This document shows, piece by piece, positions 1-64,000 of a stretch of 64,000 bases of DNA. This DNA is from Antonospora locustae. Taxonomy: Eukaryota; Microsporidia. The stretch lies in assembly GCA_007674295.1 (NCBI GenBank), contig CM017449.1, positions 124,001-188,000 on the forward strand. Reading direction: 5' to 3'. Position 1 is the first letter of the stretch; the number at the start of each line of letters is the position of its first letter. Below the pieces are notes generated by a model. It searched no databases and was not told the origin of the DNA. It was given only the letters and a program-made list of their open reading frames with translations. A program made the translations under genes and the position numbers.

Positions 1-235
1 GGTTTTCCGCATCGAAACTTTCCTTTTTCAACACCTCAAAAAATGCCTCCGCCCTGTTCAGAACATCCTGCTGCACACTAATTGACTTGAGCATACATTT
101 AGGGTTGTCCGGCATCTTTGCGCTGACAATGTGCTCGACAACCTCGTTTATGACGTCTGCATACGTCTCGAGTGCGCGCACATGGCTACCAGACCTGATT
201 GCCTCGCAGAGCTCACCGTACCTTTCCTCCCTCAT
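1..235 (-). CDS. hypothetical protein, 3' part cut by left window edge
   Basis: An open frame reads from an ATG at 235 to the window edge, giving about 78 residues with no stop. A run of five C lies about 10 nt upstream of the ATG, the start signal seen at most genes here. The piece is charged and probably helical (MREERYGELCEAIRSG at the start). I recognise no domain. It lies head-to-tail behind eS25 on the same strand with a 60-nt gap. Function unknown. Confidence 0.6.
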   Translation of the reverse strand, partial: MREERYGELCEAIRSGSHVRALETYADVINEVVEHIVSAKMPDNPKCMLKSISVQQDVLNRAEAFFEVLKKESFDAEN

Positions 236-294
236 GCGTTCCGGGGGCCTGCACGGAAAAGCTTTTGCAACAGAAACAACCAATGGCTGGAAAG

Positions 295-300
295 TTTATT
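295..300 (-). terminator. AATAAA signal overlapping the eS25 stop codon
   Basis: Read on the minus strand, these six bases are AATAAA and contain the TAA stop of eS25. The same arrangement occurs at Rab GDI (21734-21739), CutA (40673-40678) and CCT3 (60470-60475). Cleavage and polyadenylation from such a signal would leave a very short 3' UTR; that is inference. Confidence 0.6.
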
Positions 301-676
301 CAGTCTGCGCAGGAGCTTCTGCTGCAGGCAGTGTCGTGTCTGCAGGCCTTGCGCCCACTTTCTGCGCCCGCGAGTAGAGCCTGAGCCGCGAGTTGCGCGA
401 CAGACAGCACAGCACGCCACCTGCGCAGAGGTGCTCGAGAATCTTCTGCGCAACGCCGACATTCAAGTTGAACTTCTCTGCAACCGACGGCGCAGTCACC
501 AGAGAGGCCTTTGCTACATCCCGCTCGATCTTCGAGAACACATCAGCTTCAACTGTGACCGACCTCCTTACTGCCTCCCTGGTCTTGCCCTGTGTCCACT
601 TCTTCTTCTCTTTGTTTGAAGTGCTTGCTATCTTTGCAGCCTTCTTCTCCTTCGACTCAAGCACCTTCTTGACCAT
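296..676 (-). CDS. RPS25: 40S ribosomal protein eS25
   Basis: The product is a 126-residue component of the small ribosomal subunit. A Lys-rich N-terminus contains the family signature KKKWTQGK, followed by the winged-helix core (VTVEADVFSKIERDVAKA, then VAEKFNLNVGVAQKILEHL). Its length fits the family (about 105-125 residues). The start is the ATG at 676, directly preceded by CACCCC and an AATTT stretch, both typical microsporidian start-region signals. The stop codon TAA is embedded in an AATAAA at 295-300, so coding and 3'-end signals overlap. It is divergent from the gene at 733. Confidence 0.93.
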   Translation of the reverse strand: MVKKVLESKEKKAAKIASTSNKEKKKWTQGKTREAVRRSVTVEADVFSKIERDVAKASLVTAPSVAEKFNLNVGVAQKILEHLCAGGVLCCLSRNSRLRLYSRAQKVGARPADTTLPAAEAPAQTE

Positions 677-732
677 GGGGTGAAATTCTGCCCGCCCAGC
701 ACACGCCGCTTACCGACAGTCGCACCCTGCCC

Positions 733-1278
733 ATGATCGAGTGCTCGCTGTTCTCTACAAAAAAGTGTGTCCGGCGACTCAGAGCATACTTGGAAGCGCG
801 AAGGTGGCGTTCTAGAGTTCTCGCGGAGACTGAGAGCGTATATGTAGGTGGCTGGTCGCGAGTATACGTCCTTGAGTCGCGCTCAAGAATCGTGCAGCGG
901 TCAAGATACGATTACAACAAGGAGAGGAGGTGCGTGTGCTGCGCAGTGTCTGAGTCTGCTGTGCTTGGCTGCGACGACATGGACAGCATGATGCATGCCC
1001 TGGGGTTCAGAAAAGAAAAGACCCTGCGTGTGGACGGCTTCTTCTACACACACAGCGGCGTATGTCTTGAAATCACAAGGACCGGTTCTGGAGGGCACGG
1101 AGACTGCGGCGAATGGCTGCTGGTGCTCTACAGCAGGGCAGAAACAGCTGCAGAGGGCGAGCGACTGGTGCTTGAAGCAAACGCCTGCCTGCGGCCGTAT
1201 GCTGTGTTCACAAAGCCAAGCGTCGAGTGGTTCAACCGCGGGCTTGCTGGCGGTGTGCAAAGTACGCCCGGCGCCTAG
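733..1278 (+). CDS. possible Mediator subunit 18 (SRB5-like)
   Basis: This is a 181-residue protein. The C-terminal half reads HALGFRKEKTLRVDG, then GVCLEITRTG, then GEWLLVLYSRAE, then ANACLRPYAVFTKPS. That order resembles the beta-strand pattern of Med18, in which a hydrophobic WLVEV-like strand is followed by a helix and a final L-P-x-V-x-L-x-K strand. The match is by pattern only, with no invariant motif, so the name is tentative. The ATG at 733 is directly preceded by CCCTGCCC. It is transcribed away from eS25 (56-nt gap) and precedes the J-protein by 34 nt on the same strand. Confidence 0.4.
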   Translation: MIECSLFSTKKCVRRLRAYLEARRWRSRVLAETESVYVGGWSRVYVLESRSRIVQRSRYDYNKERRCVCCAVSESAVLGCDDMDSMMHALGFRKEKTLRVDGFFYTHSGVCLEITRTGSGGHGDCGEWLLVLYSRAETAAEGERLVLEANACLRPYAVFTKPSVEWFNRGLAGGVQSTPGA

Positions 1279-1312
1279 CCTGCGCTCTGCAGAACCCATC
1301 CCCAGCATTTCA

Positions 1313-1951
1313 ATGGAAGAAGCGAGCAAGCATCTGGAGCAGCGAGATTACAAGAGATACTTTGAGTGTGTCCAGCAGATGTACAGGCAGAATGAGACGC
1401 CTGCAAACAGAGATCTGTACAACAGCGCGCGGAGAATGTACGAGTCGCACAAGAGCGTTGTGGAGTTCAAAAAGAAGGACATGAGCGACCTGTATGGTCT
1501 TCTGGGTGTAGACAGAGGCGCCACGCAGGAAGAGATAAAGCATGCATACCGGCAACTGGTGCTGAAGTTCCACCCCGACCGCTCGCTGATTCCCGAGTCC
1601 GGCGAGGTTATGCAGATTGTAATGGATGCATACAACACGCTTGTCGACGTAGACAGAAGAGCACGCTATGACAGAAGCCGAGAGTGTAGAGTGCCCTTCG
1701 AGAGAGCTTCCGGCACCGGCCTTCATGATGTCGGCCCCTTCGTCTTCTACAGGCAGCGCTGCCACGTGTGGGTGCCCGAGGACGAGTTTGACGTGTACAG
1801 CTTCATTCACAGCATGGAGGATGCATTCAGTGCCAGGAGCTTGTACAGACGCAGAGTGCACAGAAACACATCAGACGCTCTTGATGCTGGATACATAAAG
1901 ACGCTCCTGGCTTTTTTGGTTCTTGTTCTTATTGTTTCACTACTCAGCTAG
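1313..1951 (+). CDS. tail-anchored J-domain (DnaJ/Hsp40) protein, ER type
   Basis: The protein has 212 residues: a short helical N-terminus (about 1-50), a J domain (about 58-121) with the catalytic HPD at residues 87-89, and a hydrophobic C-terminal segment (LLAFLVLVLIVSLLS) that ends the protein. J domain plus a single C-terminal membrane anchor is the layout of Hlj1/DNAJB12-type cochaperones, which stimulate Hsp70 on the cytosolic face of the ER, for example during ER-associated degradation. There is no G/F region or zinc domain. The ATG at 1313 was chosen because a CCC run precedes it; a longer frame upstream would overlap the previous gene. Confidence 0.85.
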   Translation: MEEASKHLEQRDYKRYFECVQQMYRQNETPANRDLYNSARRMYESHKSVVEFKKKDMSDLYGLLGVDRGATQEEIKHAYRQLVLKFHPDRSLIPESGEVMQIVMDAYNTLVDVDRRARYDRSRECRVPFERASGTGLHDVGPFVFYRQRCHVWVPEDEFDVYSFIHSMEDAFSARSLYRRRVHRNTSDALDAGYIKTLLAFLVLVLIVSLLS

Positions 1952-2117
1952 CACGCTGTACTTGGACAGTACGCGGCGGGTAACTGGTGGTGAGACATGG
2001 CCTCCATGAAAGAACAGGCACTTGAAGGTGTCTCGGCGAGTCTGTATGCGCAAATTATGGTTGTTTATGCATATCGCAGCTGCGTTGAATTGTGCAAAAA
2101 AGAAGCCCAGGTTCGAA

Positions 2118-4055
2118 ATGAAGATTTTCTTTGAAATAAAAGACATTGACAGGAAACCTGCATACGAGTGGGAAAACACATGGATCTCTGTTTCAATCGA
2201 CAACGGAAGAGAAATCAGCAGCAAGCGTGCGTTTGTGACCGAGGTCGCGTCGTGCCACGAGCTGCTCTTTTCGTGGCTTGTCATTGTGTTTGGGTTCTTC
2301 AACAAGAAGACCTCTGAGGTTGAAAGAAACTGCTTCTGCAAAGTACCCTTAAACAAGTTCATGGATAGGCACGCCGGGTTGCAGAGGTACGCCATTCTGA
2401 GCAACGGGTACACAAGCACGTGCTTTGTAAACTCTTTGGGCGACTTTAAGTCTGTTGGAGAGATAACGCTGGAGTTTCAAGTGCGAGATAGCACTTTTGT
2501 GGAGGCAGAACCAAGCGTGTCTGACCCGCAATGGAGCACATTTCTCCTGAGTACCTCACCTGAAAAGATGCTGCTTGACCTTATTGTGGAGACCGTAAGA
2601 AGCCTATCTGTTCTGCCGAGTATCTCGCCTGAAAAGATGCTACTTGACCTTATTGTGGAGACCGTAAGAAGCTCACCTGTCTTGCGATGGGGTATCACTA
2701 TGTTGGATGTGTCATTTGGAAACCTGCATGACATTCTCCATGTAAGCTACAAGATCAAGGACATTGTTCTTGCAGACATAACGCACTTCTACATAGGCTA
2801 CATGTACCTGGTAAGGCACTTTGAGGATATGCTTCGCATGCAAAAAAACGCATATCACGAAAGACATTCTGCATCAGACGAAGACTTTCCTTCTAGCGGC
2901 ATCTACAAAGCAACCCTTGAGGTGGACCTGTCTGCACAGCGCAGACAGGCCAGTGCCAGCCACGCCTACAGAATTAGATCACAAAGGCATTACGAGTACT
3001 ACAGACTGATATTCTACTTTGCCATAGCCCCGTACGGAGGACAAATTGCAGCTACTGACGTCGAAGACAGGCTGCCGTGTGACACTCGCACAACAGGGAC
3101 CACTTTTGATAAGATACTCCGTCTGCTTGGAATACCAGAACGGGATCTTCTCAATGTATGCATAACTAACGTTAAAGGAAAGTGCTCATTCATCGTCTTT
3201 CTATACAAGCACTACCTTGTTGTGTCCTTCCGCGGAACTACATCTCCTAAGGATATATACGAGGACTTTAGGTACGAGTACGTCAGAATCGGAGACGGAT
3301 ACACGCATATGGGCATCAAGGATCTGGCCGAGGGCTTTGTGCAGGACCATTGTGAGAACATTCGCGGGCTCATGTCCAGGCACGGAAAGACACATTTGCT
3401 TCTGACAGGACACTCGATGGGTGGCAGCGTTGCTATTGTTGTTGGGTACATCATACTGAGGACGGGCTTCATTGAAAACGCCAAGCTGAAAGTGGTGGGT
3501 GTCTCTCCAGCCCCCGTTTTCTCCGAGCACATTGTGCAAAACTGGCCATACCGAAACTTTCGGGCAATTGCAGTTGACTTTGACATTGTTCCATTTCTGA
3601 GTCTTGGGTCGTTTCTCGACTTCAAGTATATATGTTGCTGTTTTGGCTACCGCCTGAATAACAGATGCTATATCTCCAACCCACACAGGGAGGTGCAGAG
3701 ACTCCAAGACTTTCTGCTGCACGAGAACATACACATGAAGCTCTACCTCCCTGGAATCATCGTTCATCTACGGTCTTTCAGAAGAACTAGCCCCGATGCA
3801 CTTGACAAGCTCTGGAACCAGACAGGCGGCACAGAAGACGCAATCAGAGACCGTATGTTTGTTGGTGTGAAGAAGTATACCTACACCTTCTCGAGGCAAA
3901 TATACTTTTCAAGTAACATGATAAACCCTCACCTTCCATGTGTCATTCAGAGGATTCTTGACACAGCACTAGAATCCTCCAAGTATATCGAAGACGCAAG
4001 GAAGAAGTCTTTGGACAGTGCCAGCACAAGCACTAAGAAGATCATTCTGGCATAG
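2118..4055 (+). CDS. class 3 lipase (alpha/beta hydrolase)
   Basis: The protein has 645 residues. The C-terminal half carries a class 3 lipase domain: VSFRGTTSPKD (oxyanion region), the nucleophile elbow GHSMGG with Ser433, and the acid FDIVPF with Asp489. A downstream HENIHMKLYLPG may carry the catalytic His. Such enzymes hydrolyse acylglycerols, often diacylglycerol, at membranes or lipid droplets. The N-terminal half is unassigned and holds a tandem 23-residue duplication. The start at 2118 has CCC about 15 nt upstream; an in-frame ATG at 2046 would add a hydrophobic leader and cannot be excluded. AATAAA follows the stop at 4066-4071. Confidence 0.85.
   Translation: MKIFFEIKDIDRKPAYEWENTWISVSIDNGREISSKRAFVTEVASCHELLFSWLVIVFGFFNKKTSEVERNCFCKVPLNKFMDRHAGLQRYAILSNGYTSTCFVNSLGDFKSVGEITLEFQVRDSTFVEAEPSVSDPQWSTFLLSTSPEKMLLDLIVETVRSLSVLPSISPEKMLLDLIVETVRSSPVLRWGITMLDVSFGNLHDILHVSYKIKDIVLADITHFYIGYMYLVRHFEDMLRMQKNAYHERHSASDEDFPSSGIYKATLEVDLSAQRRQASASHAYRIRSQRHYEYYRLIFYFAIAPYGGQIAATDVEDRLPCDTRTTGTTFDKILRLLGIPERDLLNVCITNVKGKCSFIVFLYKHYLVVSFRGTTSPKDIYEDFRYEYVRIGDGYTHMGIKDLAEGFVQDHCENIRGLMSRHGKTHLLLTGHSMGGSVAIVVGYIILRTGFIENAKLKVVGVSPAPVFSEHIVQNWPYRNFRAIAVDFDIVPFLSLGSFLDFKYICCCFGYRLNNRCYISNPHREVQRLQDFLLHENIHMKLYLPGIIVHLRSFRRTSPDALDKLWNQTGGTEDAIRDRMFVGVKKYTYTFSRQIYFSSNMINPHLPCVIQRILDTALESSKYIEDARKKSLDSASTSTKKIILA
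2549..2686 (+). repeat. two tandem 69-bp units inside the lipase gene
   Basis: Unit 1 (2549-2617) and unit 2 (2618-2686) are nearly identical in their central 50 bases and encode the repeated peptide SPEKMLLDLIVETVRS. The period of 69 bp is 23 codons, so the reading frame is kept. The high nucleotide identity, including third positions, suggests a recent duplication. Confidence 0.9.
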
Positions 4056-4119
4056 TAGCATGTGCAATAAAGTTGTAAATATATCCTATTAGTCTTTGTG
4101 CTGTCTTGACGCTGCCCTC

Positions 4120-4626
4120 ATGGGTTGCAGCGAGGAAGAAGAAATTAGTAATAAAAGTGCAGTGTATGACTACAAAGCGTACCTAGAGATCATGCGTGAC
4201 CTGGAAAGATGTTCAAATGTTGCTATCGCTTTGGACATGCTTTTAAGACTTGAAACGTCAGCACTAATGCCGCTTCAGCTGTACAAAACATTGACACGTA
4301 CGCTAAATAAGATACTGCTTGATGGAAAGCACGTGAAGGTGGTGCTTAATGCATGGGCTAGGCTTATCATTAACAGGAAAGCAGCAGAGCTCATTGACGA
4401 TCTCATCGAAGCTGTTCTTCTGCTTTCGAGCCCGGAGGAGTCGGCAGAGTCTGTAGAGCTCCTGTTTGATGTGTACCGTGTGTACTTTTTCAAGCATCTG
4501 AAAGAGTTGAAAGATGTCGTTGGGCTTGAACGCATATGCAGAGAGCTTAGTGCCGAATACGACGCGTTTATTGTCAACTTGCGAGGCGAATTCAAGACAA
4601 GCAAAGCTGCAAGTGACAACAGGTAG
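4120..4626 (+). CDS. small helical protein, faint TFIIS N-domain likeness
   Basis: The protein has 168 residues and is predominantly helical. It begins MGCSEEEE, and CCC lies 5 nt before the ATG. Residues about 35-85 (LDMLLRLETSALMPLQLYKT to VVLNAWARLI) loosely follow the helical pattern of the TFIIS N-terminal (TND/LW) domain, in which a Leu-rich helix pair is followed by an A-x-x-L-I helix. No invariant residues confirm this, so I leave the function open. Its stop lies 3 nt from the convergent ORC2 stop. Confidence 0.55.
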   Translation: MGCSEEEEISNKSAVYDYKAYLEIMRDLERCSNVAIALDMLLRLETSALMPLQLYKTLTRTLNKILLDGKHVKVVLNAWARLIINRKAAELIDDLIEAVLLLSSPEESAESVELLFDVYRVYFFKHLKELKDVVGLERICRELSAEYDAFIVNLRGEFKTSKAASDNR

Positions 4627-4629
4627 TAG

Positions 4630-5448
4630 TCATGCTTTGCTCTTTGCAGAGACCGGCTCACACAACTGCTTTAAAAGCATAGATACGTCTGCACTAGTTA
4701 GGTCTGTTGCAATCTCCTCACTGCATCTGATTTTTAGTATCTGGTGATCCAGAAACTCCGAAAGCAGAACCTGGCATTCGCTCCGTGCCTTCAGAAGAAG
4801 CCTCTTTTTAAGTGCATTAAACATGTCCAAAAGGAAGACATTTTTTGTGCCACTCTTGAGTCTTAGAAATTCAACAAACACCTGCTTTGCCTTTTTTGAT
4901 ACATTCTCGTAGATATGCAGTGTGCTTTCAACTCTATTTACGGTTCTGAAAAGTGCAATGCCAACTATTTCATCGTTGTATGGCACGAATGTAGTGAGAT
5001 CCCTGAATATGAAATTAAACGATCTGACGTCAGAATGAGAAAACATATATGCAGTATCTTCTATTGTTCCAATGATCTTGAGGTTCTTTGTTCTGGATAG
5101 TGGAGCAAGCTCCTTGAATTCGAAATTCAGAAAGACCAATCTTGTTTGCACATCACCTGCTTTCCACGCATTATCTAGTTTTGCAAGAGCTGCATCTATG
5201 TTTTTGCGCTTTATGTCTGCACTTACTGTCTTTTCTGGAAGAACACGTGTGTGCTTTATGATTTTATCTATCGCCTCTGTCAGACCGCAAAATTTGCAGT
5301 TTATGATGACGTTATCTGGAAATAAGAACATCAGCAGCTTCTTTTTGCACCCGTATCCGTAAAACAACAAGTTGAAGTGTTCTAGTAACTCGTTGTACTC
5401 TGTCTTGCATTTCTTGTGAAATCCAAGGAGCTCAGAACCTGCTTTCAT
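4630..5448 (-). CDS. ORC2: origin recognition complex subunit 2
   Basis: The protein has 272 residues, about half the length of yeast Orc2, keeping mainly the conserved AAA-like C-terminal part. Diagnostic stretches are LLFYGYGCKKKLLMF, matching the degenerate Walker region FYGxGSK of Orc2, and SFNFIFRDLTTFVPYNDE, matching the Orc2 signature W-D-x-T-T-F-x-P-Y-x-x-E. Orc2 is part of the complex that marks replication origins and loads MCM. The ATG at 5448 was chosen because CCCTCAC directly precedes it. A longer frame would start with GTG and run to RPF1. Confidence 0.85.
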   Translation of the reverse strand: MKAGSELLGFHKKCKTEYNELLEHFNLLFYGYGCKKKLLMFLFPDNVIINCKFCGLTEAIDKIIKHTRVLPEKTVSADIKRKNIDAALAKLDNAWKAGDVQTRLVFLNFEFKELAPLSRTKNLKIIGTIEDTAYMFSHSDVRSFNFIFRDLTTFVPYNDEIVGIALFRTVNRVESTLHIYENVSKKAKQVFVEFLRLKSGTKNVFLLDMFNALKKRLLLKARSECQVLLSEFLDHQILKIRCSEEIATDLTSADVSMLLKQLCEPVSAKSKA

Positions 5449-5590
5449 GTGAGGGATTCGAGCTCGATGACTATATCTGCATTTCCTATTTTTAAGAAGA
5501 GAGACAATGGCAGGCTTTTTGGTGCTGCGAAAGAACAAAAACTGTCTTTGCTTTTTTGAATAAGGAATCCTAGTTTTAATTTCCCAGAAG

Positions 5591-6151
5591 TCAGAGCACA
5601 AAGACACGTTTTTCGTATTTCTTGTATTCGTATATGACTTCTGACTCGTTTCTGAGCTTTCTCAATCGCAGTGTCAGATGAGGCCCAATATCCTGGAGGT
5701 CAACTTTGTTTTCTCTGAATATGTACCTGTGGTATCTGAAGAAAATAAAATCATTTTTGCAATGAAAGGAGGCCACCTGTCTGCCCTCTATGCGAAAGGG
5801 AAATAGCTTGGCAAGCCAGTCTACCACCTGGTCTCCCAAAGGTGTGTTGAAGTTATGCACAATAAGTTGGGGAATGTCAGGAGTGATTACGGCCTTGTTT
5901 CTAAGGTGTCTTTTGGACTTGTAGTTAATTATCTTGAACTCCACCTCGTTGCCGCTCATGTCTGTTATGCGGATGTACAGAGGCATCTTTGCGTTTTCTA
6001 CGACTTTAACAAGCAGACTGTGCTCGGGGCGTTCTTTGTGTGACGGAAAGAATTGCGAATACGGAATTATCTCTTCAAGCTCTTTACAGAGCTCTATTGA
6101 CGCCTCTCCCTCTGGATCCCTGCTTGTCGTTATCACAACGAAGGTGTCCAT
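5591..6151 (-). CDS. RPF1: ribosome production factor 1 (Brix domain)
   Basis: This 186-residue Brix-domain protein is needed for 60S pre-ribosome assembly. It begins with VITTSRDPEG, the Brix TSRxP motif, and ends with the Rpf1-type stretch ASFHCKNDFIFFRYHRYIF followed by LQDIGPHLTLRL. The DFIFFRxHRY and IGPxxTL elements separate RPF1 from IMP4 and other Brix members. The basic N-terminal extension of yeast Rpf1 is missing. The ATG at 6151 is preceded by CAGCCCCAA; an ATG at 6187 is possible but lacks the motif. It precedes ORC2 on the same strand. Confidence 0.85.
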   Translation of the reverse strand: MDTFVVITTSRDPEGEASIELCKELEEIIPYSQFFPSHKERPEHSLLVKVVENAKMPLYIRITDMSGNEVEFKIINYKSKRHLRNKAVITPDIPQLIVHNFNTPLGDQVVDWLAKLFPFRIEGRQVASFHCKNDFIFFRYHRYIFRENKVDLQDIGPHLTLRLRKLRNESEVIYEYKKYEKRVFVL

Positions 6152-6250
6152 TTGGGGCTGGAATCGAGTCAAAGATATGCAAGACATGTTCTGTCTTGCT
6201 CTACCACTATGCACGCAATAAAGCTGCAGTGTTGTTTTGTGCTTATACTC

Positions 6251-8830
6251 TTATCTGTTTTCTAGATACAGACAGACGTCAACCTCACTGCTGTTGTACC
6301 AAAAGACGTCTCTTGCCTTCGGATTCTCTCTCTGAACACTGCAAAACCTCAAGTTGTAGTGCTTGGAAACGCACTCAACAAGTGATCTGGCAGAGACATA
6401 AACAAGCACAGAATCGCTGATCTTAAGTCCTGACTTCTTTCTGAGCCTTTGCAAAAAGCTGAAGAACTCTCGTGCAGCCTTCGTCTCCTCCAGCTCAGAC
6501 GTCATCTCTGTGTCCAAGATTACGTAAAAGTCATCAAAGCTTGCACAGTATCCATCGCATATAATCTCCCTTCTGTGCAAAACCTCTGACTTGGTGACTT
6601 CTACACCACTATCCCTGACTATTTTTTCAGCCTCAACCAGCTGAGCAAGCACATCTTGTGGTAGCCTGTTAATTAAGCTGATTTTCAGCTTTATTTTTTC
6701 CTTGTCTCCGCACTTTCTTATTTCCGCAAAGTTGGGTCTAAAAGATGTTTTAAATGCATATTCGCTACTGCTAGGAAGCGATATCGTCATCAGGAAACAC
6801 TCGTTTTTTATGACATCCCCGTACTCCAGCACCGTTGTCCTCATCTGTTCGTTGCAAATGACTTTTGCCTCTTTCAATGGTGTTTTGAGAGATATACCCT
6901 TGGCCTCCCTCATTCTCCTGACAGCTTCTATGACTTTCTTGGCATCGTCAAAGCTGTGTCTCTTTACATCTCTAAGGCGCGGAAACATCTCAAAATGCAC
7001 ACTTTTGAACTCGGTGCTGCTCTTTTCTGCTAGCTTTTGGTATGTGTACTCGCTGAAGAAAGGCGTAAAAGGTGCCATCATAATCGCAAACTGAACCAAA
7101 GTGTCTTTCAGAACACTTGATGCACCGCTCTTAAGCGTCTTTCTATTCATTCTTATGTACCAGTTGCTAAGATCATTTACAAAGCTTGTAGCATATCCCA
7201 TAACGCCCTGCAGCATGTATTTACTCATATCCCTCTTCACTTTATTTCCAAAGGTGTTCAGCGTGTTCAGAATCCAGTCATCCATGCGTGTCTGCTCCTG
7301 GTCACCTGCATTTGGACACTCGCTATAGAAGTATATGCAGTTGTACCAAGGTATCAGAAGTGTCTTGAGCACCTCCCCCACACCCTCTTCCGAGAAGCAC
7401 ATGTTCTCTGCCATAACAACGGGGCTAGAGATAAGGTACAGCCGAAGAGAGTCAGCACTATACCTGTTTATCACATCCATTGGATCAGGATAGTTCTTTA
7501 GCCTTTTGCTCATTTTCTTTTTGTCGCTTGCCAAAACTATTCCATTGACAATGCAATTTCTGAACGAGGCTTTGCCAAACAGAACAGTTGAAATGACATG
7601 CATTGTGTAGAACCATCCACGTGTTTGATCAACACCTTCTGCAACAAAGTCTGCTGGCAGGCACAGATTGTCGCACTCGAACGGCCAATGCCTCTGTGCA
7701 TAGGGCATGCATCCACTTTCAAACCAGCAGTCAAAGACCTCTTCAATTCTTCTGTACTTTTCACCGTCTTTGCATATCACCACGTCATCAACGTTCTCTC
7801 TGTGAATGTCGTCTATTTTGCGGCCAGAGAGACGCGACAACTCTTCAATAGATCCTATGCATATGTACTTTCCGTCACAATGCCATAGCGGAATTGGTGT
7901 TCCCCAAAACCTGTTTCGCGAGATCGACCAGTCTCTAGCCTCTGAAAGCCAGTTTTTGAACTTGTGTTCGCCTATCGATTCTGGAATCCAGTTGATCGTC
8001 GAGTTGCTTTCTAGGAGTCTGGGGATCTCACGCTTTACCCTTACAAACCAGTTGGGCACAAGCTTGTAAATTAGTGGTGTGTCAGATCTCCAACAAAAGG
8101 GATATCTGTGGTATACCTTTCCTTCGTATAGAATCTTCTTTCCAAGGTCTTTTATGATACTTTTGTCTGCGTCTTTGACATGCATTCCCTTATACTCAGG
8201 TACTTCCTCGTTGAACCTTCCATTTTCATCCAGTGGGGACGGCAGCAACTCATTTTCCTTGATTAGTCCTAGCATCGTCATCGCCTTGTAGTCATCTTCG
8301 CCAAACCCAGGAGAGCAGTGAACCACGCCTGTTCCATCTATTTCCGACACAAAGTCTGCATGGTAAACACGGAAAAATCCTTTCTCTCTGTAATGATCAT
8401 AGTACATGAAAGGCTGATCGTATTCTAGATGTAGAAGCTCATGGCCTTTCACTTCACTTATAACAACAGCATCCTTGAAATACACATTCACCCTGTCTCT
8501 TTGCATAATAAAAAAGGCACTCTTCAGTCTGAAGATGGCATAGATGAAGCTTTGGTTTACAAGAATTGCCATGTGAGAGGGCAATGTCCAAGGCGTTGTT
8601 GTCCACGCAACCAAAGACAGTGAATAACCCTTGAATGGTTTACGCAACGGAAAGGCTACAAGTATTGACGGGTCGCTTACATCCTTGTAGTTTTGGTTTG
8701 CTTCAAAGTTGCTCAACGGCGTAGAGCATGCAGTAGAATATGGCATAACCCTGTGCCCTCTGTATACAGAATCCTTTTCGTATAGCATCTTAAATATGTA
8801 CCAAATAGACTCCATGAAGCTACGATCCAT
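6251..8830 (-). CDS. ILS1: isoleucyl-tRNA synthetase lacking its N-terminal catalytic half
   Basis: There are 859 codons from the first ATG. Present: the CP1 editing domain (TTTPWTLPSHMA and GTGVVHCSPGFGEDDY), the second half of the Rossmann fold with DWSISRNRFWGTPIP, the KMSKR loop near residue 440, and a full anticodon-binding C-terminus. Absent: about 155 residues that normally precede this point, including the HIGH motif needed for ATP binding. Codons upstream of the ATG still read WIDFRNGYRTM, clear IleRS homology, but the match stops at about 8860 and the frame meets TAG at 8900-8902. The open frame otherwise shows no damage. It is either a recently truncated or pseudogenised copy, or a gene whose 5' exon is elsewhere or misassembled. 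Confidence 0.85.
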   Translation of the reverse strand: MDRSFMESIWYIFKMLYEKDSVYRGHRVMPYSTACSTPLSNFEANQNYKDVSDPSILVAFPLRKPFKGYSLSLVAWTTTPWTLPSHMAILVNQSFIYAIFRLKSAFFIMQRDRVNVYFKDAVVISEVKGHELLHLEYDQPFMYYDHYREKGFFRVYHADFVSEIDGTGVVHCSPGFGEDDYKAMTMLGLIKENELLPSPLDENGRFNEEVPEYKGMHVKDADKSIIKDLGKKILYEGKVYHRYPFCWRSDTPLIYKLVPNWFVRVKREIPRLLESNSTINWIPESIGEHKFKNWLSEARDWSISRNRFWGTPIPLWHCDGKYICIGSIEELSRLSGRKIDDIHRENVDDVVICKDGEKYRRIEEVFDCWFESGCMPYAQRHWPFECDNLCLPADFVAEGVDQTRGWFYTMHVISTVLFGKASFRNCIVNGIVLASDKKKMSKRLKNYPDPMDVINRYSADSLRLYLISSPVVMAENMCFSEEGVGEVLKTLLIPWYNCIYFYSECPNAGDQEQTRMDDWILNTLNTFGNKVKRDMSKYMLQGVMGYATSFVNDLSNWYIRMNRKTLKSGASSVLKDTLVQFAIMMAPFTPFFSEYTYQKLAEKSSTEFKSVHFEMFPRLRDVKRHSFDDAKKVIEAVRRMREAKGISLKTPLKEAKVICNEQMRTTVLEYGDVIKNECFLMTISLPSSSEYAFKTSFRPNFAEIRKCGDKEKIKLKISLINRLPQDVLAQLVEAEKIVRDSGVEVTKSEVLHRREIICDGYCASFDDFYVILDTEMTSELEETKAAREFFSFLQRLRKKSGLKISDSVLVYVSARSLVECVSKHYNLRFCSVQRENPKARDVFWYNSSEVDVCLYLENR

Positions 8831-8860
8831 GGTTCTGTATCCGTTTCTAAAGTCTATCCA

Positions 8861-10007
8861 AGTTAAAAAATTATGGACAAAATGTATAGACGTTATAGTC
8901 TATTGATTGCTTAACACTCGAATTTGAAAAAGTATTTAATTTGTCATACCTTCAAGCATTTTTGGTTATACTTTAAACTATCACGTCAACATACGTAGCA
9001 GTTGTCATAATCGTTGTATATAATGGTTTCCCTTCTTTCATCCCTTTATTTTTTATGAGCATTATTAAATAATTTAGGGGAAAATAGCTGTTTATTTAGA
9101 AAAGGTATCCATACATGCAAATAGTTATTTAAAACCAACTTGGTGGAGACAGTTCACAACTCCACATTAAATAACGCTACCTTTTAGCTCAGCTCCTCAC
9201 AACAGCTACGTGCAGAAGCATTCTTCCTTGGCTCTCAACCAAGCTTGCAACAGTTTTCCTTAGTGCTATAGTTTAAATGAGGATGATATCCACATTTATT
9301 GGAGTTACAGTCTCCTTGGGGTACTTCCTGTGACATGGAGTTACCACATCATTTCAGATCATCACATAAACTACCACAACCTTGCACCTGTGGCTCTTCA
9401 GTTCAGCTCGGCAGCAAGAGACCCAATCCCAACCTCTTGCAACCTCACCATAAAGGTTATTTTCATTTCCTTGATGGTCATTTCATTCCTAGTATTATCG
9501 TAAACTACAATATCAAACTTGTTATATGGCCAAGCTTTGGGCCCGTTCTGATGTATATGCCGGACTCGATACACACGCCAGCGATTTCAACAACTCTCAC
9601 GAAATTGTATGCATATTCCATAGATAGTGATATTTATTTATGTATTAGATAGCTTTTTATAACTATAAATAAAGTGCTTGACACATAAGATAGGTCATAA
9701 CATGCAAAGAAGTTTTGTGTTTCAAACGCTTTAAATAAAGTTATCGCAAAAAGTTTAGATGACAAGGATTGCTTTTCAAAAGGTGTAAGTAAAGAAAGCC
9801 GAATATATGCAGAGACACATACGCAGTGAAGCATGTAAAGAGCAACTAACATGCTAATACAATAGTGCAGCTTAACGATAGCATGTTGTTTATTCACTTT
9901 TACTAGACTGCACTATTTCAAGCGTTTTTGAGATTTTTGTTTACAAGCACAACCTTTCTTCTTTTTTGTTGCACCTATTAACGCGGAGGTGCTATAACCT
10001 ACAATTC
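8861..10007. other. AT-rich gene-free stretch upstream of the truncated IleRS
   Basis: This is the longest stretch without a convincing gene. A hand count over 8941-9120 gives 54 G+C of 180 (30 percent), against 32 of 60 in a sampled UTP10 line (42001-42060). Only short frames are present and none carries the CCC/GGG start signal plus a recognisable domain. I found no tRNA, snRNA or rRNA signature. I looked for the missing IleRS N-terminus (FATGLPHYGH-like) on the minus strand and did not find it. It separates IleRS from TRA1, both on the minus strand. Confidence 0.7.
9398..9586 (-). pseudogene. possible decayed coding fragment
   Basis: A 62-codon minus-strand frame without an ATG at its head reads protein-like (AWPYNKFDIVVYDN, then EMTIKEMKITF). 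An overlapping second frame upstream, starting at the ATG at 9621, reads MEYAYNFVRVVEIAGV and ends where the first continues. Two adjacent frames suggest a frameshifted relic. The W-x-x-F-D and E-M-T-x-K-E pattern faintly recalls the C-terminal ubiquitin-fold domain of E1 enzymes, but I do not trust that assignment. Confidence 0.2.
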
Positions 10008-13000
10008 TTAGAGCCAGGGATGCCATAAGATGTTTCGCATACATAGGTTCTCAGGGTCAGACGACTCGTTCATGATGTTTCTAATTTTTCCACTGGACAT
10101 GGCGGAAAGTCTTGATGCAACTTCGCTGTAATTTCTTTTGAACATATGCTCGACAAACACCTTGATGAAATCCTCTTTACTCATAAAGACTGAGAACCTG
10201 TGTGCTAACGGAGCGAAAACACCCTCAAGACCCTCTTCTCTAAAGAGATGCTGGATATTCTGTGTCATTCTAAAGTAATCGTTTTCATCTGGTGTGAAGG
10301 GAAGAACACTACTTAAGGTCACTGTGGCAGAAAATACGCCGATTCCCACACGGCTAGGATGGTGCTGGTGCATGAACATTGCATAGGCAAAGGCAGATAC
10401 TAGAGCATAGCTCTGAATGCTTTTTCTCTTAAACACAAAGAACGTGTGGCTGTCCCCGTATAGTTCCTCAAACCCATCAGAGAGTACGTTCTTCCTAACT
10501 ATTTCCATTATCTTTCTGAAAGCTTTGAGCCTGAGCTGCTTTGTCGGAAGCTTATTGTTTCCCAGAATTGCGGGCGCCTCTGTATTGTCAACAACATGTT
10601 CTGTGTTCTTTTGTCCACTGTAGTGGGAATTTATTTGGTCGACATATTCGTAAAGACGCTCAAGACCTGGATACATCTTTTCTCCGGATAGCTTCTCGAT
10701 TGCTGCAAGGTACTCAAAGAGAATCTTCTTGGGTGTTCTCTGTGTCTTGAACAGGTAGTCCTCAAGCAAGTCTCCGAAGAACACGATGGGTTCCGGGACT
10801 GCAACCAAGTCGACGTCCGAGGTTAGATTCACTGGTCTTGGAATGCCAATCAAGGTGCTGTAGAAGTCGGGACGGAGCTCCAGATCCAAATCAACAAGCT
10901 CAGCAAGAATAGAGACGTTGCATTCTGATGCACGGTGTCCAGAGCCGGCTACTGTCACAGAATAGACGTAGTCCTTTCCATCGGAGCCTACTGCTGTCAG
11001 CGACCTAGTGAGAAGTTGCCTGTTCACACAAAGGGCTGGTGCAGGTCTGAAATGGTCGATATATACTCTTGATGTGTGCTCTCTATATTCGTTGCGCCCA
11101 AACATGAGCACTCTGAATCCACCTAGGCGCCTAGTGAGGCCTGCGATGCCTACGTCTGCGGCGCCTTTGAATACATATGTCTTAAGGATGTTTTCTATGA
11201 TCTCCAGCCATCTGTATGTCTTTAGCGCAAGCTCAACAAGAGTCATTGAATCACATGAGAAATCATCCAACAAACTGTCAAGCAGATCTTGGTTCCAGCA
11301 TGAAGCTTTTGCAACGCTAATGACTCTTTGGACGATCTTTCTGAGGTCGAATGCAGGGATCTTTCCTTCTATCTGCGACGCTGCTGTGGAGAATATTGAG
11401 TCCAAAAGTGCATAGGCTGTCTCTTCTAGCGTGAACACTATCTTCTTCTTGAAAAATGAGATGATAACAGTCAGTCCAAGTTGTTCACGAGAGCTTTCGA
11501 ATCGCGAACGCCCAAGAATGCTCTGGAGCCTGCGTGCTGCTGCTTCGGTTCTTTCTGTGTGCAGCGCAGGCGAAAGAAGCCTGTCGATCTGGATCTGTGC
11601 AAGCCGCAAAGCAGCCTGTGGAATGTGATGGAAGAGCTTATCAAGGCACATTTCGGAGCATGTACTTCCTTTTTCCACTATCTCGCCGATGAAGAAGCAA
11701 CAGAACCAGGAGAGAGCATGGTAGCTGAGAAAGCGAATGCTCTCTCGCAGGTGTCTGCCGATATCTACCTTTTGCTCATACTCAAAATACCGCAAGCATC
11801 TTATGAAAGATTTGAATGCATCTCTGCTTCGCGAATACACTGCTGCATGAAGAAACGCCACAAAGATGTTTTCAATTGCATTCTGTGTTTCCTCGGCACT
11901 CTTTCCTGCCTTCTTCTCTAGGTACTGTCCCCAGTTAAACCAGCACCATGCGTTTGTAGGGCAGATTTGCACTGCACTTCTGTAGCTGTTATCAGATTCT
12001 CCAAACCTTGCAATATATCCAAACACAGTGCCTCGCTGTTCATCCGTGAAATACCCGACGTTCACCATTCGGGCTCTTCTCAGGCCCTGTTCGCGGTCAT
12101 CCTGTTGCAGATATATCTCAAGTTCATTGCAGATCTTCTCGAACGCATCAGAAGGGCGGATGTTCTTTATGGCAAACACTTTGGCACCAAAGTGACTTGC
12201 AGCATCCCAGTTTCGCCTCTTGATCGCAATTCCAGTAATTCTGTTCAAGGTCCTTGCGAGCTCGTGTTGTAACTCGCTGTCGTTCTCATCAGGGCCAAAC
12301 AAGCATTCCCGAAAGCTATAGAAGTATGCCCACTCTGCAAGAGGCGCGTTGCGAAAGGGTTCGCGGCGTGCCCATGCAGTGTGTGAGCGGCTGCGCAGCT
12401 TCTCTCCGAGTTCGACCACAGCCTGCACTCTGGAAAGAATGCGCGAGAATTGTGGTGTATAAAGAGGTGCCTGCGCAAGCTCCTGTTGTCCCAAGTAGAG
12501 AGCAGAGTCAAGATCCTGGCTGTGTGGATCGCATATGCATTCAAAAACAAACCTGTCGTAGGTCCTCTCCATCTTTGTCAGAATACCCCGTAGCTCGGAA
12601 CCAGCGCCGCGGGATATAAAGTAGCTTTCGGCCTCTGCATTGTAGTCCTTTGTGGATGCAGAGACCTCGTAGAGCATGTCCCATTGTGCAAGGTTCTTAG
12701 CTGCATTCTTCCACTCCTCTTTCATAAATTCGGCCTCTTCGCGACTGAAGTTCTCCCTATCAAGATACTCGCCTGCCTTCAGTATCAGGCGCTGTGCTTC
12801 TCCGTAGTTTCCAATCAACATCTCACGAATGGCTAGGTCTGTTTCGCGGAGCATTGATGAGAATGAGCCATAGTAAAACTCTTCTACCTCTGCAATCTTG
12901 TATATTTTGTTTCTCTCGCTCAAGCTGAGACCGCCAAGGCCTGCAAAGGGAACACCGTGCCGGATTCTCACGTCCGGCACAAAATAGTTGAATACAGATA

Positions 13001-16000
13001 AAAACATTTCAACAGCAGTGCTGCTTCTTCTACTAGTGTTAAGTGCGTGTGCAAAGCCTCTGAAGTCCTTTTCAAAGCTCTCTACCCACCTGCTATCTCT
13101 TCCTACGAGGCTTTTCAAGTATGAAAAGAGAAGTTCAAGACATGCATTCTCGTTGTGGAAACATACATCTAGGATAACATCTCTCAGACTTGCTGGTACA
13201 TACATCGGAAGTCGCTTGCGGAACTTTTCGAGACTTGAAAATGCTCTTTCAGCGCACGTCTCGACATGTGTTGTGTTTTTGGCCTCCTTTGTGTAGATGC
13301 CCTCGTAAAAAGTGTCGCTACCTACTGCATATAGTCTTGGCGTGCGAATGTCTAGATTCCCGTCTACCATTAGCCGTAAAAAGGTGTATGTCCAGTGTCT
13401 CTCAAACATATTCCAATCAAAAGACAGAAGATACTTCAGTCTTTCTACCTTGTCGAATGACAGACTCTCTTCAAACAGCTGATGGAACTCATTTCTGATG
13501 TATGGAATTTGCGATTGAAGACCTCGTACAAAGCATTTCTGGAGGTCCTCGTAGAAACGCACGTGTTTGCTACTTCGAAAGATATATACAACAAAGTTGA
13601 GGAAGCTCTCTGTGTCTTTTGAGAGGTCCAGAAAATCCAAGCCCTCGACATCTGTTGTTTCCATGATTGTAATGATCTCCTCAAAGACATAGAAGTCGTC
13701 CACGTGGCTTGCAAGACGGCCAAGAAACGCAAGATATCTCGCGTCCTTTGCAAAAGGATATTTCTCAACAACATATTGCAATTCGACAATGCTTGTCTTC
13801 GAACCAGATACCCTGGCATGTCCTGATGCCATGTCCACAAATGCATCCAGAAGGCCTTCTAGCGTTCCAAGTACAAGCTCATGATCAAATCCTTTAGGCA
13901 TGTTCTCTCTTCCAAGAGCATGTACAAGAAGATGATACGCAATAAAGGGTGTTTTTCTTGTGCTGTGCATGCGTTCGATGCAGAAGTCAGGACAATGTCT
14001 GAAGAGGTGCTCAGCAAGTGCAGGAACTATGTCCTCCTCGCTATCACTGAGATGCTCACTGAGGTAAGTCAACATTTGTGCATAGAGATGTGCAGATTTT
14101 CCTCTGCTGATCTCGTGTGACAGGCACTCTGCAAGTGTGCGTGTGTTTGCACCCTCAAGATCAATATCTTCACCTATGTCCAAATCGAACTCCTTGTAGA
14201 GCTCAATCAGCTCCTTGCTTGCCATTGCCACACAGAAGTTGAATAGATGCGTGAACAATGTGCTGTAGCTCGTGTGAGGACCTGCAAAGCGGTATGCAGA
14301 AAGCAGAAGCCGCCCACCGACAAGCTTGTGTGCAGCACTTGCTGTACCAAAGAGCCTGTGGATTGCGTCGACTACTTTTGGAAGAATACGGAAAGTTATT
14401 AGCTCAGGTCTTTCTGTGAGGAGAGGAATGAGCACCATTAGATGCGTCTTGTACGAAACACCATGACCAAATACGCCTAGCACAGCATTCTCCATCGTCT
14501 CTGGGTCAAGAAGTGGTGCCTTCAGTGCTTCTAGTATTCTGGAGGGTGACTCACTGTACAATGCAAGCTGTGTAAAGAGTTCTGGTGTTGGACGGTGGCG
14601 GAAGAGATACGCGGCTTCTGAAAAGCCCATGTTGCTGTCTAGAAGAGCCACGTGGCTGTCTTTTTCTCTCATTCTTTCAAACACAATATCGTGTCGCAGA
14701 CATGTAGTCCCGGTATCGTCTCCAAACATGCATGCATTTCTGAGAACTGCATCGCGTACTGTCTCTGTGTACTCTGCATCATGGTAGTCTGGACGCACGG
14801 TATCTAACACTTTGCGATTAAATACTACATGGGGCGCCACGGAATATATTGTGTTCATATGCTTATGTGTCATTCGTGTAGCATTCATACTCATGAACTG
14901 CATGTATTCTGTATGATAGAGGGAGCTGTATCTTGACAGTATGTGTAACAACTCAGTATCCTCGAAGGAATGGCTCATGTGCGAGAGAAGCAGGGCTGCG
15001 TTCACGGACATCTGAGAGCCCTCCTGGACTGCTAGCTTTCTGAGCCTTGGTGTCTGGGCTCTAAGGACGCTGCGCATGGACACTGACTTCTGCAACATCT
15101 GAACTACAAGCTCCAAGACATTAGTGCTGTCAAGGTGATCCAGCAGTGCCTCTGCAATGCACACATGGCGCTCAATAAGTGTGATTATAGACGTGTCCAC
15201 ATCGCCCAGAAACGCGCGAAAGCAGAGTGCGATGCGGTCTGCCTCTACAACTCTTGGAAAGTGTGATAGGATTCTTACCACTCTCAGAAAAACCTCGCCC
15301 GAGCAGTCTGCCATGAGAGCAACACAGATGCCTGCCATGTCGCTCACTAAATCTGCAGGGAAGATGCGAAGAACAGCAAGACACACACACAAATTGTTCC
15401 GTACATTTGTTCTTTCACTATGCAGACTGTGAAACGATGCACGAACAAGACGGTTCGAGAAGCTCGCTACAACCGCCCTGTTGCGGGCACCCAATACCAT
15501 CTCCCTACAGTGCTCAATGAACATGTCGTTCTCGTATACAGGATCGACAAGATGCTTGCATATGCACTCCAGTGCGGCAGCAGTGGCTTCCTCTGTCTCT
15601 CGCAGCCTGAGCAGATAGAACTGACCTCTTGTTCTAAGGAGCGCGTCCTCAGGAGCCGCTGAAGACTCAGCACTACTTGCAAGCGACGCACTCATGAAAG
15701 CGGCGAGTTGCAGCTCGATTTCTAACTGTGGAAAAAGGCTTGACACGAACAACAAACAATCAAGAAGACCAAGAAGGTTGCTTCCTATTGCCTTTGTGCT
15801 TATATTTTTGCAGAATGACGCTGAGTACGGCTCCAGCATGTCCCTAACCTCCACGCCTCTTTTTCTTGAGCAGCACCTCAGCACAGCAAGTGCTGTGTTG
15901 CGAAGGTCCTGAAACGGCGACGAGAGACTTTCAAACAGCAGCTCCACAACATCACTGCTCACATCCTGTGTGCTAATACAAGCTTTCTCAACAAGATAGA

Positions 16001-19000
16001 GGAGAGTGTGGACTACAAGATGTCTATATCTGGGCCGCTCCTGTCCCATATAGAACAAGAGTGGGGGTACGAGAATCGCAAGTTTCTCGCTAGCCCAGTT
16101 TTCCTTGCTGCCAAATAGCTGTACAAAGGCTGCAATTCCGAGCGCTGCTGCACACTGCTTTCTTCGCCTTTTGAAGAACGCAAATGAAACAAGGATTCTA
16201 AGAATATCATCAAACAAACCGCAAGAAAGCGTCCTACTACTGCTCAGCCCGATTTCCATAGCAAGACCATACATAAGGTCTACCATACGGTATGGGGTTG
16301 TCAGAATGCTGCACAGGTGTCCGTCGTACACGCTGTCGCCATCTGCATTCGATATATTTTTTCCAAACACGTTGTCTTCAACTCTACAGTCTTGGACATC
16401 ATAGAGAGAAAATGCCTCGCACAACCCGTGCATGAGGAAGTCATAGTCAAAGTACACGCGTGTGTGCACGTTTTCTAGATAGTAGTACTGTTCGATAATT
16501 CTGCACGTAACCAGGACGCTGTACACACACTCCAGAAACGCATGGTCCTCTGCACTGAAGATGCATATAAGTGCGTCATATACATAATGGTGGTACCGAT
16601 TCATCTCTGCACTGCTCAGACCTGCGATGCGTGCATAGTGAGAGCTCTTGTGCGTTGGCCTACTCTCACTGGTGTCCAGCCCCTGGTTCTCCACAACAAA
16701 GCTGAGCGCCCGTGCCACTTTCTCAAACACATTTTCCTCCTCAACACCCGGCCAGCCAAATGCTCGAAGAAGAAAGCTCTGAAGAAGCACAATTGCTGAG
16801 CGTTGTGCATTTTCTGTGTGTGCACCTGAGATGCGTGCATGCGATGCACATGCAATGGCAGCTGGAATGTGGCTCCACTGGCTATTTTCCTCAGTAGAAA
16901 CACCCCTGATCATCTGGACTGCATTGCGAATAAGGCTGTCACATCTTATCTGCAGAGAATCTTCGACCAAGAAGATATCATAGCTCGGGTATGCTGTATC
17001 TATGACTCTGACGGGACTCTGCAGGTACTTTTTCATTGGGCTATGCAGTTTTGCAAGAATCTGTGTGGCTGCGAGTGCAAAAAGCCCACTGCGGCTGTGC
17101 GCAACAAGACTTTCAACAATTGACACAAGCACATCCTCAGGCACCGACGAGAACACCTCAGTGCTGACAAGATCCAAGGATGCTTCAAAGACGCTAAATG
17201 CATCCCTGAGCACTTCACCATCTCTTCGAAATGCCTCTGCCACAAAGTATGCAATTTTAACAAAGTGCTGAAACGCTAATGTGATCGACAGTGGAATGTT
17301 AAGTGCGAGGTGAATGTATATGTCGTTACTTGGGTCGTCGCGCAGTTGCTTTCTCAGAGTGTCCAGAAAGTTGTCTGTAGCCTCATAAAGAACCTTGGGA
17401 ATTGCTGTGAGACTGTTGTACAGAGGCCTAACCGCATCAAAAAGTAGCTTGATAACATCAAAGGCTCTATCGAGCTCACGTATCAGAGGCCGCGATAATA
17501 TTATCTTCTCCAGCTGGTGGGCACCAAGTTTTCTGGAGCCCATGATATGACTAAGCGCCCTTAATGCAAACTCGTTGCCATGTCTCTGCTTTGTAACCTG
17601 ATCCATCACCTTTGCGAACATATGTAAGCCAAACGCAAAGGCGGACTTCTCCTCCTCAAGGTATACTCTCCAGACATCAAATAGAACCTCATGTCTCTCT
17701 GTCTCTTTAGCAATTGTGCAGGCATGCTTTTTGACGAGGAAGCTGAAATACCTTATATCTGTATACAGAAACAGCCTGTAGAACCTCTCCCTCATACGAT
17801 TTAAACCATTATACGAGAAAACACTGAGAGAAATTCTAAACAGTGCATCTAGACTCCGGAGATCTTCCTCGCAAAAACTCCCCGTGCCAAAGATTGGTGT
17901 GTCAGAGCCAAGACACTCCAACCCATGGCTTGAAGCAACAACATCTTCGAGTAGTATAACTGCAGCACAAACAACACCCTCATCCGCATTATTTATCTTT
18001 TTTCCGTGCTCACTCCGTGTTCTCAGATACTCCATGACATCTCTTGCAACAGTAATTGACCTCCCCAGGAAGACCTGCCATCTGGACATGCCCTCTGAAA
18101 GGTACTGCCTGTTAAGAAAACGCAATGACTCCAACAAGGAGATGAGCGTGCCTGTGTCAAGTACGTTGTGCGCAGCACACTCCACAGTGCTCAGAATGAC
18201 ACCGAGAAGTTCCTCGCGTACACTCGAAAATCCTTTTCTATGGCGCAGTGCCTTCAGCAGACACTTGATGCCAAATGCCCTGACATCGAGGAATCTGCTG
18301 CGTGTGAAGAAGCGAAAGTTTCCCCGTAGCAAGCCGATATTCTTCTCTGCAACTGCAGAAATTCTATCGTATGTCCTAATGCGCAATTCGCGGGAGTCAT
18401 CTCTGACACGTGCGATAAGGCAATGAACAATCTTTTCGATAATGCTTCCGGGCCCTGCATCGCTGCCTGCATCAGAGAGAAGCGCAAGAAGCCGCTGAAG
18501 CATGCAGCTTGTGCGGTTTTGCTCTACTTTACCCTCTGCCTTCGCATGTAGAAGAATATCAGCAGCAGTCTCTATGTCGTGCACGAGATCTTGCATAAGC
18601 ACTCCAGAGAGCCCTGCCGCTCTTGCAAACTCACTAGCAAAGAGCAGCTGGTCAAAAAGCACTCCTGCATCGCCATCTAATGCTCTTTGCAAAGACCTTC
18701 TTGCCGAGAATGCAAGACATTCTACAAACACCGAGACGCGTGACCTGTCAATAATCGACTTTCTGAGGAGCGACTCCATGCATCTTATCGCCAGAACAAC
18801 GTTCACTGGTCTGTCATGTTCTGCAATTCTACAAAGCGCATTATGAATGCTTTCGATATTGGCCTCCCTAAAATCAATTCTGCTGAGGATTTTGAGAGCA
18901 AGCCCGCGGCCTTCAACTTCTACATCCTCTGTTTCGTTCTGCGGACAAGATGTTTCGATGACCTTGAGAACCGCCTGAGAAACACGATCTCCTGGCAAAA

Positions 19001-19079
19001 GTGGTGACATATTGCTTTTGTAGAAGGCCCAGGTTTTAGACCATTCCAGAAGAAGCGCACGTGCCTCCTGTGGTTTCAT
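10008..19079 (-). CDS. TRA1: TRA1/TRRAP-type pseudokinase, coactivator scaffold
   Basis: At 3023 residues this is the giant PI3K-related scaffold of SAGA and NuA4 complexes, which contacts activators. Most of it is alpha-helical HEAT and FAT repeats. The C-terminal 400 residues form a PI3K-like domain, ending in ILWHPWL, the FATC terminus typical of Tra1. In the region expected to hold the catalytic and DFG motifs the sequence reads HQHHPSRVGIGVFSATVTL, without catalytic Asp or DFG, as expected for a Tra1 pseudokinase and unlike TOR or ATM. It is somewhat shorter than yeast Tra1 (about 3740). The ATG at 19079 is directly preceded by CAACCCC. It fits with GCN5 and TAF12-like in this window. 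Confidence 0.88.
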   Translation of the reverse strand: MKPQEARALLLEWSKTWAFYKSNMSPLLPGDRVSQAVLKVIETSCPQNETEDVEVEGRGLALKILSRIDFREANIESIHNALCRIAEHDRPVNVVLAIRCMESLLRKSIIDRSRVSVFVECLAFSARRSLQRALDGDAGVLFDQLLFASEFARAAGLSGVLMQDLVHDIETAADILLHAKAEGKVEQNRTSCMLQRLLALLSDAGSDAGPGSIIEKIVHCLIARVRDDSRELRIRTYDRISAVAEKNIGLLRGNFRFFTRSRFLDVRAFGIKCLLKALRHRKGFSSVREELLGVILSTVECAAHNVLDTGTLISLLESLRFLNRQYLSEGMSRWQVFLGRSITVARDVMEYLRTRSEHGKKINNADEGVVCAAVILLEDVVASSHGLECLGSDTPIFGTGSFCEEDLRSLDALFRISLSVFSYNGLNRMRERFYRLFLYTDIRYFSFLVKKHACTIAKETERHEVLFDVWRVYLEEEKSAFAFGLHMFAKVMDQVTKQRHGNEFALRALSHIMGSRKLGAHQLEKIILSRPLIRELDRAFDVIKLLFDAVRPLYNSLTAIPKVLYEATDNFLDTLRKQLRDDPSNDIYIHLALNIPLSITLAFQHFVKIAYFVAEAFRRDGEVLRDAFSVFEASLDLVSTEVFSSVPEDVLVSIVESLVAHSRSGLFALAATQILAKLHSPMKKYLQSPVRVIDTAYPSYDIFLVEDSLQIRCDSLIRNAVQMIRGVSTEENSQWSHIPAAIACASHARISGAHTENAQRSAIVLLQSFLLRAFGWPGVEEENVFEKVARALSFVVENQGLDTSESRPTHKSSHYARIAGLSSAEMNRYHHYVYDALICIFSAEDHAFLECVYSVLVTCRIIEQYYYLENVHTRVYFDYDFLMHGLCEAFSLYDVQDCRVEDNVFGKNISNADGDSVYDGHLCSILTTPYRMVDLMYGLAMEIGLSSSRTLSCGLFDDILRILVSFAFFKRRRKQCAAALGIAAFVQLFGSKENWASEKLAILVPPLLFYMGQERPRYRHLVVHTLLYLVEKACISTQDVSSDVVELLFESLSSPFQDLRNTALAVLRCCSRKRGVEVRDMLEPYSASFCKNISTKAIGSNLLGLLDCLLFVSSLFPQLEIELQLAAFMSASLASSAESSAAPEDALLRTRGQFYLLRLRETEEATAAALECICKHLVDPVYENDMFIEHCREMVLGARNRAVVASFSNRLVRASFHSLHSERTNVRNNLCVCLAVLRIFPADLVSDMAGICVALMADCSGEVFLRVVRILSHFPRVVEADRIALCFRAFLGDVDTSIITLIERHVCIAEALLDHLDSTNVLELVVQMLQKSVSMRSVLRAQTPRLRKLAVQEGSQMSVNAALLLSHMSHSFEDTELLHILSRYSSLYHTEYMQFMSMNATRMTHKHMNTIYSVAPHVVFNRKVLDTVRPDYHDAEYTETVRDAVLRNACMFGDDTGTTCLRHDIVFERMREKDSHVALLDSNMGFSEAAYLFRHRPTPELFTQLALYSESPSRILEALKAPLLDPETMENAVLGVFGHGVSYKTHLMVLIPLLTERPELITFRILPKVVDAIHRLFGTASAAHKLVGGRLLLSAYRFAGPHTSYSTLFTHLFNFCVAMASKELIELYKEFDLDIGEDIDLEGANTRTLAECLSHEISRGKSAHLYAQMLTYLSEHLSDSEEDIVPALAEHLFRHCPDFCIERMHSTRKTPFIAYHLLVHALGRENMPKGFDHELVLGTLEGLLDAFVDMASGHARVSGSKTSIVELQYVVEKYPFAKDARYLAFLGRLASHVDDFYVFEEIITIMETTDVEGLDFLDLSKDTESFLNFVVYIFRSSKHVRFYEDLQKCFVRGLQSQIPYIRNEFHQLFEESLSFDKVERLKYLLSFDWNMFERHWTYTFLRLMVDGNLDIRTPRLYAVGSDTFYEGIYTKEAKNTTHVETCAERAFSSLEKFRKRLPMYVPASLRDVILDVCFHNENACLELLFSYLKSLVGRDSRWVESFEKDFRGFAHALNTSRRSSTAVEMFLSVFNYFVPDVRIRHGVPFAGLGGLSLSERNKIYKIAEVEEFYYGSFSSMLRETDLAIREMLIGNYGEAQRLILKAGEYLDRENFSREEAEFMKEEWKNAAKNLAQWDMLYEVSASTKDYNAEAESYFISRGAGSELRGILTKMERTYDRFVFECICDPHSQDLDSALYLGQQELAQAPLYTPQFSRILSRVQAVVELGEKLRSRSHTAWARREPFRNAPLAEWAYFYSFRECLFGPDENDSELQHELARTLNRITGIAIKRRNWDAASHFGAKVFAIKNIRPSDAFEKICNELEIYLQQDDREQGLRRARMVNVGYFTDEQRGTVFGYIARFGESDNSYRSAVQICPTNAWCWFNWGQYLEKKAGKSAEETQNAIENIFVAFLHAAVYSRSRDAFKSFIRCLRYFEYEQKVDIGRHLRESIRFLSYHALSWFCCFFIGEIVEKGSTCSEMCLDKLFHHIPQAALRLAQIQIDRLLSPALHTERTEAAARRLQSILGRSRFESSREQLGLTVIISFFKKKIVFTLEETAYALLDSIFSTAASQIEGKIPAFDLRKIVQRVISVAKASCWNQDLLDSLLDDFSCDSMTLVELALKTYRWLEIIENILKTYVFKGAADVGIAGLTRRLGGFRVLMFGRNEYREHTSRVYIDHFRPAPALCVNRQLLTRSLTAVGSDGKDYVYSVTVAGSGHRASECNVSILAELVDLDLELRPDFYSTLIGIPRPVNLTSDVDLVAVPEPIVFFGDLLEDYLFKTQRTPKKILFEYLAAIEKLSGEKMYPGLERLYEYVDQINSHYSGQKNTEHVVDNTEAPAILGNNKLPTKQLRLKAFRKIMEIVRKNVLSDGFEELYGDSHTFFVFKRKSIQSYALVSAFAYAMFMHQHHPSRVGIGVFSATVTLSSVLPFTPDENDYFRMTQNIQHLFREEGLEGVFAPLAHRFSVFMSKEDFIKVFVEHMFKRNYSEVASRLSAMSSGKIRNIMNESSDPENLCMRNILWHPWL

Positions 19080-19185
19080 GGGGTTGTATTTTTATGCCTC
19101 TTATGGGCACACCTGGGGTGCGATGATGCCATTTCTGCAAGCGTACCTACAACGACTTTCTGCTGCAACACGAGTGCAAAGCAAC

Positions 19186-19198
19186 TAAAATAAAATTT
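19186..19198 (+). promoter_or_regulatory. TATA-like element of the U6 gene
   Basis: A T/A-rich run (TAAAATAAAATTT) ends about 13 nt before the likely 5' end of U6 and begins about 25 nt before it. Pol III U6 genes generally use an upstream TATA element near -25 to -30. Placement supports the call; no other element was identified. Confidence 0.45.
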
Positions 19199-19210
19199 GT
19201 ACAGAAAACA

Positions 19211-19323
19211 ACCCCTGCAGTTTGCTGCGCTATTAGTTTGGAACAACACTGAGAAGATTAGCATGGCCCCTGCGCAAGGACGGCATCTTTCTTTGAGAGG
19301 TGTGCTGGGCTCGCCCAGCTTTT
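19211..19323 (+). ncRNA. U6 spliceosomal snRNA
   Basis: The core reads GAGAAGATTAGCATGG followed by CCCCTGCGCAAGGA, identical over that span to human U6, and includes the AGC catalytic triad. Upstream lies a GCAG-TTTG-CTGC 5' stem-loop and TTGGAAC, as in human U6. Downstream, GCTGGG-CTCG-CCCAGC forms a strong hairpin directly followed by TTTT at 19320-19323, a Pol III terminator. The ACAGAGA box reads ACTGAGA, and the ISL base aligned with the bulged U reads C. It sits in the 280-nt gap between TRA1 and ULP1. The exact 5' end is inferred from the stem-loop. Confidence 0.9.
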
Positions 19324-19358
19324 GTGCTAACATTCTTTTTTACTTCGTAACGCAACCA

Positions 19359-20291
19359 CTATGCACAGAGCTCTGTGGCATAAAGAATCTTTCCGATGCA
19401 TATCTCGTGCACCATCATCGCCCTGTACAACAAGACATAGTCTTGGTGGAAGCAGTATCCGCTGCCATCCAGCCTTCTCTTCGCGTACATGCATACAAAA
19501 ACTCCGCAGTCTCCTCCACTCTTCTGCAACGTTATGTCGTGCATGACGCTGATTTCGACGCAGAACTTCTTTCTGTAGTATCTGAAGTGTTCTCTTGCGA
19601 AAAACGCAACAATCTTGCATGCAACGGTGCTCTGATAACTGCCGAGACTGTCAAAGTATTCAAGCCTCTTGTTGAGTACATCAAGACACACAAAGACCCA
19701 ATGGCTTGAAAGGTGCACGGGTATGAACACCAGATCATACTCAAAAAGATTGATATGTTCCACCCAGTGCTTTACGCGACCATATCCTTTCTCTAGTCCT
19801 GTGTAAAAGTAGGTTGAGAGTACATACATTCTTCTGCTGACTCTTTCAGAGTATTCCTGCAACATCTCAAAATACATGTTCATTATCTTATCGTTCAGCC
19901 ACCTGTTAGCCTTGAGAAGGCGTATATCTCTGTGCTCGATCTCTATTCCGTACTTGTGAGTCACAAATGGCAGTCTGAATGCATCTCTCACGTACTTGAC
20001 CAGGCTCTCCACAGTGTTGAACGGCTTGCGTCTCAGCTTCATGCATAGAAGCCTACCAAGCAAATGCTCTGAAACTTTCAAAAACACGTGTTTTGCTGCA
20101 AGCTGAAGCTCCCTGCAGTCCTGAAGATGTGTGTCTTGGACACACTCTGCAGAAAGAGTCTCCATGCTGGCTGTAAATTCCCGAAGATGGACTGACACAA
20201 GCCTACCCTTGGACGAGATGGGCGGGTCTTGTTGTGCTTGGGAAGCGTCTGGCCTGCACGGGTCTCTGCCGTTGGGGTTGCTGCCGTGCAT
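19359..20291 (-). CDS. ULP1: SUMO protease (Ulp1/SENP, C48 family)
   Basis: The protein has 310 residues. The C-terminal 200 form the C48 peptidase domain: RWLNDKIMNMYFEML (substrate cleft), VFIPVHLSSHWVFVCLD with the catalytic His, LEYFDSLGSY with the Asp, and LQKSGGDCGVFVCMYAK with the oxyanion Gln and nucleophile Cys. It processes SUMO precursors and removes SUMO from targets, usually near the nuclear envelope. The ATG at 20291 has CCC 5-8 nt upstream. It is divergent from Rab GDI with a 93-nt gap. Confidence 0.9.
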   Translation of the reverse strand: MHGSNPNGRDPCRPDASQAQQDPPISSKGRLVSVHLREFTASMETLSAECVQDTHLQDCRELQLAAKHVFLKVSEHLLGRLLCMKLRRKPFNTVESLVKYVRDAFRLPFVTHKYGIEIEHRDIRLLKANRWLNDKIMNMYFEMLQEYSERVSRRMYVLSTYFYTGLEKGYGRVKHWVEHINLFEYDLVFIPVHLSSHWVFVCLDVLNKRLEYFDSLGSYQSTVACKIVAFFAREHFRYYRKKFCVEISVMHDITLQKSGGDCGVFVCMYAKRRLDGSGYCFHQDYVLLYRAMMVHEICIGKILYATELCA

Positions 20292-20384
20292 AAGGGCTGT
20301 GCAGCAGACCCACACGTGGCATGGGCAGCCAGACACAGAGTCTCTGACGTTGAGGATTAAAAATACATAAACACAAAGGGTCGG

Positions 20385-21734
20385 ATGGAAGAGAAGTATG
20401 ACTTTGTGGTGCTTGGTACCGGCATGGCAGAATGTGCTCTGAGTTGGGCACATTCAAGCAAAGGGAGAAAGGTGCTGCAGATTGACAGGCACGCTGCATA
20501 CGGTTCTGACATGCGGACACTACGGTACAGCGAGCTAGAGCATTCAGCAGGCAGTGGCAAGCCTGATGTTGAGTTGATGGGCCTAGACCGATTCTTCTGC
20601 ATAGACATAACTCCAAAGCTCATGCTTGCAGATGGAAAGGTCAGAGAGCTGCTCGAGAGACTGGGCATTTTTGAAGTGGTTGACTTTGTTGCAGTACCAG
20701 GCTCATTTATATATAAGCATGGGAAGGTGTACACAGTACCTTCGTGCGAAAGAGACGCTATCAAAAGTGGCGTTATTGGTATTCTGCAGAAGCCACGCGT
20801 CGTCAACTTCTTCTGGGATGTGAAAAAGTATTGCAGAATGAGCAAAGACGAACGAGAGAAAGTAAATGTGCCTGGGACTATGCGGGAGTATTTCTGCAAA
20901 CATGGCCTCGGCAGAGATGCACAGGAATTCATTGGCCATGCTGTGGCACTAAATCTGGACGACAGCTACCTAGACAAGGCACCACACGAAACTCTTGAGA
21001 ACATTCATCTGTTTGCCCGGTCTCTCCTTGCACTGGAGGGCAGCTCCCGCTCCCCCTACATATACCCTCTCTACGGGATATCAGAGATATCACAGGCGTT
21101 TTCGAGAAAGGCTGCAATTAACGGTGCTGTGTTCAGGCTGAACACACCTGTTCTTGACATAGAGAGAGATGGAGAAGAGTTTGTTGTGTGGATACACGAC
21201 CCTATAGAGAACAGAAGAGTCACCGTGAGAACGAAGTGTCTACTTGGAGAGCCATCATACTTTATTGAGAACGTAAGAGCTGTCTGCAGAGTGATTCGCT
21301 GCATATGCATTGTCAAAGGAGACATCGAGCTTATCAAAGGCACACCTTCTGCACAGATAATCTTTCTAGCCAGCGAGCTCAAGCGTAGAAACGACATCTT
21401 CTTACTCGTGCTTGGTGAGCGGGAGTGCTCTGCACCTCGAGGATTCAAGATTGCAACGATCAGCACTGTCCTGGAAGGAGAGGACCCTGTTGAGGAGACT
21501 AAGTTTGTTATGGAAAGACTAGGAAACGTTGTAAAAGTATTCACGACAGTACGGCACATCTACGAGCCGGATTCATGTCCCAAGAATGCATTCATCTCAA
21601 AAACAATCGACCAGTCTACACACTTTGAGTCTCTATATGCAGACATTATAAGGCTTGCAAGAGAGACCGGTGTGGAGGATGTTTTTTTGCAGACACCGCA
21701 TGGAGCCTGTACTGGACCTACACATAAAGAGTAA
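20385..21734 (+). CDS. GDI1: Rab GDP dissociation inhibitor
   Basis: The protein has 449 residues, normal for GDI. It starts YDFVVLGTGMAECALSWA, the FAD-like GTGxxE fold of the GDI/REP family. It continues with the conserved region YGSDMRTLRYSEL, the membrane-recycling loop MREYFCKHGLGRDAQEFIGHA and the PYIYPLYGISEISQAFSR motif. GDI extracts GDP-bound Rab GTPases from membranes and recycles them. GGG precedes the ATG by a few bases. Its stop overlaps an AATAAA (21734-21739). It is convergent with uL4, 19 nt apart. Confidence 0.93.
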   Translation: MEEKYDFVVLGTGMAECALSWAHSSKGRKVLQIDRHAAYGSDMRTLRYSELEHSAGSGKPDVELMGLDRFFCIDITPKLMLADGKVRELLERLGIFEVVDFVAVPGSFIYKHGKVYTVPSCERDAIKSGVIGILQKPRVVNFFWDVKKYCRMSKDEREKVNVPGTMREYFCKHGLGRDAQEFIGHAVALNLDDSYLDKAPHETLENIHLFARSLLALEGSSRSPYIYPLYGISEISQAFSRKAAINGAVFRLNTPVLDIERDGEEFVVWIHDPIENRRVTVRTKCLLGEPSYFIENVRAVCRVIRCICIVKGDIELIKGTPSAQIIFLASELKRRNDIFLLVLGERECSAPRGFKIATISTVLEGEDPVEETKFVMERLGNVVKVFTTVRHIYEPDSCPKNAFISKTIDQSTHFESLYADIIRLARETGVEDVFLQTPHGACTGPTHKE

Positions 21735-21753
21735 ATAAAGCAACGACCATGCT

Positions 21754-22746
21754 TTAATTGCTTTCCATAAGATTCAGATAGGGATTCAGTGACTCGATTG
21801 TTTCAGGTTTTCTGCTTGTCTTTTCATACTTTATAAGGTTAGGAACATCTAGAAATGCCTGTATCTCATCAGAAAAGAAAAGGGACTCGACGTCGTCCTT
21901 TGATACCACATTTGTGGGCAGAAAATATCCACTTGTAAGCGGAGCCTCTTTGCCGTATTGGCCGTATATCTCATTCAGCTTCTCGAACGCACCCAGTGTC
22001 CACATTACAAGCCTTCCGAGATGACTACCTGGACATAGATCAAGCAGGCTCAGCGAGTCCACGCATGCCAAGTCAACACCAGCAATATTTCTGAATGCCT
22101 TTTGTATATCACTCTGGTTGTCGTAGATGATCAGAAGACCCTTCTTCATTACATACCTCCTATTCCTCATTTTTCCTTTTCCAGCCCTGATGCACTTGCT
22201 TTCTTTCACCCTCGCCAGTTCTTCTGCAAGACCAAAGCGCTTCAGCATCTCAAATGCCTCTTTGGTGCTCTTGATCTCTTTGATGCTGTTTGACACTACT
22301 AGCGGAATCATCTTGACACCTGCTATTCTGTGGCCTCTGCTCTCTACGAGTGGTGGTATTGCTGTTGCTGCTAGCGCCATTGCTTCTGCATGGCGTTTTG
22401 CATTCAGGTTGAATTTTCTTTGCCACCTTCGAATCACTTTTGTTGGATGTGCAAGGCGCCCCTTTCTACAGAAATTGGCAAACGCGCCCTGTCCTGACCG
22501 CGTAGTTCCGCTGCCCGACACGCGCGGTACACGAGCCATTGCCCTTCCTGTTCCCCAACTGTGCGCTGAGTGTTGCATTCCTGCGTTTGGAGACACTGCA
22601 TAAGGCTGCCGATTGTCCATTCGCACGCACCGGAACGCGTCCTCAACGAGGTCTTTCCTGATAGGCACCCGCAGTACATCAGGCATCTCAAGCTGCTTTT
22701 CCACCGTTTCTCCGTCGATTCCGTAGCAGTTTACAGTGTCCCTCAT
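21754..22746 (-). CDS. RPL4: 60S ribosomal protein uL4
   Basis: The protein has 330 residues. The conserved loop entering the ribosomal exit tunnel is clear (RQPYAVSPNAGMQHSAHSWGTGRAMARVPRV), followed by GAFANFCRKGRLAHPTKVIRRW and the globular domain with RIAGVKMIPLVV. The usual long basic C-terminal extension is shortened. The ATG at 22746 is preceded by AAAAGGGGGTG, an example of the GGG form of the start signal. It lies downstream of SRP68 on the same strand with a 41-nt gap. Confidence 0.93.
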   Translation of the reverse strand: MRDTVNCYGIDGETVEKQLEMPDVLRVPIRKDLVEDAFRCVRMDNRQPYAVSPNAGMQHSAHSWGTGRAMARVPRVSGSGTTRSGQGAFANFCRKGRLAHPTKVIRRWQRKFNLNAKRHAEAMALAATAIPPLVESRGHRIAGVKMIPLVVSNSIKEIKSTKEAFEMLKRFGLAEELARVKESKCIRAGKGKMRNRRYVMKKGLLIIYDNQSDIQKAFRNIAGVDLACVDSLSLLDLCPGSHLGRLVMWTLGAFEKLNEIYGQYGKEAPLTSGYFLPTNVVSKDDVESLFFSDEIQAFLDVPNLIKYEKTSRKPETIESLNPYLNLMESN

Positions 22747-22787
22747 CACCCCCTTTTGTAAAAAATTTTTAATATCAGCAGAGACAG

Positions 22788-23894
22788 CTATTTCCTAGAA
22801 TACAAAGAGGAAAGTTTTGAGACAAGTCCAGATATACGGCTTCCGCCGTGCTTTTTTCCTGAGTACCCAATAAAGTCGTACGCAAGATCGTAGAACACGG
22901 GGAAAAATGGGATTCTTGCAGACACACCTTCTTGGACAGAAACCAGTTTCTCCAGCTCGCCCAAGAGTCTTTCTCTCACTGCAGCAGTATCAAGTTTTGC
23001 AGTGCGTCTGATTGTATCGACAAAGCCCTCAACCTCTCTGAATGTATCAGGCACACGGAAGTTTTCGATCAATCGAGTCCCGCTCACATCGCCTCTGCTT
23101 CTTAGGACAATCGCTTCAAGAAAGTTGAATATTTCTTCAGCGTCTCGCTCAAGACTAGCAGCAAAGTCTGACTTTACGTAGTTTTTGCCTATAAAAATAT
23201 TGAACTTTCTGATTTCATCCAGAAAAGCCCTGCTCTTTGCATGAAGACACCGATGTCTGCCAAAGTCTTTCTCCATCAGCCGCAGAAGTTTTCTTTTTGA
23301 GATCTCTACACGAAGTATCTTGGATTTGAGAAGTGACTCGAAGTTGTCTTCTTCAAGTGTACCAGCGTCGCAGCTGAAGAATGCACGTGCCTCATCCTCG
23401 TCGCTGAAATGCAGTTCTATGTCATGCCACCATCTTGCTATTCTTCTTGGCCTTTCAAGTTCTGTGACCCCACTCTGCGAACACCGATCCAGCATTTCGT
23501 CAATCTCATTGCGTATCTCATGACAGCACAAAAACGCCTGTCTGGCCTTGAGGAGAAATGCTGCAGCTTCCATATGTTTGTTTTGCTGTATGCACTCAAC
23601 TCCTCTATAATAGAGACTAAACGTTCCAGCAATAGCGGGTACACGCTTCTCGGCTGCGTCGCAGGCTCTCTGTGCCTTACGTATCTGCTTTCTTGCATCC
23701 TTTTGTTTCCTTGCAAGGAAATGCTTTGCAATGTAGTTTTCGGACAAATATATCATAAACAGCGGAGACTCCACACCATCCTTCTTTCGCACACCTCTTG
23801 CCATTTTTCGTGTATGGCGTCCATACCTTGCATGATCGTTTGTATAGTATCCATGGTTTCTGCGTGATTCACAAACTACCTTGAAAATGTTCAT
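22788..23894 (-). CDS. SRP68: signal recognition particle subunit SRP68
   Basis: The protein has 368 residues, shorter than human SRP68 (about 627). The N-terminal RNA-binding part is recognisable: ESRRNHGYYTNDHARYGRH followed by RKMARGVRKK, matching the SRP68 pattern HGLRxxDYxRYRxYCxRRLRRLRK. The C-terminus keeps FFPVFYDLAYDFIGY, matching the family's KPxLFDxAxNxI stretch. SRP68 binds SRP RNA with SRP72 and supports ER targeting. The ATG at 23894 has GGGGC directly upstream. It begins 35 nt after the SMP-domain gene ends. Confidence 0.82.
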   Translation of the reverse strand: MNIFKVVCESRRNHGYYTNDHARYGRHTRKMARGVRKKDGVESPLFMIYLSENYIAKHFLARKQKDARKQIRKAQRACDAAEKRVPAIAGTFSLYYRGVECIQQNKHMEAAAFLLKARQAFLCCHEIRNEIDEMLDRCSQSGVTELERPRRIARWWHDIELHFSDEDEARAFFSCDAGTLEEDNFESLLKSKILRVEISKRKLLRLMEKDFGRHRCLHAKSRAFLDEIRKFNIFIGKNYVKSDFAASLERDAEEIFNFLEAIVLRSRGDVSGTRLIENFRVPDTFREVEGFVDTIRRTAKLDTAAVRERLLGELEKLVSVQEGVSARIPFFPVFYDLAYDFIGYSGKKHGGSRISGLVSKLSSLYSRK

Positions 23895-23929
23895 GCCCCT
23901 ACTGTACTTGCTTTTAATATGCTTGTTTT

Positions 23930-26557
23930 TTATGGCAGTTTGGCTATGCCAAGATATAGAGGAAAAGCGGCCGGCACACGGCCAGTGTTTACAAATGTAA
24001 ATGTACGTTTGGCAATCGTAGAAGGCACAATCCCCGAGTTCACAAGCGACACTGTTTCTCCGTTGCTTTTCAGCTCCATAGTGATCTGTGTGCACGCAGG
24101 AACACGCCAGAACAGGTGGCTTTGCTCGCAGCCAGGTACTGACACATGCACTGTCTTCTTAGGGCCCAAAACAACCTCACAATCAACTAGCTCATCCTTG
24201 TGGAACTTCTCTGGCAGATGGTGGAGCCTCAGCATGCTGCGCTGCATGCTGTAGAGCTTCGAGCTCAGTGCAATTGTGATTTTATCTCCATCCTCAGTGG
24301 AAAACACAAACCTGCAGATTCTTCCTGAAGCAATAGGCATCTTCCTAAGAAGATAGTTCTGCCTTGTGTTCAGCGTGGCAGACAGCACCGACAGTGCCCC
24401 TGAATCGGCTGTGATCTCAAAATACATAGCACCCTTTGTACATGTGATTGTCCTATCGTGTAAACCTCTCCACCACAACTCTTCACAGGGCCTCGTGCTG
24501 ACAAGACTGCGTACCTCGTTGTACCTCTGAAGAAGGTTCAGATGATTCAGAAAGCCAAGAACACACATTTGCGAGGGTGGCTCCATCGAAAATATCCTGA
24601 TACGTACTGTGTTCTTGTTGCGCTCTTCTACGCAGAAGCACTGGAGAATGTCATTGCTATCTATGCCCGTGTCTACAATAAGGGAGTCTCCAACGAGTGT
24701 GTGAGCAACCAGATCACTGCCACCCTGGTCAGTCACAAGAGACGTGTAGGAAGTGTCACTCGTTCTGCTTATGCCTATAACATCTGGGTTCAGCCTTAGA
24801 AGCTGGAATCGACAGACGTCATCTCTCAGTATGGCCATCACCTCAGCCTTTCCTATTGTCATATCCACTTCCTTCACGTGCAGCTTGTCTGCTGAAGAGC
24901 AAAGGTATGCTTCACACTCAGTAAAAATTCTTTTTACATCATCAGGAGACATCTCCATGCAAGCATCTGCACCAGTACGGTGGCCAATGGAAAACCGAGT
25001 GTTCCTTCTAGTTCGGCGCGAGAAGGAGAGAATGTTGTAGAGCTTTTCTGAGCCCAGAGAACGAGGTTGCTCCCCACTAATCTTCTTTATCAGTTCAAGT
25101 ACTCTGTTGTCGCTGAACACCAGATCTTTTCTCAGACCATACTGGTATATGTAGAACACACTATCCCTTATCTGGAAAAGCACAAATTCAGGAAAGCCAG
25201 GGTCGCTCGATTGAAAAATAACGAAATCGTCGCCTTTTATTCGAAGAAACTGGTATTGTTCTTCCGAAAAATATATCAGCACAAGAGAAATGTGGGTGTC
25301 GATTTTCTTCACAGATTTGAGGCCAACCAATCCTCCAAGCACACCCTCAAATACTGTCCAGTCATAGAAGCCAGCAAGCAATGAAGACTCATTAGCATTC
25401 AGACCAGAAAACATTTTACCTATGGCTGTGTTTCCTGCATCGGGTATTTCTTCTGGTGTTGGAAACTCGTATCGAAAAATCCTGTCCTTTCCGTTCACTA
25501 GATACTGTATTCGCCGTTTCTGATATCTGAACGACCTCTTCATAATCTTGTAGTCCATAGATGTGTACAAAAGTATTTTGTGTCTAATATTTTTTGCAAC
25601 CTCACTGCAGTTCTGGAGCGTCACCTTTTCGATCTTGTGCTCAATGTCTCTGAAAGACGGACATACCAAGGGCAAGTAGAACGAATTCCACGAAGGATAC
25701 TGCACTGCACTTGAGAGTCCATACACAAACATCTTTCTGAAGTATTTGACAAAAAACCCTCTAAGGGACTCGCTTTTCCCATCACCGAGAGGCGCTATAG
25801 ATACCTCGAAGTTAGGATTTGTTACAAATGTTGCCTCAAAACGTGTCTGGTACGCTCTTGCAGGAATGCGAAAAAGAACCTTTCCGTCGAACCTCTCCAT
25901 CACAATGCATAGCTTATAGACGATTCCTCCTGGAACCTCGATCTCAGTCTGCACAACAATGCGCCCGCTGAAGCGCATGTCTGCAAGAAGCAGACAATGA
26001 CGAAATATTCTGTTGTATACCTGCTGCGCTTCGCTCCTGTGAACATTTGAAGGGCCCTCTACGCCATCTCCTCGACGCTGCAGCGTCTCCATATTGTCTT
26101 CTTTCCCATAGTCGTCATCTGCTTCTTCTCTGACATTGTATTGCACTAGAACTTCATCCAGGTCGCTCTCATCCAGGATTCTCATGCTCCTGGTTACTGG
26201 AAATTCGTTTCCAAAGTCGATGTTAATAATCTCTACACGCCTTACTAATCTATACTGGAGAAAGGGCGCTACCTTCTTCATAATCATGCTCTTAATCCGC
26301 TCGTTAAACGCATAAGATCTAACTGCAACAGTGAAGTAACGCTGCACCAAAACGTTGAACCAGTCCAGGTCATTGCATTGGTGCAAGGCAGCCTTGCACA
26401 AATGCATCTGTGTATCTGAAAGTGCGTGTCTTCCGTCCCGCTTTAGGTTGCACCTGTATGGTGCGTTCAGCCGGGATCTCAGCAGAGATATGCAGAAGCT
26501 CCATACAATCGGCTTCAGAAAGATCCCCAACAATATTCCAAAAAGCAGCTCCAACAT
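23930..26557 (-). CDS. SMP-domain membrane lipid-transfer protein
   Basis: The protein has 875 residues. A hydrophobic N-terminal anchor (about 1-28, MLELLFGILLGIFLKPIVWS) is followed from about residue 60 by an SMP domain: NDLDWFNVLVQRYF, VEIINIDFGNEFPVTRSMRIL, then MRFSGRIVVQTEIEVPGG and FDGKVLFRIPARA. SMP domains carry phospholipids in a hydrophobic tunnel at ER contact sites (Mmm1, Nvj2, Tex2, PDZD8). LDWFNVL resembles Mmm1, but the roughly 500-residue C-terminal part, with no domain I recognise, is unlike Mmm1. The ATG at 26557 has CCCC about 10 nt upstream. It is divergent from CAF1 with a 74-nt gap. Confidence 0.75.
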   Translation of the reverse strand: MLELLFGILLGIFLKPIVWSFCISLLRSRLNAPYRCNLKRDGRHALSDTQMHLCKAALHQCNDLDWFNVLVQRYFTVAVRSYAFNERIKSMIMKKVAPFLQYRLVRRVEIINIDFGNEFPVTRSMRILDESDLDEVLVQYNVREEADDDYGKEDNMETLQRRGDGVEGPSNVHRSEAQQVYNRIFRHCLLLADMRFSGRIVVQTEIEVPGGIVYKLCIVMERFDGKVLFRIPARAYQTRFEATFVTNPNFEVSIAPLGDGKSESLRGFFVKYFRKMFVYGLSSAVQYPSWNSFYLPLVCPSFRDIEHKIEKVTLQNCSEVAKNIRHKILLYTSMDYKIMKRSFRYQKRRIQYLVNGKDRIFRYEFPTPEEIPDAGNTAIGKMFSGLNANESSLLAGFYDWTVFEGVLGGLVGLKSVKKIDTHISLVLIYFSEEQYQFLRIKGDDFVIFQSSDPGFPEFVLFQIRDSVFYIYQYGLRKDLVFSDNRVLELIKKISGEQPRSLGSEKLYNILSFSRRTRRNTRFSIGHRTGADACMEMSPDDVKRIFTECEAYLCSSADKLHVKEVDMTIGKAEVMAILRDDVCRFQLLRLNPDVIGISRTSDTSYTSLVTDQGGSDLVAHTLVGDSLIVDTGIDSNDILQCFCVEERNKNTVRIRIFSMEPPSQMCVLGFLNHLNLLQRYNEVRSLVSTRPCEELWWRGLHDRTITCTKGAMYFEITADSGALSVLSATLNTRQNYLLRKMPIASGRICRFVFSTEDGDKITIALSSKLYSMQRSMLRLHHLPEKFHKDELVDCEVVLGPKKTVHVSVPGCEQSHLFWRVPACTQITMELKSNGETVSLVNSGIVPSTIAKRTFTFVNTGRVPAAFPLYLGIAKLP

Positions 26558-26631
26558 TTGATGGGGTCCTTTTTCTTCCTTGTTGAGAACTAACTAAAGA
26601 CTATGTTCGTCTTGCTGGCAAAAACGCACCC

Positions 26632-27432
26632 ATGAATAATGGAATTGTTGATGTATGGTCAGACAATCTGCTCAGCGCCTTTGACAAAATAAGGCGCATC
26701 GTCACAGAGTATAGCTATATAAGCATGGACACAGAATTTCCTGGAGTTGTTGCAAAGCCAGTCGGCAGCTTTGTCTCACAGGAGGCGCTGAACTACCAAC
26801 AGCTTCAGTGCAACGTGAACATTCTAAAGATCATACAACTTGGACTCACCTTTTCTGACAAAGAGGGAAACATGCCAACACCCTCGACGTGGCAGTTTAA
26901 CTTCTTCTTTGACATAGAGAACGACATGTATGCCGAGGAGTCACTGTGCCTGCTGCTCAACGCTAACCTGGACTTTAAAAAGCACAGGGAAAAGGGTATT
27001 CGAGATGACGACTTCGGAGAGCTGTTGATGACTTCCGGGCTGGTGCTCTGCAGCAACGTAGTCTGGCTGTCATTCCATTCTTTCTATGACTTTGGATACT
27101 TGTTGAAGATTCTCACGGGAAACTCTCTGCCTCGCAACTCTGCTGAGTTCCATGAGGCTCTTGATCTCTTTTTCAGAAACTTTTACGATTTGAAATATCC
27201 ACTTGCAGACACACAGTACTCAAAGAAGGGCTTGCAGGAGATTGCAGAGCTCCTGAACATTCAGCGCATCGGCGTTGCACACCAGGCGGGAAGCGATTCC
27301 CTCCTTACGTCCAAGGTCTTCTTCAGACTTAGAGAGCTAGATTTTGCAGATGTGGTGAGCAGCGACGCACAGAACAAGTTATATGGCATAAGCAGAGGAC
27401 CAATGGCTTGTGACACTGCAGAAGACATGTAG
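26632..27432 (+). CDS. POP2: CCR4-NOT deadenylase subunit CAF1/POP2
   Basis: This 266-residue DEDD-type 3'-5' exonuclease shortens mRNA poly(A) tails. All catalytic acids are visible: Asp33 and Glu35 in SMDTEFPG, Asp153 in FHSFYDFGYLLK, and Asp222 with His217 in GVAHQAGSDSLLT. Length and layout match CNOT7/CNOT8, without the Gln-rich N-terminus of yeast Pop2. CACCC directly precedes the ATG. It is convergent with UBC8 with a 54-nt gap. Confidence 0.94.
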   Translation: MNNGIVDVWSDNLLSAFDKIRRIVTEYSYISMDTEFPGVVAKPVGSFVSQEALNYQQLQCNVNILKIIQLGLTFSDKEGNMPTPSTWQFNFFFDIENDMYAEESLCLLLNANLDFKKHREKGIRDDDFGELLMTSGLVLCSNVVWLSFHSFYDFGYLLKILTGNSLPRNSAEFHEALDLFFRNFYDLKYPLADTQYSKKGLQEIAELLNIQRIGVAHQAGSDSLLTSKVFFRLRELDFADVVSSDAQNKLYGISRGPMACDTAEDM

Positions 27433-27486
27433 TTGCAATTGCTGCATGAAATGTAGAAACACATCGCAGAAGATTTATTAACGAGG

Positions 27487-28002
27487 CTATATCTCAAGAC
27501 TGTCTGAATCAACGCTAGAGGACACTGTCTCGTCGCGGTATGTGTCTGTCTTATGGTCCATGGCATACTCTGCAACGTGGCGTTCAACAACCTCTTCAAA
27601 CTTTTCCTTGCTCTTCAACAGCACGGACGCAGCATCGGGATTCAGTGGATCAGACGCGTTTGGGTATCTCAAAAGAAGAGGAATGAAAGACTGAACTACG
27701 TTTGTGCAGTCGAAAAGTGGCGACCAGTATTGATTCAAAACGTCCAGACACACAGAGCCACTCTTCTCATCTATGTTTGGATGGAAGATCCTAGTCCCAA
27801 AACCAACAGAAGGACTCTTGTAAGGATACTCTGGCGGCAGCCTTATGTATATCTTAAACCTCCCTCTCTTGTAGGGTGTATCTACTGGGCCTGGTATCAC
27901 AATTTCCAACTCATTGTCCCTTTCCTCGCGTATTCTTACATCTATCTTCTCGTTAAACAACTTTATGTACTCTGATCTTAGCCTTGGGTTTGTCCCTATC
28001 AT
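27487..28002 (-). CDS. UBC8: ubiquitin-conjugating enzyme E2, UBC8/UBE2H type
   Basis: The protein has 171 residues. The UBC fold has FHPNID at about 73-78 and the active-site Cys85 in GSVCLDVLNQYWSPLFDCTNV. The WSPLxDxTN and NASDPLNPDAA stretches are characteristic of UBE2H/Ubc8. It ends in an acidic/Ser-rich tail, as in Ubc8, the E2 of the GID/CTLH ligase in yeast. The ATG at 28002 follows AACTAAGG, so the usual CCC run is not clear; upstream in-frame residues (NTNKKLR) lack an ATG nearby. Confidence 0.9.
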   Translation of the reverse strand: MIGTNPRLRSEYIKLFNEKIDVRIREERDNELEIVIPGPVDTPYKRGRFKIYIRLPPEYPYKSPSVGFGTRIFHPNIDEKSGSVCLDVLNQYWSPLFDCTNVVQSFIPLLLRYPNASDPLNPDAASVLLKSKEKFEEVVERHVAEYAMDHKTDTYRDETVSSSVDSDSLEI

Positions 28003-28145
28003 CCTTAGTTTTTTGTTTGTGTTTTTGAGTAGATTTATTGTGTTACAAGTCAACACAAAACACGGTTTTATATTCCATAGGTTTTCTGTTGTCCAATGTC
28101 TGTGCAGTATGCCTATGCAATGCCAACATATAAGTGGTGGTACAC

Positions 28146-28763
28146 CTAACATTTTTTATTAGAGAGTTGTTTGTATGCAGCACCTTGTTCGGGCACACGC
28201 CTTTTCAGATCCTTTCGGCCTCTTCTGTTTTCGATTCTTGCTCGTGCGATGTCAACTAAGTCCCTGTCGTCTTCACCCATTTCCATGCATGCAATCTTCT
28301 TTCTGCTCACTAATCTATTGTTTTTAACAATGCATATATCCTGTTTCTGCGTTTCAATGCCAAAGGTTCCTGTGTCCTTATTGAACACTCTCTTTTTCAC
28401 ACCCTCTGCATTCCCAGGCCAGTGAACCAGCGCGCTTTGTGCTAACTTGCTGCGTCTGGCTTCTTCAGCCAGCATCCTTTGATACATCTCGTAGCACTGC
28501 TGCGGAGACTTGTCTGAAAAGCACTGGGAAACAGAGCTCCACTGATTTGGAAACAAACGCACGACTTCCAGGAGCCGCACTGCATCTTCTTCCGAAAATC
28601 CCGTGCTGTATGCAGCGATTCTGTTCCAGCGCTCTTTGCATTGTCTTGGTGTTCTTCCTTGCAGCAGTGTAGATATCTTCGACCATTTGTTTGTTCCGTA
28701 CTTCATGACACCTACCTTGATTATGTCATCCTCAAGTCCTCTCCATCTCCTTTCGTTCAACAT
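28146..28763 (-). CDS. CEF1: CEF1/CDC5 spliceosome protein, shortened
   Basis: The protein has 205 residues with two Myb repeats: R2 about 7-49 (WRGLEDDIIKVGVMKYG, then WSKISTLL, then QCKERWNRI) and R3 about 55-98 (NQWSSVSQCF, then QQCYEMYQRML). Near the end, RDLVDIARARIENRRGRKDL matches the CDC5-specific EARARLANTQGKKAKRK motif. Cef1 is a core NineTeen-complex subunit. Yeast Cef1 is about 590 residues, so most of the C-terminal part is lost. The ATG at 28763 has CCCC 5-8 nt upstream; an ATG at 28796 would add 11 residues. Confidence 0.85.
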   Translation of the reverse strand: MLNERRWRGLEDDIIKVGVMKYGTNKWSKISTLLQGRTPRQCKERWNRIAAYSTGFSEEDAVRLLEVVRLFPNQWSSVSQCFSDKSPQQCYEMYQRMLAEEARRSKLAQSALVHWPGNAEGVKKRVFNKDTGTFGIETQKQDICIVKNNRLVSRKKIACMEMGEDDRDLVDIARARIENRRGRKDLKRRVPEQGAAYKQLSNKKC

Positions 28764-28812
28764 TATGTGGGGTGCATGTCGCAGATACAAACTCATCTAC
28801 ACTACACATGCA

Positions 28813-30177
28813 CTAACTCTCCTGCACATGGCCCCTTCTCAAAACACGGAAGTCACCTAGCAGTCTCTCGTGGTCAGAGATCTCCAGCATGATTCTCTTT
28901 CTCTTAACAGCATCAGACTCGCCTTCCATCTGGGTTCGGAGCTTCTCGATTTTTGCCTCAAGATCTGCAATTGGGAACCTGGGCGACATGTCCGTAGCCT
29001 TCCTCTGCAGCATGTTAATAACTCCTTTCTGCCTCTCAATCACTTCTGTCTTCTTCTTGCTGGCTTCTCTTATCTTCATAACCTCGCTGCTCAGGACCCC
29101 CAACTCCTTCTTGTACTTTCTGTGCTTCTCGATCACCTTACTTATCTGTGCAGCCGTCCTTGCATTCTCCTCGCGGAGCCTTTTGATCGCCTCCTCGCTC
29201 TTTTCAAGCTTCTCTCTCAGAAGAAGCTCTGTCTCCCGCGGTTGTGTCTTTAACTCTCTATTCTGTGTCTTTAACTCCGTGCTCTCCTCCCGCATCTTCC
29301 GCACTTCATCCTTTACTTTCTGAAAAAATCTTTTGATCTCTCTCTCGTCTAGAAAGTTCACAGGATGCCCACACAAAAAGTGGTTCAGATCCGCAATGCA
29401 ACCACATAACAGGTCTACCTGTTTGTTTCTTTCCTTTGCATCGCTCTCTGACCTTGCAAGGCTGTTCTCTAGCCTTGTGACAGCCTCTCCACCTGTCTTC
29501 CTTATGTTTCTTATCTCGATGTCCTGTGCATCAAGCATAGCCCTGATCTCCGCATCTTGTCTGCTTGCCGAAGTCACCAACCGGCGGACGTCTTTCATAA
29601 GCCCAAGGACGTCTGGAACAACACTGTCACGAATGCTCTTTAGCAGACAAAGGGCCCTTTGTTCATTCTTAAAGCTGATTTTCACGTCGCCAAACAGCAC
29701 AAAATGCAACTCCATGAGCTGCGAACGTACAGCTTCTGTGTTTCCTGCACTCAGGCTTGCAAGTATTCGCCGAAGAAGCGTTCTGCAACTACTAGAGCTA
29801 CCTAGAGACATGTTGATTTTGTCGATCTTATCGTTCATTGTCAGAAATAGACTGTATATGCTTGACAAAAGCGTACTATCCTCGCTGTTTTCGTTTCTAC
29901 CTGGGACATTGTCGCACGAAATGTCACTAAAACCAAGCTGGTCCTCGAGAATCGTAGATAGCGTGTGCTTTAGGTCTTCAAGCACAAAACAGTCCGTGCT
30001 CCGTGGACTCTCGCCGCCGGCAACATGATTGCATTCGGGAGTCTCTATGTCTTTTCCATGCAACTCTTCGGGACCAATCGGCTCAAGAACACTCATTGAG
30101 TTGTCAGTCGCATCTTCGAGCCTGCTACCTCCATATGTCATGTTCAGCGAGATGTTCGAGTCACTCATTTCAGGCAT
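28813..30177 (-). CDS. coiled-coil protein of unknown function
   Basis: The protein has 454 residues. The N-terminal 130 are Ser/Asp-rich and probably unstructured. From about residue 190 to 430 the sequence is a long Glu/Lys/Arg-rich coiled coil (for example REKLEKSEEAIKRLREEN), broken by a short non-coil segment with CGHPVNFLDEREIKRFF. I recognise no family; structural proteins of the spindle pole, nuclear envelope or trafficking machinery look like this. CCC lies a few bases before the ATG. It is downstream of the Exo70-like gene on the same strand with a 52-nt gap. Confidence 0.75.
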   Translation of the reverse strand: MPEMSDSNISLNMTYGGSRLEDATDNSMSVLEPIGPEELHGKDIETPECNHVAGGESPRSTDCFVLEDLKHTLSTILEDQLGFSDISCDNVPGRNENSEDSTLLSSIYSLFLTMNDKIDKINMSLGSSSSCRTLLRRILASLSAGNTEAVRSQLMELHFVLFGDVKISFKNEQRALCLLKSIRDSVVPDVLGLMKDVRRLVTSASRQDAEIRAMLDAQDIEIRNIRKTGGEAVTRLENSLARSESDAKERNKQVDLLCGCIADLNHFLCGHPVNFLDEREIKRFFQKVKDEVRKMREESTELKTQNRELKTQPRETELLLREKLEKSEEAIKRLREENARTAAQISKVIEKHRKYKKELGVLSSEVMKIREASKKKTEVIERQKGVINMLQRKATDMSPRFPIADLEAKIEKLRTQMEGESDAVKRKRIMLEISDHERLLGDFRVLRRGHVQES

Positions 30178-30229
30178 AATGGGCTGAAAAAATTTATTCT
30201 CAGGGTGCTCTGTAATGGTCTAGACATGC

Positions 30230-31702
30230 CTAACGTCCGGAAAAGATCTGGCTCAGGCCTTCGAACATGTCTGCAGCCGTGATGCTGTACACCGAGTTTT
30301 CAACAGCGCTTCTCACGACGTCTACCACACCTTCGACAACTTCTGCCCTGACATCGTCGGGCAAAAAATACCGTTTCTGTACCTCGATATTTGTATTTAG
30401 AAAGCCTGTTATGTTGGTGCCTCTCCTCTTCTCGCACTCTTTTCTCCAGACCTGCACAATTTCTTTGCTGCATTCCGCGATCATGTCATGCAGCTTCTCT
30501 CCACCGTGCTCCTCCAGGAAATTCTGTATGACATAGAGATTGTTGATCATAAAAGTGCTCCTCCTAATTCCAGTGATAGATCTCGACACATTCACAACCT
30601 TCTCGTAGCACTTACTCCCAAGCTCAACCTCAAGATCCCTCACAGACTTCGATGCAATGAGGGGGCATCTATCCATAAACGTCAGACCAAGGCTTTCGTT
30701 TCTTCTGACTGCTTTCACAATTGTGTTGGTGTGGATGACAAACGACTCGGTGTCACAGAACTTGTTTGGGGCAGTGGTACTGCCGATTCGCTCATATAGC
30801 GCTGCGATTAGATTATTGAACATCTTGCAACACTCCTCTTTCAAGTCGCGAAAACGCCCAAACATCGGTTCAAACTTGTTTAGAGGTGGTGCAAAAATCG
30901 GTGCAAGAGCAAGGAGAAATGCGACATCCTCAGGTCTGCCTCTCTTTTCTATGACCATGAGCATGCTCGAAACCTTCTGTTTCGTGTCGGCGAGAAGAAT
31001 CTCTGTGATGCTTCTCGTTGCGTTGTCCGCATCAACCGGCCCCAGCAGCGCACTACAGGTTCTCTCGATCTCGGAGAAGAGGCTCTGGTGCCCTGCAATT
31101 CTTGCCACAACGTCACCGAATCTCGTTTCAGATGACCTGAAGCGGAACCTCTCGTAGAAAACTTCCACATACCGGTCCAAAAATCGCTTTCTGTCCCAGC
31201 ACTCAGCAAGAAACTTTGCAAACTTTGGAGCATGCGGAGCTTCAAACCCAGGTGCGTACCTTCTCAGCGAATGGAAAAATGCATTTTCGCATATCTTGAT
31301 GTTCATGTCAATAAAAGGCCTGTGTTGCTTTTCAAAATCACGGACTATGTCTACACGCTCATATGCTCTCAGGCGACTCATGCTGCAAAGTACATCCACC
31401 ATGCGCTCGACAAACATGCTGCTGTCAAGATGACCAAGACTTGGTATGCCATTGTAATGTGTGTCTTTCTTAAGATGATCAATGCCAGAAGCTACATCTC
31501 TATCGGTGGAAATGAAAATCTCATAGAATTCAATCGCCCTCTTTATGTTGTCTCTAGGGCGCATGAGCTCGTCCAGACTGTCTATATTTGCAAGTTGTGC
31601 ATCCCTTACCTCGTCATTTGTCTCGTTCCGCACTCTTTCAATCTTCAGGGCAAGCTCCTCGCACCTATACACCTTCTCTGGTGTGATGCCCGGTTCTGCC
31701 AT
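30230..31702 (-). CDS. Exo70-like tethering complex subunit (tentative)
   Basis: The protein has 490 residues, all helical. The N-terminal RPRDNIKRAIEFYEIF recalls the Exo70 stretch R-x-x-N-I-x-x-x-L-x-x-x-E. The middle part has FMINNLYVIQNFLEEHG, like the Exo70 NNxxYI stretch. The C-terminus is a helix pair, VVDVVRSAVENSVYSITAADMFEGLSQIF, placed like the Exo70 ending. Exo70 targets secretory vesicles to the plasma membrane. Other CATCHR tethers such as COG6 share this fold, so the subunit name is uncertain. GGCCC directly precedes the ATG. It is divergent from CET1 with a 48-nt gap. Confidence 0.45.
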   Translation of the reverse strand: MAEPGITPEKVYRCEELALKIERVRNETNDEVRDAQLANIDSLDELMRPRDNIKRAIEFYEIFISTDRDVASGIDHLKKDTHYNGIPSLGHLDSSMFVERMVDVLCSMSRLRAYERVDIVRDFEKQHRPFIDMNIKICENAFFHSLRRYAPGFEAPHAPKFAKFLAECWDRKRFLDRYVEVFYERFRFRSSETRFGDVVARIAGHQSLFSEIERTCSALLGPVDADNATRSITEILLADTKQKVSSMLMVIEKRGRPEDVAFLLALAPIFAPPLNKFEPMFGRFRDLKEECCKMFNNLIAALYERIGSTTAPNKFCDTESFVIHTNTIVKAVRRNESLGLTFMDRCPLIASKSVRDLEVELGSKCYEKVVNVSRSITGIRRSTFMINNLYVIQNFLEEHGGEKLHDMIAECSKEIVQVWRKECEKRRGTNITGFLNTNIEVQKRYFLPDDVRAEVVEGVVDVVRSAVENSVYSITAADMFEGLSQIFSGR

Positions 31703-31750
31703 GGGCCGTACAGTCTGTGTAGCTTTGCAGAAAATATTTATCCCAGAAAT

Positions 31751-32395
31751 ATGGATGATGTTCCCCAGGACCTGCTGAAAAAAAGCTCGTGCACAATCAA
31801 AACTGCATTTGCTGATCTCTTAAATGTGAGAGGCGACAGGTATCTTGAGGTCGAGGCGCGACTCGGCATAATTCTGGACAGGAGGTCAGGATCGCGTGTG
31901 AGCATGGGTGCAGCACACCCCGTTATTCTCTCATCGCAAAAGCCTGATTTCTACTTTCAGAGCGGAGTTTCCACATCTTTCTTCCAGAACGCGCACAGGA
32001 TTCTTGCTGGAATGGAGTCTGTCCGCGCAGAAGAGGTCGTTGTTGTCAAGAACAAGATAAGGGCGATATACTCTTGTGGAAAAAGAATGTTCATGAGGAA
32101 GGTTAGGCTTCGTACATTTGAAATACATTTTCCCTCTTGCCAATACGATGTGAGAGTAAGCTTCAGCAAGGAGGAGCTTCTTGGAGACAGCGAGCATACC
32201 GGTGCTCTGATGAAAAAGGGCCCGGGGCTTCGCAGGGAAAGAGACCGGATGTCTGTCTCTACAAAGTTCTACAGATTCGACCTAACATCAGTGAAAACCC
32301 CAGAGAGCATCAGTCACGAGATAGAAATAGAGGTTACGGACTTTGGGTTCAACAGAGACGAATTCTTCTGCATTTTGGAGAACATGGCACGGTAG
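31751..32395 (+). CDS. CET1: mRNA 5'-triphosphatase, tunnel family (Cet1)
   Basis: The protein has 214 residues and is essentially the catalytic domain alone. LEVEARLG and HEIEIEV supply the paired metal-binding glutamates of the triphosphate tunnel. KNKIRAIYS and STKFYRFDLTSV give the basic strands. The enzyme removes the gamma phosphate of nascent mRNA before capping; this fold is fungal/protist and unrelated to the human enzyme. The ATG at 31751 has CCC 6-9 nt upstream; the frame is open further upstream but without the signal. Its stop is 5 nt from the convergent PRE3 stop. Confidence 0.85.
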   Translation: MDDVPQDLLKKSSCTIKTAFADLLNVRGDRYLEVEARLGIILDRRSGSRVSMGAAHPVILSSQKPDFYFQSGVSTSFFQNAHRILAGMESVRAEEVVVVKNKIRAIYSCGKRMFMRKVRLRTFEIHFPSCQYDVRVSFSKEELLGDSEHTGALMKKGPGLRRERDRMSVSTKFYRFDLTSVKTPESISHEIEIEVTDFGFNRDEFFCILENMAR

Positions 32396-32400
32396 TCTTG

Positions 32401-33021
32401 CTACCCTGTCACAATCATGTCGCCCGGAACAAAGTATCTTGACACGCCATCCTCACTTATCGAAGCCATTCTTATGCAACCCCCAGACATGTTGTCGCGT
32501 TTTGTAGCACATCCGATTGCGTTTCTTACAAACGCAAGACTCTCTTCGAGCGTCATGTCCTGCTTCCAGTTCGTATCGCAGTACCCATATATGAAGGCGG
32601 ACCCAGAGCCACCCAGAGCCCACTCGGACTCGATTATTGTCCCACCTAGGTCCACACTGAAGACAGCTCCCTTGCCCGTGCTGTCACACCCCGCAATTAT
32701 CAACTTTGCAAGCAGCCATCTGTTGTTGTAAATAATATTTCTCGCCATTGTCGCCGCCCTTCTCACCGTAGGCCTCTCGCCCTCAACGATCTCCAGCGAC
32801 TTCAGCGAATCGATAATGTATCTTGTAATCATCTGTGTGTCTGCAGAGCTTCCTGATACGCAGCAATAAATGGTCTCGCTCAGTCTCTTCAGCTTGTCGG
32901 TCATGTTGCTTGGAATGTATGTTCCCATCGACGTCCTCGTATCTGCGCCAAGAACAACCCCTCTACAGTACCTTACAGCCATAATTGTTGTGCCGGTTGT
33001 CTCCTCCAACTCAGAAAACAT
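32401..33021 (-). CDS. PRE3: 20S proteasome subunit beta 1 (caspase-like)
   Basis: The protein has 206 residues with a very short propeptide ending at Gly10. The mature N-terminus would be Thr11 of TTIMAV, the catalytic nucleophile. Asp in GADTRTS and Lys in TDKLKRL complete the site. The order GVVLGADTRTSMGTYI, IYCCVSGSSADTQMI and ALGGSGSAFIYGYCD identifies beta 1 (PSMB6/Pre3) rather than beta 2 or beta 5. CCC is adjacent to the ATG at 33021. RPN7 and RPN10 of the regulatory particle are also in this window. Confidence 0.93.
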   Translation of the reverse strand: MFSELEETTGTTIMAVRYCRGVVLGADTRTSMGTYIPSNMTDKLKRLSETIYCCVSGSSADTQMITRYIIDSLKSLEIVEGERPTVRRAATMARNIIYNNRWLLAKLIIAGCDSTGKGAVFSVDLGGTIIESEWALGGSGSAFIYGYCDTNWKQDMTLEESLAFVRNAIGCATKRDNMSGGCIRMASISEDGVSRYFVPGDMIVTG

Positions 33022-33130
33022 GGGCAGCAGCTGCCCATATTTTTGGGCTTCAGCACATGACCCAACCGCATGTGTCTACATGTAGTACAGCATATTACAC
33101 CTAATCAAACACAAAAGTAAACAAACATTT

Positions 33131-33820
33131 ATGCTCGCATATATTGCCTCAATGGCTGCTATTCTCTTGTGTATGCTTGTTGTCTTGCACCGCGTGTCGC
33201 AAATAGAGCCGCTACACATGATCATGTACTCTAAAAGCAGTCACAGCAGAGAGTACACTAAACAGGGCGTCAGTGTCTCTCTGATGGCAATCCTCTTTGC
33301 GGTACCTGTAGCTGCTGCAGGTGTTGCAAACTGCAGAGTATCTGGGCGTGCACAGACTCTGGCAGCAACAATGGTGTCGTTTTGGGTGGCACAGTGCATG
33401 GCGTCGCTTGTCTCTGAGATCATAAAGTTGGTTGTTGGAGAATGCAGACCGGACTACTATTCTAGGCACTGTGGCATAAACCCACTTAATAACTGCGATA
33501 GACACATTCTTTCCGACGGAATGAAAAGCTTTCCGTCGGGACACACCGCCATTGCATTCTGTAGCGCGACATTTGCAGTGCTTCTTGTTCACTCTGCCCT
33601 CTGTGCCTGCCTACACAGACCTTGGCGCATTCTTTTATCATATGTTCTTGGCGCTCTTCTGTTTGGCATCGCCTTCTTTGTAGGACTATTAAGAATATGG
33701 ACCAACAAACACTTTGTACACGATGTGGCTGCTGGTGCACTTATCGGAGTGGTTGTAGGTGCTGCAAACCACATGTTGATGGTACACTTTGTGAAGAGAC
33801 ATGAACAGCCTCCCAAATAG
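33131..33820 (+). CDS. PAP2-family lipid phosphate phosphatase
   Basis: The protein has 229 residues and about six membrane segments. All three PAP2 motifs are present: KLVVGECRP (Lys99 to Pro107), PSGHT (135-139, catalytic His138) and R188-x5-H194-x3-D198 in RIWTNKHFVHDV. Lpp1/Dpp1-type enzymes dephosphorylate phosphatidate, lysophosphatidate or diacylglycerol pyrophosphate, so it could supply diacylglycerol to the acyltransferases at 46-52 kb. No CCC/GGG run precedes the ATG at 33131; an ATG at 33152 is an alternative. Confidence 0.9.
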   Translation: MLAYIASMAAILLCMLVVLHRVSQIEPLHMIMYSKSSHSREYTKQGVSVSLMAILFAVPVAAAGVANCRVSGRAQTLAATMVSFWVAQCMASLVSEIIKLVVGECRPDYYSRHCGINPLNNCDRHILSDGMKSFPSGHTAIAFCSATFAVLLVHSALCACLHRPWRILLSYVLGALLFGIAFFVGLLRIWTNKHFVHDVAAGALIGVVVGAANHMLMVHFVKRHEQPPK

Positions 33821-33856
33821 CACCTTGGTCTTGCATATGCCTGAAATAAAGCCCCA

Positions 33857-35038
33857 ATGGACATCTTCGGAACAACAGAGAAACTTGCTGAGAAGGAACA
33901 GCGTGACAGAAAGAGTCTGGAAAAGTTCGTCAATGGCACAATACACTTTAAGGTGCTGTTTCCTGCCAAGGGATACAACAGAGAGACTCTTCCTCTTTTG
34001 GTGAGAGCAAAGGAACTTTTCCAAACGCAGCTACCAAAGATGCCGCGCGAGTACATTCTGAAACAGGTATTTGATCCAAAGCACAGGACGATTTGTATGT
34101 TCTGTGCTGAGGAAATGGTGGGTGCAATATGCTTTAGAACGTTTTTTGAGCAGCAGTTTTGCGAGATTGTATTTCTTGCAGTAGACTTTCGGTCGCAGAT
34201 AAGGGGCAACGGTGGCTTTATGGTAAGTCTTTTTAAGGAGTACTTCAAGTCAGAGATTGCAAAGCACTACTGCGACTCGAGTAGAGACGAAAGTTATGTT
34301 GAAATAGTGGAAGCCTGCATGTTTCGCTACACACCACTTGAATTTCCCATATATCTCATGACATATGCTGACAACTCAGCAATAGGGTTTTTTAAGAAAC
34401 AAGGGTTTTCACGCCAAATAAGATTTGACAAATGGCCCGGATACATAAAGGACTACGAGGGCGGGACGCTCATGGAGTGCATGGTATATTGGGAGGTGAA
34501 CTATATGAATAGCCACAGCGCAATAGATTGTGCCAAAGAAGCTATTTTCGGGGATATATCCAAGGAGCCGATATACGGGCCAATCACTGGAGAATATGTT
34601 CTGCATATAAAAGAATTCGCCTGGGTTAGAAGGGAGGCTGCCGCAGAGAGTCATCTGCTGCGTCGTGAACAGGCTTGGGGAAACTTTCTCGAGTACATGA
34701 TTGCAGACATCTCCGCAAATACCTCTGCATGGCCCTTTTTGCAGCCTGTCTGTGCTAGGGAGGTACCTGACTACTACAAGGTTATAAAGAAGCCAATGGA
34801 TCTATCTGAGATGCAGAAAAAGGCAAGTGCTGGGAAATATAGGCACCTTTCAGACTTCGAGGCTGACTTTTTTCTGATGATAAACAACTGTTACCACTAC
34901 AATGGCAGCACGACGCAGTACTACAAGTGCGCACAGAACCTAGAAGCATACTACCGCCGAAGAGCAGCAGGATACCGAAACAAACCGCTCATAAAAAAGT
35001 TTTGCAGCAGTAGAAAACTAGAAGCAACTTCTGCATGA
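33857..35038 (+). CDS. GCN5: histone acetyltransferase GCN5 with bromodomain
   Basis: The protein has 393 residues: a GNAT HAT domain (about 25-230) then a bromodomain (about 280-380). Landmarks are LFQTQLPKMPREYI, CEIVFLAVDF with the catalytic Glu, FFKKQGFS, WPGYIKDYEGGTLMEC, and in the bromodomain VPDYYKVIKKPMDL and NNCYHYNG with the acetyl-lysine Asn. The acetyl-CoA loop RGYG reads RGNG, and about 30 extra residues (KHYCDSSRDESYVEIVEACM onward) sit between it and the TYADN strand. It is the catalytic subunit of SAGA; TRA1 and a TAF12-like protein are in this window. CCCC lies just before the ATG. Confidence 0.92.
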   Translation: MDIFGTTEKLAEKEQRDRKSLEKFVNGTIHFKVLFPAKGYNRETLPLLVRAKELFQTQLPKMPREYILKQVFDPKHRTICMFCAEEMVGAICFRTFFEQQFCEIVFLAVDFRSQIRGNGGFMVSLFKEYFKSEIAKHYCDSSRDESYVEIVEACMFRYTPLEFPIYLMTYADNSAIGFFKKQGFSRQIRFDKWPGYIKDYEGGTLMECMVYWEVNYMNSHSAIDCAKEAIFGDISKEPIYGPITGEYVLHIKEFAWVRREAAAESHLLRREQAWGNFLEYMIADISANTSAWPFLQPVCAREVPDYYKVIKKPMDLSEMQKKASAGKYRHLSDFEADFFLMINNCYHYNGSTTQYYKCAQNLEAYYRRRAAGYRNKPLIKKFCSSRKLEATSA

Positions 35039-35104
35039 TCACTGCTTGGTTTCGGGTCTCTATTATGTTGTTTTAGAGCGCGCTTTTACAGACTTGCAGT
35101 ATAC

Positions 35105-35653
35105 TCAGATGCTGGCCCATATTCTGTCTGCAACATCAGATGCATTCATTTTTTCGTCAATATTTATGCAGATGACATCATTTTTCTTGCGATTTCTTAC
35201 AGATGCCCGAATACCCTCACAATCCACAAAGTCCACACCAAATCCCCTGACCAGCTCAAGAAAGAGGGAGTTAACTGAGGGTTGGTATCCTGTTCTCAGA
35301 AGTTCCTCTTTCTCCGTAATTTCCAATCTCTTCGTATGCATCCTGTCCTCAAGAGCAAATACATCCTCCTCCAGCCTCACTAGATTCTTTGCTTGCAAAA
35401 GGCGTGTCTTTGTAAGATGAGTAATTGCATCTTCAAGCTTCTTGTATGCATGTTTCAGATGCACCGAGTCAGAATCTAACTGGTCATTTTGTCTCAAAAG
35501 CTGGCTCAGCTCATTTCCCAGAGATTTTAATGCACGGTCATAGAACGCAACCTGATCTCTTCGCTTTGCAAGCATTTCTCGAAGCAGCAGTTCACTGCCT
35601 TCGAGACTGTACAACCCAGAAAGTTCTACTATCTGGTCACATATTTCCTTCAT
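35105..35653 (-). CDS. SPC24: NDC80-complex kinetochore subunit Spc24
   Basis: The protein has 182 residues: a coiled coil (about 15-115) followed by a compact globular end. That end reads NSLFLELVRGFGVDFV, then ASVRNRKKNDVICINIDEKM, then VADRIWASI. This fits the Spc24 RWD-like head, in which an LxLxxYRxLGI helix is followed by an IRN-x-DV strand and a final IW helix. It would dimerise with Spc25 and anchor NDC80 to MIS12. The ATG at 35653 has CCC 7-9 nt upstream; an ATG at 35704 would add 17 residues. Spc25 remains an alternative. Confidence 0.6.
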   Translation of the reverse strand: MKEICDQIVELSGLYSLEGSELLLREMLAKRRDQVAFYDRALKSLGNELSQLLRQNDQLDSDSVHLKHAYKKLEDAITHLTKTRLLQAKNLVRLEEDVFALEDRMHTKRLEITEKEELLRTGYQPSVNSLFLELVRGFGVDFVDCEGIRASVRNRKKNDVICINIDEKMNASDVADRIWASI

Positions 35654-35748
35654 ATGTATGGGTTCTCTGCTGCTCTGTTCTGAGTTGTTCAAACCCCCTG
35701 GCATTCTGTTAGGAGATACTCCAAAATAACTCAAAATACAGGTCCCTA

Positions 35749-36447
35749 ATGTATAACATAATTCTGCCCACGTACAATGAGGTAGAAAATCTAGAACCAC
35801 TTGTGCACATGATACACAATGAATTCGCGGAGATGTCCAGAGAGTACATAATTGTCATCGTAGACGACAACAGCCCAGACGGCACGTTTGAAAAGGCAGA
35901 GGCTCTCAGCAGGACATACAACGTGACTTCTGTGAAGCGGGACAGAAAACTTGGGCTTGCCAGTGCGTATGCAGAAGGGCTTTTGCACTGCACCGGAGAG
36001 TATGTGTTTACGATGGACGCGGACATCTCGCACGACCCAAAGTATCTGAAATCCTTCATAAGCATTCAGGCTAGCAAAAATTGTGATGTTGTAATGAGCA
36101 CGAGGTACAGCAGCAATGGTGGCGTATACGGATGGCCTTTCTGGAGAAGAGCAATGAGCCGCGGTGCAAACAACATCGCACAGGTGATTCTTGGAATAGA
36201 GAGCTCAGACGCAACAAGTGGATATCGTTTGTACAGAAGGAGCACGCTTGAGTTTCTGCTCTCTAGGACAACATCAATAGGGTATTCCATCCAGATGGAA
36301 ATTGCATACCTTGCAGAAACATGCAATCTGCGCATTGCAGAGGTCCCCATTGTTTTTGTGGATAGAACAAGAGGAAGGTCCAAGTGCGGAACAACAGAGG
36401 TTCTGCATTTTCTTGTCACAGTTCTTGTACTATTTGCAAGACCCTGA
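35749..36447 (+). CDS. DPM1: dolichol-phosphate mannosyltransferase
   Basis: The protein has 232 residues, a GT2 glycosyltransferase. IILPTYNE and the acidic motifs VDDNSPDGT and TMDADISHDP bind GDP-mannose and metal; GYRLYRR and VPIVFVDRTRGRSK follow in the expected order. It makes dolichol-P-mannose for GPI anchors and protein O-mannosylation at the ER. There is no clear long C-terminal membrane segment, so it may be the human-type soluble form that needs DPM2/DPM3 partners, although the end (VLHFLVTVLVLFARP) is hydrophobic. CCC precedes the ATG by a few bases. Confidence 0.93.
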   Translation: MYNIILPTYNEVENLEPLVHMIHNEFAEMSREYIIVIVDDNSPDGTFEKAEALSRTYNVTSVKRDRKLGLASAYAEGLLHCTGEYVFTMDADISHDPKYLKSFISIQASKNCDVVMSTRYSSNGGVYGWPFWRRAMSRGANNIAQVILGIESSDATSGYRLYRRSTLEFLLSRTTSIGYSIQMEIAYLAETCNLRIAEVPIVFVDRTRGRSKCGTTEVLHFLVTVLVLFARP

Positions 36448-36490
36448 CATAAACACACAAAGCAAATGCTGGCTCTCATAACATATTTTA

Positions 36491-36928
36491 TCAAGACACA
36501 TTCCATGAAATTCCAAAGGCTCGGCAGTACACCCTTACGATAACAGCCATAGGAACACTTCTTTGTTGGCCTAGCTTCGAATCCATGCACATTTTTATAT
36601 AAAGCCTTTCATTCTGCATCTGGCTTTCACTCTTTCTGTTTTTCTCCGCAAGCACACCTCTTCTTACAGTTGATTTCAGACATCTTCTTCGGTTCTGAAA
36701 CCATATCTGAATTGTCTTTGGTGGCATTCCTAGCAACAAAGAAAGTACCTGTTTTGTCCCTCCGTCGGGATAACATGATATCTCAAATATATCCTCAAGA
36801 AAACTAAGCTCTCTCGATGTTTTTTCGCTTCGAGGTCTCTCTACAGTTCTATTTACAGTGCTTCTGAGAAGTAACAAGCCCAAAACTGCCTCCGCCATGT
36901 CCTCTTCAACTCTGTTTTTTTCCCCCAT
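36491..36928 (-). CDS. homeodomain transcription factor
   Basis: The protein has 145 residues. A homeodomain spans about 33-92: SRELSFLEDIFEISCYPDGG (helix 1), a second helix TKQVLSLLLGM, and the recognition helix PKTIQIWFQNRRRCLK with the invariant WFQNRR. Microsporidia keep small families of such proteins. Target genes cannot be told. The start at 36928 lacks a clear upstream CCC/GGG run, although GGG follows the ATG. A second in-frame ATG lies 10 codons in. Confidence 0.88.
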   Translation of the reverse strand: MGEKNRVEEDMAEAVLGLLLLRSTVNRTVERPRSEKTSRELSFLEDIFEISCYPDGGTKQVLSLLLGMPPKTIQIWFQNRRRCLKSTVRRGVLAEKNRKSESQMQNERLYIKMCMDSKLGQQRSVPMAVIVRVYCRAFGISWNVS

Positions 36929-37195
36929 TTATCCGAGTGACAATTCACAATACTCTTTTATTTGTAGCAAATCAGATATTTATTGCTAACCTTAATTTAT
37001 TTCCAATGCATATATATAAATGCACGTTCCTGCTTCTAGTCTAGCTACACCTTTCTCGACAAACCCATGTAGAAAAACTTTCATGGAACATCTTTTCCGG
37101 CAGTATCACTTCCACCATTTGGTCGTCTACAAACGGCTTTCAATTAAATAAGGTAGCCAATATCACGGTGATAAGATGTAGATGCCTGTGAGGAA
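36929..37195. other. intergenic region, 267 bp, no gene assigned
   Basis: It lies between the homeodomain gene and the 3' end of POL12, both on the minus strand. It is AT-rich with TATATATAAATGC near 37011. A 22-codon plus-strand frame starts at an ATG near 37083 and ends beside an AATAA-like run; I do not call it a gene. No tRNA or snRNA core was seen. Confidence 0.5.
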
Positions 37196-38464
37196 TCAGG
37201 AGAGAGTCTCATCGTTGGAAAGTCTATGGAGCGTGGCTGTGTGGCGCATACGGCTTCCACCAACAAGAATTCTTGCATAGACCTTGTTCTCGACCTTGTT
37301 CTGCACACCATGGTTCACCACCGTTGTGGGCGTGATCTCCTTCACAAAGCTTCGTACCTTTGACGAGATCACAAAAATGTCTGGCGTGATCTCCATATCA
37401 AATACAGTTGGGTCAGCCAGGGACACAGGGTGCATCGCAGGAAACACCGGCAGGAATGTCCGCTGGAAAACCAGGTGCCTGCATATTCTGTCTATTCTGT
37501 CGCCCGCAAACAGCAGCTCAGTGCTTCTGGACACTGCGTTCTGGCTGGTGCAAAAGCACTCCTCGCTGATCAGCGACAGAAGCAGGTCTGTGGATGACGT
37601 CGCAAAAAGAAGCTCATTTATGAAGAACATCGACGGGTTTGACAGAAAGAGAATCCTGTTGCTGTCAATGCAGTCAAATGTGTATGGAATCTGTGGCAGT
37701 AACCTAAGCGAGACTGCGTCGTCCAGGCTAGGCACCAGAATCGCTCTTGAAGTTGCAGACCTTCTTAGCCACGCCTCGATTCTTGACAGAACCTCCTGCT
37801 GGAGAACTGCAACAGGGTCTCTCCCGCCTGCATCTGTGCCAGAGAGAGCAAACGGTCCGTGTAGAATGAGAATGTCAGACGCCTTTCCAAGCAGCGTCTC
37901 AAGTGCAGTGAAGCTCTGCTTGGTGTCAGAGAAGGGCCCTGACGCAGTTATGATCTCTAACGGTTTCCTTGCGTATATGTGGCTGAAGCTGCTGCTGTCT
38001 GTGTTATTGATGTCCAGAAGAGACATGCACTCTATTTCCTCAACAACAAGCTCGTTGCCCGCGCTGTTTCTCCCCTTCACAGCAACCACCTGCCCGGGGT
38101 ATACAGAGTATCCCTGCAGATACTCGAGATTGAGCCTGACAAGAACAGAGTTGCTAATGTCAATGCAGTTCATGATGTAGACAGTGTCTTTGCAAAGCCT
38201 GCTTCCGGATATGTTCACAACCATTCCGTACGTGTAGAATGGCTCATTAGAAACGTGGCTCGCGCTCTCAAACGCTCGCAGTCCAAGGAGTTCCAAAAAG
38301 CGTGGCTGCATTTCCTGCAGCCTGTGCTGTACATAGCGTGTCTTCTCGTCGGGCCTCAGAAAAAACAGACTGGCGCGTTCGTGTGTTCTGTACCTCCTCA
38401 GTGTTGACCTGGTCTCTTCTGTGCACCGTCTTAGTTTTCTGTAGATTCTCTCCTCAGAGACCAT
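37196..38464 (-). CDS. POL12: DNA polymerase alpha B subunit
   Basis: The protein has 422 residues. An OB-fold part (GYSVYPGQVVAVKGRNSAGN) is followed by the inactive phosphoesterase domain: IITASGPFSDTKQSF, ILHGPFALSG, ILVPSLDDAV, FLSNPSMFFINELLFATSSTD, and LPVFPAMHP with PDIFVISSKVRSFVKEI. The final block NHGVQNKVENKVYARILV matches the family's NPGxxxK...GTYAxI ending. This subunit links primase-polymerase alpha to the replisome. The ATG at 38464 has CCCAC directly upstream. It is divergent from the FYR gene. Confidence 0.85.
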   Translation of the reverse strand: MVSEERIYRKLRRCTEETRSTLRRYRTHERASLFFLRPDEKTRYVQHRLQEMQPRFLELLGLRAFESASHVSNEPFYTYGMVVNISGSRLCKDTVYIMNCIDISNSVLVRLNLEYLQGYSVYPGQVVAVKGRNSAGNELVVEEIECMSLLDINNTDSSSFSHIYARKPLEIITASGPFSDTKQSFTALETLLGKASDILILHGPFALSGTDAGGRDPVAVLQQEVLSRIEAWLRRSATSRAILVPSLDDAVSLRLLPQIPYTFDCIDSNRILFLSNPSMFFINELLFATSSTDLLLSLISEECFCTSQNAVSRSTELLFAGDRIDRICRHLVFQRTFLPVFPAMHPVSLADPTVFDMEITPDIFVISSKVRSFVKEITPTTVVNHGVQNKVENKVYARILVGGSRMRHTATLHRLSNDETLS

Positions 38465-38523
38465 GTGGGTTGGCACTGTATCTTTTAGAGACGCAGAGGG
38501 CCGGCACAAAACAGCCTCCCCTG

Positions 38524-39126
38524 ATGGACAGAGGTGAAAGCGAGGGTGACACGGCATGCAGGTACGGAAGAACCCTTCTTGACAGAGACCATCTGCTTGA
38601 CGAGCAGAAAACACAGAGCAAGCTTATGGAACAGGTTGTGGTTTCCAAGCATGTTCTTCTGGATGTCCTTGCTATTCACGAGAACATAGGCTGCAGGCTT
38701 GCTGAGCCGACGGACGACGACTACAGACTGACAAAGATGCAGCAGCCCTATATAGTTCTGGGAAAGGTATCTCTGCTTGTTGTCTTAAACTTCGGTGTCA
38801 TTTTGCACGAAAACCCAAATTTCTGCAGAGAAAGCATTATCCGGCCTGTGAACTACAAGGCAAAAAGACTCTATTACGGCGAGAGGAGGATGAGTGCTGC
38901 GTTCTACACGTGCAAGCTCACATTGAGAAAGGGCATGCCCTGTTACACAATAAAAACAGAGAGCGGAAGGACGTTCTGCGGAGCACGCAATGTGTTTCAG
39001 GAGTTTGCAAAGACGCTCCGTGTAGACGAGTTCAGAAACATCGACGACTTCTTTGGGCTGACAGATTCAAGCATTCAGAAGACAATCTGTGAGATGGCGG
39101 GGCTGTACAGAGGAACAGACACATAG
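38524..39126 (+). CDS. FY-rich (FYRN/FYRC) domain protein
   Basis: The protein has 200 residues. From about residue 70: YIVLGKVSLLVVLNF, ESIIRPVNYKAKRLYYG, AAFYTCKLTLRKGMPCYTI, then SGRTFCGARNVFQEFAKTL. This is the FYRN-FYRC order (LGxI, YPVGYxSxRxY, then YxCxI, GxxFxGxSPxxVW). FY-rich domains occur in MLL-type methyltransferases, TBRG1 and plant JmjC demethylases and fold as one module; here no catalytic domain is attached. The likely role is a chromatin-complex subunit. CCCC lies just before the ATG. Confidence 0.75.
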   Translation: MDRGESEGDTACRYGRTLLDRDHLLDEQKTQSKLMEQVVVSKHVLLDVLAIHENIGCRLAEPTDDDYRLTKMQQPYIVLGKVSLLVVLNFGVILHENPNFCRESIIRPVNYKAKRLYYGERRMSAAFYTCKLTLRKGMPCYTIKTESGRTFCGARNVFQEFAKTLRVDEFRNIDDFFGLTDSSIQKTICEMAGLYRGTDT

Positions 39127-39184
39127 TCCCGTGTGTTTCTGCCCAGTGTTCTCGACGAAGACACCCGTAAAAAGTCACCCAGCA

Positions 39185-40240
39185 ATGAGGCTGGTGGCGA
39201 TTGACGAAGCACCCGAGATGCCTGTAGAGCGCCTGCCAGCAGCACCTGCAGGCGAGCTGGTGAGGCCACACACAGGGCCTGTGGATGTGGGAATGCTCAG
39301 CGATGCCCGGCGCGCAGCAGAGGCTCACCGCAGATCGCGATATTGCATTCAGAGGCAGATACAGCCAGGAATGTCGCTGGACACAATTGTTGGTATTGTT
39401 GAGGAATGCACGCGCATGCAGCTTGCAGGCGAAAAAAACGACGGTATCGGCTTTCCCACAGGAGTCTCTGTGAACAGCTGTGCTGCACACCACACAACCA
39501 ACCCAGGCGACCCAGAGGTGCTGCTCAAAGAGGACGACGTTCTGAAGATAGACTTTGGAACCCACGTCAACGGGTGGATCATGGACTCTGCGTTCACTGT
39601 GTGCTTTGATCCAAAGTACGAGCAACTGCTTAGGGCGTCGAAAGAGGCCACCGAGGTGGGAATCAAGTGTCTTGGAGTCGATGTACGTGTGTGTGATATT
39701 GGTGCAGAGATCGAGGAGGTCATCAAAAGCTACGAGCTGGTGATCGGTGACAGAACCTGCCCCATAAAACCAGTGGAGAATCTAAACGGACACTCCATAG
39801 ACCAGTATCGGATTCATGCAGGCATCACAATACCAGCAGTTCGAAACAGAGACAAGACACGCATCAAGCCAGAATGTCTCTATGCAGTGGAGACGTTCGC
39901 AACAACGGGTAGAGGCTACGTATGCGACGGAGACGGGTGCTCGCATTACATTCTGAACAGGCATATGAAGAAGAACATTCCGTGTGCAAAAACAAGAAAA
40001 GTGCTCAACACAATCATATGCACCATGGGCACACTGCCATTTTGCCCTCGGTACATAGATCGCGCTGTTTCATACAGCATAGGGTCTAGACCTTACATAG
40101 AGAGACTTGCGCGCATGTGTCTTCTAGACCAATACCCTCCGCTTGTCGATAGCAGTGGGTCGCTCGTGGCCCAGTTCGAGCACACGGTCTTTCTAAGTGA
40201 CACCAGCAAGGAGGTTCTGACTCGGGGCGACGACTACTGA
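39185..40240 (+). CDS. MAP2: methionine aminopeptidase type 2
   Basis: The protein has 351 residues with the type 2 insertion and little N-terminal extension. Metal ligands are visible: Asp in KIDFGTHVNG and WIMDSAFT, His in NLNGHSIDQY, Glu in YAVETFATTG and Glu in QFEHTVF. The His that fumagillin alkylates lies in NSCAAHHTTN. It removes the initiator Met from nascent proteins. Microsporidia usually have only this type and no MetAP1, the reason fumagillin works against them. CCC precedes the ATG by 5-7 nt. Confidence 0.95.
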   Translation: MRLVAIDEAPEMPVERLPAAPAGELVRPHTGPVDVGMLSDARRAAEAHRRSRYCIQRQIQPGMSLDTIVGIVEECTRMQLAGEKNDGIGFPTGVSVNSCAAHHTTNPGDPEVLLKEDDVLKIDFGTHVNGWIMDSAFTVCFDPKYEQLLRASKEATEVGIKCLGVDVRVCDIGAEIEEVIKSYELVIGDRTCPIKPVENLNGHSIDQYRIHAGITIPAVRNRDKTRIKPECLYAVETFATTGRGYVCDGDGCSHYILNRHMKKNIPCAKTRKVLNTIICTMGTLPFCPRYIDRAVSYSIGSRPYIERLARMCLLDQYPPLVDSSGSLVAQFEHTVFLSDTSKEVLTRGDDY

Positions 40241-40293
40241 TGAGCATGCATTGCGAAGTGTCCAGGACTCAAAAAAACATTATGTGCGGTCCC

Positions 40294-40677
40294 ATGGAGG
40301 AAGGTTGTTTTGTTGTCATCGAGACAACCATAGACAGAAAGAGAAACGCAAGGCGCATAGCCAAGGCTCTGATCACGCAGAAGCTTGCTGCATGTGTGCA
40401 GGTGTTGCGTGTTAGGTCTTTCTTTGCATGGGAGGGCGCACTCCGCGAAGTAAAGGAGTACAAGGTGGTTGTAAAGACACTGGAGTCATTGTGCGGCCGT
40501 GCAGAAAACGCCATTCAGTCATTGCATTCGTACAAGGTTCCGGAGATTGTTGTGTGCAGAACATCTCGTGCTGCGCAGAGTTACATGGAATGGATTGAGA
40601 ATGTCCTTGCAACAGAAGGCGCACCGCCACCGGCACAGACCACTAGCACGTTTCGCCAGGAGAAACCGCTTAAATAA
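40294..40677 (+). CDS. CutA1-family protein
   Basis: The protein has 127 residues. CutA signatures are ALITQKLAACVQVL, SFFAWEGALREVKEYKVVVKT and LHSYKVPEIVVCR, matching LVExxLAACVNI, YxWEGxI..ExEL and HPYEVPEI. CutA forms very stable trimers; bacterial members are linked to copper tolerance and animal CUTA to acetylcholinesterase anchoring, but the molecular role is unsettled. CCC is directly before the ATG at 40294. An ATG at 40240 overlaps the MetAP2 stop and lacks the signal. The stop sits inside AATAAA. Confidence 0.88.
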   Translation: MEEGCFVVIETTIDRKRNARRIAKALITQKLAACVQVLRVRSFFAWEGALREVKEYKVVVKTLESLCGRAENAIQSLHSYKVPEIVVCRTSRAAQSYMEWIENVLATEGAPPPAQTTSTFRQEKPLK

Positions 40678-40724
40678 ACGTTTCAAGTTCTAGTACTATG
40701 GTGTGAGAGCACATTGCCTATTTG

Positions 40725-43700
40725 ATGCCCTCGACCGCACATATATCTTACAAAACCGAATCCCAAATGCTGTCCGAGCAGCTTAGAATCATCAAGCAAG
40801 CAAAGAAGGTCTCCGAGCTCAAACAAAGAGGTGGTGTGCAGTTTGCAGATACCAGCGACATGGATGACGATCTTCTTCTTGAGCACGTACCATTCAAGAC
40901 GCCGTTCACGGGGCACAGAAGCCTTCGCTTTCAGCGTGACATGCTCACGTCAGTGGAGGAGAGCAGCTTTCGGCTCAAAATGGCTGAATTTCTCCGATCC
41001 AGCATTGTGTACATGCAGGAAGAAGGCGCTGAGTACTTTCTAGAGTACATGTGCCGAAAGTACCTAGTTCACACACTTAACCCAGACGACCTTGCGTTCC
41101 TCGTTCTGCCCTTTGGTCGCTTCTACGAAGTGTTCCTGAAGATCCCAAGCACAGTTGCACACTACTTTCAGTCGCACAGCAGATTTTCGTATGCAGCTCT
41201 TGCAAGTCTTTTTCTTCGAGAGGAATATGTTCGCGATTTCGTCCTGGACTACTTTGAATACTACGGCACAGACATCGAGGTTTTTCTCAAGAAAATGGCT
41301 GCCGAGGCTTTTGCACAGGGCAACATGATTGAGCGCGGTGTGCAAGAGTTGATCAGGTGCTTTGAGAAAAAGGGCGAACACAGCTTTCTCCGGTCGCTAA
41401 TGCCGACAGACACAGAGACCAGGCCGTGTGACGAACACACAACCTCGTACACAAAAGAGCATCATTGCATTGCGGACAATTTTGAGAGTGCATTGAGCAA
41501 CAGAAAGGACAGGATGTTTGTGCACCATCCTGCGGTTGCGCTCAGGTATTTTGACTGGGTTCTTGACAACAGGAGGCTCAGCGAAGCCGCGTTCAACCTT
41601 GAAGAAATCAACTTTGTAAGGGGCGTCCTGTGCAACGACATGCAAGCAGACTTTTGTGTCGAAGGCATAGCAAGAATATTCACAGAAATAAGCTTCAAGT
41701 TGCGTGCACTGCAGTTTATCTACAGAAGGGGAGGAGACTGCACACAGCTGTTCAGGCACCTGAGCAACAGAGACAAGAGCACGTTCTGCAGTACGGTCGA
41801 CGACGAGCGCTTCATTCTCAGTGTAATAGACAAGGACAACTACACTGTTATTGCAAGGAGCCTGAGTCTGCCAACATACAAGAGGTGCTTCGTACAAATA
41901 CTGGCCAGAATCCTGTGGTTTCCAAGCTTCTCTCTCGAGCAGCTTGGTGGACTTGTGACCAGAGACGCAGCATGCACTGCGATCTCGAGCTGCCTGGACA
42001 GTCTCGACGCGTCTTGCCTGTTGGACAGCGTGTACATCGGCAACATAGTTGATGTAATGCTAGAGTTTGACATGCGCATGGTAGACCGTGTGCTTATACA
42101 TGGACAGTATTTCGCAAGGTATCTGGCACGCACGCAGCAGGTGCTTTCCCACAGCCAGATTGAGCAGGTACTTAGTGACTTCAGCGAGAGCAAGATGGGC
42201 TTCTACTTGGAGATTCAGGCAAAAAGCAGTGACAGAGATGCGATGCGGGCCTTCATATCTACAGCTGGTCGCACACTGAAGACACCAGGTGGCATAAGGC
42301 TCTTTGCGAGCTTTGTTGAGAAGCACATGGACTGCATAGACATTGCGGACCTCAGCGAAGTTGTGGCACGCTACGGTTACATGTTTTCTGCTGCAGTCAC
42401 CAAAAAAGTGCTTTCTGCCAGCAGGACAACGCTCAGAGACGTCATGCGCAGTGTTGTTGGCGACACAAACACGCCATACATATGCGAAAACCTGTCAGCA
42501 GAAACAAGGTCATTTATTCTAGATTTGCTGTCTGGCGCAGTTTTTCGTAGTTATTTTCACACTCTTGACGAAGCCGTGCTCTTCATTGACATGCTCTTTC
42601 ACGCAGCAGAGGCATGCACGTCAGATACCAACAGCTTGTTCATGGCAGAACTCTGTCTTCATACCCTTTCCAAGGGCATCGAGATACGCAGGGTTTCTGC
42701 AATGGTTCTAGAAAGTACGTCTATTTTCAGACGCATTCCCGAGTTGCGTGCGCGCTTTCGCGAGGTTGTGGACATTCTAGTTCTTGAAGGACTCGAGAGG
42801 CGGCGCGACTGTGTGTCTGATGTCTTTGGCTGTCTCATACGCAACAGAGACTATTGTGTTGCTCGTAGAGTGCTTGGTATGCTGGAGACCATCGAGGAAA
42901 GCTGGATTGTAGACATCTGCAGATGCCTGACTGACGAGAGTGCGGAGATTCTCTTGGCACTTGTTGAGAGGTTTGACCCTGATTTGATGCCGTTTCTGTC
43001 ACAGGTTGCTGCGTTTTATGGACAGACAAGTAGCGAGACAGCCAGAAGGCTTGCCACTGTACTGATCAAGAAATACGGGTGCCTACTCCATCCCCATCTG
43101 CCAGTACTCATTGCGCGTGGAGGCAGCCTTCTGGATGCACTGCTTGATAAAGTCGAGACGAGACTGCTGCTCAAGTCATGTGTAGAGGCACACTGTGGAG
43201 GTAACATGGCCCTTCCTCTGGAGTTTGTGGTACGTTGTCTTGAAAAAATGCACAACGAGCACGTTCCCTTGCCTTGTGCACTTCTTCAGCGGCTGTGCGA
43301 ACTTGTCTTGCCTTGCACAGAGCAAAAACACCTGTGCATTGAGCTTCTGAAACACACTCTGGGCCGCAAGGATTATCTGGAGTATGCCAGACCGCTTGCT
43401 GCGTCTCTGCTCAGGAGTCCTGATATGCTCATTGCAGTTGTAAAGGCACTGAATGAGCCGCGAATTGCTGTGCTTATTGCAGATGATATAGTCTCATCAA
43501 TGAGGAGCAGAGACTACAGCCATCTGGAAACCTTTTGTCTACTTCTTGACATGTGCAGTGTAGGCAGCCAAGAAGAAAGCACGTTTCGGACAGAAGACAT
43601 TGTTCTGCTTGCAGCGCAGCTGCTTGGCGACATTGAGTGCATCGGGAACAGCGGCAGGTGTGCATTGCTGAAAATGCTATCTATGAGCCTTGAGGCAATG

Positions 43701-43940
43701 GAGACGTTCTTTACGCAGATGACAACGGTTCTTTGCGTAAAACACACGTGCATGCACGTCGGACTGCTTACAGACGTGTTTGGCGTCGTGGACGGCAGCG
43801 AGAGATTTGCAAAGAATATGGCGCCGTTTGTCACGCTTTTTCTCAACAGCAGAGATCCCGAGACCGTCTCCAGAGGCCGTGAGCTGGTGAAGGTCATTGA
43901 GAAGCGCGTCCAGAAGCCAATATACATGCTCTTTGACTAG
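40725..43940 (+). CDS. UTP10: U3 processome HEAT-repeat protein Utp10
   Basis: The protein has 1071 residues, entirely helical and HEAT-like. The N-terminal block matches UTP10: FRLKMAEFLRSSIVYMQ, then AEYFLEYMCRKYLVHTLN, then DDLAFLVLPFGRFYEVFLKI, parallel to the yeast pattern ending LVRRFxIHxFNxDxLLxxFLPYH. Utp10 belongs to the t-Utp subcomplex that starts 18S rRNA processing and promotes rDNA transcription. Yeast Utp10 has about 1770 residues, so repeats have been lost. No CCC run lies directly before the ATG. AATAAA follows at 43949-43954. Confidence 0.78.
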   Translation: MPSTAHISYKTESQMLSEQLRIIKQAKKVSELKQRGGVQFADTSDMDDDLLLEHVPFKTPFTGHRSLRFQRDMLTSVEESSFRLKMAEFLRSSIVYMQEEGAEYFLEYMCRKYLVHTLNPDDLAFLVLPFGRFYEVFLKIPSTVAHYFQSHSRFSYAALASLFLREEYVRDFVLDYFEYYGTDIEVFLKKMAAEAFAQGNMIERGVQELIRCFEKKGEHSFLRSLMPTDTETRPCDEHTTSYTKEHHCIADNFESALSNRKDRMFVHHPAVALRYFDWVLDNRRLSEAAFNLEEINFVRGVLCNDMQADFCVEGIARIFTEISFKLRALQFIYRRGGDCTQLFRHLSNRDKSTFCSTVDDERFILSVIDKDNYTVIARSLSLPTYKRCFVQILARILWFPSFSLEQLGGLVTRDAACTAISSCLDSLDASCLLDSVYIGNIVDVMLEFDMRMVDRVLIHGQYFARYLARTQQVLSHSQIEQVLSDFSESKMGFYLEIQAKSSDRDAMRAFISTAGRTLKTPGGIRLFASFVEKHMDCIDIADLSEVVARYGYMFSAAVTKKVLSASRTTLRDVMRSVVGDTNTPYICENLSAETRSFILDLLSGAVFRSYFHTLDEAVLFIDMLFHAAEACTSDTNSLFMAELCLHTLSKGIEIRRVSAMVLESTSIFRRIPELRARFREVVDILVLEGLERRRDCVSDVFGCLIRNRDYCVARRVLGMLETIEESWIVDICRCLTDESAEILLALVERFDPDLMPFLSQVAAFYGQTSSETARRLATVLIKKYGCLLHPHLPVLIARGGSLLDALLDKVETRLLLKSCVEAHCGGNMALPLEFVVRCLEKMHNEHVPLPCALLQRLCELVLPCTEQKHLCIELLKHTLGRKDYLEYARPLAASLLRSPDMLIAVVKALNEPRIAVLIADDIVSSMRSRDYSHLETFCLLLDMCSVGSQEESTFRTEDIVLLAAQLLGDIECIGNSGRCALLKMLSMSLEAMETFFTQMTTVLCVKHTCMHVGLLTDVFGVVDGSERFAKNMAPFVTLFLNSRDPETVSRGRELVKVIEKRVQKPIYMLFD

Positions 43941-43991
43941 CATGTTGAAATAAAGCGCAGTACAATGCTAGAGATGTAACAAAACGTTTAC

Positions 43992-44981
43992 TTAGCAGCC
44001 AGCCAGGTGCTTCACAAGCTCTGGGTTTCGCTTTTCTAGAACAGTCATTGGTGGAAAGTCAAAGCTTGCAATCGACTCCTTGTAGTACTCAAAGTTCCTG
44101 GCATCACCCTCATAGGACATCGGCGGGACTGCTGGTGGCTCTACGCTAAGACTCTCCATTCGGACCCAGTCAACACCTGCAAAGAAAGGATGTTCCATCA
44201 CGTCCTCAATGCACCTGTATCCCAGTCTCCTTCTTGGGCTCTTGCACAGTAAACTCTCCACAAGGTCTTTGTATTCCTTGTCAACGTCTTCTCCAAATGT
44301 CAGTTTATCTTTCAGAATGCTATTGTACAGGTCGTGATCTGCAGATCCACCGGTGCTTTCAAACGGTGTGCGACAGTGCTTCATCTCGTAAAGTAGAATG
44401 CCAAAGGCCCATATATCGGCCTCTGGACCGTAGCCCTTCGATGTGATGACCTCTGGAGCAATGCATGCAGGTGTACCTGCTAGCATCCATGCCTTGTTCT
44501 TTGTTCTTATTGACATGCCGAAGTCCACCAGCTTTATGTGGCCGTCTGCCGTGAGTAGAATGTTCTCTGACTTCAAGTCTCGGTACAGTATGTTGAGCGA
44601 GCGGAGCGTCCTCAGTGCAAGAAGAACCTCTGCCCCGTAGAACCTAATAGACTCGTAGCTGAGTCCGCCAGCCTTTCTGATCCACCTGAACATCTCGCCA
44701 CCGCTGCAGAATTCCATGAGAAGACACAGCCTGTCGTAGAACACAGACACAGAGTAGAGCTTTGGAAAGAACGGGCGTCCATAGAGCTGGTTCAAAATGT
44801 CGATCTCTCGCTTTACGTTCTCTATGTTTCTAGACTCGATCAAGAACCTCTTCTTGATGATTTTGCATGCAAGAAAGACATAATCAGCAGTCACTTCCTC
44901 CTTGAGCATCACCAGTACTACTCTCCCTAGAGCACCTTCGCCAAGTGTCTGGATGAACGTAATATCTTTTGAATTAAACAT
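43992..44981 (-). CDS. AGC-family Ser/Thr kinase, PKA-like
   Basis: The protein has 329 residues. The Gly loop is GEGALGRV, the ATP Lys40 lies in ACKIIKK, the catalytic Asp135 in YRDLKSEN, the DFG Asp153 in VDFGMS, and the activation loop ends AGTPACIAPE. The C-terminal tail has NFEYY and FDFPP, the AGC tail that folds over the kinase lobe. The nearest type is PKA catalytic subunit or its yeast relatives; no lipid-binding domain is attached. CCC directly precedes the ATG. Confidence 0.88.
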   Translation of the reverse strand: MFNSKDITFIQTLGEGALGRVVLVMLKEEVTADYVFLACKIIKKRFLIESRNIENVKREIDILNQLYGRPFFPKLYSVSVFYDRLCLLMEFCSGGEMFRWIRKAGGLSYESIRFYGAEVLLALRTLRSLNILYRDLKSENILLTADGHIKLVDFGMSIRTKNKAWMLAGTPACIAPEVITSKGYGPEADIWAFGILLYEMKHCRTPFESTGGSADHDLYNSILKDKLTFGEDVDKEYKDLVESLLCKSPRRRLGYRCIEDVMEHPFFAGVDWVRMESLSVEPPAVPPMSYEGDARNFEYYKESIASFDFPPMTVLEKRNPELVKHLAGC

Positions 44982-45330
44982 GGGTTCGGCGCGCTGTTCT
45001 TTAAATACTGATATAATACAAGATTCTTTTTTTGGCAGTGATTCTGATCAGTGTGATCAATCAAAATGTGATCTAACAGAATGACAGCTTACCATGATCG
45101 GGCCTGAGCACGGGCATGCATTTCAATAGAGAGAACAGAATGCACATGCACAGCACACGCCGACACTTGTTATCTGACATGACATCGATTTGAGAGACAA
45201 AGGCATTTAAAAACTTTCATGGCGAGAAAGGCCAAGACAGTACATCCCATTACAGAAAGTGTGGCAATACATGTGCGAAAGACACCTGCAGAGGATACCG
45301 AGTTGTAGGCCACAGCGTCTTTATTCAATT
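44982..45330. other. intergenic region, 349 bp, no gene assigned
   Basis: It lies between the AGC kinase start and the RPN7 stop. A cluster of TGATC elements occupies about 45045-45075. Two short readings were considered: a 29-codon plus frame from the ATG at 45219 (MARKAKTVHP onward), and a minus frame ending at 45170 that encodes a hydrophobic segment (CIATLSVMGCTVLAFLAM) but has no ATG upstream. Neither has a start signal or family match. No RNA gene core was recognised. Confidence 0.5.
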
Positions 45331-46440
45331 CTACCTCAGTCTTTTCTTGACCATCTGCAGAAGCTCGTCGCCTGTCACTAGCAGCTCGTTGACTCTGTTT
45401 GGCACGTCCTCTGATACAAAGACAGTCATCGAGATTCTGTCGATTTTGCAGGGAAGCCTTTCTGCAGCAATGTACCGCGCCAGATCTCTCTCAACGAACT
45501 CAACAGACACACCAAATATGTTGCTCATGGACTCGAGTGCCAAGCTTTCGTAGCTTTTTAGGAGCTGCTGGTAAGCCCTGAGCTTAATCTCGCGGCAGAA
45601 CATGTCGCAATACCTCCCTAGGTATACCTCGCCAGAGACTGTGTCCAGAAAGCGAGCGAGACTGCTAAAAAGAATAGGATAGTTGCAGAGATAGAGCGCT
45701 TCCGCAAGCACATATGCAGGCTCTACGCAAGATCTGGCCTCAAGAACGTCGCTTGACTGCACAATTTTCTGCCGCATCTCTTCGCGATCAAAAGAAAGAA
45801 GCCCCGCAAATATTGTATAGAGAACAATCTTCTCGTACGTGCATATTTCCGGCGACTCGAACGTTGCAAGAGACTCAGAGAAAAGGCTTGCAGCTCGTGC
45901 AAATAAACCCCTCCTCAGGAGATATACACCCTCGTAGACCTTGAACTTGTTTCTCCGTGTCCAATCGCAGCCTCTCTCGTAGAGGTCGCTTGCAGCATGC
46001 ATTGCCTCCTCAAGGGCACCTCTGTCTCTCAGAAGCATGGCCATTCTGATTCTGCACAGAAGCATGTCCATGTGGAGTGCAGACGACAGATTCTGCTGCT
46101 CCACTCTCTTCATTGTCCTGTCCGCGTTATCTGTGTCCAATGTCTGGCAGTAGTACTCCGACATCAGCTTGTCCACCTCAAAAACATGGTTCTCGTTGTC
46201 TGGGTCCTTTTCCCTCTCTCTGCTGAGCTTTGCAATCTGTGATGCACACTTTTCTCTCAGGACATCCAGATCGACCTTGTTGTCTGAAAGAACACCCTTT
46301 GCGACAAGCATCTCGTACATTCCAAGCATCTCCTCGCCAAGCAGAAACTCTCGGAGCTCTCTAGCTCTTTTCTTGTCCGTTCTTGCGCAGTGGGCCAACT
46401 CAAGCACCTCAAGAGTTGGCTTTCTGTAGTCAAACTCCAT
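45331..46440 (-). CDS. RPN7: 26S proteasome lid subunit Rpn7
   Basis: The protein has 369 residues, close to PSMD6/Rpn7 (about 390-430). An N-terminal helical TPR-like region leads to a PCI winged helix near the end: FGVSVEFVERDLARYIAAERLPCKIDR, matching the Rpn7 stretch FGVSxEFIDxELxRFIAxGRLxCxID. It belongs to the lid that positions Rpn11. The ATG at 46440 lies inside the end of the upstream DGAT-like frame, an 11-nt same-strand overlap. Only CC precedes this ATG; the next in-frame ATG is about 38 codons on and would cut conserved sequence. Confidence 0.9.
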   Translation of the reverse strand: MEFDYRKPTLEVLELAHCARTDKKRARELREFLLGEEMLGMYEMLVAKGVLSDNKVDLDVLREKCASQIAKLSREREKDPDNENHVFEVDKLMSEYYCQTLDTDNADRTMKRVEQQNLSSALHMDMLLCRIRMAMLLRDRGALEEAMHAASDLYERGCDWTRRNKFKVYEGVYLLRRGLFARAASLFSESLATFESPEICTYEKIVLYTIFAGLLSFDREEMRQKIVQSSDVLEARSCVEPAYVLAEALYLCNYPILFSSLARFLDTVSGEVYLGRYCDMFCREIKLRAYQQLLKSYESLALESMSNIFGVSVEFVERDLARYIAAERLPCKIDRISMTVFVSEDVPNRVNELLVTGDELLQMVKKRLR

Positions 46441-47668
46441 GGACTCTGCTTCGAAAATTATTTAATCCCCAGCAGTGCCCGTCCTGGTCAACAGTGCAAG
46501 CAAGACGCCGCAGTCTTTCAAAGTACAGGGATCGGTAGTGGAGCCATATGCATGCTGGCTGGCCGATGATGCTGAATATGCACCAGAACAAAAAGTTTCC
46601 GCACTGCGGAAAGCACAGCGCTATTCTGTCTGTTGTCTCCATCAGCAGCGCCTGCGCAACAAACCCAAGAAAGGTCCAGCCTGCAAAAATCTTTGTGGCA
46701 AAGCCAATCACATACTCGTGCAGGATTCCGGAGACCAGAAAGCATGTGGCGCTTGCTGTTCTTCTAGACACACCCAGCTCGACTAGCGGAAGAAACACAT
46801 GCACTTTGAACCAGACATGCACAAGCCGGTTCCATGTTGACCAGAACTCCTTCACTGTCTGCGAATTCCACCATGCGCCGTAGAAGTCACAGTCTCCAAA
46901 CATAGTGACCCCTGCAAATATCTCAAGCAGGCAACAGAAGAATAGGTAGAAGAAAAGCCAGAACATGGCCACCGTGCAGATGGAAAGCATCATGAAGTTC
47001 TCCAGGAACTCGTATGCGCCCCTGCTCTCCTGGATTTTGCAGATTGCGGGTACAGAGAGCTGGTCAATTACAAACAGCAGAAGCAGAAGAGCCCCTGCTA
47101 ACTTCGTTGCGAGGAGAATAAGTTCTCTACAGCTAGGCATTATCCTTCTTCTGTAGTGTGTATTGTAGGAAATTGTCGGCGCGACCAGAAAGTACACAAA
47201 GTGATTCGGCGTGCAGATTTCTACATCCTTGCGCCTGCTGTGGAAAACAAGAAACGACACCATCTTTGCAGCAAAGTAGAGGCTTGTTGTGAGAGAGCAT
47301 GCAGAGAAGTACATGTGTCGAATGTGGATCAGATTGACGTATGCCACATAAAGCTCGCCAACAAGCAGACAGGCACCAGCAACGGCTCTGCTTCTCCGGA
47401 CAAAGACAAATGAAACAGCGCATCTGAGCAGCGACGATACCAGTGTCTTCAGAAAGTAGAACACCTCCTCAAGAGAGACATCTTCGAGCGGAAGCTTCAT
47501 CAGAAAACCGTGTTTTCTTATATTCTCAGACGCCATTCTCAGAATAAAAATAGCAGTGACTATGTAAGAAAGGTTCTGTATACCTGATGCAGTAGCCGCT
47601 CTTTCCCTAGGACCTACTTTTCTCTTTATGGCAGCTTTTTTTTTGCTTAGGTTCCTGCCGTGGACCAT
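46430..47668 (-). CDS. MBOAT acyltransferase, DGAT1/sterol acyltransferase type
   Basis: The protein has 412 residues and about eight membrane segments. DGAT1/SOAT hallmarks are FYGAWWNSQTVKEFWSTWN, equivalent to FYxDWWN-x5-W, and SGILHEYVIG with the catalytic His. HFVYFLVAPTISY matches the family's YFLxAPTLCY stretch. It would transfer an acyl chain to diacylglycerol, or to sterol, at the ER. The third FYxDWWN position is Ala rather than Asp. GGGG lies about 7 nt before the ATG. The stop overlaps the RPN7 start. Confidence 0.88.
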   Translation of the reverse strand: MVHGRNLSKKKAAIKRKVGPRERAATASGIQNLSYIVTAIFILRMASENIRKHGFLMKLPLEDVSLEEVFYFLKTLVSSLLRCAVSFVFVRRSRAVAGACLLVGELYVAYVNLIHIRHMYFSACSLTTSLYFAAKMVSFLVFHSRRKDVEICTPNHFVYFLVAPTISYNTHYRRRIMPSCRELILLATKLAGALLLLLFVIDQLSVPAICKIQESRGAYEFLENFMMLSICTVAMFWLFFYLFFCCLLEIFAGVTMFGDCDFYGAWWNSQTVKEFWSTWNRLVHVWFKVHVFLPLVELGVSRRTASATCFLVSGILHEYVIGFATKIFAGWTFLGFVAQALLMETTDRIALCFPQCGNFLFWCIFSIIGQPACIWLHYRSLYFERLRRLACTVDQDGHCWGLNNFRSRVHGV

Positions 47669-47862
47669 AAAGCCCCTCCTCTGCAGTGCTTTTTACGATT
47701 ACTAGATTAGGTATGAGATACAATCACAAGACGCACAGGGAATGTGCCAATCACACGTGCTGTCAAAAAGTCCGCAGCCGGCACTCTGCAAAGTACCTGC
47801 CGTGGACTCCTATTTGTCGCTTTGTGAACATGTGTGCTTAATACATAGTGTTGTCTGTGTGC

Positions 47863-49500
47863 ATGGATGCACACGGATTCTCAATAACGTTCTGCTCAAA
47901 TACACGCGGCCTTCCCCAGTGCATGCGGCATGCAGTTGCTGAATCTCTCCTGCATGTGGCTGCAGAGTCTGCAAGCGTGAGGTGCCGCAAAAGAGACGAA
48001 TCCTGCACTGAGGTGTACGTGAGGGCGGGCAACATAGCGGTGCTTGATCTCTGTCTAGAAATGACCCATGTACAGATAGAGGTTCCAGAGATTCTCATCT
48101 CTGTGCGTAAGAGGTTGCTTTGTGCACTTGCAGGGTCGCTGCACAGAGTTGCATGTAGCATTCAGATGGGCAAAAGGATGATGCTGCACCTCTACGGAAG
48201 ACACCACGACGTTTCGGGTGCTCGCATGGCGGTACACAAGGCAATCAATGTTTTTCTTGGCAAGATGTGTGTGGAGACTACTGGGTGCTTTCCAAGTGCG
48301 GAACTAGCGAATAGTGGATGCTTTACACTCTACGGCACTCGAATAGACAGCAGGGCTGTGCTTTTCATCGATGGAAGGCGTGTTTCACAGGAGGAAGATG
48401 CAGCAACGTACTACTGTGCGGAAAACGTATATGGACACGGTGACAACTTTCTGACACGCTTTCTGCAGACTGCTGGCAGAGTACCTCTGCATAGGAAGAC
48501 TCTGAACATAAATGCACTGAGGCTTAAATACGTTCTTTATTACAGAAGACAAGTTGTAGAGGACATGCTTTCTCTGCACGACTGCTTTCTCGAGACAGGT
48601 GCAAAGGCTGATGTTATTTCCTTTGACGTGCACAAGCTGAGAAGCTGTGTGAGGGAACTGCAGAGACTCTGCTGTGACGTTGTGGAGGTTGAGACATACG
48701 AGGGGACAATTGCGGGAGAGGAAGTTCTGGTTGTGCAGACAGGAACATGCAGAGTCATGTACTGCTGGACAGATGATGCAGTAGGATGGCTTTGCGGCCG
48801 AGAGAGTAAAGTGCGCACAAAGCTTTATTTGTGCCAGGAAGTCCAAGACGCGTTTAGAAGGAGGACAGATGAGAAGTTGCAGTTCATCGCAGCAAGGACC
48901 GGCTGTAGTGTTGCTCTTGGCGACGCTCTGCGCATGCAGGGGACAGGTCGCAGCATGGCGCATGCTCTGGAGCTTCTGGGGCAGAAAAGACCCTGTCAAA
49001 GTTGCTTTTTAGTGCACGATAAAAGCCACAGGATGCTCATCGGGCGCCGCGGAAGAAACATAAGAAAGATTATGAGGAGATACCGTGTGCATGTGAGGGC
49101 TTTGCCTGAATCAGAGAGACTCGCGCTGTGTTTGAGCGGTAACGTGATGGCAGTGAGCACATGCCAAAACGCACACTCCCTGGAGAGAGTCCGAGTGATG
49201 CTTGGTGGAAGGACGGAGACTTTGCGGCCAAGGCTCGTCAACCTGTTGGACTTTGTTTTTAAAGGTGTTGAGCGGTACCTGTATCTGCAGGATAAGGTGA
49301 TTGTATTCGAAGATGCTGCAGAAAAGAACCACAACGATAACGAGCACACAAGGCACAAAGAGATAGGTGCGAATGCAAAGACAGACGTGCACGGTTGTTG
49401 CGAGGCCAGCTTTCTTTTCTGGATGGGGTCGGGCAACGTGCTGCCATTTCCCGCCTCGCACATGCAGAAGTCCTGCAACGCAGGGGGGCCTGCAAGGTGA
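47863..49500 (+). CDS. KH-domain RNA-binding protein
   Basis: The protein has 545 residues, Cys- and His-rich. One clear KH domain lies near residues 380-430 with the GxxG loop in RMLIGRRGRNIRKIMRRY. An earlier region (about 60-130, VQIEVPEILISVRKR onward) may be a degenerate KH repeat without GxxG. The C-terminal 80 residues are low-complexity and polar. Vigilin/Scp160-type proteins with several KH repeats are the closest idea. No CCC/GGG run precedes the ATG at 47863. Confidence 0.72.
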   Translation: MDAHGFSITFCSNTRGLPQCMRHAVAESLLHVAAESASVRCRKRDESCTEVYVRAGNIAVLDLCLEMTHVQIEVPEILISVRKRLLCALAGSLHRVACSIQMGKRMMLHLYGRHHDVSGARMAVHKAINVFLGKMCVETTGCFPSAELANSGCFTLYGTRIDSRAVLFIDGRRVSQEEDAATYYCAENVYGHGDNFLTRFLQTAGRVPLHRKTLNINALRLKYVLYYRRQVVEDMLSLHDCFLETGAKADVISFDVHKLRSCVRELQRLCCDVVEVETYEGTIAGEEVLVVQTGTCRVMYCWTDDAVGWLCGRESKVRTKLYLCQEVQDAFRRRTDEKLQFIAARTGCSVALGDALRMQGTGRSMAHALELLGQKRPCQSCFLVHDKSHRMLIGRRGRNIRKIMRRYRVHVRALPESERLALCLSGNVMAVSTCQNAHSLERVRVMLGGRTETLRPRLVNLLDFVFKGVERYLYLQDKVIVFEDAAEKNHNDNEHTRHKEIGANAKTDVHGCCEASFLFWMGSGNVLPFPASHMQKSCNAGGPAR

Positions 49501-49551
49501 TGATGTCACACGTGCATGGGTCTTGATTTATTTTGATAGACAGAGTAAGTC

Positions 49552-50643
49552 ATGAAATGGAAACATGCGCTTGATACAGCACTAGACCGTACAAAGCACG
49601 TGCTTCTCACTGCAATGCTTGCTGTATTCTATGCAACGCACCTGCCGCTCATGATTGCGCTAGGTGTTCTCTCTGAGCTTGTTTTCTGCAAAACTGCATA
49701 TCGAGGAAAGTTTGTTTACGCACTCCGAATTGTGTGGATAGAGGCAACGATGGCTATGCTTGGCTGCTACTTTCGGCGCAAGATTGTATTGGCATACCAC
49801 AAAGAGCTTGTTGCTCTACAGCGCTGTCTTGTGATATCCAACCATCTGACAAACTACGACTGGATCTTTCTTCTGCGTGTTCTGTACCACCTCGGCAAGT
49901 TTGGTGATCTGTGCGTCGTGTTGAAAGAGAGCCTTGGAAGAATACCAGTGTTTGGGCGCGGAATGAAAATCTTTGGGTTTATCTTCTTAAAGAGAAGCCT
50001 TGATAAAGACAAGATTCCCATTCAAAACGGACTTGCAGAGCTGTGCACAAAGCCGTCATTTACCCTGCTGTTCTTTCCTGAAGGAACAATCATTGACAAG
50101 GAAACACATAGAAAGTCGCGTCTGTTTGCAAGGCGCATCGGGGCTGTGCTAAATGGAGAGCATCTAGATCTTGAAGAGGTCCTTGCACCGAGAACGTCTG
50201 GATACGAGATAATCAACAACGCGATTTCTGACCGCATTCAAGGCATCGTCGACACGACGCTGCTGTTCAACCCCTACAGAAGATATCCGCAGAGCACATT
50301 CTCTTACCGCGATATCTTTCTTGGTGAATGCGCAGAGACAAGCTTCATCCTTGTGATGGACATTGCCGAGAAGGGCATCATAATACGAGAAGATGCCTTT
50401 CTCTACTCACTATTTACAGAAAAGGACATGCTCATTCGAAAGTACGCAAGAGACCTTGCACACAATAGGCCCGTGGGCTTTGCACACTTCAAGTCATTCT
50501 GCATGCGAGAGCACACTGCAGGCAGCAAGCTCACATTCACAGAGATTCCGCTATGGACAAAGTATTCGCTGCATCTACTCTCTGGCACTCTTTTTTTATG
50601 GGTCGCGGTTATTTTCTGCGTCCTACGCAGCATGCATGCGTAG
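49552..50643 (+). CDS. lysophosphatidate-type acyltransferase (PlsC family)
   Basis: The protein has 363 residues. Two N-terminal membrane segments and one at the C-terminus flank the acyltransferase domain. NHX4D is NHLTNYD (His98, Asp103), and the substrate motif FPEGT is at 175-179. Layout and length fit the LCLAT1/AGPAT5 branch. It would acylate lysophosphatidate or another lysophospholipid. No CCC/GGG run precedes the ATG. It is convergent with the GPAT gene, 69 nt away, and close to the DGAT-like gene. Confidence 0.9.
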   Translation: MKWKHALDTALDRTKHVLLTAMLAVFYATHLPLMIALGVLSELVFCKTAYRGKFVYALRIVWIEATMAMLGCYFRRKIVLAYHKELVALQRCLVISNHLTNYDWIFLLRVLYHLGKFGDLCVVLKESLGRIPVFGRGMKIFGFIFLKRSLDKDKIPIQNGLAELCTKPSFTLLFFPEGTIIDKETHRKSRLFARRIGAVLNGEHLDLEEVLAPRTSGYEIINNAISDRIQGIVDTTLLFNPYRRYPQSTFSYRDIFLGECAETSFILVMDIAEKGIIIREDAFLYSLFTEKDMLIRKYARDLAHNRPVGFAHFKSFCMREHTAGSKLTFTEIPLWTKYSLHLLSGTLFLWVAVIFCVLRSMHA

Positions 50644-50712
50644 AAGGACAGCTGATTAAATGCAGTTTGTCATTTTAAAAAAGCGCATATAGTTTGTGCT
50701 TTCACAGCACTT

Positions 50713-52119
50713 TCAATAGTATTTTCTCAGCTGCTCGTAGATTCTTGCAGCCCTGCTCAGCTCTTTCTGCTTTTCTGCAGGCATGTCTTCTTGTCTCTTC
50801 GTCTCTGCACAGCCGCAGGGCGCAGCAACTCTATACCTGTTGGGGACCGACGTGTCAAGCCACAGCGGGTCGCACGCTTCTGGTGCTGGACCACCTATTC
50901 CAGCAGTACTGTGAAGCTGTTCCGGGTTGTTCTTCAGTGCAATGTATCGCCTCAAAACAGTATCAAGGTACTTTCTGTAGTTGTAGTTGTAGAACACATA
51001 GTCATCGTCCTCGTCGCTCTCGATGTCGCACACTTCCTTCTCGTACCGCACAATTCGTCGTTCCTTGCTCTTCACTCGGTACATGTACTTCATCTTTTCT
51101 CTCTCCACAAGCCTGTGCTCGTTATACACAAGCCTAAAGGACTCACGCAGAAGCTCTCTGTCTCGCAGCACAGGCGTGCTTTTGAAATACCCGTTCCACA
51201 AAACACTTCTCAGTCCAGCCCTCTCCGATATCATCTCTTTCACCCTTGATGCAAAGTCTGCTGCACTCTCGCCTGGCGCCCGCAGTACAGGATCCATCCA
51301 GTATACATCGACATCTAGCTTCCACCGGCTCATGAGATACAGAAGATGAACAAAAAACGTATGCTTTGACGTGTTCCAGTACGGGTCGAGCAGCTTCTTC
51401 CTGTACTTGATTGCCACAGGGCATACTGTGGCGTCAAGCTCAAACGCCCCCTTCTGAAACAGCACAGAGTATTTGTTGTTCACACAGGTGCCCTCAGGGA
51501 AGATCAGCATGGGCGCCCTATTACTCCTTACGTGGTCCTTCATCATCTCCAGGACCTTGGCCCTGTCGCTCCTGTCACTTCTTCTGAACAGCAGGCTCCC
51601 GTTGCGCGAGAGAAACGTCCTAAACAGAAAGCCAAAGAGCCCGCCATGCATTTCTGAGATACTTGCGTGGCAGAACTTGTGGCTGCTCAGGACAATGAAG
51701 TCCAGAAACGATGTGTGGTTGGCCACAAAGACGTGGGGCTCGGCCAGGTGTTTCTTGTTTCCGTGGTGCTTGATGTTTGCACCAAAGATGATTGTGAAGG
51801 CGCGTATGTAGAAGAGAAACACACGATGCATGCATCCCTCGCTCCCTGCAGCCAGTGTCCAGAGAAATCCAAGCAGAAACACAAGCGTACACAGGAGAAA
51901 GAGCGCTATTCTCAACGGAAGAACGACTGCGTATCTTATAAGCAGGGAAAACAAATAGAAGACTCCAGACCCGTCTAGCTCGTCCGGGTGTATGGGCTTG
52001 AAACACTTTGTGAAGTCGTCTCTGTGCAGTGCCTTGATGCCAAATGCAACAAAGTCTGCTGCGTCGTGCAACATTGTTCTTCTGGATGTTCTTGAGCGGT
52101 ATGTGCGTTCTGAACCCAT
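50713..52119 (-). CDS. glycerol-3-phosphate acyltransferase, GPAT3/4 type
   Basis: The protein has 468 residues. The N-terminal LHDAADFVAFGIKALHRDDFTKCF resembles the GPAT3/4 segment before the membrane hairpin (about 52-92). The acyltransferase core has NHTSFLD (His135, Asp140), SLLFRRSDRSDR and FPEGT (207-211). The C-terminal 130 residues are an unusual polar extension with an acidic, Tyr-rich patch (ESDEDDDYVFYNYNYRKYL). It would make lysophosphatidate, the first step of glycerolipid synthesis. The ATG at 52119 has CCC about 13-16 nt upstream; an ATG at 52074 is possible. Confidence 0.87.
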   Translation of the reverse strand: MGSERTYRSRTSRRTMLHDAADFVAFGIKALHRDDFTKCFKPIHPDELDGSGVFYLFSLLIRYAVVLPLRIALFLLCTLVFLLGFLWTLAAGSEGCMHRVFLFYIRAFTIIFGANIKHHGNKKHLAEPHVFVANHTSFLDFIVLSSHKFCHASISEMHGGLFGFLFRTFLSRNGSLLFRRSDRSDRAKVLEMMKDHVRSNRAPMLIFPEGTCVNNKYSVLFQKGAFELDATVCPVAIKYRKKLLDPYWNTSKHTFFVHLLYLMSRWKLDVDVYWMDPVLRAPGESAADFASRVKEMISERAGLRSVLWNGYFKSTPVLRDRELLRESFRLVYNEHRLVEREKMKYMYRVKSKERRIVRYEKEVCDIESDEDDDYVFYNYNYRKYLDTVLRRYIALKNNPEQLHSTAGIGGPAPEACDPLWLDTSVPNRYRVAAPCGCAETKRQEDMPAEKQKELSRAARIYEQLRKYY

Positions 52120-52201
52120 CTCTTTTGTTTGGGCTGCCAAATTCTACAGTGCATTGGCAGCGCAAGACGCAGCGCAAGGACTGCGCATTGAAGGAACCCA
52201 T

Positions 52202-53218
52202 ATGGATGCTGAGGCAGAGGCTTTTGCACTCAGCGATTACTTTGCAAAGATAGTTGCCGAGTACAAGAAAATACGCAGGCGCACCAGCATGTGTCCCGAC
52301 AACGGGTACTTGAGGGCAGAGGAAGAGAGGCTTTACGGGCGGATTCTTGAGTTCAAGTCAAAGTATAGGCCCTTTATAAAGGAAAGAAAAAACTCACTGG
52401 GGAGATTTGACGTAGAAAGATACCTTGAGTTCTGCAGAATGTCCAGCAGGGCGCAGATATTTTCGATGCCGGAAACACGCCTGTGCGGGGGGCCAGTGAT
52501 CCATGGCAGGGGATGCACTTGCTGCGAGCCGTGGATGCAGCATCCGGGAGGCTACCAGAGCCACGGCACAGGAATGTTATGCAGCGGGAGAGACTTCTAT
52601 GACGGGCACATCAAGCGTCTATGCACACCTCCTGATGTGTGCACAGCACCCACTCTGCTTACCTCTACTGAGGAGGCATGCAGAACCATAACGCTGTCAA
52701 GACGGCAGACACCGTTTCAAAAGAGAGTACCGGAAGGTGTTGTGCGCGAGAGCCACAGTGGAGGGAGACGTAGACAGAACAACAACGCTATGCAGATCGG
52801 ACCTGGTGTGCACATGGTAGAGAAGACACGAGAGAACATCGACTACCTAAACAAAATGGTTATCAGAGATTTTTACGAGAGAAACGACTACATAAAGCCA
52901 CTTGCTATGTTTCTGCGACACAGCAAGCTTGCAAACCTCAGGAGCAACAGAGAGCCGTTCGAGAGTTTTGGACTTGGTGCTGAACACACACACATGGACC
53001 TTGACTGCTGTGACATCGACGAAATGTACAGGAGGTGCGACGTGTTCCTCAACGAGGTGATGCATCTTGCATGCTCGACTGCGTTTTCGAGAGATGACAG
53101 GACATTGATGCCGGGCGACTTTTCGCTGGTGCTGAGTACAGCCTACGACATGATTGTTCCAGAGACACTTTTACTAGAATCAGATGCAGACAGCAGACCT
53201 GTGCGTGGCGGGACATAA
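52202..53218 (+). CDS. TAF12: TAF12-like histone-fold protein (SAGA/TFIID)
   Basis: The protein has 338 residues. At about 272-322 lies a histone fold: IDEMYRRCDVFLNEVMHLAC, then DRTLMPGDFSLVLSTAYDMIVPE. This parallels TAF12, whose fold ends in a Leu-rich helix, N/Y-x-I-x-I-P-G. The N-terminal region is helical, then a Cys/His/Arg-rich linker without domain. TAF12 pairs with Ada1 in SAGA and TAF4 in TFIID. CCC lies 5-7 nt before the ATG at 52202. AATAAA at 53266-53271 follows the stop. Confidence 0.6.
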   Translation: MDAEAEAFALSDYFAKIVAEYKKIRRRTSMCPDNGYLRAEEERLYGRILEFKSKYRPFIKERKNSLGRFDVERYLEFCRMSSRAQIFSMPETRLCGGPVIHGRGCTCCEPWMQHPGGYQSHGTGMLCSGRDFYDGHIKRLCTPPDVCTAPTLLTSTEEACRTITLSRRQTPFQKRVPEGVVRESHSGGRRRQNNNAMQIGPGVHMVEKTRENIDYLNKMVIRDFYERNDYIKPLAMFLRHSKLANLRSNREPFESFGLGAEHTHMDLDCCDIDEMYRRCDVFLNEVMHLACSTAFSRDDRTLMPGDFSLVLSTAYDMIVPETLLLESDADSRPVRGGT

Positions 53219-53308
53219 GCACCTGCGTGCAGCTTTGCACATTGCATTGGCAGAAGACACATGTTAATAAAGTTTTGCAACAGCTTGGAGAAATTAATCG
53301 GCAACCCC

Positions 53309-54658
53309 ATGCGAGTCAAGCTCCGGGAACGTGTATGCAGAAGGGATCTGAGCATGTCTGCAAAAATCGGAGGCAAGATCTTCTGTGTTTTCGACAACCA
53401 GATACACATCAAAAGTGTTGTAAACCCAGACAAAAGCAGGGCAGTTGGCGCTGTCTTTCAGGAGGAGATCTCCCACATTGCAGCACACCGGGGCAACCTT
53501 GTTCTGCTGTTTGGAAACATATTGAGGACATACGTTATTGGTGTAGATACTCTCTCTGAGATATACAGTGCCGTTCTTCTCGATGTTCCAGCGAAAGTCT
53601 GCTGCTCTAGTGATGCGCTAGTTTTTCTCCTTGCAGATAACAGACTTCAGGTAAAGGGGAGAGTGCTGCACACAGTTGATATTGTTGCAGATTGTGTACA
53701 CAGCAGGACAGCTGTTCTTGTAGACGTGTGTTTCGCAGAGAATAGAATGTACTGTCTGGCAAGAGATGGACGCATATTTGAGACGGAATGCATCGGGGAG
53801 CGGCGTGTTCTGCGACTTGGAAGGCCGCTACTGATGTTTCCCAACATGGAGAACGCCGTATGTGAGCATGTGGCTGTTTCTGGTGCCCTAGCGGCTGTAG
53901 CAGAAAGCGACCGCTGTTTTGTGTATAGGAGATGCGGCAGGGTCCTCGTGCTCAAGTATACATATGCAGGTGTGGTGTACGGTGTCCAGAGCCATCGAGA
54001 AAGTATCTTCTGCAAGGGGCACGGGCTGCTGCGTATGGACAATGCACCGGAGATGGTGCTGGAGGGACGGGTAGAGCGGTTCTTTGGAGAAATTGCAGTA
54101 TTCCACGACAAAATAGCCTTTATTGAGGACGAGGAGCTGCCTGCCTGCGAACCGAGCGGTTTTGCGCTGCTACACGAGCAGAGCGCATGTACAAGAACAG
54201 AGAAACTTCTTGCACCTGTTGTCGAGTACGACCTGGATCGTATGCTTAGTGTGCCGGAAAGCACTGTGAATGAGGCACTGCAGAGAGTAACTGATGAGTT
54301 AGCTGAGATGTACAACGACATATACGTTGAGCTGCACACACTCGAGGAGAGCTTTCGCGAGAAGGAGAGAGTGCTGAGCATCAAGTTCAGAGAGCTTGTT
54401 CGAAGCGTGGATGCCATAGACGAAAGAAAGGCGTGTATTGTTCGAAAGCAGAACGACCTCATTTTGGGCACGGAGAGGCTTTGGGCCGGCATCAGATGCG
54501 GTGTAGACATAGATTACACAACGGAGAGAATTGCGCGTGCGAGAGAAAGCATTGCACGGATGGTGCCTCTGCGCAACGGAGCACTTCTGCGAGCCTTGCG
54601 GACACAGCACTCAGTGCTTGCAAGCAGAATGCACACGAATAGTGGGCATAGGCAGTGA
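53309..54658 (+). CDS. nucleoporin Nup82/Nup88-like (tentative)
   Basis: The protein has 449 residues. The first 300 or so are beta-rich with repeating hydrophobic strands, consistent with a propeller. Residues about 330-420 form a coiled coil (DELAEMYNDIYVELHTLEE, then KERVLSIKFRELVRSVDAID). Propeller plus C-terminal coil, with the E-R-x-x-x-I-K-x-R pattern, is the layout of Nup82/Nup88 at the cytoplasmic face of the nuclear pore. There is no diagnostic residue set, so the name is tentative. CCCC directly precedes the ATG; a longer frame from 53261 would contain the upstream gene's AATAAA. Confidence 0.5.
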   Translation: MRVKLRERVCRRDLSMSAKIGGKIFCVFDNQIHIKSVVNPDKSRAVGAVFQEEISHIAAHRGNLVLLFGNILRTYVIGVDTLSEIYSAVLLDVPAKVCCSSDALVFLLADNRLQVKGRVLHTVDIVADCVHSRTAVLVDVCFAENRMYCLARDGRIFETECIGERRVLRLGRPLLMFPNMENAVCEHVAVSGALAAVAESDRCFVYRRCGRVLVLKYTYAGVVYGVQSHRESIFCKGHGLLRMDNAPEMVLEGRVERFFGEIAVFHDKIAFIEDEELPACEPSGFALLHEQSACTRTEKLLAPVVEYDLDRMLSVPESTVNEALQRVTDELAEMYNDIYVELHTLEESFREKERVLSIKFRELVRSVDAIDERKACIVRKQNDLILGTERLWAGIRCGVDIDYTTERIARARESIARMVPLRNGALLRALRTQHSVLASRMHTNSGHRQ

Positions 54659-54680
54659 GTGGGGGTTTGCGAAAAAGAAT

Positions 54681-54752
54681 GCTTTCGCCCGGATTCGAAC
54701 CGGGGACCTCAACCGTGTGAAGGTTGCGTGATAACCGCTACACTACAAAAGC
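54681..54752 (-). tRNA. tRNA-Val (CAC)
   Basis: A 72-nt cloverleaf reads on the minus strand. The acceptor GCTTTTG pairs with CGAAAGC (one G-U), the D arm is GTG/CAC with AGCGGTTA in the loop, the anticodon stem is CAACC/GGTTG with loop TTCACAC (anticodon CAC, Val), and the T arm is CCCGG-TTCGAAT-CCGGG. There is no intron and no encoded CCA. It lies 22 nt after the Nup gene and 67 nt before the eIF3i start, antisense to both. Confidence 0.97.
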
Positions 54753-54819
54753 TATGCACTCTGCACAGAACAGTTATCTCGATGGCGTGCCCGGCATAGC
54801 TGTGTTGCAGAATGCCCCT

Positions 54820-55812
54820 ATGGAAAGCAGAGTGCTTCTTCAGGACGATGTCGCGTTCAGAATAAGTCTCCACCACCACAAGCGCCCTATCACAGATCTC
54901 CAGTTCAATAGAGACGGCGACATCCTGCTGACCGCTTCCAAGGATCCTGACATTTTCCTCTGCAACTTGCAGGGCGAAGCTTTGGGTGTGTATGAGGGTC
55001 ACGAGGGCTCTGTCAACTCCATATCCGTAAGCAGCGACACAAGGCTCCTCTCATCTGGGAGTTCTGATAGGCGCTTCATTCTCTGGGACGTGGAGACAGG
55101 CAAAGAACAGGCATCCATGCTCTTCAGGTCGTCTGTCAAGCACGTCTTCTTCTACCCGCATTCGACCTATCTCCTTGTGTCCTGCGACGATTCGTACTCA
55201 CAGAGGCCTCTCGTGGCGACATATGACTACCGGGCAAATTCCCTGGTCCACGAGCACCGTCCAACAGCTGTGCCAACATCCGCAGTCGTTGACTTCTCAG
55301 AGAGCAAAGTCGTGTGTGCAGATGTCGAGGGCACGTTGACTCTCCTTGACCGGCGAATGGACACAAAGCCTGTACAAAAGCAGTACCACAGCGCACAAAT
55401 TAACAGAGTAAGACCAAGTTGGTGCAATACGTTCTTCATAACTGCGTCCTCTGACGCTCGCGCAAGAATTGTGGATTTTGAGGACCTGTCAGTGAAAAAG
55501 GTTTTCTGTGCAGAGGAGCCGCTGAATGATGCTGCGGTCTTTGGAAGCAACGACAAGGTGATGTGTGCAGGAGGCGTAAATGCAAGAGACGTGACCCTCA
55601 CACGAGGGAAGAAGGACTTTGATGTGTGCTTCTACGATATAGTCACACAGAGATATGTGGGGTGTTTTTCGCCACACTTTGGCACAATCAACGCCATTTG
55701 CATTCACCCGTCAACAGAAATGTTCTGTTCTGGCGGTGAGGATGCTGTTGTGTGTGTCATGAGATTTGGTGCAGACTTCCATTGCGCACCCTTCACGCGT
55801 CTGACTGAGTAA
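54820..55812 (+). CDS. TIF34: translation initiation factor eIF3 subunit i
   Basis: This 330-residue seven-bladed WD40 protein has the normal eIF3i length. Characteristic blocks are HHKRPITDLQFNRDGDILLTASKD, YEGHEGSVNSISVS, SSDRRFILWDVETGKE, and near the end SPHFGTINAICIHPSTEMFCSGGEDAVV, the HFGPINxxAxHPxGxxYxSGGEDG motif. It scaffolds eIF3b/g on the 40S subunit. CCCC lies just before the ATG at 54820; an ATG at 54754 would begin 2 nt from the tRNA gene and adds residues not seen in the family. Confidence 0.92.
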   Translation: MESRVLLQDDVAFRISLHHHKRPITDLQFNRDGDILLTASKDPDIFLCNLQGEALGVYEGHEGSVNSISVSSDTRLLSSGSSDRRFILWDVETGKEQASMLFRSSVKHVFFYPHSTYLLVSCDDSYSQRPLVATYDYRANSLVHEHRPTAVPTSAVVDFSESKVVCADVEGTLTLLDRRMDTKPVQKQYHSAQINRVRPSWCNTFFITASSDARARIVDFEDLSVKKVFCAEEPLNDAAVFGSNDKVMCAGGVNARDVTLTRGKKDFDVCFYDIVTQRYVGCFSPHFGTINAICIHPSTEMFCSGGEDAVVCVMRFGADFHCAPFTRLTE

Positions 55813-56524
55813 GTGCGTCACAGGCTGCACAGAGTGCGCGGTAGCGCGTCTTGCCCCCGCTCTGGACTTCTTGCACAAGTCCGTCGGCCACCATTGTGTC
55901 CATCAGAACCCTTATGTCATCTGCTGAGAGGGAAACAGAGGACACTCCCGACGCTTGCACTAAATCTGCAATATCGCTTGCAGCAGGGAGCATGCAGGCA
56001 CTCACCAACGCATGTGTGTGTTCACCTGTTCTTCGTACAAGAAATGCAAGGACAACCTTGGTCATCTCACAGATAAATGCTTCGTCGGGCTCGCATTCGT
56101 TGAACCACACACCGCCAGTCAATTCGTCAGAAGGCGTCTGGCCATAGAGTATGTAAACTCGTCTATTGCTTTTCACAGACTTCACTGCCTTCACCAGCAG
56201 CCTTGCCTCCAGTGTCTTGAGCACCTTTGCGATCAGAGCCTGCGCCATGTTGCTTTTCGCCTTGAGATCGCGCAGCTGCATGCCGCTGCTACCGCTGTCT
56301 CTCACTAGGTTGTATATTATTCTCTCGTCGTTGCTTGCAAAGTGTTGCGATGCACGGTACACCAGCCTGCCGTTGCTGTTTATGACGTCGACGCGCTGTT
56401 GCTTGATCAGCTCGTTCAGCGCCCTCGCCATGTCCTCCTGCGACGCACGCGGGTACTGACATGCAATATCTTCTTCTGTTGCGCCGTCTGCAAAGCCCTT
56501 GAGAAACTCCACAAGCGTCTCCAT
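55793..56524 (-). CDS. RPC34: RNA polymerase III subunit RPC34 (RPC6)
   Basis: The protein has 243 residues. Tandem winged helices lead to the RPC34 signature LKAKSNMAQALIAKVLKTLEARLLVKAVKSVKSNRRVYILY followed by SDELTGGVWFN and DEAFI (ELTGGxWYxDxExDxEFI). It bridges TFIIIB and Pol III and helps open promoters; tRNA-Val and U6 here are Pol III genes. The C-terminal iron-sulfur/zinc end is replaced by a short Cys-containing tail (LCAACDALTQ). CCCC lies just before the ATG. Its last 20 nt overlap the end of eIF3i on the other strand. Confidence 0.85.
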   Translation of the reverse strand: METLVEFLKGFADGATEEDIACQYPRASQEDMARALNELIKQQRVDVINSNGRLVYRASQHFASNDERIIYNLVRDSGSSGMQLRDLKAKSNMAQALIAKVLKTLEARLLVKAVKSVKSNRRVYILYGQTPSDELTGGVWFNECEPDEAFICEMTKVVLAFLVRRTGEHTHALVSACMLPAASDIADLVQASGVSSVSLSADDIRVLMDTMVADGLVQEVQSGGKTRYRALCAACDALTQSDA

Positions 56525-56604
56525 AGGGGATGCACGCTTCCGGTGACAGCGCTGCATAGACACGCATTTCAGAAGGTGCATTTAAGAAGGCTGTTGCATA
56601 AAGC

Positions 56605-58308
56605 ATGTTGCAGGAAATACAAAGGCTCTACGATGAGGAGGTGCATAAGCTTGGGAATGTGTTGCCGAAAGTCCTGCTTTTCCAGAACAGGGATCACCTG
56701 TGTGCTGCAGTGCAGCATGCACTTGGCAGCCTGCGAGTGTCCTGTACTGTGAGCATTGTTGTGGGGCTTGACATGCTGGCAATCTGTGAAGAGGACCCAC
56801 TGCTTGCTAATACACTCGCTGCAAACCATCCAAGAGGTCTGTGTCTCATCAGGCGCCATCTTACGCGGCTTGCAAGTGCTATGCTGTGCCGTGTTGGAAT
56901 AACAGCTGCACGTGCATCTGACATAAATATGCTTTTGGACATCTATTTTCAGATAACAAGCATGTTTTCGTGTCACACAGAGTGTTTAAAGCGCTTCTAC
57001 ACAAGAATCGGCGAGAGGGCTGTTCTTGTGCAGTCAGGCAACACGGTGCGGAGAGGACCCTGCAGCACAGACCTTGTTGTGCTTGAGGCATGTGTGGAGC
57101 CCTGCGGAAAAGAGCACCGCTCCAGCACGCGAGTCCACAGATGCGAGAACCCGATGTGCAGGGATGGTGACCACATGATTGAAAAAGAGATTCGGCACAT
57201 GCACGCTGAGGATGCATGCACGGATGCATGCTGCAAAGACACGTTGCCGTGTGCATCTGGCATGCGAGAGCGATACATAGCGAGGAGCACGTCGCAATAC
57301 CTCGTAGTTAGCAGCAGAAATTGCATTAAGCTCGTGCTTGACGGCCCAGAGCCAATTCTTCGGTGCAGCAACTGCCGGCTGGCACTTAGTGAGAGACAGT
57401 GTAGCACATCTGCTGTTTTCAGGCACAACTACATTCTGCATGACTCGACGACGAGCATTAGGGGCCATTCGTACTTCCCCGTTGAGTGTGGTAGAAGGTG
57501 CATTCTTGTGGGCCGTGCAGTCAGGGGCACAGAGCTACGTCCGGAGCTGTGCATATTGGGTGTGTTTGTCCGGACAAGCGAGAGTGCTGGAAAAATAGTG
57601 CGTGAGAAAGACACTGCAAGTGCACTGAGAAGCATCTACAAAACGACACACAGCATGTTTTTATCGAACGAGGAGACACACTACACATTGCTTGTGATTC
57701 TGAGTGCGTTTGCGGTGGCAACACCGAGAGTTGTTTTGTTCACAAATGAGGTCAACTATGTGAGGCACTACGCCATGAACTACTTTCACTCGTTCAACCT
57801 TGACGTGCCAGTAGAGCTTGAGCTGGGTACCACCGGGGCACGTGCCGGTGTGTTGGTTGTAAGGCCCGATGCAGACACAGGATGCCGAGGTAGTGCTGCG
57901 GACTTCGTCTTCCATGTCAGAGTGGAGAACGCAGACATCAACTACAGGTACGAGAGAGCTGCAGGTGGCAAATGCTGGAAGCTCTGCAGCGCAGCAGAGG
58001 CAGGCCAGCATTCACTTTCCTACATCCAGAAAGCCTTTCTTAGCCTGCGGGCCTTCTTCAGAGAGACTATAAGCCCACCTAGACTTCTCAGCTATGTTCA
58101 GACTCTTGTGTCTGGTCTAGCACATATCACGCAGCACAGTGTTTCTCTTGCAGACGTCCGCTTTGTAGAAACTCTTCTGCGGTCTGCAGTTGTCCCGGAC
58201 GTTGGGAGACATGCATGCGCAGGCAGAAGAGGTGCGTGTGCTGGCACTCGGCAGAAAACTTCTGGGGCGGAGGTGCCTACGGACATGAGGAGGCGCACGT
58301 GGCAATAA
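56605..58308 (+). CDS. divergent MCM-like protein without ATPase motifs (tentative)
   Basis: The protein has 567 residues, Cys-rich. Order of features: an N-terminal helical part with VVGLDMLAICEEDPLLANTL; a possible OB strand and Cys cluster (ACVEPCGKEH, then RCENPMC); a CxxC in ILRCSNCRLALS; a strand run RCILVGRAVRGTELRPELCILGVF like the MCM PGDxVxxxGI region; a late ADFVFHVRVENADINYRYER like MCM FDLxFxLxDxxDxxxD; and SPPRLLSYVQTLVSGLAHIT, like the MCM lid. Walker A, Walker B and the Arg finger are not visible. It could be an inactive MCM paralogue; the match is pattern-based only. Confidence 0.35.
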   Translation: MLQEIQRLYDEEVHKLGNVLPKVLLFQNRDHLCAAVQHALGSLRVSCTVSIVVGLDMLAICEEDPLLANTLAANHPRGLCLIRRHLTRLASAMLCRVGITAARASDINMLLDIYFQITSMFSCHTECLKRFYTRIGERAVLVQSGNTVRRGPCSTDLVVLEACVEPCGKEHRSSTRVHRCENPMCRDGDHMIEKEIRHMHAEDACTDACCKDTLPCASGMRERYIARSTSQYLVVSSRNCIKLVLDGPEPILRCSNCRLALSERQCSTSAVFRHNYILHDSTTSIRGHSYFPVECGRRCILVGRAVRGTELRPELCILGVFVRTSESAGKIVREKDTASALRSIYKTTHSMFLSNEETHYTLLVILSAFAVATPRVVLFTNEVNYVRHYAMNYFHSFNLDVPVELELGTTGARAGVLVVRPDADTGCRGSAADFVFHVRVENADINYRYERAAGGKCWKLCSAAEAGQHSLSYIQKAFLSLRAFFRETISPPRLLSYVQTLVSGLAHITQHSVSLADVRFVETLLRSAVVPDVGRHACAGRRGACAGTRQKTSGAEVPTDMRRRTWQ

Positions 58309-58369
58309 ATACTTGTTGCAGACAGTGCTAGATACACGTGGTTTATTAAGACAGTCGTGCAGCTGTGGA

Positions 58370-58873
58370 TTAGTGGTAGAAGTCGTAGTCCTTTTCTCCA
58401 TGTCTGACAGTGATGGACCCGTCGGGATGTCTTACTTCCTTTATCCCGCCCTCAAAGGTCTTTTCCACCTGTCCGTTTGGAAACTCGTATGTTATTGTCT
58501 TGCTCTTTGCATCATACAAGTACCTGATGTTCTTTCGCTTGTCCACAACATAAGTGCTTCCGTCCTTCAGATAGTACCGTGTCTTGTGCCGCATTTTATC
58601 TGTATGCACAACCTTCTTTGTCTCTATCATCTCCCTGTACTCTGTATTGAGTGTGCGCAGCTTAATGATCTCCTCTCTGAGAATGTCAACGAGCGTTGTG
58701 TTCTTGTTCTTGTCCATCTTCTGAATTAATGCTTCTATGTACTTTGCATTTTCTTTTATGCGTACTTGCAGCAGAAGCAGGTCCTCTGTCATTTTGGTTT
58801 GTGTTTCCGGGGCTGTTGCACAAGTGAAGTGCTTGGCCATAACCGGAAGCACGTACTGCTGCAAGTTGTGCAT
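58370..58873 (-). CDS. TCP10_C (CPAP/Sas4-type) domain protein
   Basis: The protein has 167 residues: a coiled coil (about 40-90, ALIQKMDKNKN then LREEIIKLRTLN) followed by a C-terminal G-box beta sheet of short repeats (YYLKDGSTYVV, IRYLYDAKSKTITYEFPNGQ, EKTFEGGIKEVRHPDGS). This matches the TCP domain of CENPJ/CPAP and Sas-4, which binds STIL/Ana2 peptides in centrioles. Microsporidia have spindle plaques and no centrioles. Start uncertain: ATGs at 58873 and 58792 are both possible and neither has an adjacent CCC run. Confidence 0.72.
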   Translation of the reverse strand: MHNLQQYVLPVMAKHFTCATAPETQTKMTEDLLLLQVRIKENAKYIEALIQKMDKNKNTTLVDILREEIIKLRTLNTEYREMIETKKVVHTDKMRHKTRYYLKDGSTYVVDKRKNIRYLYDAKSKTITYEFPNGQVEKTFEGGIKEVRHPDGSITVRHGEKDYDFYH

Positions 58874-58908
58874 TTTCGGTACTAGTCTGTGAAAAAGCAC
58901 CCCCAGGA

Positions 58909-60474
58909 ATGCAAAGTGGCCCCCTGAAAGCGTATGTTCTTGTCAAGGACCTTCCAGCACAAGTCCAGAGCGACAACATCAGAGCAGCAGCCACGGTTGC
59001 GTCGATTGTGCGCACGTGCCTGGGCCCACACTCGATGCAGAAGATGGTTATCACCAGGATTGGCTCCATCGAACTCACAAACGACGGAAATGCAATACTA
59101 CGGGAGATCGACGTGGCACACCCAGCTGCAAAGTCGCTTCTAGAGCTTGCAAAGACACAGGATGACGAGGTTGGCGATGGCACAACTTCTGTGATTGTTC
59201 TTGCTGCAGAGCTGCTGCAGAAGATGTCGGGATTGCTTCTTGGCGGTGTCCACCCAGTGAGGGTAACGCAAGCTATGGGGAGGGTTTTGGGGCATTGTCT
59301 TGAGCATCTGAAGGGCCTGGCTGTGGATGTTGGAAAGAGTGAAGGCGAGCAGCTCGCGATTGTGAGTGCAAGTGTTGGAACCAAGCTGTGCAGCGTGCTT
59401 GGCGTCCGCGTTGACAAGCTTGCGTTGAAAGCAGTGAGGACGATTTTTAGTGAGGAGTCTGGCACAATGCGAGTTGACCTTAAGGGCGACATGAAGGTTG
59501 AGAAGATTCTGGGAAGCGATCTTGGTGCATGCGAAGTTTTAGACGGCGTGATTCTGAACAAGAACATCATACACGCACAGATGAGACGGCATATTGAGAA
59601 CCCTAGAATTCTGGTTCTTGATGCGCCTCTTGAGTACAAGAAGGGCGAGAGCCAGACATCGTACGAATTCAAAGACCCCGGTGCGTTCAAAAGGGCACTT
59701 GAGGTGGAGGAGGAGCAGATCAGACAGATGTGTGAGCGCATAGTCGAGCTGAATCCAGACGTTGTTGTGACGGAGAAGGGCATCTCAGACCTTGCAATGT
59801 CCATTTTGTTTGCAAACAACATAACTGCACTTAGGAGGCTCAAAAAGAGCGAGGCAACAAGGTTGGCAAAGGCATGCGGCGGAACTGTGGTCTCAAGTCT
59901 GGAGGCTCTCGATCAGAAAGTCCTTGGAAAGAGGTGCGGACTGTTTGAGTATGTGAAAATTGGCGACGAATACTTCTGTAAATTCTCGCGATGCACAAAG
60001 CCCAGGGCATGTAGTGTAATTCTGCGCGCACCCTCGAAGGATCTACTTGACGAGCTTGAGCGGAACTTCTACGATGCAGTCAAGGTGGCAAAAAATGTTC
60101 TTCTGTGCCCAAAGATGTGTCCAGGGGGCGGCGCAACAGAAATGGCCCTGAGTCTCTGCATGGAAAAGTTCAGAGGAGCAGACATCGAGAGGGCTGTTGC
60201 TGAGAGGACTGCGGAAGCACTGCAGACCATTCCAGACGTGCTCGCAAGAAACAGTGGACACTCGAGCCCGCTGGACCTTGTTGCAGAGCTTGAGACAAAA
60301 CAGAGACAGAGCCGGTTCTTTGGAATCGATGGTGTTCGGGGCGAGGTTGTCGACATGCGGGGTAGAGTCATGGAGCCGATGGTCGTGAAGGCACAGATGT
60401 TGAAGTCTGCATTTGAGGCTGCAAGCCTGATTCTGAGAGTTGATGGCGTGATTCAGTCAACAAGAAGCAAATAA
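58909..60474 (+). CDS. CCT3: chaperonin CCT subunit gamma
   Basis: The protein has 521 residues, near full length for CCT. Class II chaperonin ATPase motifs are present: VRTCLGPHSMQKM, TNDGNAILREIDVAHP, DDEVGDGTTSVIVLA, and CPGGGATEMALS. SVILRAPSKDLLDELERNFYDAVKVAKNVLLCPK is specific to the gamma subunit. CCT folds actin and tubulin. CCCCC lies about 5 nt before the ATG, and the stop codon lies inside AATAAA (60470-60475). It is divergent from the TCP10_C gene with a 35-nt gap. Confidence 0.95.
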   Translation: MQSGPLKAYVLVKDLPAQVQSDNIRAAATVASIVRTCLGPHSMQKMVITRIGSIELTNDGNAILREIDVAHPAAKSLLELAKTQDDEVGDGTTSVIVLAAELLQKMSGLLLGGVHPVRVTQAMGRVLGHCLEHLKGLAVDVGKSEGEQLAIVSASVGTKLCSVLGVRVDKLALKAVRTIFSEESGTMRVDLKGDMKVEKILGSDLGACEVLDGVILNKNIIHAQMRRHIENPRILVLDAPLEYKKGESQTSYEFKDPGAFKRALEVEEEQIRQMCERIVELNPDVVVTEKGISDLAMSILFANNITALRRLKKSEATRLAKACGGTVVSSLEALDQKVLGKRCGLFEYVKIGDEYFCKFSRCTKPRACSVILRAPSKDLLDELERNFYDAVKVAKNVLLCPKMCPGGGATEMALSLCMEKFRGADIERAVAERTAEALQTIPDVLARNSGHSSPLDLVAELETKQRQSRFFGIDGVRGEVVDMRGRVMEPMVVKAQMLKSAFEAASLILRVDGVIQSTRSK

Positions 60475-60564
60475 ACTACTTCTTCAAACTGCCTGCAAGT
60501 ACATCCTGCAGCAACGTTTGATATCTGAAACATACCTCATAATAACAAGCAGCCCCTTTGGGCC

Positions 60565-60906
60565 ATGCAGAAGACACCCGGAAAGGATGCACCTCGCATA
60601 CGCCTGACAGACAGACTGCTTCCCATTGCAAACATATCAAAGATAATGAAGAAGCCAATCCCCCCGTCTGCAAAGGTGTCCAAGGATGCAAAGGAGATCA
60701 TGCAGAAGGCCGGGTCTGAGTTTATCGCAATCGTCACGTGTGTGGCTAAGGAAATATGCGCCGCAGAAAACCGCAAGACGCTTGTTGGTGAGGATCTTGT
60801 AAGGGCAATGGAAAGTCTCGGAATGCCGCACTATGCAGAGCTGACAAGGAAGTATCTCATCAAGTACAAGGATGGCATGCAGCACACAAAGATGCGGCGA
60901 ATGTAA
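60565..60906 (+). CDS. HAP3: CCAAT-binding factor subunit HAP3/NF-YB
   Basis: This 113-residue histone-fold protein reads DRLLPIANISKIMKKPIPPSAKVSKDAKEIMQKAGSEF and then RKTLVGEDLVRAMESLGMPHY, nearly the canonical NF-YB sequence (DRFLPIANISRIMK, then KTINGDDLLWAM). It pairs with NF-YC/HAP5 and, with NF-YA, binds CCAAT boxes. The Dpb4/Dr1 relatives diverge at the first helix, so HAP3 is favoured. GGGCC directly precedes the ATG. Its stop is 4 nt from the convergent MIS12-like stop. Confidence 0.9.
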   Translation: MQKTPGKDAPRIRLTDRLLPIANISKIMKKPIPPSAKVSKDAKEIMQKAGSEFIAIVTCVAKEICAAENRKTLVGEDLVRAMESLGMPHYAELTRKYLIKYKDGMQHTKMRRM

Positions 60907-60910
60907 GCGT

Positions 60911-61621
60911 TTATTGCAAGAAAGCCTCGCAGGCTGCTGTGTAGTTTGCGGGGTGCTCTGGCGGGCTTCCGGAAATCTGCCTTATGTAGAAAAGTAACAT
61001 ATCTGCGGATGCACGCTGGTACAGCTCATCCCGCTCCTTTTTATACATCTCACACTTAATGCCTTTGAACTCTACGGCCTCGCTGTCGCCGTTGTCTCTC
61101 TGGAGCCGCCTCTCAACAAAGTCCTGGCACATTCTCTCTGCCTCTGCAGACAATCGCTGCAGCATGTCGGTGCTCTCTGCCACTGCAGCAACATTGCCTT
61201 CATGCTGCAGAAGCCTCTCATACTGCGCAAGCGCAAACATCTCTGCCTCAATCTCGCCCTCCAGCCTCATTCGCTCGCCTCTCAAGTACTTCTCCTCCTC
61301 AACTATCTGAAGAAACTCATCTGCAAGCTTTTGCACGTTCACCTCGCATCTTAGGTCAGTAGCCTTTCTCTCAATGTTAAAGTGTCTAGGAAACGAGAAG
61401 ATTGTCTGGAGCACGAAGTTCTGAAACAGAAAGAGGTTTCTTGAGAGAGACTGCAAGATTACGTCGAGTGCATGTTTTTTGTTTCTGGAAATGCCAGAGA
61501 CGCCTCTAAAGGAAACAGCCTCGATGCTCTTCTGTGTCCGCCTCTGTATCTCCTCCTGGAGCTCTCTTATAAGCGAGACAGGTACAAACTCAAAGTACTC
61601 GATTTCGTCTACCTCAGTCAT
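60911..61621 (-). CDS. MTW1: kinetochore protein MIS12/MTW1-like
   Basis: The protein has 236 residues. VILQSLSRNLFLFQNFVLQTIFSFPRHFNIE resembles the Mis12 signature LEKNFDKFELYxLRNIFxIP. It is followed by a long coiled coil (about 90-175, FLQIVEEEKYLRGERMRLE onward). The N-terminus, FEFVPVSLIRELQEEIQ, is consistent with the family. Mis12 connects the inner kinetochore to NDC80, of which SPC24 is in this window. CCCC lies a few bases before the ATG. Confidence 0.55.
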   Translation of the reverse strand: MTEVDEIEYFEFVPVSLIRELQEEIQRRTQKSIEAVSFRGVSGISRNKKHALDVILQSLSRNLFLFQNFVLQTIFSFPRHFNIERKATDLRCEVNVQKLADEFLQIVEEEKYLRGERMRLEGEIEAEMFALAQYERLLQHEGNVAAVAESTDMLQRLSAEAERMCQDFVERRLQRDNGDSEAVEFKGIKCEMYKKERDELYQRASADMLLFYIRQISGSPPEHPANYTAACEAFLQ

Positions 61622-61694
61622 GATGGGGCCAGCCCCTAGAACATATGGACAAGGCTTTCACAGGTGCATAGGCGGGTTCTGCGACTGCAGCCCT

Positions 61695-62285
61695 TTAGAG
61701 ACCCTCCTCCGAAAGCACAAGCTTTGTCCACTTCTGCACTAGTGCCCGTGCAAGCTTCCTGATGTCCTTGTCCTCTCTGGGATTGAGGCTGTAGAAGTTC
61801 ACAATCTTTCCGACCTGGCTGCTCTCCAGATGCCAGGTGTCGACCTTCATGTGCATGAGAGCCTCGAGCATGCTTTTCTTGATCTTGATGTTCGGCAGCG
61901 ACCTGTCGGGAAGTGGCTCGAGCCACGCCCTGATTGCAGCAAGAACACCGTTCTCCATGAGCGCGCTCTGGTATTTTCTGTTTATCAGCTTTCCGTACAG
62001 GCCATCAAGCAGGGCCATTTTCTCAATCGCAGGCCTCTGTTCCTCGTTGTTTTTGTTATCAACTGCAGCTGCAGCCCTCATCTTCTCCACAAGCGACAGT
62101 GCCTGCGAGCCGATGTCCTCCTCTACCACCTTTTCTAGCTTTTTGCTCCGCGTGCGTCCGCGGGCTCTCCTTCTCTTGGGGCCCTCATCATCTTCCCTCT
62201 GTGAATTGTCTGCATGTGGCTCTGCACTAACATTTTTATGCTTCTGCTCCGGGCAGAAAGATGTCCTTTCGTCACCCTGCTCCAT
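61695..62285 (-). CDS. SPN1: transcription elongation factor SPN1/IWS1
   Basis: The protein has 196 residues. The TND domain reads NGVLAAIRAWLEPLPDRSLPNIKIKKSML and then SSQVGKIVNFYSLNPREDKDIRKLARALVQKW, closely matching Iws1 (WLEPLPDxSLPxLxI, then GIGKVVxFLxxxPxE). The N-terminal 70 residues are basic and charged (PKRRRARGRTRSKK). Spn1 binds Spt6 and RNA polymerase II during elongation. CCCC directly precedes the ATG at 62285; the frame is open further upstream without a signal. Confidence 0.9.
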   Translation of the reverse strand: MEQGDERTSFCPEQKHKNVSAEPHADNSQREDDEGPKRRRARGRTRSKKLEKVVEEDIGSQALSLVEKMRAAAAVDNKNNEEQRPAIEKMALLDGLYGKLINRKYQSALMENGVLAAIRAWLEPLPDRSLPNIKIKKSMLEALMHMKVDTWHLESSQVGKIVNFYSLNPREDKDIRKLARALVQKWTKLVLSEEGL

Positions 62286-62481
62286 GGGGCGCTGTTTTTG
62301 GTGCTCTGCATTTGCTGTATGCAGAGACTCAGACCATAGGGCCTGGTTACCATCGATGCCACAATATGCAAGAACATTGTGCATGTGCACCAGCAAGCAT
62401 CAGAAAAGTGCATTTATTTAGTAATCAAGGCATGAGGCGTTCTGTATACATGACGATACGTTTGCATGCTGCAGAAAAAGA

Positions 62482-63138
62482 CTACAATTCCTCCTTTGCA
62501 GGACGCTGCTTGGACTCAGCAAGCGACATACTGAGTGCAAGGGCAAGCTCGGGATCGTTCTCCAACTCGTTGAGATCCATTCCCAGGATCCTTGTGACGC
62601 TGCTAAAAAAGTCATCATTAAGACCCACAACCACTGTATTGCATGCATCTAGCTTTTCAGTCTTACTTGAAATAACATTTCTCACCAACTCTGCATGCTC
62701 TCCAAACAGCACAAGAGCCAGTCTGATTGGCAAGCACACCACTTTGTTGATACACTCCACCAGCTCGCAGAGAACGCTGTCCAATTCATGCGGCCCTAGA
62801 TCTGCGCCAAAGAAGACAAGCATTCTCTTGTCTGACTCCTGCCTGTTCATCAGCGCAATTCTGCTTCTCTGGAACACACTGCCAAGCATCAGGTTATCGT
62901 CTAGCCGGACTCTGGAAACAAAGGAGTCAAGGTGCGGCTTGCTGCATGTCGGAGTCAGAATGTAGTTGTGCTCTGGCTGTGCAAGCGGTGCCACGCCAAC
63001 GCTATTTTCGCTGTTCTGGAGCATAGTGCTTATGACAGACGTGACTGCCTCTTTCTGCAGAATGAACCTGCTTGGAAGGTAGTCTTGGTTTTGCATGGAC
63101 ACTGTGTTGTCAAGAAGAATCATAAGTGTCTGTGGCAT
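62482..63138 (-). CDS. RPN10: 26S proteasome ubiquitin receptor Rpn10
   Basis: The protein has 218 residues. An N-terminal VWA domain starts TLMILLDNTVSMQNQDYLPSRF, matching the Rpn10 pattern VDNSxxMRNGDYxPTRL, and continues with KRMLVFFGADL. A ubiquitin-interacting motif, DPELALALSMSLAE, lies near residues 193-207. It is short, like yeast Rpn10 with one UIM, while animal PSMD4 has more. CCCAC directly precedes the ATG. Confidence 0.92.
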   Translation of the reverse strand: MPQTLMILLDNTVSMQNQDYLPSRFILQKEAVTSVISTMLQNSENSVGVAPLAQPEHNYILTPTCSKPHLDSFVSRVRLDDNLMLGSVFQRSRIALMNRQESDKRMLVFFGADLGPHELDSVLCELVECINKVVCLPIRLALVLFGEHAELVRNVISSKTEKLDACNTVVVGLNDDFFSSVTRILGMDLNELENDPELALALSMSLAESKQRPAKEEL

Positions 63139-63229
63139 GTGGGTACGGAACGGTGTTTATTAAATTAGTCTTCAAAGGTCATGAGGATTCTGAAGAGATG
63201 TAGTTAAGCAAGCTTTATCATCTTCCAGC

Positions 63230-64000
63230 TTATCGTTCTGACTTTGCCTTAAAAAGGGAAATAACCGGAGCCTCTTGCTTATCTAGAAGAGACATATTAT
63301 CTATAATCATAAAAAACACGTTTTGACACTTTCCGATTTCTTCCTCATGTCCACATACTTTAAAGCTCGATATACTTATGCGTTTCAAAAAGTGAGGAGC
63401 ATCAACAACCATAGTCTCATACTCTCCGCCTTCTCCGCAGTAATTTATGTCTCTGAACCTGCTTTTGTCATAAAAGTCCTTGACATATATCAGATCCTTA
63501 TTTAGAGCATTCTGGTCTAGATCACTACCTGCAACTTTCACAACCCTTGCGTCTATTCCGTATGCTATCATGTTACTAAGCAGCTCTTTCTGATTCATCT
63601 GAAACAAAGGTGTCAGAGACTGGAGATTGAGACGCCTGCAGACGTTCTCGATTCTGTTTTTCTGATAGACAGATAGAACGGCTCCTGATGAAACGCCCTC
63701 AAAAAACACTTTTGAGAGTGTATCCTTTACACCTTGAAAGAGGTCTTCCACTTCATCGTGCTCAACAGGACCGTATTCAAGCTCTTTGTTTAGTGCCATG
63801 CACTTTGTATTGTGCAGAAATAGTGGTACTCCCATGCAAGCTCCATAGTTTCTAATGATCTCCTTGCCCACTGTCTGGAACATAAAACTGTCGATTGTGC
63901 TTGTCTCACAGTACACATACAGAAGTCCAACCAGATGGTGACCCTCATCTATCAGCTTGCACACCGCATACATGCTGTCCTTGCCTCCGCTCACCAGTCC
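63230..64000 (-). CDS. DPH6: diphthine-ammonia ligase DPH6, 5' end cut by window edge
   Basis: The 256 residues visible run from the edge to the stop at 63230. The first residues, GLVSGGKDSMYAV, carry the PP-loop SGGKDS that binds ATP. Later blocks are TPLFQMNQKELLSNMIAYGIDARVVKVAGSDLD and GEGGEYETMVVDAP, matching the family's LWxxxxxxLLxEMI and GExGEYHTxVxDxP. It amidates diphthine to diphthamide on elongation factor 2. Only about 10 residues are missing. The appended RidA-like domains of yeast Dph6 are absent. Confidence 0.92.
   Translation of the reverse strand, partial: GLVSGGKDSMYAVCKLIDEGHHLVGLLYVYCETSTIDSFMFQTVGKEIIRNYGACMGVPLFLHNTKCMALNKELEYGPVEHDEVEDLFQGVKDTLSKVFFEGVSSGAVLSVYQKNRIENVCRRLNLQSLTPLFQMNQKELLSNMIAYGIDARVVKVAGSDLDQNALNKDLIYVKDFYDKSRFRDINYCGEGGEYETMVVDAPHFLKRISISSFKVCGHEEEIGKCQNVFFMIIDNMSLLDKQEAPVISLFKAKSER

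Follow-up and report, generated by a model that had tools for sequence, protein, structure and literature searches.

A truncated synthetase frame and the junction beside it

The window, a stretch of 64,000 nucleotides of the Antonospora locustae assembly (C3:124001-188000), contains on its minus strand a frame for isoleucyl-tRNA synthetase (IleRS) that lacks its beginning. From the ATG at 8830 to 6251 this frame encodes 859 amino acids (882 from stop to stop), which correspond to residues 147-1005 of the 1005-aa intact enzyme and include the CP1 editing domain, the KMSKR motif, the anticodon domain and the C-terminus. Pfam identifies tRNA-synt_1, Anticodon_1 and DUF5915, the first of these starting at profile position 135 out of 414, and the alignment with the best solved relative, the IleRS 8wnd_A, starts at residue 152 of the latter. 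Upstream of the ATG, the codons at 8860-8831 can be read directly as WIDFRNGYRT (residues 137-146) and match the DNA of an intact copy on another contig, C9. Identity to this copy ends sharply at 8860, and a TAG in frame with the truncated gene follows at 8902-8900. The preliminary description of this DNA had proposed several of these features, including the 859 codons, the residual block before the ATG and the abrupt end of homology, and the frame, the domain matches, the alignment with 8wnd_A and the comparison with C9 bear them out.

We aligned the window frame with the C9 copy and the 120 database matches listed. In these 122 sequences the HIGH site reads HYGH in 119, the C9 copy among them, and HFGH in one; it is a gap in two, one of which is the window frame. 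The latter therefore lacks the HIGH motif of the Rossmann fold expected of a functional class I IleRS, and it retains the KMSKS motif (as KMSKR) as well as the anticodon-binding and C-terminal domains, as had in part been noted from the sequence at the outset. Compared with a eukaryotic cytosolic IleRS (class Ia), here a microsporidian one, the window frame is the same over residues 147-1005, where 858 of 859 positions are identical to the intact C9 enzyme, but it lacks residues 1-146 with the HIGH motif, as an edge product of the junction.

Beyond 8860 lies an AT-rich sequence that is found only at the junction (8861-9218, 31.6% GC): a search of the genome with 8861-9207 returned, apart from itself, only partial matches of 70%. 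It overlaps a copy of a short dispersed element (9090-9296, plus strand) that is about 70% identical to two copies on C9 (C9:14550-14826 and C9:64073-63797), themselves inverted and 99.3% alike. The next gene past the junction is a TRA1-like ORF of 3023 aa (10008-19079, minus strand) with matches to Tra1_ring and FAT. We also considered a non-coding RNA at the junction and rejected it: Rfam gave one match between 8700 and 10100, SNORD100, which is below threshold (score 21 bits, gathering score 58, E 0.23).

An intact gene and a probable second version of the locus

The preliminary description had proposed to look for a second, full-length IleRS, and there is one on C9. The search of the genome (3,170,203 bases in 17 contigs) with the truncated protein returned the protein itself, a near-identical match on C9 that lies in an open frame of 1010 aa, and, on C11, a partial match of 30%. 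PF00133 gave six matches, the best being that on C9 (profile positions 2-413 of 414). The C9 gene is complete, has the HYGH motif, and consists of one uninterrupted frame with no intron. Loss of the enzyme is ruled out because this full-length IleRS exists. An upstream exon carrying the HIGH motif and joined near 8860, one of the options raised earlier, is rejected; none is needed there because the C9 gene is a single uninterrupted frame. The C11 match (30% identity over query residues 362-464, PF00133 positions 2 to 414) is taken as a candidate valyl-tRNA or other class I synthetase and not as an IleRS paralogue.

Database searches gave 7,995 IleRS candidates, all above threshold, of which the best 120 were listed; the first match stands for a cluster of four sequences. 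The intact form is among the matches, as a 1005-aa protein with a reported identity of 100% to the C9 product; it comes from an 8,894-bp contig of source 'lgn', whose sample is perhaps not independent of the present isolate. No near-identical form of about 859 aa occurs among the best 120 of the 7,995 matches, in a database that may lack records of the window's own genome. The IleRS is microsporidian-like, the top matches named by organism including Astathelohania, Encephalitozoon and Ordospora. The intact C9 enzyme is 53-55% identical to the Encephalitozoon enzymes listed. Plasmid records with IleRS-like matches number 238, all below 60% identity, and the five listed are all bacterial.

The boldest option raised by the preliminary description was an editing-only factor. 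On this reading, the 859-aa frame would be expressed and would clear Val-tRNA-Ile but not activate isoleucine. Free-standing trans-editing factors exist, such as AlaX and YbaK, and these do edit without amino-acid activation, as was proposed for the window frame, which stays open and retains the editing, KMSKR and anticodon regions. Yet AlaX and YbaK are small, diverged families, unlike this undiverged piece of IleRS. With just one of 859 residues changed relative to the intact enzyme, there has been no time for a new function, and there is no sign that the frame has diverged under a constraint of its own; the start is a mere internal methionine, and the frame belongs to an alternative version of the locus that encodes the intact enzyme. 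Nothing further was found in favour of such a factor, and we regard it as extremely improbable.

The relation between the two contigs extends well beyond IleRS. Window positions 1802-8860 correspond to C9:171047-163989 reversed (7,060 columns, 4 mismatches, 2 gap openings, 99.9% identity), and positions 9208-16631 to C9:7424-1 reversed (7,441 columns, 6 mismatches, 30 gap openings, 99.5%). In the latter, the bases 9208-9218 have three mismatches in 11 and solid identity begins at 9219. Since C9 is 171,047 bases long, both of its ends fall inside matches to C3. These matches lie 347 bp apart on C3, in the order and orientation expected if C9 were inserted between them, so that the plus strand would read C3-left, 156,564 bases of reversed C9 (C9:163988-7425) and C3-right. 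Such placement of both ends, in consistent order and orientation, is what marks a redundant contig, and it is hardly to be expected by chance. The GC content of C9 climbs toward its right end, from about 0.3 to 0.46, and the adjoining part of the window holds 0.42-0.55. This trend fits a continuation of C3-left into C9 and thus supports a single locus, but it says nothing on whether the C3 join is false.

From these sequence correspondences, the C3 stretch and C9 are almost certainly two versions of one locus. The earlier suggestion of a recently truncated duplicate is right in that the sequence occurs twice, but this is one locus assembled twice and not an extra copy of the gene, because the other end of C9 matches the far side of the junction. 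A recent segmental duplication would instead place two loci in every genome, with C9 as a separate chromosome that has received C3 DNA at both ends, or with the copying in the other direction. The double occurrence of the sequence would fit this, and contigs of this assembly do have end sequences in common (the left end of C3 with C12 and the beginning of C2, the right end with C2). However, two separate events would be required from spots 347 bp apart, in the sole orientation that closes up; the C9 ends carry ordinary genes (TRA1-like and lipase-like), and IleRS is cut mid-gene. We consider a duplication highly improbable.

Redundancy in the form of haplotigs, or alternate contigs, is known in long-read assemblies of heterozygous genomes. 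The present case resembles it in that the two ends of C9 overlap C3 by several kb on both sides of a structural difference. It differs in that the alternate-looking contig, C9, carries an essential block and the other, C3, is without it.

False join or structural variant

The block present on C9 and absent from C3 (C9:7425-163988) is gene-dense and mostly AT-rich. It has 107 candidate ORFs of at least 100 aa lying wholly within it, after a simple overlap filter, and nine tRNA genes (ARAGORN on 10-kb pieces); Rfam on four C9 pieces found three tRNAs only. A DNA search of the genome with one of the nine, tRNA-Trp (CCA), gave no second match, although a diverged copy could have escaped it. With Pfam at 1e-10, seven of the ten ORFs scanned, out of 95 lying within one sequence piece, gave matches: a ribonucleotide reductase large subunit, a V/A-type ATPase, an importin-beta-like TPR protein, a protein with DUF3591 and a bromodomain (presumably TAF1-like), CPSF-A, a formin FH2 and a PI3/PI4 kinase. 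The C3 version skips all of this plus the first 136 residues of IleRS, and it should not be the sole form in the cell, because a cell can hardly lack the whole block.

Two explanations account for most of the probability, and all other readings jointly account for little. The first, which we give about an even chance and towards which we lean slightly, is that the C3 junction is a false join. In the intact form, IleRS would continue past window position 8860 on C9, and the TRA1 side, near position 9219, would follow only after about 156.6 kb (C9:163988-7425); C3 would join both sides over 358 bp, cutting IleRS just before residue 137. Such a join would have its origin in a chimeric read or in faulty contig joining, not in living cells, and the 859-aa frame would then be a fragment of the intact gene and no gene of its own. 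The second explanation, to which we give somewhat less than an even chance, is a real structural variant, in which a homologue, a nucleus or a minor clone has a deletion of about 156.6 kb and C9 is the intact allele. The assembler would have built the deletion form into C3 and kept the intact form apart, as a contig of its own, and the cut IleRS would be a deletion-edge remnant covered by the intact allele. Of the options in the preliminary description, the assembly error is left, and beside it a structural variant of the same locus, which has the same support from the placement of the C9 ends.

The placement of the two C9 ends, 347 bp apart in fitting order and orientation, is read directly from the sequences, as are their identity to C3 and the full-length IleRS with its HIGH motif on C9. 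It would result from either process; that the join is false is what we infer from it together with other evidence. Where C3 breaks off, the 8,894-bp database contig codes for the intact protein without interruption, which argues for a false join and against a variant to the extent that its sample is independent; the lack of a near-identical shorter form among the database matches listed points the same way. C9 itself shows signs of assembly strain. At C9:25447 a single N stands between exact direct repeats of 159 bp, as from an unmerged overlap of two contigs butted together, the left terminal 1.6 kb has many single-base indels or gaps relative to C3, and the lipase and TRA1 frames have frameshifts in the C9 copies and not in those of C3. 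A variant also has to contend with the content of the block, outside which neither a full-length IleRS nor a tRNA-Trp was found, so that the deletion could persist only when covered. Ribonucleotide reductase, V/A-type ATPase and importin-beta-like genes (by Pfam) may weigh in the same direction.

Other observations fit a variant better than a false join. The 358-bp junction is AT-rich and looks like true genome DNA, and its dispersed element runs unbroken through 9207/9208, across the start of the C9 match, where C9 has the right part only. The four substitutions in the 7-kb overlap on the IleRS side are all transitions: two are silent, one exchanges Ala and Thr in the lipase, and one exchanges Asp and Gly in IleRS. 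The IleRS substitution, at 8772, lies 88 bp from the break; the window has Asp and C9 has Gly, as does the database protein. These points hint at two true haplotypes. Finally, one study reports both diploid and tetraploid microsporidia (PMC12558613).

The TRA1 side poses difficulties for both explanations. On the IleRS side it is C3 that is broken, and C9, where a conserved gene runs through uninterrupted, is native; the TRA1 side shows the opposite, with a native-looking C3 and a C9 that looks broken. Whichever form is real, more than one event therefore separates the two, and neither a single false join nor a single deletion explains the pattern without a second difference. The GC content of C9 also changes sharply at about C9:7000. 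We considered a deletion by recombination between copies of the dispersed element, which is unsupported, because on either side of 9207 the junction copy has only about 70% similarity to the C9 copies.

Implications and further features of the two contigs

Whichever explanation holds, the cut IleRS is ordinary: it is an assembly edge between two overlapping versions of one locus, or a deletion variant, and no new kind of enzyme. The apparent oddity of a synthetase without its HIGH half is thereby removed. In this microsporidian assembly, C3 and C9 overlap and ought to be a single contig. Any count of chromosomes or genes and any synteny plot should take this into account, because the Antonospora locustae assembly provides the colour key when chromosomes are compared across microsporidia (PMC12558613).

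A real junction would give direct evidence that a microsporidian can be heterozygous for large structural differences. If it were also kept, which we regard as unlikely, a block of 156.6 kb would be permanently absent from one homologue or nucleus, and with it about 100 genes, among them the one intact IleRS and the one tRNA-Trp that were found. Such a parasite would be an obligate structural heterozygote, none of whose viable stages would have the deletion form alone.

Several minor features complete the description. The Asp at 8772 is weak as a sign of decay, the residues at this site in 121 aligned proteins being G in 60, N in 42, D in 14, K in 4 and E in 1. For the lipase alleles, the protein search listed one match, a relative at 56%, and no same-species protein among the matches listed. 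Within the lipase-like ORF (2046-4055), comparison of the window and C9 copies revealed two adjacent units of about 69 bp, 88-92% alike, at window positions 2542-2680. At about 39-60 kb, C9 has a block with sharp boundaries and about 51% GC, set in DNA of about 30% GC, possibly a rearrangement or a misjoin; some 3 kb past its right edge there is an inverted copy of the dispersed element. At the left end of C3, positions 1-1500 contain tandem arrays of 71 bp and 83 bp, and 761-1500 are partly common to the start of C2 and to C12:146830-147830, a subtelomere-like arrangement. At its right end, the last 1.5 kb (C3:259645-261144) are about 100% identical to C2:252355-253853, which may be a contig overlap or a subtelomere common to both.
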